Shown here: in pieces, positions 1 to 64,000 of the stretch
Numbering within the stretch: position 1 is the stretch's first letter
Layout of the letters: each line of letters starts with the position of its first letter
NCBI RefSeq assembly: GCF_964204645.1
Contig: NC_134030.1
Location: 12,759,947 to 12,823,946 of the forward strand
Origin: Tubulanus polymorphus
Taxonomy: Eukaryota > Nemertea > Palaeonemertea > Tubulaniformes > Tubulanidae
DNA: 64,000 nt
Direction of reading: 5' to 3'
Position numbers and translations under genes: made by a program
Notes under the pieces: generated by a model
Database searches by the model: none
What the model was told of the DNA's origin: nothing
What the model saw: only the letters and a program-made list of their open reading frames with translations

Positions 1-119
1 AATGGCTGCCAGTCAGCCATCTTGATTCTTACTTTTTAAAAATTCTTACTTTTCTAGCCCAATTTTCTGTTAAAAAGCACAACTTAGGGTTGTCAAAAGT
101 GCGTTTAAGTGCTCATAAT

Positions 120-245
120 TTTCCTAGGGCCTAGGCTATAGCCTAACAACTATCATCGGTCGTCAAGGGATTCGAACCCACTACGCTAAAGCTGTTCCCC
201 GAAACCCGTTGACCTCATGAGTCGTTGGAGTCGTTACTAGCCGAC
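120..245 (-). repeat. tRNA-like B-box, possible SINE head
   Basis: The - strand reads GTGGGTTCGAATCCC, a canonical Pol III B-box, followed by CTTGACGACCGATGATAG. No convincing cloverleaf or A-box was found, so this is not called as a tRNA gene. A similar B-box followed by CCGATGATA occurs at about 39586-39614 on the + strand, which suggests a tRNA-derived SINE family. The rest of 1-547 shows nothing recognisable. Confidence 0.25.
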
Positions 246-547
246 CAGAATCCGGTCGTACCAATCGCAACGCTTGTAACAAATGACATTAGGTCCTGTT
301 GGTTTTCCCGTTAAATGGACCAATCAGCGAATGTTTTACCGGACAAGGAAGTATTTCGCAAATCGATATATGACGTCATGCCCAACAGCGCCGGTAATGA
401 AATCACTCTTCGTGAGGCCAGGGGGGCTGGTGAAAGCGAGTTCGGGAGTGATACAAGACCCATAGCAAACGAGGATGTACAACTATGAACCCTGTTTTGA
501 CCTTCAGTCAGTCTTAAGTTGGTCAATACAAGACCCTGCTGTTTTAC

Positions 548-1236
548 TAAAGTCTATCCCAGTGGTTATGACCGCCCGGCATTTCACTCTCAAAGAGCCA
601 GTATCAACAACAATTTAATTGATACTGACAGCTTTAAGTGGTCAAACTCACCATGAGCATTGCTGACTCGCTGGACCCCAGCTGCTTGTTACTATGGTTA
701 CAGGCAAGAGTGAATAAAGAGCAAAACTTTTCCACACTTAATCCAAGAAAATGAAGTAATAAGCAATGAAAATTCAGTTTTGAAGTCTTGTTGCATTCAA
801 GAGTGAATATTTTCGCTGGATGCTGAAGTCAGTGTTTACATTATGAAGTGTCAAAACCAATTTCCAAGTTGAAAGATTATATTTAGATGGTTTTTCAAGC
901 AAAACAACAGCACTCGACTCATGAGATGATTCCAGATTATATATGCTCACACTCTGAGGAGTTAATAGATGTACAAAATCAATCAGATTGAATTTGCCAC
1001 ATGACATGATTATTCCAAAAATGAAACTAAAAATTCAAGAAAGGATTTTGTAAAAATATAAAAATTGGAATTTTATGTCCTTTAATGAATGGCCAGTTGA
1101 TGGTATATTATTCACTCTTGAATGCAGTAGTCGCTTGACCTCAATTACTCGTATGGCTGAGTGATAGAAACCACAGGGATCCCGATATGTTAGTGTAACA
1201 ACTCCTTGATGCACCGCGGTCATAACTTCTGGGATA
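548..1236. mobile_element. inverted-repeat (TIR) element
   Basis: The ends are inverted copies: AAAGTCTATCCCAG..TTATGACCGC at 548-574 and its reverse complement at 1210-1236. Further matching inner arms (CATTCAAGAGTGAATA near 795 and its complement near 1108) suggest a long foldback. No coding potential was seen. The target duplication is unclear (possibly TAA/TTAA), so the superfamily is not assigned. Confidence 0.45.
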
Positions 1237-1495
1237 GACTTTAAATGACCTGATGGCTAAAATGATTAATGAAAACACTGGTTAAGTGTGATAGCTTGTA
1301 AGACTATTGGAAGATGGTGCCAGCTGACAGAGCGCTTACAGAAAATTATTTTCAATGAAAATGCTATGACCTGAGGTGACTGTGGGTCACGTGAAAAAAG
1401 GTTAACAGGGTTATATTCTGCCAATGAAGAAGATCAAATGGAATAGGCCTAATGGACGTTGAGATAAAACCTATTTACTTACTTGTTCATTCTAG

Positions 1496-1575
1496 GATGA
1501 TGCTGAATGGAATGATTTTGAGGAGGAAGATACCAAAGACTATTCCGGTTTGAGGATACAGAATTTACAATTCAG
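1496..1575 (+). CDS. CDV3: CDV3 exon with the DYSGLR motif
   Basis: The acceptor CATTCTAG precedes GATGATGCTG and the donor is CAG/GTAGGC. It encodes 26 codons plus two bases. The residues begin DDAEW, continue with acidic FEEED, and end DYSGLRIQNLQ. In CDV3 an EW-containing acidic run followed by DYSGLRVQ marks the same place. The exon ends in phase 2 and joins the next exon through AG/A (Arg). Confidence 0.8.
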
Positions 1576-4500
1576 GTAGGCGATGATCTGATTTTGGACA
1601 CTTAATTCAATTTGAGAATAGACTTTCTGCCTTGCTGGTTTCGATGTCCTAGAAGCCTTTGAAGACTCTTCATAATAGTCTTACATCGGTTTTTAGCCCA
1701 CTTGGGACGCAAGCTATGTCGTTCTTTGTCAGTTGTCCGTCCGTTCTTCCGTATACAGGATCCATTTATCTTGTGAAGTATTGAAGATGCTTCAATATAG
1801 GCCTAATGTCTTGTTATTTGGTTTATACATGTATCTACCCTAGACACGTCTTCAGCCCAAAAACTGGCCAGGTCAGAATGAAGATAGCCACCAGGCAGCC
1901 ATTGTTGTTCCCTGAAATTAGCACTCATTTTTAAAGTTCTAGAGGGAGATTTTGAAAGCCCTTTCCATATTCACATTTGGAAAATGGTGTTAATTTGAAT
2001 AACGGTTTTTCTCCCCATAACGTTTTGATCTCTAAATTTCTCGCTTGTTCTCTTGTACCCCGTTATGTTAAAACGCTACATTATTCGAAGTTTCTTTGTT
2101 ATTATCTGATTATCCCCTAATTTGTCCTCCTTTTTAATCACTTTAGTTTGTGACTTTGTTTTTAAAATACTTCAAATTAGCCTACCCTTAATTTGCTATT
2201 GCTTACTTAGCTAATCTTTTCCAGTCTTATTTTTACATTATTTGAATCTATATTTTACTTTCAACTTTTTAATCCTTTACTCAGTTCCTTTGTTTTCTTA
2301 ATGTATAAATAGCCTGTAAAATTATCCTGTTCCCAGTAGGCCTAAGCCTGAGGATGGCTTATAGTCTTTAGCCGAAACGTTGCACAACAGGGGGGATCTA
2401 GCGAGTCAATTTGACTATATTCCTAGAAATTACTGCTCAATGATATGCCAACGAAGTAGCAAGAATTGCTCATGTAAAGCTCATTAAAAGGGGGTGTGGG
2501 GTCTTCCCCAAGAAAATTTTGGAAAATAACTTCCTTTGGAAAATAACAAGTTTTCCTTGTATCTGGGGCATTCAGATTATGTATTTCTAATAAATGTGTT
2601 GGTCAAATATTTTTCTGACTATATTCCGTAATACAGTGGAATATAGCCTTGATCCGCCCCTGCTCAAATATATAGGCCTATACTCTTCTATTCAAGAATT
2701 CTCTTTTTGGCTGAATTAGGGTGGAATCTTTCATGTTTACCTCCAGGCATATTTTGTGGTCGCAATCCATTGGCATTGCAAAATTGTAGCTCGTGACCTG
2801 TTCTATGATTGTGGTGAGTATCAAGGTCATTGGTTTCAGTAATTTATCACCAGGTGTGATGAATATTGAAATCTTTAGATTGTTGAGCATTTGGAACCAC
2901 TCCCCAAGTGGGCATGGTTTCTGGCCTGCCCTAGTTTGGTAGGAAGCAACCTAGGGGCCAACATATACATGTAGGCGTACTAGGTATGTGGATCAATATA
3001 TGCTACTAAGGCCATTCCAAAATGATTATCTGTTTGCTTTGCCATAACAGGACTGCCCTGGCCCAGTGAGAACGTTTTCTGGGATTCATTGAAATAATAC
3101 TATTTTTGACAATAAACGGCTGACCCATTGCCGATGTATCAGCTATGTATGTTTGTTGGCTAGTCAGTTTGTGGAAAATGTGCCTCGACACAAGGCCTAG
3201 TTTATGTTTTCCAGGAAATTGGCTACGTTCCAACAAGGGCAATCATTCTAGCAACTAGGGTAAAGCTGGTAATTTTATAGAACTAAAATAGAACTGGAGT
3301 TAAAACTGTAAAATTATTCTTGATATCTACTCAAGGCTTATAAATCAAATATACTGTGCACAACACTGGTTTGTGATATTGTGTCTCATGTAAAGAAGAT
3401 GATAAAATTGCTTTTATGTCTTACAATTTTGTGATAGAAAATTATTATCTACCTTACCGGCCCACCCTGAAAACATGTTACGGCGAACAGACAATTAATT
3501 TGGGATGGTCTAAGTACATAATAATGCTGATGTAGGAAACATATATGTAAACATATATTTTATAGAGATGAAGATGACTCGGAAGAGAAGGAAATCGCAG
3601 GTCAGAATGAAAACGATTTAGAAAATGGAGGAGACGCAGAAGCAAGAGAAAAGGAAAGTGGTCCTTGGAGGCTAACAGTTGAAACAACTAACCAACCTTT
3701 AGGTACAAATTATAGATGAGAAACGGGTGTTTTTGACATGGCCTATCTTTATATCGAAGATGGAATAGCAACTAAATGATTTTGCTTCTTTGCTAAGAAA
3801 AGCTGAGTACTATGTACCACTGTATGCCACCAGTGGCCCTAATATCTCCCTATTTGAGTCAGACGCACAGTGAATTTCATGTTTCACTCAAGACATTACA
3901 CAACATAATGAAATTCATCTATTAGTGAGAATTCGCTCGTTTATATCATATATGATATGAAGTTTATATCATGATGTGAAGCTGTTTTGAATGGCGTAAC
4001 TAGCTGTTTGAGTCACGGATTGACTATCAGAGGTGTATTTACTGTTAACATCAGACTCCGAACCATTGCACCATCACTGAATATCTACTGTGTCAAATCT
4101 TAAATTTTAGCCTACAACTGAGAGTCTTCAATTGAGAGCATTGAAACCTCAGCAAGTAAATGTTAGATGATGTTACATTCACTAATGAAACTAAGTCAAA
4201 ATGCCGTCTAAGATGGCTGTTTCGTGGCCATCTTTGATTCCAGATATGTAAGGCCTACTATCGTAACCTAAATATATTTAATGGAGAGTATCAAAACATC
4301 ACAACCGAAAGTTAGATTACATTATGTATCAGTAAATAAATCCAGGTCATAATGCCATCCAAGATGGTCAAATGGTGGCCATCTTTGACTCTAAAATATA
4401 CATTTTGGCTTTTAACTATCAATATATTTCATATAGATCATTGATTTTATTCAGTTGATGATTTAGTATATAGGCCTATCAGTGGAAATCTAGGTCTTAA

Positions 4501-7500
4501 CTTGCTGTAGGCGGCTGCAGTCGATTCACTGGCAAACTGCCGTAGGTGACTGTAGTCGACAGCCCGACCTATCCCACATTAAAAGTATACTTAAGTCTCA
4601 TGCTCCTTGCAGCATGTTGAGACATAGCTCTTAATGCACATCGACTGCTGATACTCGAGAATCCAAACTTGGAAGTAATTTCACATTCTGATATTTTGAA
4701 GAATTTTGACATCAGAAACGTCCGGTAAATTTGATATCTTTTTAGCAGGGCTTTTGATGAAGGTTCAAACATTTGACTTATAAGCATAATTAAGGCTGAA
4801 ACAGTTGATATAGAAATCTAGGGTGTTTTTATTTGTGAGTATCGACAATGTACCATGAAATTGTGAGTATTCTCACTTTCTAGGGAGTTATTTTGCACTG
4901 GACCTCCAAAAATGACCCCACCCAATAGAGTGATCGAAGGTTAAATTTTTCAGGACCATTCCATATCCATGACCACTACCATGGCTATGGAATGGTCCTG
5001 AAAAATGTACAATTTTGCATTGACAATTAACTACTGCTTCGATGCCCTGTATCCAATAGTTTGGAGGATTTAATGCATAAATTTCATTTACGTACAAATC
5101 ACCTGGCACAAACAGGTGTTTTTTTAGGGCCGTGGGCTATGTACATTTTGGCCTATGACACTATGGTCAGCCTCTATTTAATATGGTCTTGAATAAAATT
5201 CTGAGCGGTGATAAGATAATTGAGTCAATAATCGATTATGCAGGGATGAGAATTTCCCGCGGATTTCGGTATTGAAAAATATCAATTTTCCAAATAGTCC
5301 GAAAATGATTTCATTTAATTGGTCTGGTGCGATTGGTAATCAGGTGAACCGTAAAAGCGTTCAGAGCCTGTTTTACTTATCGTCGCGTAAAAGTATCGCA
5401 TTTCAATGCATATTCATTGCAACACTGATTTTGTATCTGAGTGTGTATGTATTTTATCGATCGGTTGCAGACACACGCGCGCACAGAAACAGGTCAGCCT
5501 CTATTTAATATGGTCTTGAATAAAATTCTGAGCGGTGATAAAATTATTGAGTCAATAATCGATTATGCAGGGATGAGAATTTCCCGCGGATTTCGGTATT
5601 GGAAAATATCAATTTTCCAAATAGTCCGAAAATGATTTCATTCAATTGGTCTGGTGCGATTGGTAATCAGGTGAACCGTAAAAGCGTTCAGTGCCTGTTT
5701 TACTTATCGTCGCGTAAAAGTATCGCATTTCAATGCATATTCATTGCAACACTGATTTTGTATCTGAGTGTGTATGTATTTTATCGATCGGTTGCAGACA
5801 CGCGCGCGCACAGAAACAGTAGTAATGTACATAGGCCTAGTGACTGTTGCCGCACGTGTGTGGCGAACGCCTTCAGATATTATACATTACTGGGTGATGA
5901 TTTTTAGTGAGCATTCATCGGCGCGTTTTAACTGCAATAATTCAGGGCTCGACCCGTAATGCATAAGATGCTGAATGTCATCGAATGATGATGTAGGCCT
6001 ACCACATTGAAACTAGCAATTACCTTCCAAAATATAAAAGTCATTCATGGGTTCAAGATCGCGCTAAGTGTTTGGAAAACGCTTTTAACTTCTAAAATTT
6101 TCTTGGGGGAGGACCCCCAAACCCAGAAATCGCTTCGCACCTTCGCCGCTCGCGAGTGCAGCCTGTTCCCGTGTGCAACTCAACAAAAAAAACGCAGATT
6201 TTATAGGTTGGCGTTCTCATCTCTGATTATGGCTAATGGAATCATCTGATCTTATCTAGCCTATTCATCTTATCAACAGTTGCATTGTATTCATTATTTT
6301 GACAGTATTTTTGACGCCGTCTAAAACGTTACCATTATGAAACCTAAACAATGTTAACCATTCAGCATCATTTTACAAACGACAACCATAAATCGATGTG
6401 CAAAACGTCACAGGTCTACGTGTATACATACAAGCTATTTGGCAAAATATTATTGATAAAGATGTAGAATGGCTTCCTGTGATTATATAATGAGCTCTAT
6501 TTGAACGTCGAAATATCATATTGCATTGAATATCAGTAGAAGACATTTTGTAATAGTAAATGATGTATGATTATATCTGAAACGGCAGGCATAAATAGAA
6601 ATGATAAGTAAATCGGATTATTCGGTCAAATGTGGTCTGATTCAATTCAATTCTATATTGATCCTTATTACATATAAAATTCTGGGATGAAATTCCCAAA
6701 TTTGATAAAGTTACAAATTTTAGAATAAGAAAATACAGCATACAAGACACACGCGTAATTCATACCAAATAACATAAACAAGTTATTTTAAATGACTGTC
6801 TACTTCAACCCAGACTCAAGAGGATATCGAGTGACAGCCAAACCGGGCCGGCTAGGCCACGCGATATGCTCCAAATTCATGATGAAGCATACTTCAGAAG
6901 AGCTCTTTCCTCAACCATGGAGGCAATGAAATTGCAGACCAGCTTAGAGGCAAAAGTGAATGAAGTCGGTCCCAAGTAATCAATTATTGACAATTTTCAA
7001 TAAAAAACTTGAACCAGTACTGTACAGTCGAAGACCTGTATCACCTGCCAAATCTCATAATTCCCCAAATTTCTTAAAACTTCGATTTCAAATTAGCTTA
7101 TCCCAAAAATTCTACTTTTTTTCGCAGGTGTCAAATAATTTATTAAGATTAATTTTCTTGGTTCTGTCAGTTATAAGATGGTAGTGAGTCGATGACGTCA
7201 TTTTTATGTCAACACTTATAATTGTTGGTGGGAGTTCAGACAAAGATTTGTCAAACGAATAAATACTTTAGTCTTATTAATGCAGAGTGTGAAGTTTGGC
7301 TTTTTGGTTTACCTTTGTCAGCGATATGAAGTTGGCATTGAGCCAATTCGTGTAAAATTGCTGTACATTTTTTTATGTGAGCATTTGTTTCATTGGTTCT
7401 CGGCTTAAATAACGTATAATCGATGCAATTGAAGACATGGTGAACCTCCGTTCGATGACATGGTCAACTTTGTTGAAATTCTACGAAAACCTGTTTTTGG

Positions 7501-10500
7501 CAGGAAAAATCTACGCTCTTGCGTATAAAATTGTGATCTCGATTGTGAGCTCGATTGGGGGCATTGTCTCCATGAGCAAATGTGATTGGCTGTTTTATGG
7601 ATATATCGGGAATTCCGGCGCCACTAAAATAGTTATGGGAAAGCCGAAAGCCATAGAATGGCGTACGTTTCATTGGACTAGGTGCCCTATACGTGCGAAT
7701 TTTAAATGCTCATTGTTGGTGAGGATGTAATTATTTCACACATCCGCCATAGGTATTGTTTCATTTTAATACCCGATGATTGTTTTGATTGACATTGAAG
7801 TGTAAGCGAACATTCACTTACACGAGGCCTCCACCTGTCCGCGCAGAGTGCTACACGACACACACACAAGCTCGTACAGTACACTACTCAAGGTGATGCT
7901 GTAACGCGTGCGCGTTTGACATGAAAATAGGCTGAATTATTGTGCAGAAGATGAGCGCTGTGTTTTCTGTTCGATAGAATTTGTAATGAATTGTAATTTC
8001 TTGTGACCTGATAATATTGTAGTCGTAAATTCCAGGATTTAAAACGATCTAATAACCGATTTCTTCTGTACCGGTATTTTAACTTCCGCGGCCAACATTG
8101 GAAGAGGTTTCCATGACCCAATATTCAGCCACCCTCTGATATGTGACATCATATGAATTTTAGGCCATCCCATATTAATGGTCTGTTTGCCGTAACCCGA
8201 CGGACCCGACTTCAAAGGTACCGAGTGAAAACTTTTTTTCTGGGATTCATTGAAATAAATTTTATTTTTGATATAAACGGCCGACCGACCCAGTGCCTAC
8301 GTATGAGCTACGTCTTATATATGTTTGAATTCAAGTGTGCATCGTGTGATAACATGCCTTGTCAATGTGGCCTAATTTAAGTTTTCCAGGATACTGGCAG
8401 TGTTCCAATAAGCTGCCATTCATTCTCATAGTGACTATATCAAAGCTGGTAATGTAAAACCGCGCACATATTCAATGTACTGTTTCATTGTTAACATAGA
8501 GATGAGCTCTGGACGCAGTTATAATTTTAGAATAATTCTCGAAATCTACGCTATTAGACAAATTTCCCGTGCACAACGTAGATGATTTTAGCGATATTGT
8601 TTCCATGTAAAAAGGTGATAAATTTGTTTTTTTGCCCAAAAATTTAAAAAAAAAATTTTTTTCTTGCCTACCGACTCATCCTGAAAAGTTGAGTCGGTGT
8701 TACGGCAAACAGACAATTATTTTGGGATGACCTTATTTGAATATTTTTTTCATATTGTGAAACATATTTTTTTGGAAAATATGAAATAATTTCCCTGCCA
8801 CGCCTACCTGTACCCTACAAACTTTTGGACGTGGACCGTAACCAAATGTATATCTTTGGTCTTATTTGACTACAAAATAATTCTTTAAGAAAGATAAAAT
8901 ACAATGTAAACTTGTGGAACTTTGAAGTCACGAATTAAAAAGATTTTTCAAGCAATGCCCTTACTCCAAACAACCTCTAGCTTTCAAGGTAAACCACACT
9001 TTGCCCATGGGCAATTTATTTCAACCGTGTTTTGGCCCTTGTCATCCCTAACGTTGGTATAAGCCCTTCTGATTATAAATAGCTTACCACCAACGATTAG
9101 GTAACTAACTAGATATATTATGTATTTAATGTATGTATCCGCCATACAGTATTATGTAATTGTGTTGTATCATAAAAAAAATAATATTTTTTGATACAAT
9201 CAACTAACAATAGTTAACAAACATTCAGATTAAGGTATTCATTGAACAATAACAACTGTCCAATTGCCTAAGGGAATGTAGGTAAAAATGTCCCGGATAA
9301 TATGTTCCTGGAACAAAATTTCCCCGGAAAAATGTCCCATAATGTAGAAAAAAATTTCCCAGTCTATCACTACTTATTTAGTAAATTTCCCACAGACCTG
9401 CCAACTGTTACGATTTTCCCATAATCGTTACGGATTGACCGTACAAATTACGGTGCAGTGGGTGTTCAAAAATACGATTTTAGTCTATTTTCAATAAGTT
9501 CTAGGGAAAACTCTATCTAGCGTTGTTACAATTCTTAAAAATATGTAAGGATTCTTTAAATATATGTCACGAAAGAAGTTAAAACATGTTGATTTTATTA
9601 TCGGAAACTAAAAATAGGAGTCACTTAGCGCACGCCGCGCATTCCGATAGTTGATATACGCGTCAAGTATCCAATCAATAGCACATTTACACAGACCGCT
9701 GGCATACACGTGGCTTCCTGCATGCACTCAATACAGTACATCTATCAGCTGGCTGTCACCTGGGCAACCTTCTTCTATTGATCTATTGTATACAATACTC
9801 TCTAGCATGCCTTTTAAAGATACAGCTGTAAAAATAACAGCGACGGTTGCATGCATTGAATCATTTTTTGGAAGTAATCCGACTTAAGTTAATTTATTTG
9901 TTTATCAATCCATGATTCTGCGTTATTTATTTGTTCAAAATGAAAAATAAATTAGAAATTAATATTGGTTAACCCTTTCAGTGCGTCTACACCGCAGTGC
10001 GGTGTATAAATCAGTGGTGGATTTTGCTAGTACACCGCACTGCGGTGTATTGATGTAATTAGTAATCAGTTTTTAGATCTACTGAAAGATGGCAGCACCT
10101 GTCAAACATAGTTAAATACTAGTAACTAACGATACACCGCGCCGCGGTGTAGACGCACTATAGTGGTATTCCCGTTATTCAACACACTAGGGTGGAATTT
10201 TTCAAAATTTTCACATTATCCCCAGCACTATGGGATAATGATTAGTCAGCACTGAAAGGGTTAACAAAACGACCTCCCACCGCAAACCAGTCGCATCGGT
10301 TCTCTGCTGTAATCAGTGTGTCTGTTATAAACGGTTACCGCGATGATTTCATGGATTTAGACGTCATTTTATCTGATATAAGTGATGAACCTAATCAATA
10401 ACGAACCGGGCAACAAAGAGAAGGAAGCCCACCGTTTTAAAGATGTTACACAGTAATGAATCTTTCGTAATCGTAATTTTGCATGAATCTTTCTTAATCG

Positions 10501-13500
10501 TAGAGCATCACACTCAATTTTTTGTACTGACTAAATGACAAGTATTATAATGTGTGGAGTTGACAATTATAATCTACACGTCTCGCCTCATGCAGGTAAG
10601 CCTGTTACAAAGGTACAATATCATATTGACAATTGAAACAAAAAACAAAAGAGTAAAGCAAAATTAAGTTAAATTAAAGGGTTTTTTCAATCCAGCGTCA
10701 TTTTATATAAATTACATGCTTGTTACTGAAAAACAAAAAACAAAAGAGTAAAGCAAAATTAAAGGGTTTTTCAATCCAGCGTCATTTTATTTAAATTACA
10801 TGCTTGTTACTGAAAAACTTCAGATATTACTGAAAAATTATGATATTGTTCTGATTTAGTCAGACATGAGGTTGGCAGGTCTGTTCCCATCGAAATAACA
10901 CCAAAGAAAAAACTTGGTAATAGTGTAAATTGCATACTAACCATAAAAAATAATTCATTGAGTGACCATGAGAATTAAAGGCCTAGAATTTCAACAATTA
11001 TTAATTTTGCCTATTGAGAAGATGGGAACTCAAACATGATATGTCAAATTTAAGAAGATTTTAAATTCATAATTCAATTCATAATACAAATAATTAAATC
11101 AAAGTAGAGCCATTTCTTTATATAATGTTAAAATTGTAATTACAATGTATATACCAAGTGTGTCCAAATTATATTTTTGGACCTGAACTGGAAGCTTTTT
11201 TCTTGTGGCGTTACACTTGAAAGAATACTGATACACTCAAGAAAATTTGTGCTGACAACATTTTTCTTGTTGGCAGGTCTGTAAGATTTTAGCTGCCAGT
11301 AGGTTAAGGGTAAGTGCCATGTAATATGGTGACTATCTGATTCAAAAATGTACATTTATTGTTATTAGGATCAACTGTGTTTATCCTTACAGAATGGTCC
11401 TGAGAGTAACTTTGTTAGCTCTGTTAGCTCTTGGCACAAATTGTAACCACTGGATATACACCACTGATATTTTGTCATTAGGTGGAAAATAGATGGTGGA
11501 ATTGATATGGCGGTTTCGTTCATCAGCTCTAAGCCGTTTGGAAGTACTGGGAGAAAATGTGCAAAATTTCAATACATTTTTTCCCATTCTACTAATCGGT
11601 GCTTAAACTAGTTTTATGACATCACAGGGAAAGCCCTTCAGAAGGGCATCACTTGCAAATCCCTCTAGAAGGGCTTTCCCAGTGACATCATTATAGAGAA
11701 CTGTTCTACCATACTTGTGACTCAAAGGGAAAACCCATTACCATGTATATCAACTAAGTTGAACATGCTTACTATACAGTGCACCATGATGATTTCATCT
11801 TGATCAGCTGTTTATACAATTGCAAATTTCAAATCCAAAAACAAATTGATTTTTGTGCTCAAAACAAAACGTACTCAGTTGATCCTATTGGACCCATGGT
11901 CCTTTATTAAAATTTCGCATGAGAATGTATCATGACATCATCAGAAAATGAATCTAGGTTGTATTACCATCCGAGATGGGTGACTGGTGTTCATATTTGG
12001 TTTTAAAGCTGTCCATTTTGGCCTGTATCTCTGTAGGCCTGCCTATTTTATGTAGAACATAAGTATTTCACATTCTACACAATGTTAGATGATATCATTT
12101 TCATTTATCAGGTTATGAATCAAGGTTATTATAACCATGATTCATTAATTAAGATATTCTGATAAAGATAATATCTGATAGATAATGATGGCATTATATT
12201 ATAACTTATAATGTGATGCCATCCAAGACACCTGACTAGTGGCCATCTCTTTCCACAAATGTACATTTTGGCTTATAACTATGAATTTATTTCATAAAGA
12301 GCAATGGTATCATATGATTTCAGATGATGATGAGATACCCGAATACTGCATAGTAATTTTCAACAAAAAGCAATGTTTATGCCTGGGTTAGGACCTGGGT
12401 TTGGGAGGTTATTTTTGGGATGTCAGGGGGACACATCTGTTTGCAAAGCTAATGCATAAGATCTGTTTTTCTTTTCTTAATTAGAAACAGACAGTGATGT
12501 GCCAGTACCAGCTACAAGAGAGGAAGCAGTTGTGCTGAGTGGAAAGTATGTCCCTCCCGCGGCTCGATTTGCTGGTTCCATGAAAACGAGCTCCAATACT
12601 CCTGGCAAAAGAGGGAAACGTGGTGCTCCCTGCATTAAAAGTGAAGTTGATTTTCCAAGTTTAGGTGGTAGCGTCGAAGATGCAAACATGCGTAAAGAAA
12701 AGTAAGTTCATGTGATGTATGTGTATGAGAAAATAATCTTGCTTGCATTTCAGTTAAATCTAGTTTAATAACTAGTCTTCAAATTTTGATCCACCAATTT
12801 TAATCAGGGCTTCTTACAACCCGTCTATGGTAGAAATCCACTTAATTTTTCTTCATCACGCAACTCAGTATCATCATCATCATCATCATCATATGGTTAT
12901 GTAGTTCGTAAACCTAATCAAGGGCGTGCCCTATAGCCGGAAACGTTTTTCCATCTGTCCACATGGTTGTTTGAAAGTGTTAATATATCATCTGCTGTGA
13001 CTATCTGTGAGGGTCCTGATGTCACCATTGTACATGTATTGACAAAAATTACACAATTGAAATGACAGAATTGCATCCAGGTTTTAACATATAGTCTTGA
13101 AATTTAGCTTAGAACCCCTATTGATTTTGGAGATAATTGCCTGCAAGATGCTGGAGCGATAGCCATATGGATCTGTACACTGTTCCTATCTAATAGGATG
13201 GGGCAGTTTTGGAATAAGAATTATAGTTTTGATATAGGCCTATGTGGTATGTTGCGTATAGTAGTCTAAAATCTTGTATTGCTTGTTTTCAAGATGTCTA
13301 ATTGGTGGCCTTATTGAACCTTGAAAATGCACTCTCACTATTCCTTAAAGTGCAGTTTTTGAAATGAAGTGAATACATAACTTTACAAGAGATATATAGC
13401 TTTAGAAATCTATTGATTTTGGTGATATTTGCATTCAAGATGGCTGTTTGGCAGCCATATTGGATCCTAGAAATATACTTAATCCTTATAATCATTGAAT

Positions 13501-14167
13501 TATTTTACCCTTCTGGCATTATTTCCTCTGGCATTTTTACACCCCTGACATTTTTACCCTTGGCATTTTCACTTCTGGCATTATTACCTATGGCATTTTT
13601 ACCTCTGGCATTATAACCGCGTACCGTTTAGTAGCACCTTTGATTTAGTATGTTAAATGTATAATACACAGCGTAAGGTACCTACGGATTTCGGTTGCTT
13701 CCATAGCACTCAATTTGTCAAAACCAGATTACACCAGGATCAAGGCTTTTGAGCCCTCTAAACAGTTGCATCATACTGCTGTTATGAAATGAAGAGTTGT
13801 ATAATGAAGTTCATCCATTAGCCTTTATTGTTGTTATCAAATGTAATTTTCCCAATTCTCTAACACTTAACCAGCCACACTTAACACGCCATGGTGTGCA
13901 TGGTGCCTCAGGACTACCAGATGTTGTGAATCAAATTATGTGTGCATGTACACTCATTTATTATCAAGGCAGGCTAACTGTTTGAATCAATCATCCTTTT
14001 CCTGAGTAATGAGGGAAAACATTTTAATTTTCTTATCTATTTTTAGAGATACTGGTTATAATCGTTATGAATCAGTCAAGAGTGGAAATCGATTGACACA
14101 GGAAAGTGATAGGTCGTTGAAATTAGAACTGGGTAATAAGTTTTCTGCTCTCACTAAAAATGATTGA
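1496..14167 (+). CDS. CDV3: CDV3 homologue, 3' four coding exons
   Basis: Four exons on the + strand join in one open frame: 1496-1575, 3566-3702, 12485-12701 and 14047-14167, ending in TGA. Intron phases agree at all three junctions (2, 1, 2), each with GT-AG ends. Landmarks follow the known order of CDV3 (carnitine deficiency-associated protein 3): an acidic stretch with EW and DYSGLR, then ESGPW, then GKYVPPAAR and DFPSLG, then a C-terminal LKLELGNKF. CDV3 is a small, largely disordered, conserved protein whose molecular role is poorly defined. The first exon (the Lys-rich N-terminus in relatives) is not seen and probably lies upstream of the window. The introns (2.0, 8.8 and 1.3 kb) are filled with transposons, but no exon is broken, so the gene is probably functional. 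Family identity rests on motif order recalled from the family, not on a search. Confidence 0.8.
1695..2935 (+). mobile_element. Helentron/HINE-like repeat, diverged copy
   Basis: The 5' end starts AGCCCACTTGGGAC after a T run. The 3' end reads CCCAAGTGGGCATGG and then finishes in CTAG followed by T. This is the oldest of four family members in the window (others at 28823, 44975 and 61866). The middle is replaced by a pyrimidine-rich stretch (about 1990-2340) and by a hAT-like insertion (about 2389-2664). Only part of the tandem core survives (2745-2900). Confidence 0.55.
2389..2664. mobile_element. hAT-like MITE
   Basis: It begins CAGGGGGGATCTAG and ends GATCCGCCCCTG, matching the CAGGGGCGGATCTAG terminus of the clearer copy at 60249-60587. 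No clean target duplication was seen. It lies inside the diverged Helentron-like element. Confidence 0.45.
3010..3510. mobile_element. PIF/Harbinger-like MITE (501 bp)
   Basis: The terminal inverted repeats start GGCCATTCCAAAATGATTAT and are mirrored at the right end (AATTAATTTGGGATGGTC). It is flanked by a perfect 3-bp TAA duplication (3007-3009, 3511-3513). A TWA target and GG-starting TIRs are the usual signature of PIF/Harbinger. A second copy is at 8163-8732. No ORF. Confidence 0.75.
3566..3702 (+). CDS. CDV3: CDV3 exon with the SGPW motif
   Basis: The acceptor TTTTATAG is followed by 137 coding bases and the donor TTTAG/GTACAA. The product is Glu/Asp rich and contains ESGPW followed by a Thr/Pro-containing tail, as expected between the DYSGLR and YVPPAAR regions of CDV3. 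It enters in phase 2 and leaves in phase 1, matching both neighbours. The exon lies 55 bp downstream of a Harbinger-like MITE but is intact. Confidence 0.75.
3703..5164. other. CDV3 intron, dispersed repeats only
   Basis: No gene was seen. Two diverged copies of a roughly 150-bp unit (AAGATGGC..GGTGGCCATCTTTGA) lie at about 4140-4300 and 4300-4480. Related sequence recurs at about 11940-12310. A hairpin is at 4948-5010. Confidence 0.4.
4948..5010. repeat. perfect-arm hairpin
   Basis: TTTTTCAGGACCATTCCATA is followed after a short loop by its near-exact reverse complement ending TGGAATGGTCCTGAAAAA, an arm of more than 20 bp. It could be a minimal foldback MITE. No TSD was identified. Confidence 0.5.
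5165..5819 (+). repeat. 327-bp tandem duplication (2 copies)
   Basis: Copies 5165-5491 and 5492-5819 are nearly identical, both beginning GGTCAGCCTCTATTTAATAT and ending CACAGAAACAG. Only a handful of substitutions separate them, so the duplication is recent. Short ORFs in the copies look accidental. Confidence 0.85.
5820..8162. other. CDV3 intron, no gene recognised
   Basis: This is 2.3 kb of unannotated intronic sequence. Both strands show only short accidental ORFs. No TIR pair or coding motif was recognised. Confidence 0.4.
8163..8732. mobile_element. PIF/Harbinger-like MITE (570 bp), second copy
   Basis: Same family as 3010-3510. The left end is GGCCATCCCATATTAATGGT and the right end is CAATTATTTTGGGATGACC, with a TTA target duplication at 8160-8162 and 8733-8735. 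The interior aligns along its length with the first copy (shared CTGGGATTCATTGAAATAA). Non-autonomous. Confidence 0.75.
8985..9112 (-). mobile_element. fragment of GTTACCT-end MITE family
   Basis: This is the reverse complement of the left end of the element at 57518-58350: it shares ACGTTGGTATAAGCCCTTC, the TTATAA spacer, and GGTAACTAACT at the end. Only about 125 bp is present, and it abuts a LINE 3' tail at 9113. Confidence 0.55.
9113..9205 (+). mobile_element. solo 3' tail of the - strand LINE family
   Basis: The sequence (CCGCCATACA, then ATGTAATTGTG, ATCATAAAAAAAAT and TTTTTTGATA) matches, in order, the 3' UTR of the LINE at 42912-53889. Only about 95 bp was copied, which is typical of severe 5' truncation during LINE reverse transcription. 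Confidence 0.55.
9973..10260. mobile_element. piggyBac-like MITE (288 bp)
   Basis: TTAA (9969-9972) is followed by CCCTTTCAGTGC, and the right end is GCACTGAAAGGG followed by TTAA (10261-10264). A TTAA duplication and CCCTTT termini are diagnostic of piggyBac-type elements. Inside are three near-palindromes built on ACACCGCxxTGCGGTGT (about 9990, 10031 and 10131). Confidence 0.85.
10635..10818 (+). repeat. approx. 95-bp tandem duplication
   Basis: AAACAAAAAACAAAAGAGTA and the following CCAGCGTCATTTTAT and TACATGCTTGTTACTGAAAA occur twice in a row, the second copy lacking a few bases. It lies inside the 1.5 kb TIR element. Confidence 0.75.
10890..12484. other. CDV3 intron, no gene recognised
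   Basis: No coding motif was found. It contains a solo CAGACCTGCCAAC-family end (11269-11282), an inverted repeat around GGGAAAGCCCTTC (arms about 11617-11650 and 11665-11700), and diverged copies of the repeat seen at 4140-4480. Confidence 0.4.
12485..12701 (+). CDS. CDV3: CDV3 exon with YVPPAAR and DFPSLG
   Basis: The acceptor CTTAATTAG and the donor GAAAA/GTAAGT bound 217 bases that are open throughout. The residues include SGKYVPPAARFAG and IKSEVDFPSLGG, matching the CDV3 pattern of a PPxAR motif and a later FPSL motif. The first codon is completed by the last base of the previous exon (G/AA, Glu) and the last codon by the next exon (AA/A, Lys). Confidence 0.82.
12702..14046. other. last CDV3 intron
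   Basis: No gene was seen. It has a short (TCAT)-type simple repeat near 12868 and a degenerate array of about 20 bp units (CTGGCATTTTTACC) at 13506-13617. Confidence 0.4.
13506..13617 (+). repeat. approx. 20-bp tandem repeat
   Basis: Six degenerate copies of TTACCTCTGGCATTTT-like units run in a row. The short ORF across it is a by-product of the repeat. Confidence 0.7.
14047..14167 (+). CDS. CDV3: CDV3 terminal coding exon
   Basis: The acceptor CTATTTTTAG is followed by 40 codons and the stop TGA. The end of the protein reads LKLELGNKFSAL, close to the conserved CDV3 C-terminus, where a LKLQL-type stretch is followed by a hydrophobic tail. The upstream phase (AA/A) is correct. A polyadenylation hexamer lies 52 bp past the stop, so the 3' UTR may be short. 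Confidence 0.78.
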
Positions 14168-14219
14168 CATTAGTTTAGTTGTGAGTTTGATTTGTATGCA
14201 GAAGTATAAAGAGTGGACA

Positions 14220-14225
14220 AATAAA
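14220..14225 (+). promoter_or_regulatory. poly(A) signal, CDV3
   Basis: AATAAA lies 52 bp downstream of the CDV3 stop codon and is followed by an ordinary AT-rich stretch. This is the first such hexamer after the stop. Alternative longer 3' UTRs cannot be excluded. Confidence 0.5.
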
Positions 14226-15271
14226 ATCATTTACCTCATTTCATGTTATTTTCATGCTATCTTTACCTTAAGTCTCCATTAGCTACATTTTGCGAGACGT
14301 CAATGTACTTCAGGATCCAACCTTGGCCAAGTGGGCATGTCGGAAGTGGTTAGCTGCAGAATGCCCTGGTTAAGTAAATCACTATAACAGTGGCAATTAT
14401 TTGAATCTGGTGAATATTCTACATACAAAGGGACTAGTCACAAATAATACATTGAATCCTAGATTGTCCGCCGTATGATTATCCACCACTCTTGCTAACG
14501 ACCATATAAATGTCATGGTGCAGATTTCCTCAGTGCTGTTTAGCCCACTTGAGAAATACAAAATTACTGTTTTAAATACTAAAAGTCCACACTATGAAAT
14601 CAGTCTTTGCTTATTGGTTACTGTTAGTGCTATATTCAAAGCCACCTACATGTATATGACCATATTTTAAACAACATTTAGATATTCTTCCATTTCCATT
14701 GATGACCCACTTTCCAAAAATGCATTAACTATACTTTTCTTGTGTCTTTTTTTCTAAAAGCTGCGATGGGTCTTGTGCATCATTGTATCTAAAGACTAAA
14801 TACATTACAAACTCACAGTTACCTTAATGTTTGGCTTTTAAAAGTCTCTTTAGATAACAACTTTGAATTTGATGCATGCCATGTCCTCCAAGGCCAACTT
14901 GGATACAAGAGACTGGAAAATTTTCAGCATTTATAATTTTGCACTAGATAAATTGATCTTATGGAGAAACAATACTCTGCCACTTAGTATCCTATCCTAA
15001 CCATTCTGAACATGGAGATACAATACTGCTGCACTCGTGTATTTATACTATAAAGCAGAAGTGATGGTATTTACCGCGACGCATTGTAGGAAAATTGATG
15101 CACTTATACATCATTTTACTGTTGCTTTATGTCAGTTTTTCCCATCATCATGTTACATATTTCAAATAGATTGGTGGTCCGAGGGGGTTACAATATGCAT
15201 TTTAAGCCTGAGCTTAATTTTGGTTAAAAAAGATGTGTTCGCCATCTAACAGTAAAGTAGCGTGCTAATCA
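14226..15271. other. intergenic, nothing recognised
   Basis: This lies downstream of the CDV3 poly(A) signal. AT-rich, only short ORFs, no motif recognised on either strand. The interval 15603-16678 between the direct repeats is likewise empty. Confidence 0.4.
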
Positions 15272-15602
15272 TACCCAACCTAACTTTTAAAATAATCAAA
15301 CCTTTAGAAAGGAGGGGTATCCCAGTACATGCCAGTATATCCAAGCCCAATATCTAAGGGAATCCTCCACCGTGTTTCGTATCTTACTCCAAGCAAAAAA
15401 AGTCCAGGGAATCTCTTATTTCATCATCAATCTGTCTCTCAGGATAAATAGATTTCATACATATAACCGAAATTCGTTACCAATCCCATTTGCAGAAATT
15501 ATGGCAACGTTTATGGGGGACATCTACTTCTTCACTCTAGGTACTATTTTTGGGGTCCGGCCCTACGCATCTTCGAGCTACTAACCTTATTGTGGTCTGA
15601 CG
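15272..15602 (+). repeat. 330-bp direct repeat, left copy
   Basis: It starts CATACCCAACCTAACTTTT and ends TTGTGGTCTGACGCC. The right copy is at 16679-17014 with the same limits. The pair encloses 1.08 kb without ORFs. The LTR-like layout (TRIM) is possible, but TG/CA ends, a primer-binding site and a TSD were not identified. A segmental duplication is equally possible. Confidence 0.7.
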
Positions 15603-16678
15603 CCTGACTAGTTCCAAAACTTAAGAATAGCATTATTTTTTATACAGCTTTAGAAAGACTGGGGATACCCTAGATATACAATGCAATGTAATAGCTCTCG
15701 TCAAATTACATGGAAATACATACTAATGCACAAATCGACCATATGCGACAAAATCCAAGTTTTCTATCAATATCATCAAAGTCAAACATTCATTTCAAAA
15801 TATGAATAAAACAATTATACAGCATTTTCTGAATACTTGATAGGTTTTTCACTGATGGATATAAATATATGGCTATGGATAAAAATCAGAAACACAATTT
15901 TAAAACATTTTTTGAAAAAAAATGCCTTTTTCATCACCGAATTGGCTGAAACCTTTAGATTTGGCGTTTCTTGCGCTGAAGGCCTAATTCGAATGCACCC
16001 TACTGCGTCCACAGGCCTTTGACCGGGACGAATTTTATATACCAAGTGTAGTTGTCACCAGTACTAGTTAGGAAAAATATCACAACTGGCCTCTGACAAT
16101 GTCCTTTCGGTTGCCATGGTTTCAACAAAAATATGCATTTCCCCTACCCCTTTAATTCCTGACAGTATCTGGCACTAAAAAGTCAGCCAAACTAGAAAAC
16201 TAAATCAAAGAAAGCTGAATTAATGTGATTATTCTGTATGGGCAAGGATGGCCTTTATGACATAAACTTATGAGCCTAGACCGAGCCTCCTATGAGAAAA
16301 TATCTGACAATTCATGCCTAAATACTGACCGAAATCTGCGATTCTTGCTTTTTACAAGTAAAACTTACCAAGTCCTACCATGAAACTGATTAATATCAGC
16401 GAATTAGGTCTCAATGAATGCCTCAAGACAACTTATATGTGCAAAAGATGTATAAGATAAGAATTATTTGTGAAATTTCATCAAAACCTCAAAATTTGTC
16501 ATTTTGGCGGTATTGGCTGTCATAGCTCAGACCACTATTCCAAAATCTTCTATATCTTATAGTAAAAACAAGAAATTCGAAAGTTTAGTTCATAAGCGCA
16601 TAAATTCATGGGAAATCATGCTTATGGCTCATAGACATAGGCCAGCATCTTAGCTACGCGTTGAAGTGGTTTTCGCCT

Positions 16679-17014
16679 CACATACCCAACCTAACTTTTG
16701 AAATAATCAAACCTTTAGAAAGGAGGGGTATCCCAGTACAGGTATGCCAGTACATCCAAGTCCAATATCTAAGGGAATCCCCAACCGTGTTTGGTCCCCT
16801 TACTCCAAGCAAAAAAAGTCCATTGAATCCTTATTTCATCATCAATCTGTCTCTCAGGATCCATGGATTTCATACATATAACTGAAATTCTTTACCTATC
16901 CCATTTGCAGAAATTATGGCAACATTTATGGGGGACCTCTTCTTCACTCTAGGTACTATTTTTGGGGTCCAGCCCTACGCATCTTCGAGCTACTAACCTA
17001 ATTGTGGTCTGATG
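16679..17014 (+). repeat. 330-bp direct repeat, right copy
   Basis: This is the counterpart of 15272-15602, differing by substitutions and a short internal duplication (GTACAGGTATGCCAGTACAT). Confidence 0.7.
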
Positions 17015-17383
17015 CCGAACGTAATTCTGGTAGCCACCCGCGACTCAATGACCTTGATTTAAACTTGATCAATTCAAAATTTATTTATTGACGCTTTTGG
17101 TTACATGAACTGATAAGCAATATACAAATGAAATAACCGGAATAACAAGAAATCAATAATATAAAAGAGGTAACAAACAAATGCCCGTAAACCTGTCGGA
17201 CTCGCGAAAGCCGGGCTCGTAAACTCTTTGACTCGGACCCGCTGAGCAATAAATTCATAGAATTGACTTTGAAATTGATTGTGGAGAAGAGAGGGAATAA
17301 TTCGATAGCTCTTCCTCAAAAAGAAGAGAGAAATGTCAGAAGAAAACACAACATGGCTACTAATTGAACGCGGCCAAATTTCC

Positions 17384-17605
17384 GATGTTCACGGCTCGAC
17401 AGTGCCTTTATAACGTGGATTTATCAAAATTCCCATGCAGTATCTGGAGATTGAAGTGAGCGGAAGGATATCATACGGATTGTATCCGCAACAGCGGTAA
17501 GGTAAGGAAGCCTTTGCACTTTTAACAAAAACTGAGTGGAAAAGGGAAAAAAAATAATCAAGCGAATCTCAATAGGGTTTTCTGTGAAGAAACAGACAAC
17601 CCTAA
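17384..17605 (+). repeat. Polinton left terminal inverted repeat
   Basis: Matches the reverse complement of 26900-27136 in order: ACGGCTCGACAGTGC, ATGCAGTATCTGGAGAT, CGGATTGTATCCGCAACAGC, CACTTTTAACAAAAA, GCGAATCTCAATAGGG. It ends in one hairpin unit (AGGGTTTTCTGT..ACAGACAACCCT), the same unit that is tandemly repeated at the right end. Confidence 0.8.
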
Positions 17606-17789
17606 TTACTTGGCAGTTAGAAACTATATATTTGTGACCTCTTTTTCTTTGGAATTTATTAAATTCATAGTTATACTTCTACCTGCTTTATTGATACTCA
17701 TTTAACTCATTTTAGGCGAATTTCTTATTTTGTGTAAACCAAATGAATCATATATTCCTTATATAGAAAGTCACTTCTGTTTATTAGAT

Positions 17790-18400
17790 TTCAAGTTTTA
17801 GTGAAACCAGTCATAGAGAAAGTGGCAATGAACATGGATCAGACGACGATGACGTGAAAATAACTGGAACATCAACTACAGAAGTATCGGTGGCAAAACG
17901 TAAAAAAGGATTATTAGTGCGAATGAGAAACAAGTAATAAAACGTGGCGAATGGTTGACTGATGAATCAATAAATATAGCACAAAATTGCTTGGCCAACC
18001 AGTTCCCCCACATTGAAGGGCTGGAGGATACTCTATCAGGCCCCAACTTACAATTTTCTGTAGCTAATGGAGAATTTATTCAAATTCTCCATTCAGGTGG
18101 TAACCACTGGGTAGTCGTTAGTAATATCGGTTGTCAGTATGGTCATGTTAATTATAATGATACTTTATTTTTTGGACAAATTAAGAACAATGGCCAGAAA
18201 CAAATATCAAATATCATGTTTGCTGATGATATGCATGTTATTTAGGTAAATGTAATGTCTGTTCAAAAGCAATCCAATGGTAATGACTGTGGTGTTTTGG
18301 CCTAGACTATAGCCACTGGTTTAGTTTTTGCGGAAGATGTGACAACTGTGACCTACGATCAGAGTCTTAGTAGGGAACAGTAATAGGGTAATTGTTGTTT
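17790..18400 (+). pseudogene. Ulp1-like (C48) cysteine protease remnant
   Basis: An acidic, Ser-rich leader (17790-17920; SGNEHGSDDDD, then KRKK) runs into a protease-like domain after a one-base slip in an A6 run. The open part is 17932-18245. The conserved catalytic layout is visible: His in SGGNHWVVVSN, Gln in VQKQS and Cys in NGNDCGV, the last two after a stop at 18243. Another stop interrupts the region just past the Cys. Ulp1/C48 folds cleave ubiquitin-like or capsid precursors, and Polintons normally carry an adenain-type member. This one resembles the Ulp1-like proteins spread in metazoan transposons, so it may be either the element's maturation protease or a captured gene. Its base composition is less AT-rich than the neighbouring genes. 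Confidence 0.6.
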
Positions 18401-18526
18401 CATACCAGAGGTCGAAAGGTTGAGCTCATAAAAAATAAAAAATAGATTCTCACACGCTCGAATTTATTTTTTTTTCCCACTCACTCAACCTTTCAACCTC
18501 TGATATGAAACAACACTTACCCTATT
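18382..18526. repeat. 43-bp inverted repeat (foldback)
   Basis: AATAGGGTAATTGTTGTTTC..GGTTGA at 18382-18424 is mirrored at 18484-18526 with few mismatches, around a 59-bp A/T-rich loop. It lies between the protease remnant and the structural block and may be a small MITE or a transcription-end structure. Confidence 0.65.
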
Positions 18527-18602
18527 TCTCTAATAATATTCATGTATATGAACATTATATTATATTTATGAAATCAATTTTAATAAAAGATATGCATAAT
18601 AA

Positions 18603-18944
18603 ATGGAGAGTAAACAAATACACAGTGAATTCTTAAATAGAATTAAAGATACTACAAATCTCAAATCTGTAGATTATAAATTCAAAAGGTTAAATGAATT
18701 AACATAACATAAGAAATATTTAATCACTAACATTGAAACAGTTACTAATAGATATGGAAATAAATTAGTTATTCACTTAGAATATGAATGATTAAAAGGA
18801 AATAAATATAAATTCAGAACATATTTACCAGATAGATTTCATAGATTATCAAGTGAAGATATAGAAGAATTATGTTCTGGTGATTTCTATTTCATATATA
18901 AAGGTAGGAATGAAAAAGGATGTCATGATATAGATTTCGAATAA
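18603..18944 (+). pseudogene. small Polinton protein, OB-fold-like
   Basis: 114 codons from an ATG inside AATAAATGG to TAA, with in-frame TAA and TGA at about codons 35 and 63. The pattern NRYGNKLVIHLEYE followed by FRTYLPDRF and a final short beta-like tail resembles a small protein repeatedly found beside Polinton genes in invertebrates, and the alternating hydrophobic strands suggest an OB-fold (single-stranded DNA binding would be the natural role). This assignment is inference. It is followed 17 bp later by the penton-like gene on the same strand. Confidence 0.4.
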
Positions 18945-18961
18945 AAGAATATGTAAAATAA

Positions 18962-19703
18962 ATGGTTGAATTAAACAAATATAGAATATTTGTTGATTCT
19001 AGAAAACTTACAAATTATAAATCTCATAATTTAGATAGAGAATTTAGAAATTGTGTTGATTTAAAATGAGTAAATATAAGTTTATGTAACTCATTTTACA
19101 ATATATCGAATAAAACTATTGAACATAGAGCCTTTTTGATTTTAAATAATATAAATAAAAATGAATGGTTCTATATATATTTAAGACCAGGGTTATATAA
19201 TTTAGATACATTATCTCAAGAAATTAATAGAAAAGCCTTGCACAAATTAGTTAATGATTCCGGATTTAACATGAGATTTTTAAAAAGTGATAGTTCGGAT
19301 TGAATAAAGATTAGGTTCTCTCAAAGTGAAAAACATAAATTTATGGTAAAAAAACCTATAGCTAAACTGTTAGGAATTCCTCCAGATAGATCTTTTACAA
19401 ATATTGATGCTACACCAAACTTTACACACATTTCTATATTTATTGCAATTTAATTGATCCTACAAAAACATTCGAAGCAACTGAAGATACAATTTGTAAT
19501 TCTAGTATATTAAATATTTTACCATTAAAAATGTTAATCAATTTGGAACGCAAATAAATTATAATTTAGCTGAATGGGATTTCAAAGCTTGTATTCCACA
19601 ATTTGATAATTTTAAATTAGAAATAAGAATTCATAATGGTTACTTAATTGACTTAAATAATTTTCTTGTAATTTATGAATTAGTTATAAGATGTAAAGAG
19701 TAA
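18962..19703 (+). pseudogene. penton/minor capsid protein-like gene
   Basis: It starts at an ATG within AATAAATGG. Reading continues to TAA at 19701 with TGA codons at about 19067 and 19301 and frameshifts near 19445 and 19530. Features: an N-terminal strand region with NSFYNI, a central region rich in beta-type alternation, and a C-terminus LEIRIHNGYLIDLN..FLVIYELVI, the pattern of the closing strands of Polinton penton-like jelly-roll proteins. About 245 residues is the right size for a minor capsid protein. If correct, the product formed vertex capsomers. Identification is from recalled family pattern only. Confidence 0.5.
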
Positions 19704-19721
19704 TTTTTTTGTTATATAGAT

Positions 19722-20075
19722 ATGAAAATAACAGTAGGACCGAGTATATGTTTTGGATTTGATTTTAAACGCGAGAAAGAAATGAAATTGGATATTAATG
19801 ATATAATAACACGTATTAAAAATATTGCATTTTTTAATGAAACAACATTTGATTATGAAACAACAATAAATAAAGAAATTTATAATGTAGATAAGATAAC
19901 TGATTTAATTAGAAATTCTTTAAGATTTTATGAATTAGATGATGATTTTATTATTGATGATATTAAAAGAATAATAACTGAAATATATAAAAATGAAACT
20001 AATAATATTATAAATGTTGAAATTATTATAACTATGATAACTAAATATTTTGAAGGAGATTTTTTTGATAAATAA
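19722..20075 (+). CDS. unknown Polinton protein, 117 aa
   Basis: Open over its whole length, strongly AT-biased, acidic, and rich in Ile/Asp/Asn with predicted helices (repeats of DDI..IIT). No family recognised. Its TAA stop abuts the ATG of the next gene (TAAATGG), which is the compact spacing of a viral gene block. No membrane segment. Confidence 0.5.
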   Translation: MKITVGPSICFGFDFKREKEMKLDINDIITRIKNIAFFNETTFDYETTINKEIYNVDKITDLIRNSLRFYELDDDFIIDDIKRIITEIYKNETNNIINVEIIITMITKYFEGDFFDK

Positions 20076-20297
20076 ATGGATCAAAAGTGGGTAATAAATG
20101 GATTATCTAATGGAGCATTATTATCAATTGGAACTGTTGGATATACAATGATATTTAAAAAAGTATTTAAAATGGGAAGTATTAATGTTGATAGATTTGA
20201 TATCAATGATATTTTAAAATTAACATTAGCAGAAACTTTACCTAATTTAACAATTGATTATTTGGAAAAACAAAAATATATTCCTATTGACGCGTAA
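20076..20297 (+). CDS. small Polinton protein with membrane segment
   Basis: 73 codons, intact. An N-terminal hydrophobic stretch (about residues 9-28, NGALLSIGTVGYTMIFK) is followed by a charged tail containing DINDILKLT and TIDYLEKQK. Small proteins of this layout accompany capsid genes in other Polintons, but the function is unknown. The start lies in AATAAATGG, immediately after the preceding stop. Confidence 0.5.
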   Translation: MDQKWVINGLSNGALLSIGTVGYTMIFKKVFKMGSINVDRFDINDILKLTLAETLPNLTIDYLEKQKYIPIDA

Positions 20298-20313
20298 TTT
20301 TTTTACCAAATAA

Positions 20314-20746
20314 ATGGCATCTGCAATAATTATAACTATTATAGAATCGGCAATTGTTAACGCTTTAGCATTTACTGGTGGCGGTTATTTATTTAAGCAT
20401 ATTGATAAAAATGGATCATTATCAGAACAAAAAAGACATAACTTAGCATTAGAGAAATATAATAAAGCAGCGGAAGAATATAGAGAAAAGAGACAAAATT
20501 ATATGGATTATATTAATAAAGAATTATATAATCAGAAAATTTCAATCAGTCAATGATGCAATGAGTTTATATAACGCAGCAACAAATAAAGAAAAATTAC
20601 ATCCATATAAACCTACAATATCAGATTATTATACGCCAAGTAATGAACAGAAGAAATATGAAATAATTTGAATTTTAGGTGGAACAGTTATTGTTATATT
20701 TGTAGCATATAAATTTACAAATTGATTATATATTATTTTTTGTTAA
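20314..20746 (+). pseudogene. coiled-coil protein with C-terminal membrane anchor
   Basis: The ATG lies in AATAAATGG. Residues 1-80 (to 20556) give a short hydrophobic segment containing NALAFTGGGYLF, then a charged helix beginning KRHNLALEKYNKAAEEY. A frameshift near 20540 restores reading in another frame through DAMSLYNAAT and SDYYTPS to a membrane segment ILGGTVIVIFVAYKF. Two TGA codons flank that segment, and the frame ends at TAA (20744-20746). The arrangement, an N-terminal hydrophobic patch, RHxLALEK helix and C-terminal anchor, recurs in proteins near Polinton/adintovirus genes of invertebrates, role unknown. Confidence 0.55.
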
Positions 20747-20750
20747 ATAA

Positions 20751-21175
20751 ATGGATGATAAAGTTGATAATATTGATATTGTTCCTCACGATATCAATAA
20801 AACTAAATTAAAAAAATATTTAGAAAAAAAAGTTAAAAAGTTTAAAAGTTAAAAAGAAAAAATATTTAAAAAGCAAAATTATATATTATCTTATTATAAG
20901 TGGTTCGGTTACAATTAGTTCGGTGATAACATTTTTAGCAATATTGTCACCATTAACACCTTTAGCTATCTCAATTGGTGTGCTAGGTTTAAGTTCAAGT
21001 GTATTAAACGAAATAAGTTCAATATTAAATATAAAGTGTAATAATGAAAAAATAAAATCTAATATAAAAGAAATAAATAAATCAAAAAGTACATTAGATT
21101 ATAAATTAAGTTTAAATGGTAATATAACAATTGAAGAACAAGATAAATTATTAAAAGAATGAATGCGTAATTAAT
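20751..21175 (+). pseudogene. basic-hydrophobic Polinton protein
   Basis: Starts in AATAAATGG. The N-terminus is charged (KLKKYLEKKVKKFK), then a frameshift near 20850 leads into long hydrophobic helices (20875-21010: SGSVTISSVITFLAILS, LTPLAISIGVLGLSSS) and a Lys/Asn-rich tail. The frame meets TGA at 21160 and TAA at 21173. Viral membrane-active or internal virion proteins of Polintons look like this, but no homologue can be named. Confidence 0.45.
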
Positions 21176-21180
21176 TTTTA

Positions 21181-22700
21181 GGACGTTCGTTAGACGAACG
21201 TCTTTATGTGATCGGTTTGTCGGTTGATGACGCACTTCCGATTTGGTTGACAGACGTTTAAGGTCGTTTTAAAGCCAGTTAGTTAGAGATTTCCTCAAAT
21301 TCCGCATCAGAAATGGTGTCTTCAAGTTGGGATTGAATTTGGTTAAAAATAGTTGGTTAGTTTTTGCTGTGCCCTCTTGAAAAAATGCTCTTCACGCCGT
21401 TTATGTGACATCACACGTCACGTGTTGCTTATGACGTAGAGGGTATAGTGATCGACAGAAGTGCCATTTTTAAAATCGTTGTATCGTGGATGTTAACTTT
21501 AGAGGACCGTACGAAGTCTCTTTAAAGGTGAGTGTCAACATATATGGTGACTTAACTTAATTCCTTGTGAGCGCACAGAGGCCCTGTGAGAATCTAGAGA
21601 CGTTCGCAGCATTGAAAATCCCGCAATGGTCCGCTCGACGCACACACATGCTGTCAGTTTGACCTACGTGACTAAATACAGCCGCCATGAATCAGAAGCA
21701 ATCCACTTCAAATTTTATGAAGTGAATATCATAATTATTATTTATCCGATATACACAAAAAAACCTTTAAGAGAAAGGTATTTGGCGTCGGATTCTGTAC
21801 CGAAAATCCCGGATTGTTACACTGCATAGTTTTTTTAGTAGGGTTCTTTTGACATTCGGCCTTTAAGCCATTTGATTGACACGTGGGGCGGGGCTTGCGA
21901 TCTGCCGATGACGTCAGATGTAAATAATAATATAACCACGTGCATCGCGCACATTTGTAAACAAACCTGGCAACAAATTAGATTTTTTGGCGCCAAAACT
22001 TTTTTGATTTTTTCTTTTGTCCAATGATTTTTCAACTGGAGCTTGTACAATCAAGTATTCACGTTTTATAGACTCTCTCTGAAATAATTCTTGTCCAGGG
22101 GACATGTATTGAAATATCTGTTGTTTTTGTTTTTTTTTATTTTTAGGATATAAACAGCCTAGAAAAAACATCATCTGGCAGACACACATTTGACTACAGA
22201 TCATATCCTGTTATAAAATGTGTTTAATAAATATTTTACTCAAGTTTTCTTGCCATTAATACTTCCGGACTACTTTTATTTTATGGTTATCTAAGTGCAA
22301 GGCAAACATTGGTGGGGTTCCTTTGGCCCTCCGAAGATATAGGACCAAAAGGGGTATTTTATGCCATTTGAATTTATTTTTGCTTAGAAAATCTATTCAA
22401 ATACTTTTTGGCGGGCACATTCAAATTCTGAAGGGTAGGACTAGTCCAACCCCTAAATACACTTGCATTCAGTCTCATGAGAACTAATTTAAAACGTTAA
22501 AACCTTCACCGGCCTCCTACTCAATTTTTTGAATAAATGTAAAACTTATGGCAGAATTTATGGTTGATTCCTCAATTTTTGAATCCCAAAGAATAATTTT
22601 TGAATTACGCAGTAGGATGACACTTGAATAGCCGGTATTCAAATTTTCCAATCAATGTGGGAGGTGTCTGGGTCTACATGCGTTTCACAAACGAACGTCC
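21181..22700. mobile_element. 1.5 kb foreign insertion with short TIRs
   Basis: The AT-rich gene block stops abruptly at 21180 and resumes at about 22700. The insert has ordinary host-like composition and ends in inverted copies: GGACGTTCGTT at 21181 and AACGAACGTCC ending at 22700. The left end is itself a palindrome (GACGTTCGT-TAG-ACGAACGTC). No clear TSD and no ORF of note. It separates the two halves of the structural block. Confidence 0.5.
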
Positions 22701-22734
22701 TCTTTTAAAGTTTCTTTCTAGTTTTATTATGTAA

Positions 22735-23611
22735 ATGGGTTTTCCAAAAGCTTTCCAATATAATAAATCAATTAAAAATAATATTCCTGCAATAGATTTT
22801 AATAAAAATATTTCATATAAAAATTTAGTTTTAAATTCATTTATTAATTTAGAAATTTATGGAGTTTTTTATTTCTAGAATGGAAAATATATTTAATACA
22901 TATGAAGTTACTTTTACTCGAGATGAATATAATATATGTAAAATAAAATCTAATATGAAATATTAGGAGAATCAATTAAATCTTGCTGTTTATTGTGCAA
23001 CAACCGGATGTGGTATAAGTTGGAATAATCATTTAAATAATTTAGATAAAAATTTGAATTATTCTGATTTAAAATTAATTCATACAATATTTAGATTTCA
23101 CACGTATTTTCAATTTAGAATTATATCAAATAAATTAGAATGTCCTTTACCTGGATCAAAATATTTTAAAGAATTGGATAAGTTTTACAAAATATGTAAT
23201 GAATTTAATATAAATATAAATAATTCCGATTTTTGAGCGCATGGTAAATAACAAGGTGTTGGTGAAGAATTTGAAATAAAAAGAATTGATTATATGCATA
23301 GAGTTGGAGCTTATCATAATTATGAAATTGATAATAATAATGGTTGGATTAAATTTATTTTAGAAAATAATTAATGTTTTTCCAAACCTGGTATACAAAG
23401 AATAAATCGATCTATCAGATTATATTTGATTTGTATATTGGGATTACAGGTTGAAACAAGATCACCAATAGTTGGAAATGATAATACTTCATTTGATGCA
23501 CAGAAACAATTCAAAGTAGTATTTGACGATTCTATTTATAATGATAGAAATAGATCGATTCCAGAAAATATAGTAAGATATCAAAATTATTTAGATAAAT
23601 CTCATAATTAA
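22735..23611 (+). pseudogene. candidate major capsid/structural gene
   Basis: ATG at 22735, 35 bp past the insertion. Stops: TAG near 22876 and 22963, TGA near 23234, TAA near 23250 and 23372, with small shifts between segments. Recognisable patches are MGFPKAFQYNKS, FNTYEVTFTRDEYN, NLAVYCATTGCGISW, FRFHTYFQFR, then GLQVETRSPIVGN. The same ordered patches occur in a protein coded next to Polinton integrase and ATPase genes in cnidarians and other invertebrates. The size before decay (over 290 residues, C-terminus cut by foreign DNA at 23612) suits a capsid protein, but double jelly-roll identity is not shown. Confidence 0.45.
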
Positions 23612-23987
23612 TAAACTCTTACCATTGTATAGTGTTGCTACCGTTGTATATGACATGATAATCGGATATCAGTGAGTCGCGCTGTAGGTCAGTGAATACG
23701 GTGAACAAATAGTGTTTATTTTATTGATTATACATAGGCTACGCGTAAAAGCGCGCACACGTGCCTGTGTTGTCATAGTTAACATCATAAATAGCACCAC
23801 CCGTGGGTTGAATATGAACTATACGTACGAAGTGAAGGATAAATAGATGACTATTCCGCTAACTATTACGGCTAATTCGTGCTCCTTTTTTGAATAAGTA
23901 ACATCTCAGGTCGTTATATGTATACTAACGTTTCTTCAGGTAAAGAAATCGCGGAAAGTACAATTTGACGGCAGTTGCCCTTTAAGG
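23612..23987. other. foreign 0.38 kb segment inside the Polinton
   Basis: GC content and codon appearance change sharply to host-like sequence (GCGCGCACACGTGCC) and back to AT-rich coding at about 23988. No TIR or TSD found. It removes the 3' end of the capsid-like gene. Confidence 0.4.
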
Positions 23988-24302
23988 TTAGAAAAAGATA
24001 TTGATGATTTAAAATATAATTTAGAATTACAGAAAGAAGAAAAAAAATTATCAAAATCATATAATTATTGTATTAATAGATTAAAAGTTATTTTTAAAGA
24101 TTTGTTGACAAAACCAAATTCGAAATATCATTAAAAGATAGAATAAAATTATTATTTAAATTAGAAGGTATAACAATTCTTTCAATTCGAACAGCTGTAA
24201 CTATGGTATTTACAACAATTGGTTTAGCTATATCAAATTCATTAAAATCGACACCAAGCCCTAAACCACCTGATAAACCACCAAATGATAGTTATGAATC
24301 CG
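23988..24302 (+). pseudogene. coiled-coil/hydrophobic protein with Pro-rich tail
   Basis: The frame opens inside coding sequence after the foreign segment: helix LKYNLELQKEEKKLSKS, a frameshift near 24115, then a hydrophobic helix (TAVTMVFTTIGLAIS) and the tail TPSPKPPDKPP, ending at TAA. The start is missing. The layout resembles the basic-hydrophobic protein at 20751 and could be a paralogue or another internal virion protein. Confidence 0.4.
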
Positions 24303-24660
24303 AAATTTAATAAAATGAATATATTAGATTATCGGTGGTATAGAAAAATATTTATAGATTATTTCTCGAGTAATGATATAGATGATATATTGAAAATGTT
24401 AGATAACTTTAAACCAAATATAACTCATGCAATGAATTTATTTGAACTTAAATATGATGATTTTAGAGAATTTTTGAATAAACATCCATCTTAAAATGAA
24501 ATCGAAAGTTATATTCCAAAAATATTTTCAAGAGCAACATTCAATAAATATAAACTCAGGAATTATGGAATTATAACAATGGAAACGCAAAGGAATGTAT
24601 AGTTAGAATATTATAATCTTATAGAAAAATATGAAAATGAAAAGGATTAATTTCTATACA
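24285..24660 (+). pseudogene. unknown Polinton ORF, decayed
   Basis: 69 codons are open (24285-24494). In-frame continuation past TAA gives NEIESYIPKIFSRAT and, after further disruption, [15 protein letters not shown] to about 24650. Helical and charged, no family recognised. It overlaps the end of the preceding gene and is the last + strand gene before the convergent - strand block. Confidence 0.35.
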
Positions 24661-24688
24661 GAAATTTCGTATACATATTGATGTACAA

Positions 24689-24790
<102 letters not shown>

Positions 24791-24802
24791 ACTTTTAACA
24801 TA

Positions 24803-24960
24803 CCAATTGGAAGAATGGTACGAGTATGAATATAATTGATAAAATAACTTAAAATCAAACTCGTACTGTTTTTAAAATGAAAAATATATATAAATTATAT
24901 ACGTTACACTCGTACCATTCTTCCAATTCTTCCAATTCATACACTCGTATACTTATACAC
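24803..24960. repeat. inverted repeat between convergent genes
   Basis: CCAATTGGAAGAATGGTACG at about 24803 is mirrored by CGTACCATTCTTCCAATT near 24912, with partial duplication of the right arm. It sits where + and - strand gene blocks of the element converge, next to the (TA)n tract. A transcription-end hairpin or an origin-like structure is possible. Confidence 0.45.
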
Positions 24961-25049
24961 AATTCTAAATTCTATCATATTTCAAATTATGATTTTATTT
25001 TATAAATTTATATTCATATGGAAATTGTAGTCTCAGTAATAATTTGGAC

Positions 25050-25581
25050 CTTTATTACTTTTTAATTTATTCGTATATTCATCATGTAATTCAGTAGGTA
25101 TAATTTCATTTTCTTCCAATGATTGTTACAAAGATTTTCTATCTTTATTGTAGAATCTTTCACAATCGAATTATATTTTTGAATTAACACCCATGTTGCT
25201 ATCCCAAAATGTCTCTCAAAGAAAGCTAAATAGCATAGTTCACTTTCTCTAAATTTTGAATCATGTAAATCTGCACAATATATCTACAATAAATAATGTA
25301 TTCGTTCCTTTATAAATATCTAATGCAATTCTAATACAATTATCTAAGTTATTCTTTACAGAAGTAGGATTTAATATAATAAATCTTTTATCTTTAAAAA
25401 CTATATCTCTATTATACGTTTCATTCATTTCATAAGTATGGCAGAAAAATATAATATTATCAAAATGATTTTTATAAATAGTTTCTAACAAATCTAATAT
25501 AAAATGTGTTTTACCACAGTTGGTTACTCCAGTAACTAACATATTATGTGGTTCAAATATAAATGAATCTTTACTATTCAT
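25050..25581 (-). pseudogene. FtsK/HerA-type packaging ATPase
   Basis: Open from ATG at 25581 (in AATAAATG) to 25261. Residues 14-24 give a Walker A loop, VTGVTNCGKTHF, and about residue 95 a Walker B strand, NTLFIVD. A slip near 25270 moves reading to another frame that continues with ADLHDSKFRESEL, FFERHFGIATWVL and QKYNSIVKD, the features of Polinton A32-like ATPases, and a second slip near 25130 carries it to about 25050. These ATPases drive genome packaging into capsids. The start overlaps the integrase 3' end by 8 bp, so the two were probably expressed together. Confidence 0.75.
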
Positions 25582-26632
25582 TTATTTTTTTGATTTTATT
25601 TAATAAGATCCATTCATTAAATTTATCATCATACCCTTTATATTTCACCAAAGAATATTTCTTGCCATGTAATGTTTTTGCTTTTTCTATTTTGTATTCT
25701 ATATCATCTGGATTTGGTACAAGTGATAATTCTTGTTCGTAAAAATATTTCTTCGTCCTTTAAATCTTCTAAACAAATGGTTTAGTTAATATAATTCTTT
25801 TAATTTTAAATATTTCTTCAGTAAAATTAGGAGTATAACCTTTGTAAAATGTTTTTCTATGTTTAGAAATTCTAACATGTTGTCCTATTTTAAATTTAGG
25901 TTCTCCGAAATCATGTGTAACAAACACACCATATAAATTATTCCAAACAACTTCTGAATTATTTCCTTTTCTAGCGTGTATAGGTTTCATATCTATAGAA
26001 CTATGTTTAGAATTATTATAACCTTTCACTAAATCATCTAATACATCGATATATTTATATGTTTCATTAGCAGTAAAATATTTCCACATTCTAGTTTTCA
26101 ATGTTTTATTAAATCTTTCTATAATAGATGCTTTTTTATCTGAGTGCGTTGAAAAATATTCCACATCGTTATCGGATAATAATTTTTTTAAATGTTTATT
26201 GTAAAATTCTTTACCTTCACCAAGTTGTATCTTATCCGGGATAGCTTTTTTAAATATATTTTTAAAAGCATTAGTAACTTCTATACGAGTTTTATTTCTG
26301 ATTGGAATTGACCATGCGTATCTACTGAATATATCTATAACATTTAATATCCAGAAATATCCTTTATTGTATTCTTCTAAGTTTTTCATATCAATTAAAT
26401 CTGCTTGCCATTGTTGATCAATATATGAAACCATAACTTTTCTTGTTAAATGATTTTTATCCATCTTCGTATGTATTTCATATGTTGGATTTTGTAACCA
26501 TAATTTTAATTCACTATATTTCATATTTTCATTATCATATTGTATTTTATCCCATAATTCTGAAACACTAGAATATGATACTTCACTCTCTGGGTCATAA
26601 TATAAATCTTTTAAATATTGATCTTTTTTCAT
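25574..26632 (-). pseudogene. Polinton-type DDE integrase with chromodomain
   Basis: 288 codons open (26632-25769), then two compensating single-base slips (about 25765 to 25730) restore the same frame to TAG at 25574. The rve core: first Asp in WQADLID (about residue 78), Glu in SIIERFNKTLK (about residue 168). The second catalytic Asp, expected before GKEF, is replaced: the sequence reads IQLGEGKEF. The tail is a chromodomain (YKIEKAKTLHGKKYSLVKYK, then GYDDKFNEWI), usual in Polinton and chromovirus integrases for reading histone marks. No intact N-terminal zinc finger was noticed. Family identity is strong. Loss of the second Asp means the product could not integrate DNA. Confidence 0.88.
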
Positions 26633-26638
26633 CTTATT

Positions 26639-26983
26639 TTAATCCTTTAATGATAATTTGGATTTATTTTCAATGATTTTATCATTAGGGTTTTCTGTTA
26701 TTTCACAGAAAACCCTATTGATATCCGCGTGATTATTAGGGTTTTCTGTTATTTCACAGAAAACCCTATTGATATCCGCGTGATTATTAGGGTTTTCTGT
26801 TACATCACAGAAAACCCTATTGAGATTCGCGTGTTTCTTATTATTAGGGTTTTCTGTTACATCACAGAAAACCCTATTGAGATTCGCGTGTTTCTTATTA
26901 TTAGGGTTTTCTGTTACATCACAGAAAACCCTATTGAGATTCGCGTGTTTCTTATTATTATTATTATTATAATTTTTTTCCAC
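26639..26983 (-). CDS. ORF made of hairpin repeats
   Basis: 114 codons end 6 bp upstream of the integrase ATG, on the same strand. The product is five copies of a 17-19 residue unit, NLNRVFCDVTENPNN or NHADINRVFCEITENPNN, after a poly-Asn start. The DNA units are 51 or 57 bp, all multiples of three, so the frame stays open. The opposite strand is open for the same reason (26729-27007). It may be only a consequence of the TIR hairpin array, not a real protein. Confidence 0.25.
   Translation of the reverse strand: MEKNYNNNNNKKHANLNRVFCDVTENPNNKKHANLNRVFCDVTENPNNKKHANLNRVFCDVTENPNNHADINRVFCEITENPNNHADINRVFCEITENPNDKIIENKSKLSLKD
26687..26950. repeat. tandem hairpin array in right TIR
   Basis: Five units begin at 26687, 26738, 26789, 26846 and 26903 (periods 51, 51, 57, 57). 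Each contains AGGGTTTTCTGT, a 6-base loop and ACAGAAAACCCT, a perfect 12-bp stem, followed by ATTGAGATTCGCGTG or ATTGATATCCGCGTG. The left TIR holds one inverted copy of the same unit (17558-17605). Confidence 0.9.
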
Positions 26984-27136
26984 ACATTTTTTGTCAAAAG
27001 TACATAGGCTTTTTTACATTACCGCTGTTGCCGATACAATCCGTCTGATATCATTCAGCTCAGTTCGATCTACAAATACTCCATGCGAATTTTGAAGAAT
27101 CAACGTTACAAAAGCACTGTCGGGCCGTAAACTTCG
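26900..27136 (-). repeat. Polinton right terminal inverted repeat
   Basis: The reverse complement aligns with 17384-17605 over its whole length, with roughly one difference in five by eye plus a (TAA)n expansion at 26951-26971. A second partial copy of the outer motif lies at about 27360-27400. Confidence 0.8.
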
Positions 27137-27997
27137 AAAATTGAGCCCCATTCAAAGAGCCGACATATTTTTCTAAGTCGTCTTTCCGAAATCTACCGCA
27201 CGTTTCTTGTCACATCGATTATCAATTCTAGCATAAATTAACAAATTTATTACCGAAAGATTGCACAATCTGTCGCGGTTTTTTAAAAACTAATTTTAAC
27301 AGTAACCCATTTTCCTCATCAAATTATATTACTGATACACAGGAAATTTACTACTTTAGATTTTAAAAGCACTGTCGAGCCGTAAACATCGACAAATCGA
27401 CGTGTGTCACTACATCGTCGTTCCGGGAATCAGCTGCGAGTTTCTCTCATTCTGAGAATCAAATCGAGTACAAATTAATTTATTACTACCAGTGATTTGG
27501 CTGCGGGCGTCAAGCAGTTAATTTAGCGATACCTATTTTTCTTTACCAAATTTACCGTGTTTTTACTAAGATAAATCATAAGTGTACCGGGGAGTCGTAG
27601 GCCTAAACTAAACACGCCGAAGAGATATAGCGGAGAAAAGCTGTTATGTCGACGAGGTATCAAAATTAAAGAACATATTACTTTATTCGGCCGCGGCCCT
27701 CTTTATCAATACCATCAATACTCTATATTTCCTACAGTACATACCGATCATTGTCAAATCCACAAGGTATTTACTAAATACAAGTATATAACACACTCCT
27801 ATCCGTATGCTGGACTCACACTTGACATTCGGAGTAAGCGTTCGCTGTGGGGGAAAGGAGATCGTTCGCTGTGTCGCTTGAAGTGTTTATCGAGTTTTAG
27901 GTGACCTTAAAGCTTTAGTATGGTGGCTGATAAGATAAATAACACGAATATGCAAATAAGGGCGACATTACGACAAAACTAAAATAACGCGACAAAA
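27137..27997. other. flank, nothing recognised
   Basis: No gene or clear repeat apart from the partial duplication of the Polinton outer motif at about 27360-27400. Confidence 0.4.
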
Positions 27998-28822
27998 CAA
28001 TGATTTTGATTTTGTCGCCCGCGAAAATTCATTATTTTGGTTTTATCGCCCACGACAATTCATTACTTTAGTTTGATCGCCAGCGACAATGCATTATTTT
28101 GGTTTTGTCGCCCGCGACAATTCATTATTTTGGTTTTATATTTTGTTTTTGTCGCCCGCGAAATTTTTCTTTTTTGGTTTAGTCACCCGCGACAATTTAA
28201 TATTTTGATTTTATCGCCCGCGACAATTCAATATTTTGGTTTTATCGCCCGCGATAATTCATTATTTTGGTTTTGTCTCCTGCGACAATTCATTATTTTG
28301 GTTTTGTCACCCGCGACAATTCAATATTTTGGTTTTGTCGCCCGCGACAATTCAATATTTTGGTTTTGTCGCCCGCGAAAATTCATTATTTTGGTTTTAT
28401 CAACCGTGACAATTCAATATTTTGGTTTTATCGCCCACGATAATTCATTATTTTGGTTTTATCGCCCACGACAATTCATTATATTTGTTTTGTCGCCCGA
28501 GACAATTCATTATTTTAGTTTTATCGCCCGCGACAATTCATTATTTTGGTTTTATCGCCCGCGACAATTCATTATTTTGGTTTTGTCGCCCGCGACAATT
28601 CATTATTTTGATTTTGTCGCCCGCGACGATTCAATATTTTGTTTTTGTCGCCCGAGACGATTCATTATTTTGGTTTTATCGCCCGCGACGATTCAATATT
28701 TTTGTTTTATCGCCCGCGACAATTCATTAGTTTGGTTTTATCGCCCGCGACAATTCATTAGTTTGGTTTTGCGCCCGCGACAATTCAATATTTTGGTTTT
28801 GTCGCCCGCGACAATTATTTTT
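27998..28822 (+). repeat. 31-bp minisatellite, left part
   Basis: About 26 copies of a 31-bp unit containing TTTTGGTTTTGTCGCCCGCG and ACAATTCATTA. Each unit includes the small palindrome GTCGC-CC-GCGAC. The array continues at 30075-30325 after a transposon inserted in it. The 299-codon ORF at 28037-28936 arises because all three + frames of the unit lack stops. Confidence 0.95.
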
Positions 28823-30074
28823 CAGTCCACTTGGGACTTTAGTCCCAGCGGGCTATTGCGTTCACTTTTCGTCCGTCCGTCCGTCCATAGACGGAATCCA
28901 GTTATTTTGGGAAGTTTTGAAGACGCTTCAAGGTAATGTCTTGATATTTGGTTTATACATGTATCTACCCTAGACACATCGTCAGCCCAAAAACTGGCCC
29001 TGTCAGATTCAAGATGGCCGACTGGCAGCCATTGTTGTTTGCCAAAATCGGCACTTTTTAAACATTTTCGAAGTTTTCGTGGGAAATTTTGAAGACGCTT
29101 TGATCAATTACCTTGATCATTCGTTTATATTTGAATCTACCAAAGGCCCATCAGCATAAGAAAATTGGGTCGATCTGACTCAAGATGGCCGTCCTATGAC
29201 CTTTTTAGTGCCCAAAAATGTCAATTTTGGCCAGAATTCTAGGTCACGTAGCTTCCTACTGGTTTGCCATTTCTCATTGCAATTGCTGATGGGTATTCTT
29301 CAGAGAGGGATGTTTTATACCTGGGACAGGTATCTTTGATCAGCCAATTATGACGCAATTGGCGGCCATCTTGGTTTCATCAGTACTCATTCGTAGGTGG
29401 GAAAAAGTTTTTCCACATTAAATTGATACCTAAGCATATTGTGTTACTATATTCAATTGGAAAGTTGTAGCCCATAACGTGTTCTATGATTTTGGTGAGT
29501 TTCAAGGTCATTGGTTTTTGTATGTGGCCATCAGGGGGCGTTGAATAATACAATAACTTAGTATTGCTATATTTGTACCAAGGCATATTTTGTTACCATG
29601 ATCAATTGCAAAGTTGTAGTTCATGACATCGTCTATGATTGTGGTGAGTTTTTAAGGACATTAGTTATTCCATATAGTCACCAGGGGGCGTTGAATAGTA
29701 GAATGGCTTAGTATTTCCTCATTAGATTGGTACCTAGGCATATTTTGTTACTATGATCAATTGCAAAGTTGTATTTCATGACATGTACTACGATTGGGGT
29801 CAGTTTTAAGGTCATTGGGTTTTGCATATGGTCACCAGGGGGCGTTAAATAGTAGAATAACTTAGTATTTCCATATTAAATTGGTAACGAGGCATATTTT
29901 GTTATCACAATCGATTACAAAATCATAGCTGCTGACATGTTCTATGATTGTGGTGGGTTTCAAGGTCATTGGTTTTTGTATATGGTCACTAGAGGGCGTT
30001 ATGTATTGAAATTGTTAGATTGTTGAGCATTTGAAACCACTTCCCAAGTGAGCATGGTGTCCCTGGACCCCTAG
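28823..30074 (+). mobile_element. Helentron/HINE-like element in minisatellite
   Basis: The 5' end carries a stem-loop (GTCCACTTGGGAC..GTCCCAGCGGGC). The core has four to five roughly 150-170 bp tandem units, each with CACCAGGGGGCGTTGAATA. The 3' end has CCACTTCCCAAGTG and GTCCCTGGAC hairpins and ends CTAG. It sits between T residues with no TSD, and the 31-bp array resumes exactly on its right. CTAG 3' ends, TT insertion and tandem cores are traits of Helentron-derived HINEs (pearl-like elements). Non-autonomous. Confidence 0.65.
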
Positions 30075-30325
30075 TTTGGTTTTGTCGCTCGCGACAATTC
30101 ATTATTTTGGTTTTGTCGCACGCAACAATTCAATATTTTGTTTTTGTCGTCCGCGACAATTCATTATTTTGGTTTTATCGCCCGCGACAATTCAATATTT
30201 TGGTTTTATCGCCCCCGACAATTCATTATTTTGGTTTTATCGCCCGTGACAATTCAATATTTTGGTTTTGTCACCCGCGACAATTCATAATTTTGGTTTT
30301 GTCACCCGTGGTTTTGTCGGAACAT
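30075..30325 (+). repeat. 31-bp minisatellite, right part
   Basis: Eight further units of the same 31-bp repeat as 27998-28822, separated from it only by the Helentron-like insertion. Confidence 0.95.
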
Positions 30326-30394
30326 TAAGTTTTTTGGTCGAACAGTGTATTAAGGTCGTTTTGGAAATTTACTCGGTCTGGTATATTTTGGATT

Positions 30395-30668
30395 ACTGTG
30401 TATGTCATTTGTCAGGACATTAAACAGAAGACGACTTAGGATACTACCTTGCGTGACTCCACTAGTTAGACCGTCTCATTCCAAGATGAGGCGTTCCGTT
30501 GATTTCGGTTACAAGTTTCCGTTCAGAGATAACTGCTGAGCCATTTGGGCGACCTATCATTGATACTGTTTCCTAATAGCCTGTTTAGTAATGGCTGATG
30601 TTGAGCCTTATCAAATGCTTTGTTGAAATCCACCGTTGAACAGGATTCTAAGACTGTGCAGAAAACCC
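30395..30668 (-). pseudogene. degenerate non-LTR reverse transcriptase fragment
   Basis: The - strand reads VDFNKAFDKAQHQPLL, then PKWLSSYL, then after stops and a frameshift SGVTQGSILSRLLFNVL. The first matches the catalytic Asp block of reverse transcriptases and the last the GxxQGxxLSPLLF block. No ORF longer than about 35 codons survives. It is a LINE relic, clade not assigned. Confidence 0.7.
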
Positions 30669-30783
30669 GTTATCGCTGCTTTGCAGCTATATTTCAGGTT
30701 GGTTTGCCCTTTAATGTCAAATGATCTTGGATAATCATTTTTATGTAATTACTCTCCATTTATTTTCTTTGTTTCAAAATTAG

Positions 30784-31119
30784 GATGCTATGGACCAAGT
30801 AGCCGACGAATGGAATTCCCATACAATCCGAAAAATGTCTGGAAATCATATTATATCAGGAGTCCCCGCGCAACTTTATAAGTACCCTGAGCTGTTTGGT
30901 GGCGGGGATGTGCTTCGGGGACCGTTGACGCGAGCTGAAATAGATGCGTGTGCTGAAGATTGTATACTAAAGGACGATGTCACATGCAAAGATCCAGCCA
31001 TACTAGATGCTGTGATGGAAATCATGCAGGATCACAATTATCATATTCCCAGCGATGCATATGATACTGTAGAACTGTACAACTTTTTGAGGCAGGAAAT
31101 TAGTAGGATGCTTGTTTAA
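30784..31119 (+). CDS. transposon-derived C-terminal exon
   Basis: Preceded by a good acceptor (TTCAAAATTAG) and open to TAA at 31119, 109 residues. The pattern DEWNSHTIRK, then GVPAQLYKYPELFG and a Cys-containing segment (DACAEDCIL) resembles the C-terminal tail of integrase-core proteins that are widespread as captured or transposon genes in invertebrates (WNxHxIR, then GxPxxLYxxPE). No catalytic part is present in the window, so the exon is an orphan. Poly(A) signals after it are weak. Confidence 0.4.
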   Translation, partial: DAMDQVADEWNSHTIRKMSGNHIISGVPAQLYKYPELFGGGDVLRGPLTRAEIDACAEDCILKDDVTCKDPAILDAVMEIMQDHNYHIPSDAYDTVELYNFLRQEISRMLV

Positions 31120-31960
31120 GTTCAACTTTCTAATAGTCAACTTTGTAATGTGTTGATTTTCACAATCAAAAATAAGTGGCCGATTTTATATTACTGTCTT
31201 AAATGTGCATGTATTTAGGGTGTCTGGTTTTAACAGAAACAATACAGTCCTCAGTTTCAGACAGGGGTTCATTGTACTCTGGTATCCGTTGACTTGCGTA
31301 GCCTTACAAATCTGACCAATTTTAGAGTCATACAATCAGGTTAGTCTGTATGAATGTCTGTATCAAATTTCTGAAAGCGCAAATTTCAGCCCACAATATA
31401 AGCAAAAAACAATTAATTGAATGAACCAAACTTTTTATTTGATCATGCATAGAACTGATTTGTTCAGAAAAGATCTCTACAAAACTGAAAAACGGGTCCA
31501 AAGTAGCCACTGATGATTACGAAAGAATTGATACAAAAATATAATCTATAATCATGCATACTGTTCTATAATTTCTACACTGTCAACAGATATTCTATTG
31601 AATTAACTAAACAAATTATAAGAAAGAATTAAATTTGAAAGCTGGCTTTTTCAAATTATTGTCATGAAAACAAAAATATTGCTATTAAAATACTGATTCA
31701 CAACCCATCTTAAAAAACTATAATATATAAACATGCATACGCTTTTAAAATTTCAACAATGTTTATAGATATTTAATGTATAAACTAAACAAATGATAAA
31801 AAATTAATGAATTCGAAAGCGGGGTAAAAATTAAGATTGCAGGCTAGGTAGCGACTATTAATTTCGGGTCAGCCTCTGAACTCAGAGTAGTTAAGAACAC
31901 AATGAAATGCATACGGTACATAACTGTGCAGTACATGATTGTGCAGTAATTGTTATGTGT
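31120..31960. other. AT-rich spacer, nothing recognised
   Basis: No coding motif on either strand. It is the 3' flank of both the + strand exon ending at 31119 and the HECT pseudogene ending at 31961. Confidence 0.4.
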
Positions 31961-32210
31961 TCATTTGTCCGTAAAAGACAGACAACTAAGAATCGCAGCA
32001 AGCATGTTTTGCTGAAATTCGTCGTATTCGCTTAGAACTGGTAAATGCAAAATATTGGCGCAGGTATTTGCAATAGGGTAGTTTCTTGTCCACTCATCAT
32101 TTCCATCCGATGGATGTCGAAACCGTATACACACTGGTGGATCAAATCCAAGAGTTGGGGGCGTGCCAACCCTGTAGTGAATATAAGAAGGTCTTCCAGG
32201 AAACCACGTT
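31961..32210 (-). pseudogene. HECT pseudogene terminal exon, catalytic Cys
   Basis: Acceptor TCTTTTTCAG. Reads RGFLEDLLIFTTG, then a frameshift near 32175 into PPTLGFDPPVCIRF and YPIANTCANILHLPVLSEYD, ending TGA. The Cys of ANTCAN is the thioester residue of HECT ligases, and the frame ends 34 residues later as usual. Confidence 0.82.
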
Positions 32211-32330
32211 CTGAAAAAGAAATATATGTACATGTATGTGTTTGAAACAATGCCTTAACTACTTACAAGTAATGCCAATGGATATAGATAATCAGATAAA
32301 TAATGATAAGGGGAATTTGACTATGCGTAC

Positions 32331-32549
32331 CTCCCAGATGCTCGACAAAATCATACCAATATGCTAGTGTATCAGACTCGGCCCTCCTTTTATTTGAACC
32401 TTCCGGGCTTAATTCTGGTGTCTGGAACATATCTAGTATCTGATTGGCATCAAGACTATGAATGGGTTCCAGAAAAAACCTCTCGCATGAGATTTCGGTT
32501 TTCTTGTACCGCCATTAAAAACCCTAAGGTTTCCAAACCACTTTTGAAC
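32331..32549 (-). pseudogene. HECT pseudogene exon, GSNKRR
   Basis: Reads FKSGLETLGFLMAVQENRNL, then a frameshift near 32465, then IHSLDANQILDMFQTPELSP and GSNKRRAESDTLAYWYDFV. Equivalent to the HECT C-lobe entry (FxxGL, LxxLF, GSNxRxxE). Donor GGGAG/GTACGC, phase 1. Confidence 0.78.
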
Positions 32550-32747
32550 CTGAAAAACAGAGAACATCATTACTGCAAGTGATTTCTCGAATCTCAGTTT
32601 GATTACAGTAGTTCATTTGCGGATTCATTTCAGATTTTTAACATTTTACATCTTATTAAACTCTCCATGCATTGAAAGTACAACATTTGACTGATAATTC
32701 TTTACAGTGAATTTTACTCAATGGAAAGGAGGATGGAAAAGACTTAC

Positions 32748-32855
32748 TGTTCAATAGCAGAGTTAGTTCTTTGAAAAATGTACCAGTGTGCAACATTGCT
32801 TTCGCTTTGGACAGCTTCTTCTAGGCTGTTTATAGGAAGAAATCCTACTAGCGCT
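32748..32855 (-). pseudogene. HECT exon 3, part after the LINE
   Basis: Removing the LINE and one TSD copy joins the codons as ...DAIDIL then ALVGFLPINSLEEAVQ, in frame, to IFQRTNSAIEQ and the donor GAACA/GTAAGT. The phase fits the next exon (CA/G TTC). Confidence 0.75.
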
Positions 32856-32944
32856 AGAATGTCAATTCCGCGACACTCCTACTGTACAGACGTACTTTCG
32901 GCGCGCTCGTTTCAATCGACCTTTAAACCAGTCTTCAACTCAGT

Positions 32945-33967
32945 ATGGCTTTACACCAGGCGAAAGCATTTAAATACGATAATTCGATGGCTCAGGATTT
33001 CGAAAATTTCTTACTGATCCCTAAGATTAGGGTACAGTATAACAAACTTGATACTTCACAAATCTGTGAAATTCTGGCGACTGACGATACAGCTCGGCAG
33101 TGCGTTGAAAAAGTGATCGATTTCAACGCTTATAACGTAGGAGTATTCTGTGGTTCCCCGGAGAAGTGCGAAATTCTAAAAAAACACGGGATTACATTCA
33201 GAGGAGCAACGATAAATTTCCGATCGGCACTTGAAACACCAACCATTGTCAGAATCGAGGGTATTCCGGCGATCTGCCCTCATGAAGCGGTAGATAAGAT
33301 GATCCGGCCATATGGAAACATTCTTACGGGATCCTATCACCCGACGATAGGAAAAACAACTTTCCAGAACGGGGAGAAACGCGTACTGGAGGTGGCAATT
33401 ACATCGCCAATCCCGAGAAACATTACTCTGGATTCCAAACGTTATGGTTTACTCCTTGTACGGGTCTACTATAACGGACAGCCCGAACATTGCGCTATAT
33501 GCGGACAATTTAACCATACCTGGGTTGAGTGCAATGTTACATGTACCCACCCAACCCATACACCAGATCGATGCCGTCAACTCCACTTTCGGCAGGCTGT
33601 TTCTTTACAATCGATGAAAAGAAGAAACCCAACACCAGCGGAGGCAACGGAGGAGAAGGATGAAGCGACGACAGAAGTGGATGTTGTCACTGAGGAGTCG
33701 AGGAAGAGGCCACCCTCCCCAACTGAACTGGTACAAACTCCGAAAAAATCACAAAAATCAAAGCCGCCCTCGGAAGGAGAAAGCTCACCAATACTCGACG
33801 TACAGAAGCCAACAAAAAACGAACACGAAGAAAGTGACACGGACGATACGTGCGAAGTTGCTGCAAAAACAACAAAACCAAGCACTGCGCCACCAGCACC
33901 AGTCCGAATGCAGAAAAGGAATCAAACAAAGAATGGAACTAAATCAAAGACCAAAAAAACTACTTAA
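32945..33967 (+). CDS. LINE ORF1, RNA-binding protein
   Basis: 340 residues, fully open. An N-terminal RRM-like alpha/beta region (about residues 60-180) precedes one CCHC zinc knuckle, CAICGQFNHTWVEC, near residue 190 and a second Cys/His cluster (CTHPTHTPDRC). The last 110 residues are charged, Ser/Thr/Lys-rich and disordered. ORF1 proteins of Tx1/L1-like LINEs coat the RNA and aid target-primed reverse transcription. The ATG is the first in frame, 78 bp from the LINE 5' end, and ORF2 begins 36 bp after its stop. Confidence 0.8.
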   Translation: MALHQAKAFKYDNSMAQDFENFLLIPKIRVQYNKLDTSQICEILATDDTARQCVEKVIDFNAYNVGVFCGSPEKCEILKKHGITFRGATINFRSALETPTIVRIEGIPAICPHEAVDKMIRPYGNILTGSYHPTIGKTTFQNGEKRVLEVAITSPIPRNITLDSKRYGLLLVRVYYNGQPEHCAICGQFNHTWVECNVTCTHPTHTPDRCRQLHFRQAVSLQSMKRRNPTPAEATEEKDEATTEVDVVTEESRKRPPSPTELVQTPKKSQKSKPPSEGESSPILDVQKPTKNEHEESDTDDTCEVAAKTTKPSTAPPAPVRMQKRNQTKNGTKSKTKKTT

Positions 33968-34003
33968 GGTGAGGTATTCATAACGTTTTACTAATGTAGG
34001 CAA

Positions 34004-37000
34004 ATGAGACATAAAATGGCGGACGTGTTAGAACGTATTAGATTACTATCACTAAATTGCAACGGCTTAGTTTACTCGAATGCTCGAATTTTTGGCATTT
34101 TTGAAAGACTTAAAAACTATGATATCATTTTACTTCAAGAAACTCACATATCGAATGACTATGAAGTACAAAAAATATTTAAGCCCTTGAGGAAAGATTT
34201 TGAAATTATATCTAATATTATAAACGAAATAAAATGTGGGGTAACCATTGGTATTCGAAAATCTTTAGACTATACAATTTTAAATAAGACTGTAGATAGA
34301 CAAGGGAGATTGATATCCTTGAAAATATCCCTATTCAGCCAAATTTACAATATCGTTAACATATATGCCCCAAATAAGGAACGTGATAGGAAAATCTTCA
34401 TAAGCTATATCAGTAATTATCTTAATATAAACCCTAATGAGCATACAATAATAGCCGGAGACTTTAATTGTATAGAAAGTCCCATAGATCGTGATTCAAC
34501 ATCCGTCAAATCATCAATACGTAGTGGTTCAGAACAATTAGCTAATTTATGTCAACAAAACAGATTAACAGACGCTTACAGACTTAAAAACCCAGACACA
34601 CCAGCTTTCTCTCGAGTAGCAAAACGCAATAACAACGTCATTAAAACAAGAATAGATCGATTCTATGTATCAGACACTTTACAGCCAGACATAGAACAGG
34701 TGAAACATATCAACTCTATTCATTCCGATCACAAGATAGTCGAATTGACAATTAACACTTCTCAAGTCAAACGTGGCAAGGGATACTGGCATCTCAACAA
34801 AGAACTACTTAAAAACCCTAATTACATCACTATGATAACAGAATTTTGGAATCAATGGCAAAATCACAAACAGTTTTATGAATCGATTATTGAATGGTGG
34901 GAAGAGGGCAAAATTCAAATAAAACAAAGATCTATAAAATTTGCATTAGAACTCCGCAGAATTAAAAACAATCTTAAGAAATCATTAGAATCTGAATTAT
35001 TCATTCTCGAAAAACTTTCTGATTTAGGAGTAAACACTAACCAAAATCAAATTGAATATCTTACCAAGCGTATTCGTGACTTCGACATTGAAAAAGCAAA
35101 AAGTGCAATGATAAGATCTAAAATTGAGTGGAGAGAATTTCGGGAGAAAACAAGTACCTTCTTCGCAAATTATGAAAAACAACGCGCTAAAAAGAATCAC
35201 ATCAGGACTCTCAAAAATAATCTGGGTGAAATTAAAACTGGTCAAAAAGACATTGAAAAAATTCAAATAAAATTTTATAAAGACTTATATAGAAAAGAAG
35301 AAACGGATTTAGGAACCCAAAATCTATTCCTGAGTAATCTACCTAAAATTTCTAATCAAAAGAAACTCTAGCATGACTCCGTAATAGATATCGATGAATT
35401 AACAAATTCAGTCAAATCTTTCCAAAATAATAAATCCCCTGGTATAGACGGACTACCTATTGAATTTTATAGAATATTTTGGCATACTCTCCAAAATGAC
35501 TTTCTACAATTAGTACATGCGTGTATACAAGAAAATAGACTTTCTAAATCAATGCAAACTGGTATTATTTCATTAATTCATAAGAAAAATGACAAAACAG
35601 ACTTGAAAAATTGGAGACCAATCTCATTACTATGTACAGATTACAAAATATTCACAAAAGTTCTCGCTAACAGATTAATTAACTGTCTAACAGACATAAT
35701 ACACCCAGACCAGACATGTAGCGTAAAGGGACGTCGAATTCAAGACAATGGTCATATCATAAGAGACTTAATTGATTACGTTAATAATGATAATTTAGAA
35801 ACATTTTTAGTGACCATCGATCAAATGAAAGCTTTTGATCGTGTTGACTGGCAATATATGTTTAAAACTTTAGAATCTTTCGGTTTTGGAGGAAATCTAA
35901 TTCGGTACATCAAGACTTGCTATTCAAATCCAAAATCCAGAATTAAAAGTAACGGCTTCTTAACTAAACCCTTCACCTTAGAAAGAGGCGTAAGACAGGG
36001 ATGCCATATGAGCGCAATACTCTACATAATAGCAGCGGAACCATTAGCAATTAAAATACGCGAAAACAACAATATCAAAGGAGTAAAACTACCAGATGAC
36101 ACAGAAATTAAAATCAAACAATTTGCAGATGACACTACATTATGTCTAACCGACTTAGAATCATTGAATCAAGTCCTTACAACCTTAACTCTGTTTGAAA
36201 GAGCATCAGGTGCAAAAATTAATAAAGATAAAACTGAGTGTATGTGGATAGGATCTTGGAAAGCTAGAAACGATGAACCTTTAGACTTAAATTGGAAGAA
36301 ATCAATGAAAATTTATGGAATTCATTTCGGCAATGAAAATACTGATGATTTAAACTGGAATCCGAAAATAAATAAAATTCAAAATATCATAAATCTTTGG
36401 CGCCAAACTAAATGATCTTTACATGGCAAAAAGGTTGTCATAAACTCTTTTATACTACCTATATTATGGTACACTTCCGAGATTTTTCCAATTCCAGATA
36501 AATATATCAAAATCTTTGAACCAAAAATCATCAATTTCCTATGGGATAATGGAAAACGCCTTGTCAGTAAAGACATAATACATAAAAAGATCGAACACGG
36601 AGGTCTCGACTTACAAAACATTAAATACAGACAACAAACACAGGCAACTAATTCTGTCTGACCAAAATTTAGATCCCGATGAATTACCAAAAATCTATGT
36701 ACAATTTGGTAATATAGTGTGTACTATAGGAAAACTTTTATCATCTCAAATTTATCGAATTCTATTATTAAAAAATCTCCATCAAATCACACCGATAGGG
36801 CAAACCAAAATTACTGAAATGTTAAATGCTGATCTGAACTGGCCGGAAATTTGGAATGAAGTTTATAATAAACATATTGATAGACGATTTAGTGATATTC
36901 ATTGGAAATTACTGCATAACACTCTGGCAACAGCTTCAAAACTAGTACTTTGGAAAATAAAAACTGATCCAAATTGTAAAATTTGTGGACGCGCGGCAAC

Positions 37001-37817
37001 GAATGACCATGTAGTATTCTCATGCACAGAAGCACAGCAATTATATTCATCTATACAACCAATCATTCAACGCATACTAGACACACCAATAAATATCACT
37101 CAAGACATCGTCTACACAGGAATTACTAAAACAATAGAAAGAGATTTCTTCAAACGCACACTCGCGAAATACCTTTTGTTTCTCGCACAATCCATTTTAC
37201 GGAAGCCCCTAGCCTAGGTGACATACGAGAAAGTTTTTTCACAATTTCGACTTATTAAGTCGAATTTCGACATAATAAGTCGAATTTCGACATAATAAGT
37301 CGAATTTCGTGTTAATTAAGTCGAATTTTGACTTAATAAGTCGAAATTCGACATAACAAGTCGAATTTCGAGTTAATTAAGTCGAATTTCGAGTTTTATT
37401 TTCATGTCGATTTTCGACTTATTAAGTCGAAATTCGACTTAATTAACACGAAATTCGACTTATTATGTCGAAATTCGACTTATTAAGTCGAAATTCGACT
37501 TCTTAAGTCGAAATTCGACTTATTATGTCGAAATTCGACTTAATAAGTCGAAATTATAAAACAAATTATCTCATATGTCACCTAGGGGCTTCCGTACCAT
37601 TTTGTACAAAAATCACTACAATTTAGAACAAGGCTCTGGCCGCATGAACACAATAATTTATTTCAAAAACTCGCTAATAGATCGCCTAAACCAAGAAATC
37701 ATGCTTCAACAAAACCTTCATATTTGGACTCTTAACAATGTACTTATACACCTGGATGCAAACGGACTGAACGTAGTAAACAGAATCACAATCGACACCA
37801 TTAGCGTAGTCTATTAA
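34004..37817 (+). pseudogene. LINE ORF2, endonuclease and reverse transcriptase
   Basis: Residues 1-240 form an APE-type endonuclease (LSLNCNGL, LLQETH, NIYAPN, IIAGDFNC, SIHSDHK). After TAG at 35369 the same frame continues through SPGIDGLPIEFY, NWRPISLL, MKAFDRVDW, GVRQGCHMSAIL and the catalytic FADDTTLC to TGA at 36413. Reading resumes in frame, then shifts near 36655 into 36717-37198 with a Cys/His motif (CKICGRAATNDHVVFSC). A MITE (37199-37595) interrupts the codons between QSI and LYKNHYN, and the tail ends at 37817. So one premature stop, one TGA, one frameshift and one insertion disable an otherwise well-preserved ORF2. Confidence 0.88.
37199..37595. mobile_element. TCGAA-palindrome MITE, copy 1 (397 bp)
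   Basis: TIRs ACGGAAGCCCCTAG and CTAGGGGCTTCCGT, flanked by 8-bp duplications TCCATTTT/ACCATTTT (one mismatch) within LINE ORF2. Excision restores the frame. The interior is a run of units GTCGAATTTCGACTTAATAA in the left half and the reverse-complement form (GTCGAAATTCGAC) in the right half, switching at about 37400. An 8-bp TSD suggests a hAT-type mobiliser. Confidence 0.85.
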
Positions 37818-38988
37818 TTAAACCCAACGCCTTTTTTTATTACTTACACCTACATATCCCGACTTTGACACTTGAGGTATGTTCTGATTTAGATCGAACA
37901 GGGATGACGGTCTATCAATACGCATAGAACTGTCTGACCACTTTTGCTCTATATCATCACATACGCATTAGTTTATTAGTTTACTGTTTCTGATGTTTTG
38001 ACTGTAAACTCAGTCTCATTGCCACGATAGCTGGAACGCTGCCTCCGTTTGTGACCTTAGGATAGCAAGCTCAGTCTATCTACGCGCAATGGTGACTGGA
38101 AAGTTGCCTCTTGACATCAGTCTCATTAAAAGCTACCAAAAACCTAATCGTGACAATGTAAATAAAACCCGATCAAGACTGTATATATGTAAGTGTACAA
38201 ACATGTATTCAATATTCACGTGTCTGTGCCGCTTTCTTACTGACGGTCTATCAATACGCATAGCACTGTCCGTTTGATTGCGATACATTCACGGACCTAA
38301 CTCACTGTATATTAGAAACACATAACTGCTCCCAGTGTAAAACTTATACTTTTAGGCAAATTCAGCACCAGATGTGAAGTACCAACTGCGCACCCCTTGA
38401 CGGAGAAACCCATCCTCATTGGAGCTGCACCGTCGATGTCATACAACTACACTTCGGATACCCCAGGGCCATACTCTCATCTGGAAAATTTGCGTTTCGA
38501 AATGTGCTTTCTTCCTATCTAGTCAACACGTGGGATCATCAACTTAGAGAACTTCTACATCAACATCTACCCGAGAAAAAAAAACCACAATAAACTATCG
38601 GACTATTTACACGTAGAAAACGACCAAAAAATATAAAAATGGACAAAATGATCTTGTAATATAGCTATTTCCAGAATCTCATTGTATTAAATTAGGCAGC
38701 CAGAAAAATTCATCCCAATCAGTCGCTTGCCGGTTCAGACTGAATGGAAGATTGTTTGGATGAACCGGAACCGAATTTCCAATTATGTACTTCGATTTTA
38801 GAATATTCTGTTAACTCGACCGCCGATCACACATCTATATCTGTACTTCGTTTTCCGATTTCAAAATCAAACCCCCTGTTTCGCTCCCGGCAGGTGTGGT
38901 GGGTCTGTAAGGGACACTCAATCGAAAAATCAAACAAAATTTACCTGCCAAATAAATAAATAATGGGGACAATCCCTATTTTAAGATC

Positions 38989-39050
38989 AGAATGTCAATG
39001 GCATCATCTACTGCATGACGCAGAGATTCTTTGTCTGTTGCGTTAGCAAG
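38989..39050 (-). pseudogene. HECT exon 3, part before the LINE
   Basis: Acceptor ATTTTGTAG, then LANATDKESLRHAVDDAIDI and the LINE insertion point. The same 11 bases (- strand ATTGACATTCT) recur at 32856-32866, where the reading frame continues. Confidence 0.75.
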
Positions 39051-39215
39051 CTACAAAATAGTAACATACCATCTTAAACTAATTTGTGAGAAGGAATTGG
39101 TTGGAACTCGCCAGCGACTCGTAAGCCAATGGCCACCACTATCGGGGCTTGAAAAACAATTCATTCAGTTTTGACACCCAAAGTAGTTTAGTCAACAGAT
39201 TTTATCAAATGGTAA

Positions 39216-39849
39216 GGCCAAAAAAATAATGCCTTGTTTCTCATCACACTTATGCTTTTTACCATGACGAGGGCGGGCGGTTTTTATTTTTATGTACTTT
39301 TTTTTTTAAAGTAGAAATAAAAAGAACTGTTTGAATGTTTTTGAGATGCGGGAGGTGTCTTTTTATTTTTATTATAACAATGAAAATATCCCTCTGACAT
39401 ATTCTCTTCAGATATGCGGGAGGTAGTGTTTTTATTTCTATTTCACTGGAAAATCACTGCTTTGAACAGATATCAACATCGTGCACGAAAAATAAAAGAG
39501 AAATCGCTTCGAAATGAGAATCACGCCAGAAATCAAACCCGGAAGGCATTTGACATAGGCCTACGGTAACCGACTCCATTGATATGGGTTCGAGTCACCA
39601 GTGGTGCCGATGATATTTATACGATCAACTTTTCTCGATACGTTCACAGAGAAATAAAATGATAAAAAGATGACGATATGCTTATTATATAGATGCGGGC
39701 GGGCGGATTTTAATGTTTATAAAAACACATTTATTTTCGAGCTATGATGCGGGAGGGAGGACTTTATTTTCATCGATAATTTGCCGATAATTTTTCCGAT
39801 GCGGGCGGGATTTCAAAATCATGAGAAACAAGGCATCATTTTTTTGGCC
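39216..39849. mobile_element. PIF/Harbinger-like MITE in a HECT intron
   Basis: TIR GGCCAAAAAAATAATGCCTT and its complement ending at 39849, with TAA duplication 39213-39215 and 39850-39852. The interior has six spaced copies of GATGCGGGCGGG or GATGCGGGAGG followed by T-rich runs, and a tRNA-like B-box near 39586. Confidence 0.8.
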
Positions 39850-39873
39850 TAAAATATCAATGTAAAAACCTAC

Positions 39874-40047
39874 CGCTTTCATTTTTGCTCTGACATCTGT
39901 GTCCGGTACATCGTCAATTTTAATCTTTGCATATCCTCCACTCACATGTTCATACATCTGTGGGTGGAGGAACTGGGGCAACGGCCCTCCATGTACCACA
40001 TAGTACAACGAGTTTACCAGCAATTATATAGCGTTCCTTATCAAGAG
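39874..40047 (-). pseudogene. HECT pseudogene exon, GGPLPQFL
   Basis: Acceptor TTTGTAG joins in phase 1 to give LDKERYIIAGKLVV. A short deletion near 39998 then shifts the frame into VHGGPLPQFLHPQMYEHV and DDVPDTDVRAKMKA, the HECT GxxxxxSLxHGGPxPxFL region. Donor GAAAGCG/GTAGGT. Confidence 0.78.
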
Positions 40048-40186
40048 CTACAAAGATATTAACATTGATAGGAAACGACTTGTATATCACAAATCATTTT
40101 GCATATATAACACTAACTATTGGAATCGATCGAGATTGAAGCCACTGGCAAAAGTAATTTGTTTCTGGACAAATATATATTCTTAC

Positions 40187-40523
40187 CTTTTGCATCAAGC
40201 TCTAAAAACTTCTTATTTTCTGAGCCCGTAAACAGATTGCTCCTTGATAACTGTATCAGGGCAAGCCGGAGGAACTCTCTGGAAAGACCACCCGTGTCTA
40301 TACCTTGCTCTCCATGGAATTTTACGCTCAGTAAATTATTAGCACTGAATGATTCACGGGAGAATCCTCTGTATGCCCCATCGAGCACCTTCTCTCGTGT
40401 CACGTTAATCACATTTTTTTGCCGTCTCGGTCAATTGGTGAAGAGAGTCCTCGGAGAACTTCTTCGATACTTGTTGGAATTTGATTTCTGAATAATATCG
40501 TAGGTGTGCCAGCTTGGACAAAC
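40187..40523 (-). pseudogene. HECT pseudogene exon, N-lobe start
   Basis: Acceptor TTTTTCATAG, donor AAAAG/GTAAGA. Reads FVQAGTPTILFRNQIP, then after a one-base loss in an A7 run (40414-40420) NVTREKVLDGAYRGFSRESF and VKFHGEQGIDTGGLSREFLR. The last is the hallmark of HECT N-lobes (VxFxGExGxDxGGxxxEF). Ends in phase 1. Confidence 0.8.
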
Positions 40524-40589
40524 CTATGAAAAATGAAAAACGACTGAGAAATATAACGCAACTAGGGATGCACTTGGTGAAATGCTTGA

Positions 40590-40800
40590 AAATCTGACAA
40601 GTTTAATATATTCAACGCCCCCTGGTAAACAAATGCAGAAATCAATGATCTTTAAACTCACCAAAATCAATCTCAGTGATGTCATGAGCTACATGTACAG
40701 TGGAACCTCGTTACAGCAAACTTCAGGAGACCAGAAAATATGTTCGTTATAACGAGGTTCCACTGTACAATTGATTGTGGTGCCAAAATATGCATAGGCC
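40590..40800 (-). repeat. fragment of Helentron-like core unit
   Basis: On the - strand it matches one core unit of the Helentron-like family (AGCTCATGACATCA..GATTTTGGTGAG and CAGGGGGCGTTGAAT), interrupted by the 68-bp MITE at 40698-40765. Confidence 0.55.
40698..40765. mobile_element. 68-bp Tc1/mariner-type MITE
   Basis: CAGTGGAACCTCGTTA and TAACGAGGTTCCACTG at the ends, flanked by TA on both sides (40696-40697, 40766-40767). A TA target and the CAGTGGAACCTCGTT terminus are typical of Tigger/mariner-type MITEs. Confidence 0.75.
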
Positions 40801-40877
40801 TACCCTGGTAGGTACTAACTTGAATAGTCAAATTGTATATAATTTCATTTTCAATCATAATGAAACTTGTCAAACAT

Positions 40878-41185
40878 ACGGAAGCCCCTAGGTGACAATT
40901 TTGACTTATTAAGTCGAATTTTGACATAATAAGTCGAATTTCGGGTTAATTAAGTCGAATTTCGAGTTTTATTTTCATGTCGAATTTCGACTTATTAAGT
41001 CGAATTTCGTGTTAATTAAGTCGAATTTCGAGTTTTATTTTCATGTCGAATTTCGACTTATTAAGTCGAAATTCGACTTAATTAACACGAAATTCGACTT
41101 ATTATGTCGAAATTCGACTTATTATGTCGAAATTCGACTTAATAAGTCGAAATTATGAAAGAAATTATCTCATATGTCACCTAGG
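40878..41185. mobile_element. TCGAA-palindrome MITE, copy 2
   Basis: Begins ACGGAAGCCCCTAGGTGAC and ends ATATGTCACCTAGG, lacking the outer right terminus. The same GTCGAATTTCGAC units and internal polarity switch as copy 1. Confidence 0.75.
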
Positions 41186-41201
41186 TACGGAAGCCCCTAG
41201 T

Positions 41202-41313
41202 TAGTTACCTCATCGTTGGTGGTAAAGCTTTTTATAATCGGATGGGCTTATACCATCTGTGGTTTGTGAAAATATCCGATTGTGAAACTAAACCACAGAC
41301 AGGTTACTGACTA
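41202..41313. mobile_element. collapsed GTTACCT-end MITE
   Basis: The first 60 bp matches the left end of 57518-58350 (GTTACCTCATCGTTGGTGGT..GGGCTTATACCA) and the last 55 bp its right end (TGTGGTTTGTGAAAATATCC..CAGGTTACTGACT), with the intervening roughly 700 bp missing. It sits between two partial TCGAA-palindrome MITEs. Confidence 0.65.
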
Positions 41314-41442
41314 GGAAGCCCCTAGTTGACATATGAGATAATTTTTATAATAAGTCGAATTTCGACTTAATAAGTCGAAATTCGACTTAATATGTCGAAA
41401 TTATGAAAAAAATTATCTCGTATGTCACCTAGGGTCTTCCGT
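41314..41442. mobile_element. TCGAA-palindrome MITE, copy 3 (short)
   Basis: GGAAGCCCCTAGTTGACATA to CACCTAGGGTCTTCCGT with only three GTCGAA units, an internally shortened member of the family. Confidence 0.7.
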
Positions 41443-41725
41443 ATATAGGTGATTCAAAATTAGCGCCAAATTTCGACGAAACCGGAAATTTTTACTACAC
41501 TACTCCCAAGGTCGTTGAGCTTGTCAAAGAAATAAATTTTGTTGCTCAACTTGCAGCGCTCAACATGCGAACAAATTAATACAGGCAGTTCGATACGATT
41601 ATTAAACTTGGATTTGGTTGTTTCTTTTTGCGGTAGGTGCCGATCCGCAGCTTTTTGCTTATCCTGGCTTCAGATCTTCACAATTATTGTCCCATGATTG
41701 CGTAGGCCTAAGTTAGCTATATCCA

Positions 41726-42499
41726 AAGGGGTTTGGCGATGGGCTTGGATTTTATTTCCGGGTTGTTGATAATCTCGCGAGAATGGCGCTAAATATGAAC
41801 TGCGAATAGATTCAAAATATTATAGAAATACCTTGTGTTTATATTGTTTATTTATCCGCTATTAAGTTCCGATAAACAATTGGTCGTTAAGGATCATTAT
41901 CAGACGGTCGTCACGCTACTATATAAAATAACAAGGGATGAAACGCAGTTCAATTCGTGCCAGCCAGAAAGTTGGGACAGTCACGTGACAGTCGCGCTTC
42001 TTATTTGAATGAATGCAAACCCGAAGCATCTAAGATGGAAACTATGATACGAAAAATATTTGAGAATAACTTACATTCAAATGAATTGGTTTTCTATGAA
42101 TTATATATTTGATCACAATTTATTCTTTATAAATTATTAATTTCATATGAATCATAATCTGACAATTGATACCGGTCTGTGAATATGTTAACTTTTCATG
42201 TTAAAGTTTTAAATGTGATGACATCATCAGAATGTCACGTGACTGTCCCAACTTTCTGGCTGGCACAACTCTGAAGGCGTTTCATCCCTTGTTCTTTTAT
42301 ATAGTAGCGTGACGACCGTCTGATAATGATTCTTAACGACCAATTGTTTATCGAAACTTTATAGCGGATAAATAAACAATATAAACACAAGGTATTTCTG
42401 TGATATTTCGAATTTATTCGCAGTTCATATTTAGCGCCATTCTCGCGAGATTATCAATAACCCGGAAATAAAATCCAAGCCCATCGCCAAACCCCTGTG
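41726..42499. mobile_element. Mutator-like foldback element, 10-bp TSD
   Basis: Roughly 285-bp inverted arms (GGGGTTTGGCGATGGGCTTG at the left, mirrored at the right) enclose about 200 bp. A perfect 10-bp duplication GCTATATCCA flanks it (41716-41725, 42500-42509). Long TIRs with 9-10 bp TSDs are typical of MULEs. No transposase. Confidence 0.8.
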
Positions 42500-42632
42500 G
42501 CTATATCCATAAAAAATTCAAATAGCTCCAATCTTACTGAAAGAAAGCTTGTTGGAATGGGGAGGGCTCAAATAACAAAATGCTTTTAAATTTTTGAATT
42601 ATCTTCAGTAGTTTTTGAGATATCGCAAATTG

Positions 42633-42833
42633 GGTGCGATTCAAGAATAGGGGACTATAGTAATATATGTAGTGATAGTTATCAATTAAGTAATAATATT
42701 AGTAATTGATAATGATGATATATAATGATAGTGATGTATATAGTAATTAATGATAATTAGGGAACTAAACCTAACCCTAACCCTAATCCTAACCCTAATC
42801 CTAACCACTAGTCCCCTATTCTTGAATCTTACC
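42633..42833. mobile_element. GGGGACTA-family TIR element with telomere-like repeats
   Basis: 25-bp TIRs ending ATTCAAGAATAGGGGACTA (two mismatches), flanked by a perfect 8-bp duplication GCAAATTG (42625-42632, 42834-42841). Its interior is a TAATGATAATGATGATA-type simple repeat followed by (CCCTAA)n-like units at 42762-42806. Related to the 1.4 kb element at 56132-57511. Confidence 0.8.
42762..42806 (+). repeat. interstitial (CCCTAA)n-like tract
   Basis: Seven units of CCTAACC or CCTAATCC, the animal telomere-type sequence, wholly inside a 201-bp transposon and not a chromosome end. Confidence 0.85.
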
Positions 42834-43157
42834 GCAAATTGAAGTTTGAAAATTTGAGCGAAAAGTGTCTTCATGTTTCAATACACAAGAAAAACTGTGA
42901 TCTAAGAAGGCAATATTATTATTATTATTAGTTTATTATATCAAAAAAATATAAATTTTTTTTATGATATGACACAATTACATGATAATGTATGGCGGGT
43001 AAATAATTCAAGTATATAAATGCATTGAATAAATAATAACTCAAGTATATAAATACATTGAATACATAATATATACCAAAGGCGATTGAAAGCCTTTCCA
43101 CATAGATTTATGACATACATGGCATATATCTATGTGGTCACACTGTACATAGTTGGA

Positions 43158-43876
43158 TTACCCATTTAATAGTTGAAGCCGAATATTAAAGGCTTTCCTA
43201 AGAAAAGTGGAAAGATTATATAATTTAGGCCTACTACTGCTGGAAATTAGGTGGATGAATTTTTCTATGTTCGGATTTGTCCAGTAAGATCTCGATATAT
43301 AACTTAGTCTTAAACCATAGTATGCAGGACATATTAAAACAAAATGGTACTCGTCCTCGATTTCATTCAGATTACAACATTTGCAAATACGATTATTATA
43401 AGGTATCTTAGGTCTGGCCCAGCGTCCAGTTTCGACTAACAGATCATGACTAGAACATCTAAGCCTTGCAATCTTTGTGCGTACCTCCTTAGGTAAATCT
43501 AGATATGATTCATAGATTACTCCCTTCTTGAATTCACGAAAGTATTTTGCTTTAGATGAGTTTTGTAAAAAAGTATGCCATTGCTGTTTGAACTGATCAA
43601 GCATTCTAACCTCGATTGAGTGCAGGAACCACTTTTTGTTGTCAACTTGCTGGTCTAACCAGAATTGACCATATCCTAGGCCATTTAATAGATCTCTAAC
43701 CAAAGAAGCCCAATTAATTACACGGTGATCACGTATGATATCATCTAACATTTGATTGTACATCAGCTTAGTTTCTCGGGTTTAGTTTTAAGTATATTAA
43801 GCCAATATTTCACAATTAGCATTCGATGCTGAATATGTATTGGATATTTACCAATTTCACTAAATACAAAGTTATC
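43158..43876 (-). pseudogene. LINE ORF2 distal part, zinc-knuckle region
   Basis: Continues ORF2 beyond the insertion: DNFVFSEIGKYPIHIQHRM and YWLNILKT, a one-base slip near 43775, then 201 open codons (43763-43158). Contains PKEVRTKIARLRCSSHDL, GRWARPKIP and a Cys/His cluster CKCCNLNEIEDEYHFVLIC, the C-terminal zinc-knuckle typical of this LINE group. Ends at TAA, followed by the 3' UTR. Confidence 0.82.
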
Positions 43877-43880
43877 AGGT

Positions 43881-44925
43881 TAGTCAGCCAGCCAACCTTA
43901 AAAAACTATCCTAAAATTCGACGATCACGGCATTTTTTGTTACAGCTTGGCATCCGGGCTCATTTGATAGCAGAGCATGTGGGCTATCATGTGTGGTGGA
44001 TGCCTTTTACAATTTTTTCGTTTTTTGGCCTACAGGGGGCGTTAAAGTCAGACATTTTGAAATTAAAACATCTTCATTTTCATTCGTCAAGGAAATACAC
44101 TTTAAACTACTTTTGCTAAATAATTCGAATATCTCATCTTAGGTTTGGAGTAATTTTACAATCTAAACCTTTTCTGAGTTGGGGGATTGCAGCGCATATA
44201 GCACAACGTTAATTTTATGCATACGTTCATTTGTTACCTAGTTACAGCAGCAACAATCGTGTAATATTCACTTGAAAATAGCAATTTCATATGAAATATT
44301 CATTTTAAAGGTTATTAGCTCAAATAGTGATGTTGTTAATGTTTTTTGTTGATTATTTTGATATTTCTTTAAACTTACTTATAACTCGTATGTACTTGGT
44401 CAATATCGGGATTAACTGTTTATTGGTTTCTATGGTAACAGCAATTCAAATCTGCGTTCTTCATCCGTCAGGTACCGGTATTTTGGGCGTTGGGTCTTTC
44501 GTGACATTCCAAATGTTCTCAAACTTGCCTAAAGTCTTCGGCCATGTATTGGACCGCTTATTACTACGTCTTGCTAACAATTGAATTGCAACAATGGTAA
44601 CCATTGTTGCAATTGCAGAAAAATCGCGTAATTTGTCCACATTCTTAACGTCACCAATGGATTAATTGAGGATGTGTTAATATAAAACCATATCTAATCT
44701 CTTTTCTTTAAAATTTTGAAATCATTCCATATTCGTTCACGAGTAAATTATAACTAAACGTTGTCACCATGGTAACCATACATTATATGCGTTTATTTGA
44801 AAAAATTCTTTTTTTCCCATAAGATTTTCTCCCATATCTTTTGAACCCTTTCACCGAATTTGTCGAATGAAAGCTCATTTTTGAGGCAATTCCTTGAATT
44901 TTCCTTACTTCTAGGGGATGATACT
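43881..44925 (+). repeat. left long inverted repeat of the 6.4 kb element
   Basis: Matches the reverse complement of 49288-50299, including CAACAATGGTAACCATTGTT at the inner third and CTTCTAGGG at the inner limit. The few differences indicate a young insertion or gene conversion between arms. The 85-codon ORF is shared but matches no family I know. Confidence 0.85.
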
Positions 44926-44974
44926 AGTTAACCTTTAGTAAAACTAATATTCCCTTAACTGCAATTTACTTTTT

Positions 44975-46139
44975 AGCCCACTTGGGACTTTAGTCCCAGC
45001 GGGCTATTGCGTTCACTTTTCGTGACTACTTTTCAGCCGAAAAACTGGCCCTGTAAGAATCAAGATGGCCGACTGTCAGCCATTGTTGTTCGCTAAAATC
45101 AACACTTTTTACACATTTTTGAACTTATTGAGGGAAATTTTGAAGACGCTTTGATCAATTACCTTGATCTTTCGGATGTATGTGAATACCCCCCAGGGCC
45201 CATCAGCATAACAAAAATTGGGTCGATCGGACTCAAGATGACCGTCCTATGACCTTTTTAGTGCCCAAAAATGTCAATTTTGGCCTGAATTCTGAGTGCT
45301 GTAGCTCCCTACTGGTTTGCCATTTCTCATTGCAATTTGTGATGGGTATTCATTGAAAAGGGATGTTTTATACCTGAGACAGGTATTTTTTATCAGCCAA
45401 TTATGACGCAATTGGCGGCCATTTTGGTGTCATCACTACTCATTCGTAGGTGGGAAAAAGTTTTTCCACATTATATTGATACCTAAGCGTATTTTGTTAC
45501 CACAATCAATTAGTAACTTGTAGCTCATAACCATGAGCTCTATGTGTGTTCTATGATTGTGGTGAGTTTCAAGGTCATTGGTTTTTGTATATGGCCACCA
45601 GGGGGCGTTTATTAATACAATATCTTAGTATTTCTATATTATATTCGTATCAATGCATATTTTGTAACCACAATCAATTGCAAAGTTGTAGTTCATGACA
45701 TCATCTATGATTGTCGCAAGTTTTAAGGCCATTAGTTATTCTATATGGTCACCAGGGGGCGTTGAATAGTAGAATAACTTAGTATCTCCTTATTATATTG
45801 GTACCTAGGCATATTTTGTTACCATGATCAATTACCAAGTTATAGTTCGTGACGTGTTCTATGATTGTGGTGAGTTTCAAGGTCATTGGGTTTTGAATAT
45901 GGTCACCAGGGGGCGTTGAATAGTAGAATAACTTAGTATTTCCATATTAAATTGGTAACGAGGCATATTTTGTTATCACAATCAATTACAAAATCGTAGC
46001 TGCTGACATGTTTTATGATTGTATTGAGTTTCAAGGTCATTGGTTTTTGCATATGGTCACCAGGGGGAATATTGAAATTGTAGATTGTTGAGCATTTGGA
46101 ACCACTTCCCTAGTGGGCATGGTGTCCCTGGACCCCTAG
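44975..46139 (+). mobile_element. Helentron/HINE-like element
   Basis: Starts AGCCCACTTGGGACTTTAGT after a T run and ends GTCCCTGGACCCCTAG before TTT. The core has four tandem units with ATTGTGGTGAGTTTCAAGG and CACCAGGGGGCGTT. Same family as 28823-30074, lying inside the 6.4 kb element. Confidence 0.65.
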
Positions 46140-46142
46140 TTT

Positions 46143-46385
46143 ATCATTATCTAGGCAGTTTTTGTGGCAACAGCCACATGCAGATGTACAAGTGACATAA
46201 TTCTTTCTGCATTTACAGTTGGCGCGGCTGCAATCAGTCTTGCATTTACAAGAAACCAATTCAGGACATGCTGAACATGCATTTTTGCTTGATAGTTTGC
46301 ACGGGCTATATGACGTTGTAATGCATCTTTCTACTTTTGATATTGATAGGGACTCAAAGTGCCCTTTCTTGCTTTTATGGAACTA
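46143..46385 (-). pseudogene. CXC (tesmin/TSO1-like) domain fragment
   Basis: The - strand reads ALQRHIARANYQA and, in an adjacent frame, ACSACPELVSCKCKTDC followed by CKCRKNYVTC and CGCCHKNC. Repeated C-x-C and C-x4-C spacing is the CXC metal-binding pattern of tesmin/TSO1-like proteins, seen also at the C-terminus of proteins coded by invertebrate DNA transposons. It is cut on the left by the Helentron-like copy. It may be the last trace of the 6.4 kb element's own protein. Confidence 0.5.
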
Positions 46386-46479
46386 GGAACGACTGAATGT
46401 ACCATTTTGTACAAAATTATCTACCTCCTCTTGTAAAAATACTTTAGCCCGAAATTTTCCATACTGCCAAATTGCATTA

Positions 46480-48428
46480 TAATAATCTTATAAAGCATTC
46501 CAAGACGCAGTACTACAATACCAGGATTAGTGATGCAGGGTTCGGATGGAAAAGCTATGCAGAAAGTGTTTGATGAACTTCTTCTGAAAGATGTTAGTAG
46601 AAAGCTGCCAGATAGTGATGATTGGGAAGAACTTGCAAATAGATTTGCAACTTTCTTTGCTGACAAAATTGAGAGGATTAAACTATCTTTCTCAGACTCG
46701 TGTTTGGGTCCTGAAACGATGCATTTCGGAGATTGTGAGTTAGCGGAATTTGAGCCAGTCTTGGAGAAAGAGCTTGTATCAATAATAGGGTGATCGCCAA
46801 GTAAGTCATGTGAGCTTGATGCTTTGCCTACTTGGATGCTGAGAGCCATCCTACCTGCTGTCATTCCTCTCTATTTGGACATTATTAACAGACCGTTGTT
46901 GGAAGGATACGTTTCCGTGTCTATGAAGACTGTGTTGATAACCCCGCTCATTAAAAAACAGAGCTTAGATACTTCCGTTCTCAAAAACTACCGTCCAGTC
47001 AGTAACCCCCCGTTTATCTCCAAGGTACTGGAGCGTGTTGACGCTGCTCGTATAACCGCTTATATGGATGCTAACAATTTACATGATAATTACCAGTCTG
47101 TGTACAAAACCTGTCACAGCACCGAGGCAGCTCTTGTCAAGGTTCAGAGTGACATTCGTAACATGGTTGACGCTGATGGTGCTGCCATACTTTTCCTTTT
47201 AGACCTGAGTGCTGCCTTCGATACTGTGGACCATCTCATCCTTGTAAATCGACTTCAGGTAGTGCTCGGTATTCGTGGTTCAGCACTTCAGTGGTTAATA
47301 TCGTACCTTGAGAATCGAACGCATCGTGTCGTTATCAACGGACATTACTCTGATTTCTGTAAAGTTGAGTATGGTGTGCCCCAAGGCTCCGTGCTGGGGC
47401 CACTATTGTTCCTCATTTATATATTGCCCTTAGTGCAGTTATTTGAGGATAGCAAAGTTTCACGTCATGGTTTTGTGGACGATGGTCAACTGTATATGGC
47501 AATCAAATGCAAATCATTGGACATCAGTAGACAAGTAAATGTTATCGAGCTTACATGTTCTCAAGTCAACAAGTGGCTTATTGACAATAAGTTGATGTGC
47601 AATGTGGATAAGTTCGAGGCAATGTTGTTTGGAACAATGCATATACTGCGTTCAATCAACATACGTAGTATTCGCGACTGACGACTTTGAGATTCCGTTA
47701 TCGAATAAACCTATCCGAAATCTTGGAGTAATTTTTGATCCTCAGCTCAATATGGAGGCACATGTTAGTAGTGTTGTCTGTGCTACGTCCTATTATCTTA
47801 GGGCGATAGGTAGCATCCGGGACTACTTGTCTGATGCGGCTGCGAAACTGTTGATGCAGTCCCTAGTTTGGTAGAGGATTGACTACTGTATGCTTGGCAG
47901 GATCGTCTTTTTCTTCTCTTCATAGACTGCAATTAATACAGAACTGTGCCGCTCGTATTGTCACCAAAACAAAGAAATATGAGCATATAATACCTGTGCT
48001 TAGGTCCCTTCACTGGTTGCCTGTGAAACAGCGCAAAGAGTTCAAAGTTATTCTCCTTGTTTTTAAGTGCCTCCACTTGTTGGCTCCAGTCTACTTGAAA
48101 GATCTACTCGTTCAGTACAATCCAGTTCGTGCACTAAGATCATCATCTCAAAATTTACTGTCTCCAGCCCATTACAACCTAAGTACTTTTAGTGGACGTT
48201 CATTTACTGTAGTTGCTGCCTCCCTTTGGAATAACATTGATAACCACCTGCGTAATATTCACGATGTCAACCAGTTTAAACGTTCACTAAAACATCTACT
48301 CTTTCAACGTGCCTATATTTAGTGACTATGAACCATTGCAGTGCGCCTGTGAGCTTATCTTTTAAGAAACAGGCGCCTTATAAATGTTTATTATTATTAT
48401 TATTATTATTATAATTATTATTATTATT
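46480..48428 (+). mobile_element. L2/CR1-type LINE, 5'-truncated
   Basis: RT-coding frame from 46480: KIERIKLSFSDS, then TGA at 46791, NYRPVSNPPFISKVLER, FLLDLSAAFDTVDH, GVPQGSVLGPLLF, and the catalytic box read as FVDDGQLY instead of the usual YADDTQ-type. Frameshifts near 47655 and 47875 and stops follow. The C-terminal part gives LHWLPVKQRKEFKV and ASLWNNIDNHLR, as in L2/CR1. The 3' end is GCGCCTTATAAATGTTTATT with a (TTA)n tail to about 48428, typical of this group. No endonuclease domain remains. Confidence 0.85.
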
Positions 48429-49287
48429 AGCCCGAAGACCTTTTTAGTCTGCTATTGTGCCCTATATACCACTTTGACAACATTTTAATTGATTCTGGTT
48501 ATTAAAACTACGTCAACGAACTTAGTAATGTGAATGGTATACGGATCACATGTCGGACACGGAATGTGGAAGGTTTTTTGAACGTTGAAAATTTGAAATG
48601 GGCAAGTTCACCTATAAGGGGGTTCCTCCAAACCCATGTACAGGCCTAAGTCTGCAGATTTAAACACGGGTCCACCGACTATCAGTCAGTGAAGAAACAT
48701 GACTTTAGACAAAAAGACAAAGGAATTAGTGCAAGCTGCTTACGCTGTATAATTAAAGGTTTTCTAGAGATCGAGCAAATTATTCAAACCCTACCGCCTC
48801 AACTGCGTCATTTCGCTTATGATTTAGAAACTATTGCTGGCCAGGCCCGGGCCGTGCTTGGTCTATATAACATAGTGATAATGATTTGGGGTTTTCAGCA
48901 ACAAAAATGTCCATACATTGACAAAATCAAATAGTATTATATATAAGTATTATATGAGGCCTGCCTACCTATTAGTTATAAGGCCTATTATCCACTCAAA
49001 TATCTTAGAATTCCACCCTTCCTCAACTATTGAATCCCATCTTTTCCTAATCATAGAGTCTCATTCCTTCTTCATGACATTTTCAAGCCAACTCTGACAA
49101 TTATTGAAGCTGTTGCAATTTCTTCATCAAAAATTGATCAGTCAAGCTACAACTATGAAATATTTCATTGACACAAGTTTTGGTGATAATGAAGTGTCTA
49201 TTATTCGAAAGACAATCATTTTCACTGAACAGCATATATCCTGACAAAAATCATTCAAGACACTCCAACGTTAGAATCATTAATGTC
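48429..49287. other. inner part of the 6.4 kb element, no gene assigned
   Basis: One 81-codon ORF (48689-48934, + strand) with a hydrophobic and Gln-rich tail, no family recognised. No other feature. Confidence 0.35.
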
Positions 49288-50299
49288 ATGCCCTAGAAGT
49301 AAAGAAAATTCAAGAAATTGCCTCAAAAATGAGCTTTCATTCGACAAATTTGGTGAAAGGGTTCAAAAGATATGGGAAAAAAAGAATTTTTTCAAATAAA
49401 CGCATATAATGTATGGTTTCCATGGTGACAACGTTTAGTTATAATTTACTCGTGAACGAATATGGAATGATTTTAAAATTATAAAGAAAAAAGATTAGAT
49501 ATGGTTTTAGATAAACACATCCTCAATTAATCCATTGGTTACGTCAAGAATGTGGACAAATTACCCGATATTTCTGCAATTGCAACAATGGTTACCATTG
49601 TTGCAATTCAATTGTTAGCAAGACGTAGTAATAAGCGGTCCAATACATGGCCGAAGACTTTAGGCAAGTTTGAGAACATTTGGAATGTCACGAAAGACCC
49701 AACGCCCAAAATACCGGTACCTGACGGATGAAGAACGCAGATTTGAATTGCTGTTACCATAGAAACCAATAAATAGTTAATCCCGATATTGACCAAGTAC
49801 ATACGAGTTATAAGTAAGTTTAAAGAAATATCAAAATAATCAACAAAAAACATTAACAACATCACTATTTGAGCTAATAACCTTTAAAATGAATATTTCA
49901 TATGAAATTGCTATTTTCAAGTGAATATTACACGATTGTTGCTGCTGTAACTAGGTAACAAATGAATGTATGCATAAAATTAACGTTGCGCTATATGCGC
50001 TGCAATCCCCCAACTCAGAAAAGGTTTAGATTGTAAAATTACTCCAAACCTAAGATGAGATATTCGAATTATTTAGCAAAAGTAGTTTAAAGTGTATTTC
50101 CTTGACGAATGAAAATGAAGATGTTTTAATTTCAAAATGTCTGACTTTAACGCCCCCTGTAGGCCAAAAAACGAAAAAATTGTAAAAGGCATCCACCACA
50201 CATGAGAGCCCACATACTCTGCTATCAAATGAGCTCTGATGCCAAGCTGTAACAAAAAATTCTGTGATTGTCGAATTTTCCATGATTGGCTGGCTGACT
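49288..50299 (-). repeat. right long inverted repeat of the 6.4 kb element
   Basis: Inverted partner of 43881-44925. The outer 40 bp differ by a short deletion next to the AAAATTCGACAATCAC block, otherwise only scattered substitutions. Confidence 0.85.
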
Positions 50300-53088
50300 A
50301 GGTGTTGAGTTTTTAACTCCCAGGAGGTATTTATAAAATTTGAGAGGGATTCTCTCTAGTTTTCTTTGTTCTTTGAAACCCCATATTTGGCAGCCATAAG
50401 TTAAGACAGGTACCACGAGGCTGTCAAAAAATTTAATGGCTAGCCTGGGTGTGACTTTTGGATACTGCAGAAGGTATTTTCTGAAATTATAGTATGCTGA
50501 TACTCCCCGAGACGCCAGACTGTTGATAGTTACATTATGTTTTCCATTGAAATTGAAATCCATACCTAAGTATGTAAAACAGTTTACACTTTCTATTACT
50601 TGTCCATCAATCTTCCAAACAAAGTTTCTTACATTGACAGCTTTTCTAAAGACGACAATTTTCGTTTTTTCATAATTAATTCCGATATGCATTACATGAC
50701 AGTAATTAGAAATATTATCAAGGGCACATTGAAGTCCTTCTGGCGTCTCGGCGAGTATAACCGTATCATCAGCATATAAAAATAATAAGAGTTTGAATGT
50801 ACCTAAGTCGATTCCATCATAATCATTGCTTTTAACATGTTCTTCCATGTCATTGATAAAAAGATTAAAAAGAAGAGGAGATAAACACTCTCCCTGTCTT
50901 ACTCCAATGTTACATACAAAGTACTCAGTGAAATTGTTATACTGCTTTACACACGATTTCGTTGTTCTATACATAGAATGTATTATTCTAAGGATTTTAC
51001 CGGATAGCCCGTTACTTTGGAGTTGGTTCATCAGAATTGACCGATCAACTAAGTCAAAAGCTTTAGAAAAATCTATGAAAGCAGCATAGACTTGGTTACC
51101 CTTACTAATAAAATGATTTATAACTGAATTTAGGACAAACATTTGGTCTATGGTGCTGTATGATGGTCTAAAACCTGCTTGTGATTCTGAGAGAACTGAG
51201 AAAGCCTCACACCAGGAAGTTAATCTTGTATTTAGTATGGTTGAGAACAACTTTCCAAAAACAGACAGTATAGTAATACCTCTAAAGTTATTCGCATTAG
51301 AAGTGGGCCCCTTCTTATGGACTGGTACTATATATCCCATACTCCAACTTTCAGGGTATATGCCACTCTCAAAAATTAAATTAAATAGAATAGTTAATTG
51401 ACTTAAAATCGATTCACCTGCTACAATAAATAGTTCCCCTTTCAATCCATCAATCCCAGATGACTTATTTCTTTTTAATTTCTTAATTGCACGTTGAACT
51501 TCCTCAGCACTAATTGGGCCATCCAATATATGGGCAGTCTGATCGATATTGGCATCATGTTCAACTGGGTTGTCTGCAGAGGAGAGGTTTTTGAAAGGAT
51601 TAAATAAACTGTTTAAATCAGGTAGTTTACATTCAGGTGTAGAACCTTTAAATTTTGTCCACAGATCTCTATGATTATTGTTGTCTAATGAATCTAACAA
51701 ATCTTGTAAATTATTGTTATCAAAATTTTCTTTCGCTTTACTTATAGATGTCTTATAGTTTATTCGAGCTTCTCTTAAAAGGATACGATTTACATTTGAT
51801 GCATGCAGACGAAAGCGGCGGGATGCCCGACTAAATTGGTTTCTGGCTCTTTTACATGAGTCGTCATACCAGGATGACTTATTTTTTCTGTTGACCCTAT
51901 ACGAGGTGACAGAGCCATGTACATTATTCACTATTTCTTGTAGGTATTGAGAGAACTTGTCAACTGCCTTATTAATTGACTCATTACTATCAGCATGCAA
52001 GATAGCATCATTTAGTACATCAAATAATCTCTGTTGAGTATCATTAGTCTCGAGCTGTTCAACAACTACGCCTTCTCGTTGTTTACGCCACCGAAATTTC
52101 AGACATGTTGTTTGGTTTGGGCTATTATTTTGTCCGGCTGCCTCATTGGTTACTGTGTTATCATACTGTGATAACAAATTGATAGATACATGTAGCATGG
52201 CGTGATCAGAAAAAGGGAGTTCCTCCGATATATGGAAATCACATAGTTGTGAAAGTATATCATAATCACATAGTATGTAGTCAACCACACTTTTACCTAG
52301 AGGGTGATGACACGTAAATTTACCAAGGGTTTTATCACCAAATGCTCTACCATTGAGAATTAACAGACTACATCCAGCACAAAGCTCAATCAAATTTTGA
52401 CCTCTTACATCCAGTCTAACTACATTATCTTGTGACACTCGTTCTACATTATAATAAGTACTATATTCAAGTAAGTTGTATACATCAAGATCGATATTGA
52501 GGTCAGGGATGTTCCCATTTTGAGGAGGGGTCAAACCAGGATGAGCATTTGTTCTTCCATTGAGGTCACCAATAATCATGACGTGACTATCTAATTGATG
52601 TGTAAGTATATTACAAGTAAGATCGTTAAAGAAATCCACTGTATTATGGTTATCACATGAGATATATATTAAACAGATTATCATATCTTTTTCAAGAGAG
52701 AAATAATTTTTACACAATTTGATCCACATGATATCAGGATGATTACTAGGGAGGGATGCTATTCCATCAGTGAATTCGCTTTTAAAGAAAAATAAAAGTC
52801 CGCCAGAATTTCGCCGTGCACGCGGACTCTTTTTCCTAACCCTTTGCAAATATGAAAAACCGTGGGGCACTGGAAAAATATTATCAGATGAATTCCAGGT
52901 CTCAGCTAACAGGATAAAATCTGATTTATTAAAGACCTGTTTCATTTCAGGTGTATCAAGTTTACATACTCTAATGCTCCTATTTCTACTAAATAAACCT
53001 TTGATATTTAAGAAACATAAGTTAAGTGAATTGTATTTGCTATCGCTACGTAAATCTACAGAATTATTTACATTACTACATTACTTGG
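50300..53088 (-). CDS. LINE ORF2 proximal part: endonuclease and RT
   Basis: The first ATG is at 52945, but homologous sequence (CFLNIKGLFSRN) runs upstream in frame to a TAA before 53088, so translation may start at a non-AUG codon or by coupling to ORF1. The endonuclease domain shows LLAETWN, MIIGDLNGRT, VVDYILCD and PFSDHAM. The RT shows SSGIDGLKGELF, FRGITILSVFGKL, FIDFSKAFDLVD, GVRQGECLSPLLF and the catalytic FLYADDTVI. The frame is open for over 900 codons until the 6.4 kb element at 50299, making it one of the best-preserved coding regions here. APE-type endonuclease plus L1-like ORF1, clade (Jockey/CR1 group or relative) not settled. Confidence 0.88.
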
Positions 53089-53115
53089 TCGCCTCATTTA
53101 TTCCGCTGTCCGTAT

Positions 53116-53889
53116 CTAATGTAACCCGCGCATTACGCAGTTTCGAATTTCCAATGGGAAGTCTTCAATAATACGGTAACGTTTGTTTATGTCGTTGAAA
53201 CGTGCGCGATGTACCATTTCTCGATCTTTGTAGTCTCGAAACGCTACAGTTATTGTTCGCTGATAATTACGATTTCCGTTCGGGTTTCTATGCGCCCGTT
53301 GAAACACCATTCTATCGACGTGTTCGCTATTAATATGTAGTGTATGCTTGAGTATATTTTTGATAACCAATTCACAGTCCTCGTTTTGTTCTTCAGGAAC
53401 CCTTAGGAACACTAGATTATTTCTCCGTGACCTTGCTTCCAGTTCGATCGCTCGTTCCTCTAATTGATTAAACTGACAGTTCTCCTTAATTTGCTGAGGG
53501 ATTGATGACCTTACGCTGTCTATTTCGGACATTAATTTCTTTTCGGCGTTTTCGATTTCCCTGTTAAAATCGGCACGTAATTCGCCCTTGAGTGCAGTAA
53601 TCTGATGTTCCATAAATACTTGCAACTCGTTTTTCAATGAGTCTATTTTGGAGTCAATTTTGTATTCTAGCGAGGTTTTTAGGCCTCTGAATTCGCAAAG
53701 TAAAGTATTCATGGGTACCTCCGTGCTGTTCTCCGATTCAAAGCTGTTTTCATCCACTTCAGCTGGTGCTGCATCACTCGCTTCAATTGATTTCCTGACC
53801 GGGGTGTTAGTATTGGTGTCTGAGCCACTCGACCGGCCACGTTTACCTTTATTGGAGTTCTTCCCCGGTGGATTATTACCTGCCGGCAT
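53116..53889 (-). CDS. LINE ORF1, coiled-coil nucleic-acid chaperone
   Basis: 257 residues, intact. A basic Gly/Ser-rich N-terminus (KGKRGRSSGSD), an acidic linker, a coiled coil at about residues 65-150 (repeated Leu/Ile heptads with KIDSKIDSLKNEL), then an L1-ORF1-like RRM region beginning LEARSRRNNLVFLRVPEEQN and containing VFQRAHR. Such proteins trimerise and coat the LINE RNA. Two further stretches near the end (AFRDYKDREM) fit the C-terminal domain. ORF2 opens 27 bp downstream on the same strand. Confidence 0.8.
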   Translation of the reverse strand: MPAGNNPPGKNSNKGKRGRSSGSDTNTNTPVRKSIEASDAAPAEVDENSFESENSTEVPMNTLLCEFRGLKTSLEYKIDSKIDSLKNELQVFMEHQITALKGELRADFNREIENAEKKLMSEIDSVRSSIPQQIKENCQFNQLEERAIELEARSRRNNLVFLRVPEEQNEDCELVIKNILKHTLHINSEHVDRMVFQRAHRNPNGNRNYQRTITVAFRDYKDREMVHRARFNDINKRYRIIEDFPLEIRNCVMRGLH

Positions 53890-54403
53890 GTTGTATTCGA
53901 CTCTTAAAAATCAATATGGCCGCCACTACGAGATGCTAACTGCTTCGAAATTATCGAAATTATCCTGTTATGTCCTAGTACAGACTGCCTGTTATCTCCA
54001 ATGTTATCAGCGACATGACAGAGATGCTATTACATAAGTTAGTGTTAATACCTTCACTCGTGGGTTGAAGAATGCTGTTCCTAGTTGAATATAAACGGAG
54101 CGCTAACTCGCACGTCCTACATGGTCGCCGCCATTTTGTATTATATATATATTTCCTGTAAACAAACTTCAATATCTCTTAAACTAAAAGAGATAGACTA
54201 GAAATTTAAAGAGCAATACACTCATAGCACTTTCAGGTGACAGTTGAAAGACCCAAAATTTTTATCTGATCCCAAATGCCTACGGTTTCCATGGAAACCA
54301 GCCGAAAAATGGTAAAATAATGAAAATATCAATGTTTTATCAAAAGTTATCATGTATAAAGGGGATAGAATAACTAGTTATCAATAGTTTATGTTTGCCC
54401 TAA
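53890..54403. other. 5' flank of the - strand LINE
   Basis: The LINE 5' UTR probably lies within 53890-54130 (CG-containing, no ORF). The true 5' boundary and TSD were not found. Confidence 0.35.
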
Positions 54404-54894
54404 GGCCAAATAAAAAAAATTAGTTGTTTATCGTCCCCGCCCGACCCTACGAAAAATACCCGACCAAATTTTTATTTTTTTATTTTTGTGTTCTATTTTG
54501 GTTCCAATCGAAAATATTTGCCATAGCTACCGTTTCATGTCGATTGTAGGACAGTATAGCAGCAAACGAAACGATTCATCGATCGACGAAGTACGTTCAC
54601 TGAATAACAAATTGAAGTCAATATTCGGTTATGGAGCGTACACAGCGTGGATTTCCGGTTGTGGAGCATATTTAGATCGATTTTAAAATCTAAGTTAATA
54701 AAGTTCTATGAATTGAATTGTATTTCTATCGCTTGTGGCGCCACACATCCAGTCGATGGAAAACATGCTTTATTTTATCAATCGTATATCATTTTCAACA
54801 CTCGATCTAAAATAAAAAAAAAAAAAAAACCTCCCGGCCGACCCAAGCTTTTTGGAAAAAAGGACGATAAACAACTAATTTTTTTTATTTGGCC
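54404..54894. mobile_element. PIF/Harbinger-like MITE (491 bp)
   Basis: TIR GGCCAAATAAAAAAAATTAG..TCGTCC and its complement, with TAA duplication 54401-54403 and 54895-54897. Structure close to 39216-39849 (GGCC, A-run, then a GC-rich CCCGCCCGACC segment). Confidence 0.8.
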
Positions 54895-54897
54895 TAA

Positions 54898-56131
54898 GTT
54901 TATCTAGGAATATCTTTTATTATATAGATTATTATTATTATTAGGTTTCCATGGTAACGGCAAGAAAAAATGTGAAATATTGAGAAATATTGATATGATT
55001 TCAGATGAAATTATTTTTTTAACTTCATAATTTTTGAAATGAATAAACATGATTATCAAGGCCTGTCAGTTAGGTCTATAGCCATAGGCTCCTATTGCAA
55101 ATTGATTTAAATATACCAATTTTATATATATTTGTTAAATGTATTTTAGTTAAGAAAAGCAGAAAATTAGGCTTGGCCTAGCTCAAAACGCTGAAATTTG
55201 AAATATATTCATGATATCATAGTAAAATCAATCAGGTTAGAAACATAAACCAAGCAATAGTAATAATACTACTAATAATAACTAAATAATAATCCATTTG
55301 TTTTGTTTTGAGCTAAATTTCAACAATATTTTATATATATTTCAATTTTGCTGCGTTTGGAAAATCCCCTCGGGAGCCTCACTGTTCCATCATGTGCCTC
55401 TATTTTTGCCCATCACAAGCCTCAATTCATCCCATTAGACGCCACCCTCTTTCAACAGCCGCTTTACTCACGGGAGCGTAGTGGCGGTCCGCGCGCGCAA
55501 AAAAAATTTTTTTACCCATCATTTCGCTTAATCTGTCCTAATATTCAGAAATATAGTGATGAATAATTATGAATCGGAAAATAAATACAATAATTCACCG
55601 GTAGACCGATGAATAATTGTTACATATTGATCTCATCACGAGCAACGCGGCCCATCGTCATTCAATAACAAGTGCCGGCCGCCATTTTGTATCGCTCGCT
55701 TCAACGCAAAACTTAGACATCGACTTTTCCGGCAGCGATCGCTCAGCCCTGACACGAAATAAAATCATACGGTCTTCAGTATTTGAATTTTAAGATCCTA
55801 AACCTTCCGATTCCTGATGATTCGTCGCTTATTCCAGGTCCAAAGCTGACGAATTTTGCACTTGAAAAAGGGTATTTTTCGATTTCTATTTTCTTCGACT
55901 AAAATGCGGATTTATACACTAAACCAACCCCCAAGTGATAAAGATCGAGCTTATTGGTTGATTCCGAAAGATTTCAGCTCATTTGCATTGATAGACATCT
56001 TTTATGAATGATTTTACTACGCGATATCAAAACGCGTAGTAAAAACGCGCATCACACTTTTCCTAATCAATAATGGTTGTCACAATCGATAAAGGCGCCC
56101 CGCGCGGACATGAACATACCTACCTAAGTAG
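54898..56131. other. spacer, nothing recognised
   Basis: AT-rich to 55480, then a more CG-containing stretch (55480-56120). No exon, TIR or coding motif found. Confidence 0.35.
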
Positions 56132-56689
56132 GGTAAGATTCAAGAATAGGGGACTAGGTTGTAAACACAACTTATATCAACCCGCCATCTAAATAGTTAC
56201 CTCCACTGTAATTTGCATTAATTACTACAACAGCCGACGATTTTTGGTCAAAGTAATAGACTACCGTTACTTAGAAACCAAAACAACCCAAACTAATCCG
56301 TCAATATACTCACAAATAAACGAACACGGCCCACCATGATGTCACACTAATTACCACCAAAAACCGTCTGACTACCATCATGTGAAGCGGGGTGTTCAGC
56401 GGGCGCAACAGAAAAACAGCCAATGATACAATTTCAACCTGTAATTTAACACCTGTTCTTTCGATAAATGGAAAACAGCATTACGGTGACAAAATCAGAC
56501 ACCACACAAAAATGAAGAGACAACAAATAAGGGGGCACCGCCACATTCCCAATTCACATCCCAAAGAACAAGGACTTGGTGTAGATATTCCCAACCCCCC
56601 CCCCCCCCCCCCGTACGGTACATAAAACACAATTAATACAATCATCAAATTTAATGCATCAGATTAAATAAGCAATCAAACCTACGATC

Positions 56690-57003
56690 ATAACACACAC
56701 TCCAGTACCGTACACACTCACAGTACACACTTACACTCACACTAGACACTCTCATTCTCACTCGCACTCAAACTATACACTCACTCTCACAGTACACTCA
56801 CTCTCACAGTAACGTACACGCTTACAGTCACTGACACTCACAGTACACTCTCACTCAAACACTCTCACTCACTGACACTCACAGTACACACTCACCGTAC
56901 ACGCTCACAGTCACTCACACTCAAACACTGTCACTCACAGTACACGCCCACTCTCACCGTACACACTCACTCACAGTACACAGTACACTGTATACTGTAC
57001 ACT
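56690..57003 (+). repeat. CACTCACAGTACAC simple array
   Basis: Irregular repetition of CACTCACAGTACACACTCA-type words over about 310 bp. Confidence 0.85.
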
Positions 57004-57049
57004 CACTCATCTTTTATCTTAATCTGTTCAACATTTTTTGAGGTGTAGT

Positions 57050-57430
57050 CGTAGAGCTGTAGAGTTGTCTGTACATGTACCACGTGTACCTCGACTATAT
57101 ATTTATATTTGCCAGTTGTTGATGTGTATAGCTGTAGAGTTGTCTGTACCAAAGCCACGTTCTCTCTTTATATTTGCCAGTTGTGGAGGTGTATAGCTGT
57201 AGAGTTGTATGTACCAAAGCCACGTTCTCTCTTTATATTTGCCAGTTGTTGAGGTGTATAGCTGTAGAGTTGTCTGTGCCAAAGCCACGTTCTCTCTTTA
57301 TATTTGCCTGTTGTGGAGGTGTAGAACTGTAGAGTTGTCCGCCCCAAAGCCACGTTCTCTCTTTATATTTGCCTGTTGTGGAGGTGTAGAACTGTAGAGT
57401 TGTCCGCCCCAAAGCCACGTTCTCTCTTTC
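57050..57430 (+). repeat. 65-bp tandem repeat
   Basis: Units start at about 57050 (diverged), 57115, 57180, 57245, 57310 and 57375, each with GGTGTATAGCTGTAGAGTTG and CCACGTTCTCTCTTTATATT. Overlapping ORFs on both strands here are by-products of the repeat. Confidence 0.92.
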
Positions 57431-57517
57431 CCTTTTTGATTGCTAAGTATCGCCAGGTACCATCTATAGGGAGCTACCACCCTCTATAGTCCCCTATTCT
57501 TAAATTGCACCGTAGCG

Positions 57518-58350
57518 AGTTACCTTATCGTTGCTGGTAAGCTTTTAATAATCGGAAGGGCTTATACCAACGTTAGGGATGACAAGGGCCAAAACACGGT
57601 TGAAAAAAGAAACACTTCAAAAATATACTTTCTATTCACATCAGTCCACAATTAATGGCTTTATTCACAAACTAACACAGTTAACTTTCGAAATAATCCA
57701 ATTTTATGTATGTTTCAAGCGATTAATCAACATTATTTTGAGAAATTAATTAATTTCTCCATTAATTTTGCCATTGGCCGCCATTTCTCTGTATTGCATT
57801 CATGTGGCATGATAGACAACGTGACCTACAAGGATTTATATAAAACTTCCAAGACGAAACGACAATTTTTATTTTTGATGGTTTTCCAACTTATATTTCA
57901 AATCTTCGTGTTTTCCATAATAAATAATGCAAAAATAAATTCTGGTTAAAGAAAAATGTGAATAAGTGTTGATTTCTTAATTTTTTGAATTTCGTCGTTT
58001 CGTTTCGTTAGTTTGTGTTGTGGTCCTGGCCTCAGTCCACAGGTGCCAGCACCCTCCACACATTTTCAAAATGGCCGCCGTTGAATCGACGTTAATTTAT
58101 GGCCGATTTGCACGTGGATTAAGATAGTCAGGTGAGGTGTTATCGGTATCAAACAAACTACGAATCTGTTGTGCGTTGATTACAACAAAAATTAGACGGA
58201 TATCTCAAAAAACCAGAAAATGCCAGGCAAATTACTCATGAGTCAAATTGACTCAATACGATTTCATTGAAAAATGACCTTCCCATTCCTGACTGTGGTT
58301 TGTGAAAATATCCGATCGTGAAACTAAACCACAGTCAGGTTACTGACTAA
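57518..58350. mobile_element. GTTACCT-end MITE, full copy (0.83 kb)
   Basis: Left end AGTTACCTTATCGTTGCTGG..GGGCTTATACCAACG, right end TGTGGTTTGTGAAAATATCC..CAGTCAGGTTACTGACTAA. The short inner arms share only GTTACCT and AATCGGA, so the TIRs are weak. The interior is non-coding. A collapsed copy (41202-41313) and a fragment (8985-9112) define the family. Confidence 0.6.
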
Positions 58351-58439
58351 GGCCTAAGTATTTCACGTGATATCTCCATAATTAATATCGGGGACTTGAG
58401 TAGTCTAGTAAGTACCTAAAGCCGGGTAAAAGTGCAGAT

Positions 58440-59944
58440 CCGCACTTAAACGCCTTCCTTACCCACGGGCTTTAGTTTTAAGGTTTGAGCTAGTAGTAAA
58501 CATATATAAGTACGTTGTGATCCTTCGTCGAACATAATATGGCCGGGTGTGATTTCCCCTGACTCATGGTTACATCCATCAGCGACTGCAGTTTTTAGGA
58601 GGGTTTGTCTCAGTTTATCCCTGCAAAAACAGAATACTGGCCAGTAACTGATTCCCATTGTACATTAGAGTTGTGGACCGTCCCTTGAGGTGTCTCCTTA
58701 GTATTCAAGGATTTTACAGTTGTTGATGGATTCGTGGATGGATTAGTCACTTAACAATAAGCACAAATGCTCGTGTGGTGTTTTCTATGACATTTGAGGC
58801 ACCTCTTGGGAGACCGGCAATCAGCAACTACATGTGATTTTTGTAAACAATTATAACACAGACGATTCTGTTCCACAATTTTACACCTTGATTCTACATC
58901 TTTAACGGTAGGTTAATCAGTAGAGTAATGCTTATTGGAACAAAAAAATATTTAATTGTAAAAGTGCTTCCTTTGTGTTGCCTGTTTTTGCCGATGACGG
59001 TACTAGATACCAATTGCAAAGCAGTACCAATACTCGTGGTATTGAGTCTATATAACATACCAGCCTCCATCACCATTACTTCTCATAGAATTGAAGCCAT
59101 GAGATTCTCAATATCCCATTCACAGTCACCATGGGTTCTAGCCAAATCACGTTTAATTTCTATAGACAACTAGCAATATTGGAACTAGCATAGTGCCTTT
59201 AGAATCTGGTGATTTATTGAGGGACTCTAGACCCCTGATATATGATTCAAACTTATCATAAAACCTACGCATTGACATAACATTATAACTAGGTTCTGGA
59301 ATCTCAACTAGAGAATCTATGAGCTTTTGAACAATTTTTATGTTCTTGTCCAAAACGAGCTTTGAGCAAATCGATAGCCTTTTGATAGTTTAAACCTGTA
59401 AGAAGTAAGCCTTCAACAGTTAACTTGGCGGCTCCTTGGAGAACGGATTTCAAATGAGAGAACTTCTGAATGGGACTCAGCTTATTATTGTTATGTATGC
59501 ACGCTTTGAAAAGATCCCAAAATGTTTTCCATTCTAAGATATCTCCATTGAATTTCACTAAATCGATTTTCGGTAGTATAATACCCCGTTCGGCATAACC
59601 AGTGTTCTCGGCATCGAATAATTCATCTTTTCCACTATTGATACTCAATTGTTTTACAGCCAAATCTGATTCATATATCCCACAATTCAGCTTCGAAAGA
59701 TATTCGTCTGATTCCATGATATACGCTTCTAACGCATCAGTTGAAGAAATGTGGCATTGTTTATCACATTCTGATCTAACTGTTGTAAGTATTGATACTT
59801 ACTTACTAAATTCTCGAAAGTTGCATTTGCCTTCACAGCTGCATTTCCTCGAACATGGGCATCGCATTCTTTGAGTAAAACAGTTGCCCTTCCTCTGTTG
59901 GCTCGTCTGACGACCTTCACTTTCTCGATATCGACGTCGCTCAT
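58440..59944 (-). pseudogene. BEL/Pao retrotransposon gag-protease remnant
   Basis: Starts MSDVDIEKVKVVRRANRGR. After a frameshift near 59760 it gives ILPKIDLVKFNGDILEWKTF, HNNNKLSPIQKFSHLKSVL and NYQKAIDLLKARFGQ, the DUF1759 pattern of BEL/Pao gag. Another shift near 59340 continues to 59150. Two zinc knuckles follow, CYNCLQKSHVVADC and CLKCHRKHHTSIC (about 58760-58860), and then a protease start LLKTAVADG..IMFDEGSQRTYI. The active-site triplet reads DEG where retropepsins have D-S/T-G. Reading ends at 58446. The RT, RNase H and integrase are missing. Confidence 0.8.
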
Positions 59945-60081
59945 TTTGACTCTCGTCTCCCCGTTGCTTCTCTACTGCTTCGACTTCTATCTTCTAATGC
60001 ACCAGTTTCTATCTCCATCCTAATACATTCTCATCTCGGCTGCATATCGGTTCTCTACTAATTTTGGCATTCGAGGGACCA

Positions 60082-60200
60082 TGTCTTCACTTCATACGGC
60101 AGAGACCTAGAGAGGACTCAACACATCGTATGCTATTACAGAACTGAACTTTATTTGCATTCTGGACAAGTTTTATACAGAATATGTCACATGAGTGAAC
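60082..60200 (-). repeat. possible BEL/Pao LTR segment
   Basis: On the - strand the segment begins TGTTCACTCATG, contains TATAAAAC and AAATAAAG, and ends GAAGACA just before TGGTCCCTCGAATGCC, which has the TGG start expected of a primer-binding site. It lies directly upstream of the gag remnant. Only about 120 bp fits, short for an LTR, and no second LTR was found. Confidence 0.35.
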
Positions 60201-60248
60201 ACAGTAAGCAAAGGCTTGACTTCAAATATAATAGTAGCAACAACCCTT

Positions 60249-60587
60249 CAGGGGCGGATCTAGAGGCAGACAATGACAAGAGCACAGAATTAAAAAAGGG
60301 CAATTCATTAGAAAAGGCACTATCCATGACAGGCGACGGCGCGAAGCGTTCGCGAGGCGTCTGAATTTTTGAATTTCAACCCATTTTAATGCAATTTCCA
60401 GGCACCTGAGACATAGAAATGACATTCTGCAACAATTCTTTAAGAGATGGGAATTTATTGATATGGAAACAATGTGATAATGAACTTTATAGAATGAAAA
60501 ATTTTTTTCGCACTTTTTTCAAAGAGGGCACTCAGAGTTTGCGACAGGAGCACGTGCCCCGCTTGCTCCCGTCTAGATCCGCCCCTG
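60249..60587. mobile_element. hAT-like MITE (339 bp)
   Basis: Perfect 16-bp TIRs CAGGGGCGGATCTAGA and TCTAGATCCGCCCCTG. Flanks share CCCTT on both sides (60244-60248, 60588-60592), not a full 8-bp duplication. CAGGGGCGG-type termini are characteristic of a widespread hAT MITE group. Confidence 0.75.
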
Positions 60588-61865
60588 CCCTTTATATCCA
60601 TAACAACTGACATGAATATGTAGATAAATATATTTCATGACAGAGATACTGGGGAGATTGTTGAAGGTAGTTAAAATAAGAAGGTTGCTACACTGGATTT
60701 AGAAATCTATAGACACAAAACCGGCTTTTTAATATAGTAATGAAACAATGTGCAAGATTGGGATATGCTAATTTGAAATATCGTAAATAGGATTATCTTG
60801 AGCTGCTATATTATGGAAATACTACATAGTTTATAATATCAGAAATATACCAATGAAACGTGAAACTATGAAACACACTTTTACAATCAGTATTAACAAT
60901 GAGAGATAACTGTAAATTACTCAGACTACTGAATGATATTGCCAATGACCAAAGTTTAAAGTTTAAGAAATTTTGAAACACCATTGGCAAAATTATATCC
61001 GCCGGCCCTCTTGAAAGTAGATTTTTAGCCTGGATATTGTCTCGAGATCGTCACGATTTTTGAACCAGACGCCATATTGGATGGGTAAATCTAAAGTGAA
61101 GATTTGTTTAGAATATTTGCCGTGGCAAGTTTATGAGAACTAATGACAATGTTAATAAACATTAGGCTTTCAATTAAATGATATCATTTATTTTTAATGG
61201 GGCTAAAAGCAATTAGAATCGGTATAATGAGTTCAGAAATTTGATGAACTTACATTTAATTTCATTACATATGATGAATATATCAAGAACTATCATGAAA
61301 GAACTATCATGCAAGTGGGCAATGGATAAACTTAATAGTGATAAACTTAAACTTAATAAATCAACTAAATTAATATTTCAAAACATCTTGGTAAGCTATT
61401 GTAGCCCACCTAAGTGAACGTGTATCGAATCAGACGTAGAAGCATTTTGGAGGTTTATTGAGCATCCTGTAGTCGTGTCCTCTGTGTCTTTATTTTTTAG
61501 ATTAGCAATTTTATACGTATATTTACATCATCTTTATACGTATTTAGTTATAGTAATGTTTCCTAGCGCAAACTATGCTACACGCCATATATGTATCACC
61601 AGTCACGCATTGACCTTAGTTGGGAGTGCTTTCCAGCTGAAATGAGCAAACTTTGATTAATGGTTTCATTGTTTTTCTGAAAAGTTGAAAGATCAATTCT
61701 ACTACAAGGGTAACATTAACTTGTTTGCAAAAATTGTTCTATTAAAATATTGAATTTCTTTCTATTTTGAATATTGGTTCAATATTCCAGTGTTGCAGAA
61801 TATTTTTACTATAAGTTTGCAGTCTATGCATTTGTAAAGTTTTCTGTAGCATCAGTACTTTTAAG
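60588..61865. other. AT-rich spacer, nothing recognised
   Basis: Only short accidental ORFs. No TIR pair or coding motif found. Confidence 0.4.
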
Positions 61866-63303
61866 CCCACTTGGGACTTAGTCCCAGCGGGCTATTGCGT
61901 TCACTTTTCGTCCGTCCGTCCGTAGACGGAATCGAGTTATTTTGGGAAGTTTTGAAGACGCTTCAAGGTAACGTCTTGATATTTGGGTTACACATGTATC
62001 TACCCTAGACACATCTTCAGCCCAAAAACTGGCCCTGTCAGAATCAAGATGGCCGTCTGGCAGCCATTGTTGTTCGCCAAAATCAGCACTTTTTACACAT
62101 ATTTGAACTTTTTGAGGGTAATAAGATAAAATCCCACTATTTACAGATTAAAAGAATTTAAAAACAAGAATTATTTTAGATATTTTAATATTTTAGATTT
62201 AATAAATAAATTCTTGTTTTTAGATTCTTTTAATCTGTAAATAGTGGGATTTTATCTTATTATCCGTTCACCACGTTCGAGTGTGGTCATCGTTCTATTT
62301 TTTTAGGGTAATTTTGAAGACGCTTCAATCAATTACCTTGATCTTTCAGATATATGTGAATCCCCCCAGGGTTCATCAGCATAACAAAAATTAGGTCGAT
62401 CGGACTCAAGATGGCCGTCCTATGACCCTTTTAGTGCCCAAAAATGTTAATTTTGGCCCGAATTCTGAGTCCTGTAGCTTCCTACTGATATGCCATTTCT
62501 CATTGCAATTTGTGATGGGTATTCTTTGGAAAGGGATGTTTTATACCTGAGACAGGTATTTTTCATCAGCCAATTATGACGCAATTGGCGGCCATTTTGG
62601 TGTCACCAGTAGTCATTCGTAAGTGGGAAAAAGTTTTTCCACATTATATTGATACCTAAGCGTATTTTGCTACCACAATCGATTAGAAAGTTGTAGCTCA
62701 ATGTTTTCTATGATCGTTATGAGTTTCAAGGTAATTGGATTTCGTATATGGCCACCAGGGGAGCGTTGAATAATACAATATCTTCGCATTTCTTTATTAT
62801 ATTCGTACCTATGCATATTTTGTAACCACAATCAATTGGAAAGTTGTAGCTCATGACATCATCTATGATTGTTGCGAGTTTTAAGGACATTAGTTTTTCT
62901 ATATGGTCACCAGGGGGCGTTGAATAGTAGAATAACTTAGTATTTCCTTATTATATTGGTACCTAGGCATATTTTGTTACCATGATCAATTGCAAAGTTG
63001 TAGTTCATGGCATGTTCTATGATTGTGGTGAGTTTAGAGGTCATTGGGTTTTGAATATGGTCACCAGGGGGCGTTGAATAGTATAATAACTTAGTATTGC
63101 CATATTAAATTGGTAACGAGGCATATTTTGTTATCACAATCCATTACAAAATCGTAGCTGCTGACATTTTCTATGACTGTGGTGAGTTCCAAGGTCATTG
63201 GTTTTTGTATATGGTCACCAGGGGGCGTTGAATATTGAAATTGTTAGATTGTTGAGCATTTGGAACCACTTCCCAAGTGGGCATGGTGTCCCTGGACCCC
63301 TAG
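61866..63303 (+). mobile_element. Helentron/HINE-like element with nested insertion
   Basis: Starts AGCCCACTTGGGACTTAGTC and ends GTCCCTGGACCCCTAG. It has the core tandem units of the family (CACCAGGGGGCGTTGAATA). A 182-bp element interrupts it at 62123-62304. Confidence 0.65.
62123..62304. mobile_element. 182-bp insertion with 43-bp inverted repeat
   Basis: Flanked by a perfect 8-bp duplication AGGGTAAT (62115-62122, 62305-62312). AAGATAAAATCCCACTATTT at the left is mirrored around 62221-62263. A 40-bp tail (CACGTTCGAGTGTGG..TTTTTTT) extends past the right arm, so the element is asymmetric. Confidence 0.7.
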
Positions 63304-63329
63304 TTGGAAAATAGGAACTTTTATTTGGC

Positions 63330-63672
63330 TATCTGAGGGTGAACTCCAGGGAGGTACTGGGTGCGGTAGGAGTCGGGGAGTTGTTATCAAGATTTCAGAG
63401 AGGAAGGTCCTCAAGAGGCTTCCCGAAATCTTAACGAAAATTACTTGCAGAAAGCAGGAATTATTATATTGTTAAAGTTAAAATTACTGAAACTATTTTG
63501 GATCTGAGGTTAAACTCGAGGGAGGTACTGGGTGCGGCAGGAGTCGGGGAGTTGTTATCAAAATTTCAGAGAGGAAGGTCCTCAAGAGGCTTCCCAAAAT
63601 CTTAACGAAAATTACTTGCAGAGCAGGAATTATTATATTATCAAAGTTAAAATTACTGAAACTATTTTGGAG
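63330..63672 (+). repeat. 171-bp tandem duplication (2 copies)
   Basis: GAGGTACTGGGTGCGG at 63351 and 63522, followed in both copies by AGTCGGGGAGTTGTTATCAA and CAAGAGGCTTCCC. Near-identical, so recent. The short ORFs in it look accidental. Nothing recognised from 63673 to 64000. Confidence 0.85.
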
Positions 63673-64000
63673 ATGTTCAACTATAACTCTACATCAATTA
63701 GAGGAATATTGGAAGATATTTATTAGGCCTATCTATGATTGGATCGAGGTAGCTGACAAGAACTGGTTTGCGCAGCTGTATGTAACTTTATTTTAATTCC
63801 TAGTTATGGTAACTAAAAGTTAAGAATAACTTTTTTACATACTGTTAACCAACATGAGAGTTAACAAATATTTTTGCGCTGCGTAGTCACGCAAAGTAAA
63901 AGATGCTAAAGTACTGCGGTTATCAGTCTGAGAACTGATGAATCGTTAATTTCGCTTGGAGGAGTGACTTCACTTCCAGATTCAACTGAATGCAAAACTT

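What the first reader, a model, noticed from the sequence alone, without database searches (positions are those of the whole stretch)
17384..27136. Compact Polinton-like element with capsid, packaging and integrase genes but no visible DNA polymerase B
The element carries what a virion needs (penton-like and other structural genes, protease, packaging ATPase) and what integration needs (integrase with chromodomain), yet the space between its inverted ends, minus two foreign insertions, is only about 7.8 kb and leaves no room for a family B polymerase of 1,000 or more residues. Either PolB was deleted before or after insertion, or this lineage spread without its own polymerase and relied on a helper or host replication. 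Structural genes sit on + and ATPase/integrase on -, converging on a (TA)n tract.
Basis: partly seen in the sequence, partly recalled or inferred. Interest (0 to 1): 0.78.

Follow-up and report, generated by a model that had tools for sequence, protein, structure and literature searches.

The report
Decayed copy of polymerase-less Polinton lineage
This is a worn-out piece of a virus-like mobile element that lost its own DNA-copying enzyme, and sister copies with the same loss sit at many other places in the same animal-like genome, beside relatives that still carry the enzyme and may have copied them.

Summary
A Polinton (Maverick) remnant without PolB is there, but not as described. The true left end is 18379: AG, a 151-bp terminal palindrome, then gene a. 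Element DNA stops at 26686; the right end is lost. All six genes compared with intact relatives are broken or cut, and about 3.3-4.8 kb between gene433 and integrase is missing. The unnamed 268-Mb genome holds many relatives. Of 20 drawn from 149 listed copies, 13 have PolB directly before gene a and 3 have another PolB-type order. The loss is not private: in 31 of 39 other scored places (28 elements) the family sequence starts at the same palindrome, joined to gene a. Three elements read at both ends (2.1, 4.1, 8.9 kb) have perfect 6-bp target duplications, AG...CT ends and no PolB in the parts read. In a gene-a tree the window and 8 such copies form a clade (100/98), partly by choice of rows; the 8.9-kb element falls outside it. 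Best reading: a deletion derivative that amplified, presumably copied in trans by PolB-bearing relatives. The window copy itself is dead.

The parts
   Evidence: 7 loci (L010-L016) match 17008 or 17022 to 17606 at 91-93% with sharp ends; 39 other scored copies of the inner 252 bp at 92-94%. Inner neighbours differ, except that L014 and L015 are alike; in L013 and L016 family DNA lies a little further in
   Evidence: 775-bp block with one other copy (94%, L038) among 40 scored places; GC 35% against 21-24% of the coding parts of the element. C48 likeness is recalled; no Pfam or convincing PDB match. In L038 the block lies about 0.27 kb from another family end with PolB, so host or mobile origin is open
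18379..18529 (+). true left terminus: 151-bp terminal palindrome, begins AG, ends CT
   Evidence: 31 of 39 other scored places start at 18371-18381, none further left; upstream of the 7 loci read mutually unrelated; palindrome score 136 against at most 39 in 500 shuffles
18603..18944 (+). gene a (relatives 113-117 aa), 2 stops in the aligned stretch
   Evidence: tblastn 79% over 117 of 117 residues
   Evidence: stop-free pieces without convincing Pfam match; relatives begin at the same point
19722..20075 (+). gene c, open 117 aa
   Evidence: relatives
20076..20297 (+). gene d, open 73 aa
   Evidence: relative of 81 aa in L032
20314..20722 (+). gene e, small hydrophobic protein, frameshifted and with one stop
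   Evidence: tblastn with an intact 140-aa relative, two frames
20875..21159 (+). gene g, cut or frameshifted
   Evidence: tblastn with an intact 144-aa relative finds residues 46-140 only
21180..22721 (.). foreign insertion (ends AGGACGTTCGTT/AACGAACGTCCT, DNA-transposon-like)
   Evidence: absent from 19 of 19 relatives; in 18 the flanks join within a few bases, in L027 after a small deletion; ends read
22735..23605 (+). 5' part of a 433-aa gene (up to residue 299), 4 stops and a frameshift; rest missing
   Evidence: tblastn; homology of the 19 relatives stops at 23605/23606; 108 database relatives
23607..23984 (.). second foreign stretch at an internal deletion; limits approximate
   Evidence: GC 39%; integrase lies 5.8-7.2 kb from gene433 in 31 of 37 pairs within 15 kb, 2.4 kb here without this stretch
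23985..24289 (+). AT-rich stretch of unclear origin
   Evidence: none of 39 other scored places matches it together with 24290 onwards
24290..24658 (+). element segment with a small open frame
   Evidence: 39 other scored places match from query position 305-310 onwards
24692..24787 (.). (AT)48 tract between converging genes
25048..25575 (-). A32-like packaging ATPase, broken (6 stops in the aligned frame, end part out of frame)
25577..26638 (-). RVE integrase with chromodomain, broken (2 stops in the aligned frame)
   Evidence: arms 79% alike over 256 bases, likeness fades outside; 7 of 7 integrase relatives leave the window at 26679-26686 and share other sequence beyond

Best explanation
The stretch 18379-26686 is a decayed, right-truncated copy of a PolB-less Polinton sub-lineage. 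In PolB-bearing relatives of the same genome PolB stands directly before gene a. In the sub-lineage a deletion joined the palindromic AG end to gene a, removing PolB. The shortened element kept what is needed in cis, its ends, and was copied into many new places, presumably by PolB and integrase supplied in trans by PolB-bearing relatives (inferred, not shown). The window copy then lost about 3.3-4.8 kb between gene433 and the ATPase, took up two foreign stretches, lost its right end and decayed.
For: Shared left terminus in 31 of 39 other scored places, 28 elements, with mutually unrelated flanks in the 7 read; palindrome-gene a-gene b in one stretch in 6 others, 4 more starting inside or just after the palindrome; perfect 6-bp duplications in the three elements read at both ends, AG...CT ends, two of them in the window's clade; PolB next to gene a in 13 of 20 drawn copies and the ORF432-gene b order in 3 more (PolB precedes it in the three loci); 29 of 40 scored places begin at 18571-18572, where PolB ends; gene-a tree: window plus 8 palindrome-labelled copies one clade, 100/98; PolB open frames up to 1,690 aa in the genome.
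Against: Most palindrome rows of the tree were picked by likeness to the window, which favours a clade, and L073 has only part of the palindrome, set off from gene a. Two palindrome-labelled rows (L064 of the 8.9-kb element, L071) fall among PolB-bearing ones, so PolB was lost more than once or ends were exchanged. Right ends of the long copies of the clade were not read; L076 has PolB fragments near a right end. None of the 20 drawn gene433 copies was of the palindrome type, so long PolB-less copies are a minority at best. Half of the 4.1-kb and a fifth of the 8.9-kb element were not read, though the gaps (2.0; 0.8 and 1.1 kb) are too short for a PolB of the relatives' length. Copying in trans is not shown.
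Confidence: 0.7

Rival explanations
1. A private deletion: this single copy lost PolB after insertion, as many old Polintons lose genes.
For: The copy is heavily decayed and has another internal deletion of several kb; 96% of vertebrate copies were called defective (PMC8097293, passages); gene loss among Polintons is described (PMC4028283, passages).
Against: The same end-gene a join is found in 31 of 39 other scored places, flanks unrelated in the 7 read, with target duplications in the three elements read at both ends.
Confidence: 0.08
2. Recurrent truncation: the palindrome makes replication or integration stop there, so many copies independently end before gene a without forming a lineage.
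For: A strong terminal palindrome exists; two palindrome-labelled rows lie outside the clade; other family ends also bear such inverted arms.
Against: Window plus 8 copies form one clade, 100/98, though partly by choice of rows; elements with the same AG...CT end at both sides and target duplications exist.
Confidence: 0.13
3. PolB moved rather than vanished: palindrome-gene a elements carry PolB near the other end, and this copy lost it with its right end.
For: L076, at the right end of a relative, has PolB fragments on the minus strand beyond the integrase; the window copy has no right end.
Against: The 2.1-kb element was read whole and the 4.1-kb and 8.9-kb ones in part, without PolB hits, and their unread gaps are too short for a whole PolB.
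Confidence: 0.09

Closest known systems
Polintons/Mavericks (Polintoviricetes)
   Same: RVE integrase with chromodomain, A32/FtsK-type ATPase, AG...CT ends and 6-bp target duplications in sister elements, PolB-bearing relatives in the same genome
   Different: no PolB, MCP or protease found in this copy; palindromic ends; sister elements of 2-9 kb instead of 15-20 kb
Defective Mavericks amplified in axolotl, tuatara and pike (PMC8097293, passages read)
   Same: many copies without a working PolB
   Different: there the polymerase gene is described as fragmented by stops and frameshifts; here PolB is absent at a shared join, with PolB-bearing relatives of long open frame beside it
Polinton-like viruses and Tlr1 (PMC11071308 and PMC4028283, passages read)
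   Same: mostly lack Polinton PolB; Tlr1 keeps an RVE integrase and was once suggested to be a non-autonomous Polinton derivative
   Different: those encode other replication proteins; none was seen among the families shown
Non-autonomous DNA transposons and MITEs; defective interfering or satellite genomes (recalled)
   Same: deletion derivatives that keep their ends and spread with enzymes from intact relatives
   Different: derived from a self-synthesizing, virus-like element

Membership tests
Polinton/Maverick | protein-primed PolB | tested here: not met
   none found in the copy; present in relatives
Polinton/Maverick | RVE integrase (chromodomain) | tested here: met
   broken
Polinton/Maverick | FtsK/A32-type ATPase | tested here: met
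   broken
Polinton/Maverick | double jelly-roll MCP and penton | tested here: inconclusive
   no Pfam match; the interval gene433-ATPase, where MCP may lie, is largely missing; the 433-aa protein is modelled as mostly helical; gene b not identified
Polinton/Maverick | cysteine protease in the element | tested here: not met
   only candidate lies left of the true end; relatives' protease gene was not sought
Polinton/Maverick | AG...CT ends, inverted ends and 6-bp target duplication | tested here: inconclusive
   left AG end met, right end not found; met in the three sister elements read at both ends
Polinton-like virus or Tlr1 | alternative replication protein (helicase, primase, PolA) | tested here: not met
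   none among the best 25 of 43 families for 109 pieces; weak P-loop matches belong to the A32-like ATPase
Adintovirus | PolB with OTU-like domain plus recognisable hexon | tested here: not met
   no PolB in the copy; hexon not found
Non-autonomous derivative family | same internal deletion in independent insertions with target duplications | tested here: met
   for the window copy itself no duplication can be read, and the 8.9-kb element lies outside its clade

The most novel reading that the evidence does not exclude
A helper-dependent satellite Polinton: a lineage that gave up PolB, kept structural, packaging and integrase genes as well as palindromic replication ends, and propagated as a packaged virus on the polymerase of co-resident Polintons, with still shorter derivatives (2-9 kb) spreading the same way.
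Probability: 0.2. Interest if true: 0.78.

Novelty: new variant of a known kind. Interest (0 to 1): 0.56.

Why it matters
Hundreds of defective Mavericks in some vertebrate genomes were called perplexing, with the process behind them unclear (PMC8097293, passages). Here one genome holds PolB-bearing relatives with long open frames beside PolB-less copies that share one join and, where testable, have target duplications. That makes spread in trans a directly testable explanation, and suggests that Polintons, like other viruses and transposons, have parasites of their own.

Tried and rejected
The palindrome 18379-18529 as a foreign MITE (my first idea): it runs on into element DNA in 31 of 39 other scored places. 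A genetic code with TGA read as tryptophan, suggested by several in-frame TGA codons: the integrase frame has tryptophan without TGA, and the relatives of gene g shown end without tryptophan at one such place, while those of gene e have it at another, so ordinary decay. A PolB relic at 21.2-25 kb: none found. A structure of gene433 from one sequence: useless (pLDDT 29). Six scans of viral contigs (integrase, integrase alignment, gene433 piece, ATPase, P0121, gene b piece) found no relative. Papers on PolB-less or non-autonomous Polintons in animals: the listings showed none that I recognised as describing this; passages of five papers were read, none whole, so absence from print is not claimed. 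One paper was not held.

Unanswered: the genome search; a PolB protein search with a query of the gene-a type therefore never ran. A first distance count ignored the strand of the gene; one search corrects it (5.8-7.2 kb instead of 5.8-7.8 kb). My notes say 38 palindrome ends; recounted, 31 start at the end and 7 inside the palindrome.
Full report
What the window holds. The window lies in an unnamed 268-Mb genome (G000:C6:12759947-12823946). Reverse-transcriptase-like frames around the element (recognised by eye) and named integrase relatives in Lineus longissimus and Branchiostoma suggest an animal host; the species was not determined. GC content separates the coding parts of the element (21-24%) from the foreign blocks (35-39%) and the flanks (36-38%). 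Integrase and ATPase are real. No PolB match was found in 109 of 115 stop-free pieces of the region (the best 25 of 43 families are shown), nor by tblastn with the C-terminal parts of relatives' PolB.

The inverted arms are not the ends. The arms match each other at about 79-81%, but the left one matches 39 other scored places at 92-94%, in the 7 loci read over 17008-17606 with sharp limits on both sides. Their inner neighbours differ, except that L014 and L015 are alike. Against a clean separation, family DNA lies a little further in at L013 and L016, as in the window. In 7 of 7 integrase relatives read, homology to the window ends at 26679-26686 and other, shared sequence follows for up to 1.4 kb. 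The arms are therefore read as copies of a dispersed repeat, and the right one as a truncation.

The true left end. A query across 18300-18800 found 39 other scored places (40 of 1,729 first-look candidates were scored): 31 start at 18371-18381, 7 start inside the palindrome, 1 after it, none reaches further left. Three pairs among the 31 are the two ends of one element, so these are 28 elements. Upstream sequences of the 7 loci read share nothing with each other. The end is AG followed by a 151-bp palindrome (score 136 against at most 39 in 500 shuffles). In the three elements for which both ends were read, the ends are AG...CT and the flanks carry perfect 6-bp duplications: GAGAGG, TATAAA and AATCAC. 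Vertebrate Mavericks also have AG-type end motifs and 6-bp duplications (PMC8097293, passages). The protease-like fragment is left of this end, in a 775-bp block with one other copy (94%) among 40 scored places; that copy, too, lies about 0.27 kb from a family end with PolB (L038), so whether the block is host or mobile DNA is open.

Where PolB belongs. The genome holds 111 listed PF03175 matches (91 of 1,340 first-look candidates scored), with open frames up to 1,690 aa. In three loci chosen for having PolB, PolB is followed by a 432-aa zinc-finger-like frame on the other strand (split in one) and then gene b; this PolB has an intein-like stretch with a LAGLIDADG domain in the two loci tested. 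In 5 of 7 loci spanning gene a and gene b, PolB stands directly before gene a, without that stretch. This second PolB is identified by about 70-79% identity to the first, whose frame overlaps a PF03175 match; its C-terminal piece alone has no Pfam match. Of 20 copies drawn at random from the 149 listed relatives of gene433, 13 have PolB-gene a-gene b, 3 the zinc-finger type (PolB itself not in the 1.3 kb read), 1 gene a without PolB in the stretch read, 3 none of these parts; none has the palindrome.

A shared loss. A 1-kb query from 18379 scored 40 places: the window; 6 others from the first base of the palindrome into gene b (five to the end of the query, one to 774 of 1,001); 4 starting inside or just after the palindrome; and 29 starting at 18571-18572, where PolB ends in the PolB-bearing loci read. 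In a tree of gene a (30 rows, 393 columns) the window and 8 palindrome-labelled copies form a clade with support 100/98; two more such rows (L064, L071) lie among the 18 PolB-bearing rows. Most palindrome rows were fetched because they resemble the window, so the clade is partly built in, and one of the 8 (L073) has only part of the palindrome. Within the clade mean identity is 92.4% (36 pairs), within PolB-bearing rows 93.2% (153 pairs, up to 99.2%), between them 88.7%. The three elements with duplications measure 2.1, 4.1 and 8.9 kb. The first was read whole, the second for 2.05 kb, the third for 6.9 kb, without PolB hits; the unread gaps are too short for a whole PolB. The first two are in the window's clade. 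The 8.9-kb one carries parts of genes e and g, gene433, integrase and ATPase, but its gene a is on the PolB-bearing side of the tree: PolB was lost at least twice, or ends were exchanged.

State of the window copy. Gene433 is kept up to residue 299 with 4 stops, gene a has 2 stops, gene e and gene g are shifted or cut, ATPase and integrase are interrupted; small genes c and d are open. In 31 of 37 listed gene433-integrase pairs within 15 kb, the integrase lies 5.8-7.2 kb away on the opposite strand, 2.4 kb here, so roughly 3.3-4.8 kb is missing. The first insertion is absent from 19 of 19 relatives. The missing stretch may have held the major capsid gene; this was not seen. The 433-aa protein has 108 database relatives, a confident, mostly helical model (pLDDT 83) and no match in the viral or PDB libraries (best E 0.31 and 1.3), so it does not look like a jelly-roll capsid protein.

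How it most likely works. Shown: PolB-less elements with family ends at many places, target duplications in the three testable ones, PolB-bearing relatives with long open frames in the same genome. Inferred: PolB and integrase of relatives copied and inserted them; the palindromic ends serve replication. Not shown: particles, activity, or that long PolB-less copies ever carried a full capsid set.

Relation to print. Polintons are described as encoding pPolB, RVE integrase, ATPase and protease plus capsid genes, with gene loss in some (PMC4028283 and PMC11071308, passages). Polinton-like viruses mostly lack pPolB but encode other replication proteins (PMC11071308). [quoted passage not shown] Vertebrate copy numbers average 22, median 8, with up to 287 defective copies (PMC8097293, passages). 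The review of giant transposons (PMC6431247, passages) was seen for its Polinton and non-autonomous passages. The listings of nine searches (open-licence papers only) showed no paper that I recognised as describing a PolB-less amplified Polinton family.

Noticed in passing
G000 contigs C1-C12: Listed copies of the family crowd into the middle of the big contigs: 126 of 144 gene433 and 106 of 128 integrase matches lie in spans covering 29% of their length (spans drawn from the same data). The 600-bp repeat does the same (35 of 39), and the few matches of a LINE control (20 candidates) also looked central by eye, so targeting by the chromodomain is not shown.
   Followed up: partly
L061, L063: PolB of one subfamily carries an intein-like stretch with a LAGLIDADG domain (the splicing-domain score is under its curated cut-off), missing from the PolB of the other subfamily.
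   Followed up: partly
L029:1258-2556 and window 22735-23605: A conserved 433-aa protein, modelled as mostly helical with a long C-terminal helix, in 108 database proteins; no Pfam family and no fold match.
   Followed up: yes
G000: Large Polinton expansion: 134 other integrase matches with E 1.8e-166 or better were listed (135 scored of 1,887 first-look candidates), most without stops; 73 of 149 gene433 frames are 420 aa or longer. Counts are lower bounds.
   Followed up: partly
26681-26960: Five tandem 51/57-bp units, each with an inverted repeat (TAGGGTTTTCTGT...ACAGAAAACCCTA), at the inner end of the right repeat copy; one such unit at the inner end of the left copy. Could be a Helitron-like 3' end (recalled).
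   Followed up: partly
L076, near C7:10869767: A relative's right end has a ~316-bp palindrome and PolB fragments beyond the integrase, as if the PolB end had been copied onto the other end.
   Followed up: partly
P0077, P0106: Two related integrases carry PF08398, a phospholipase A2-like domain known from parvovirus capsids (recalled).
   Followed up: no
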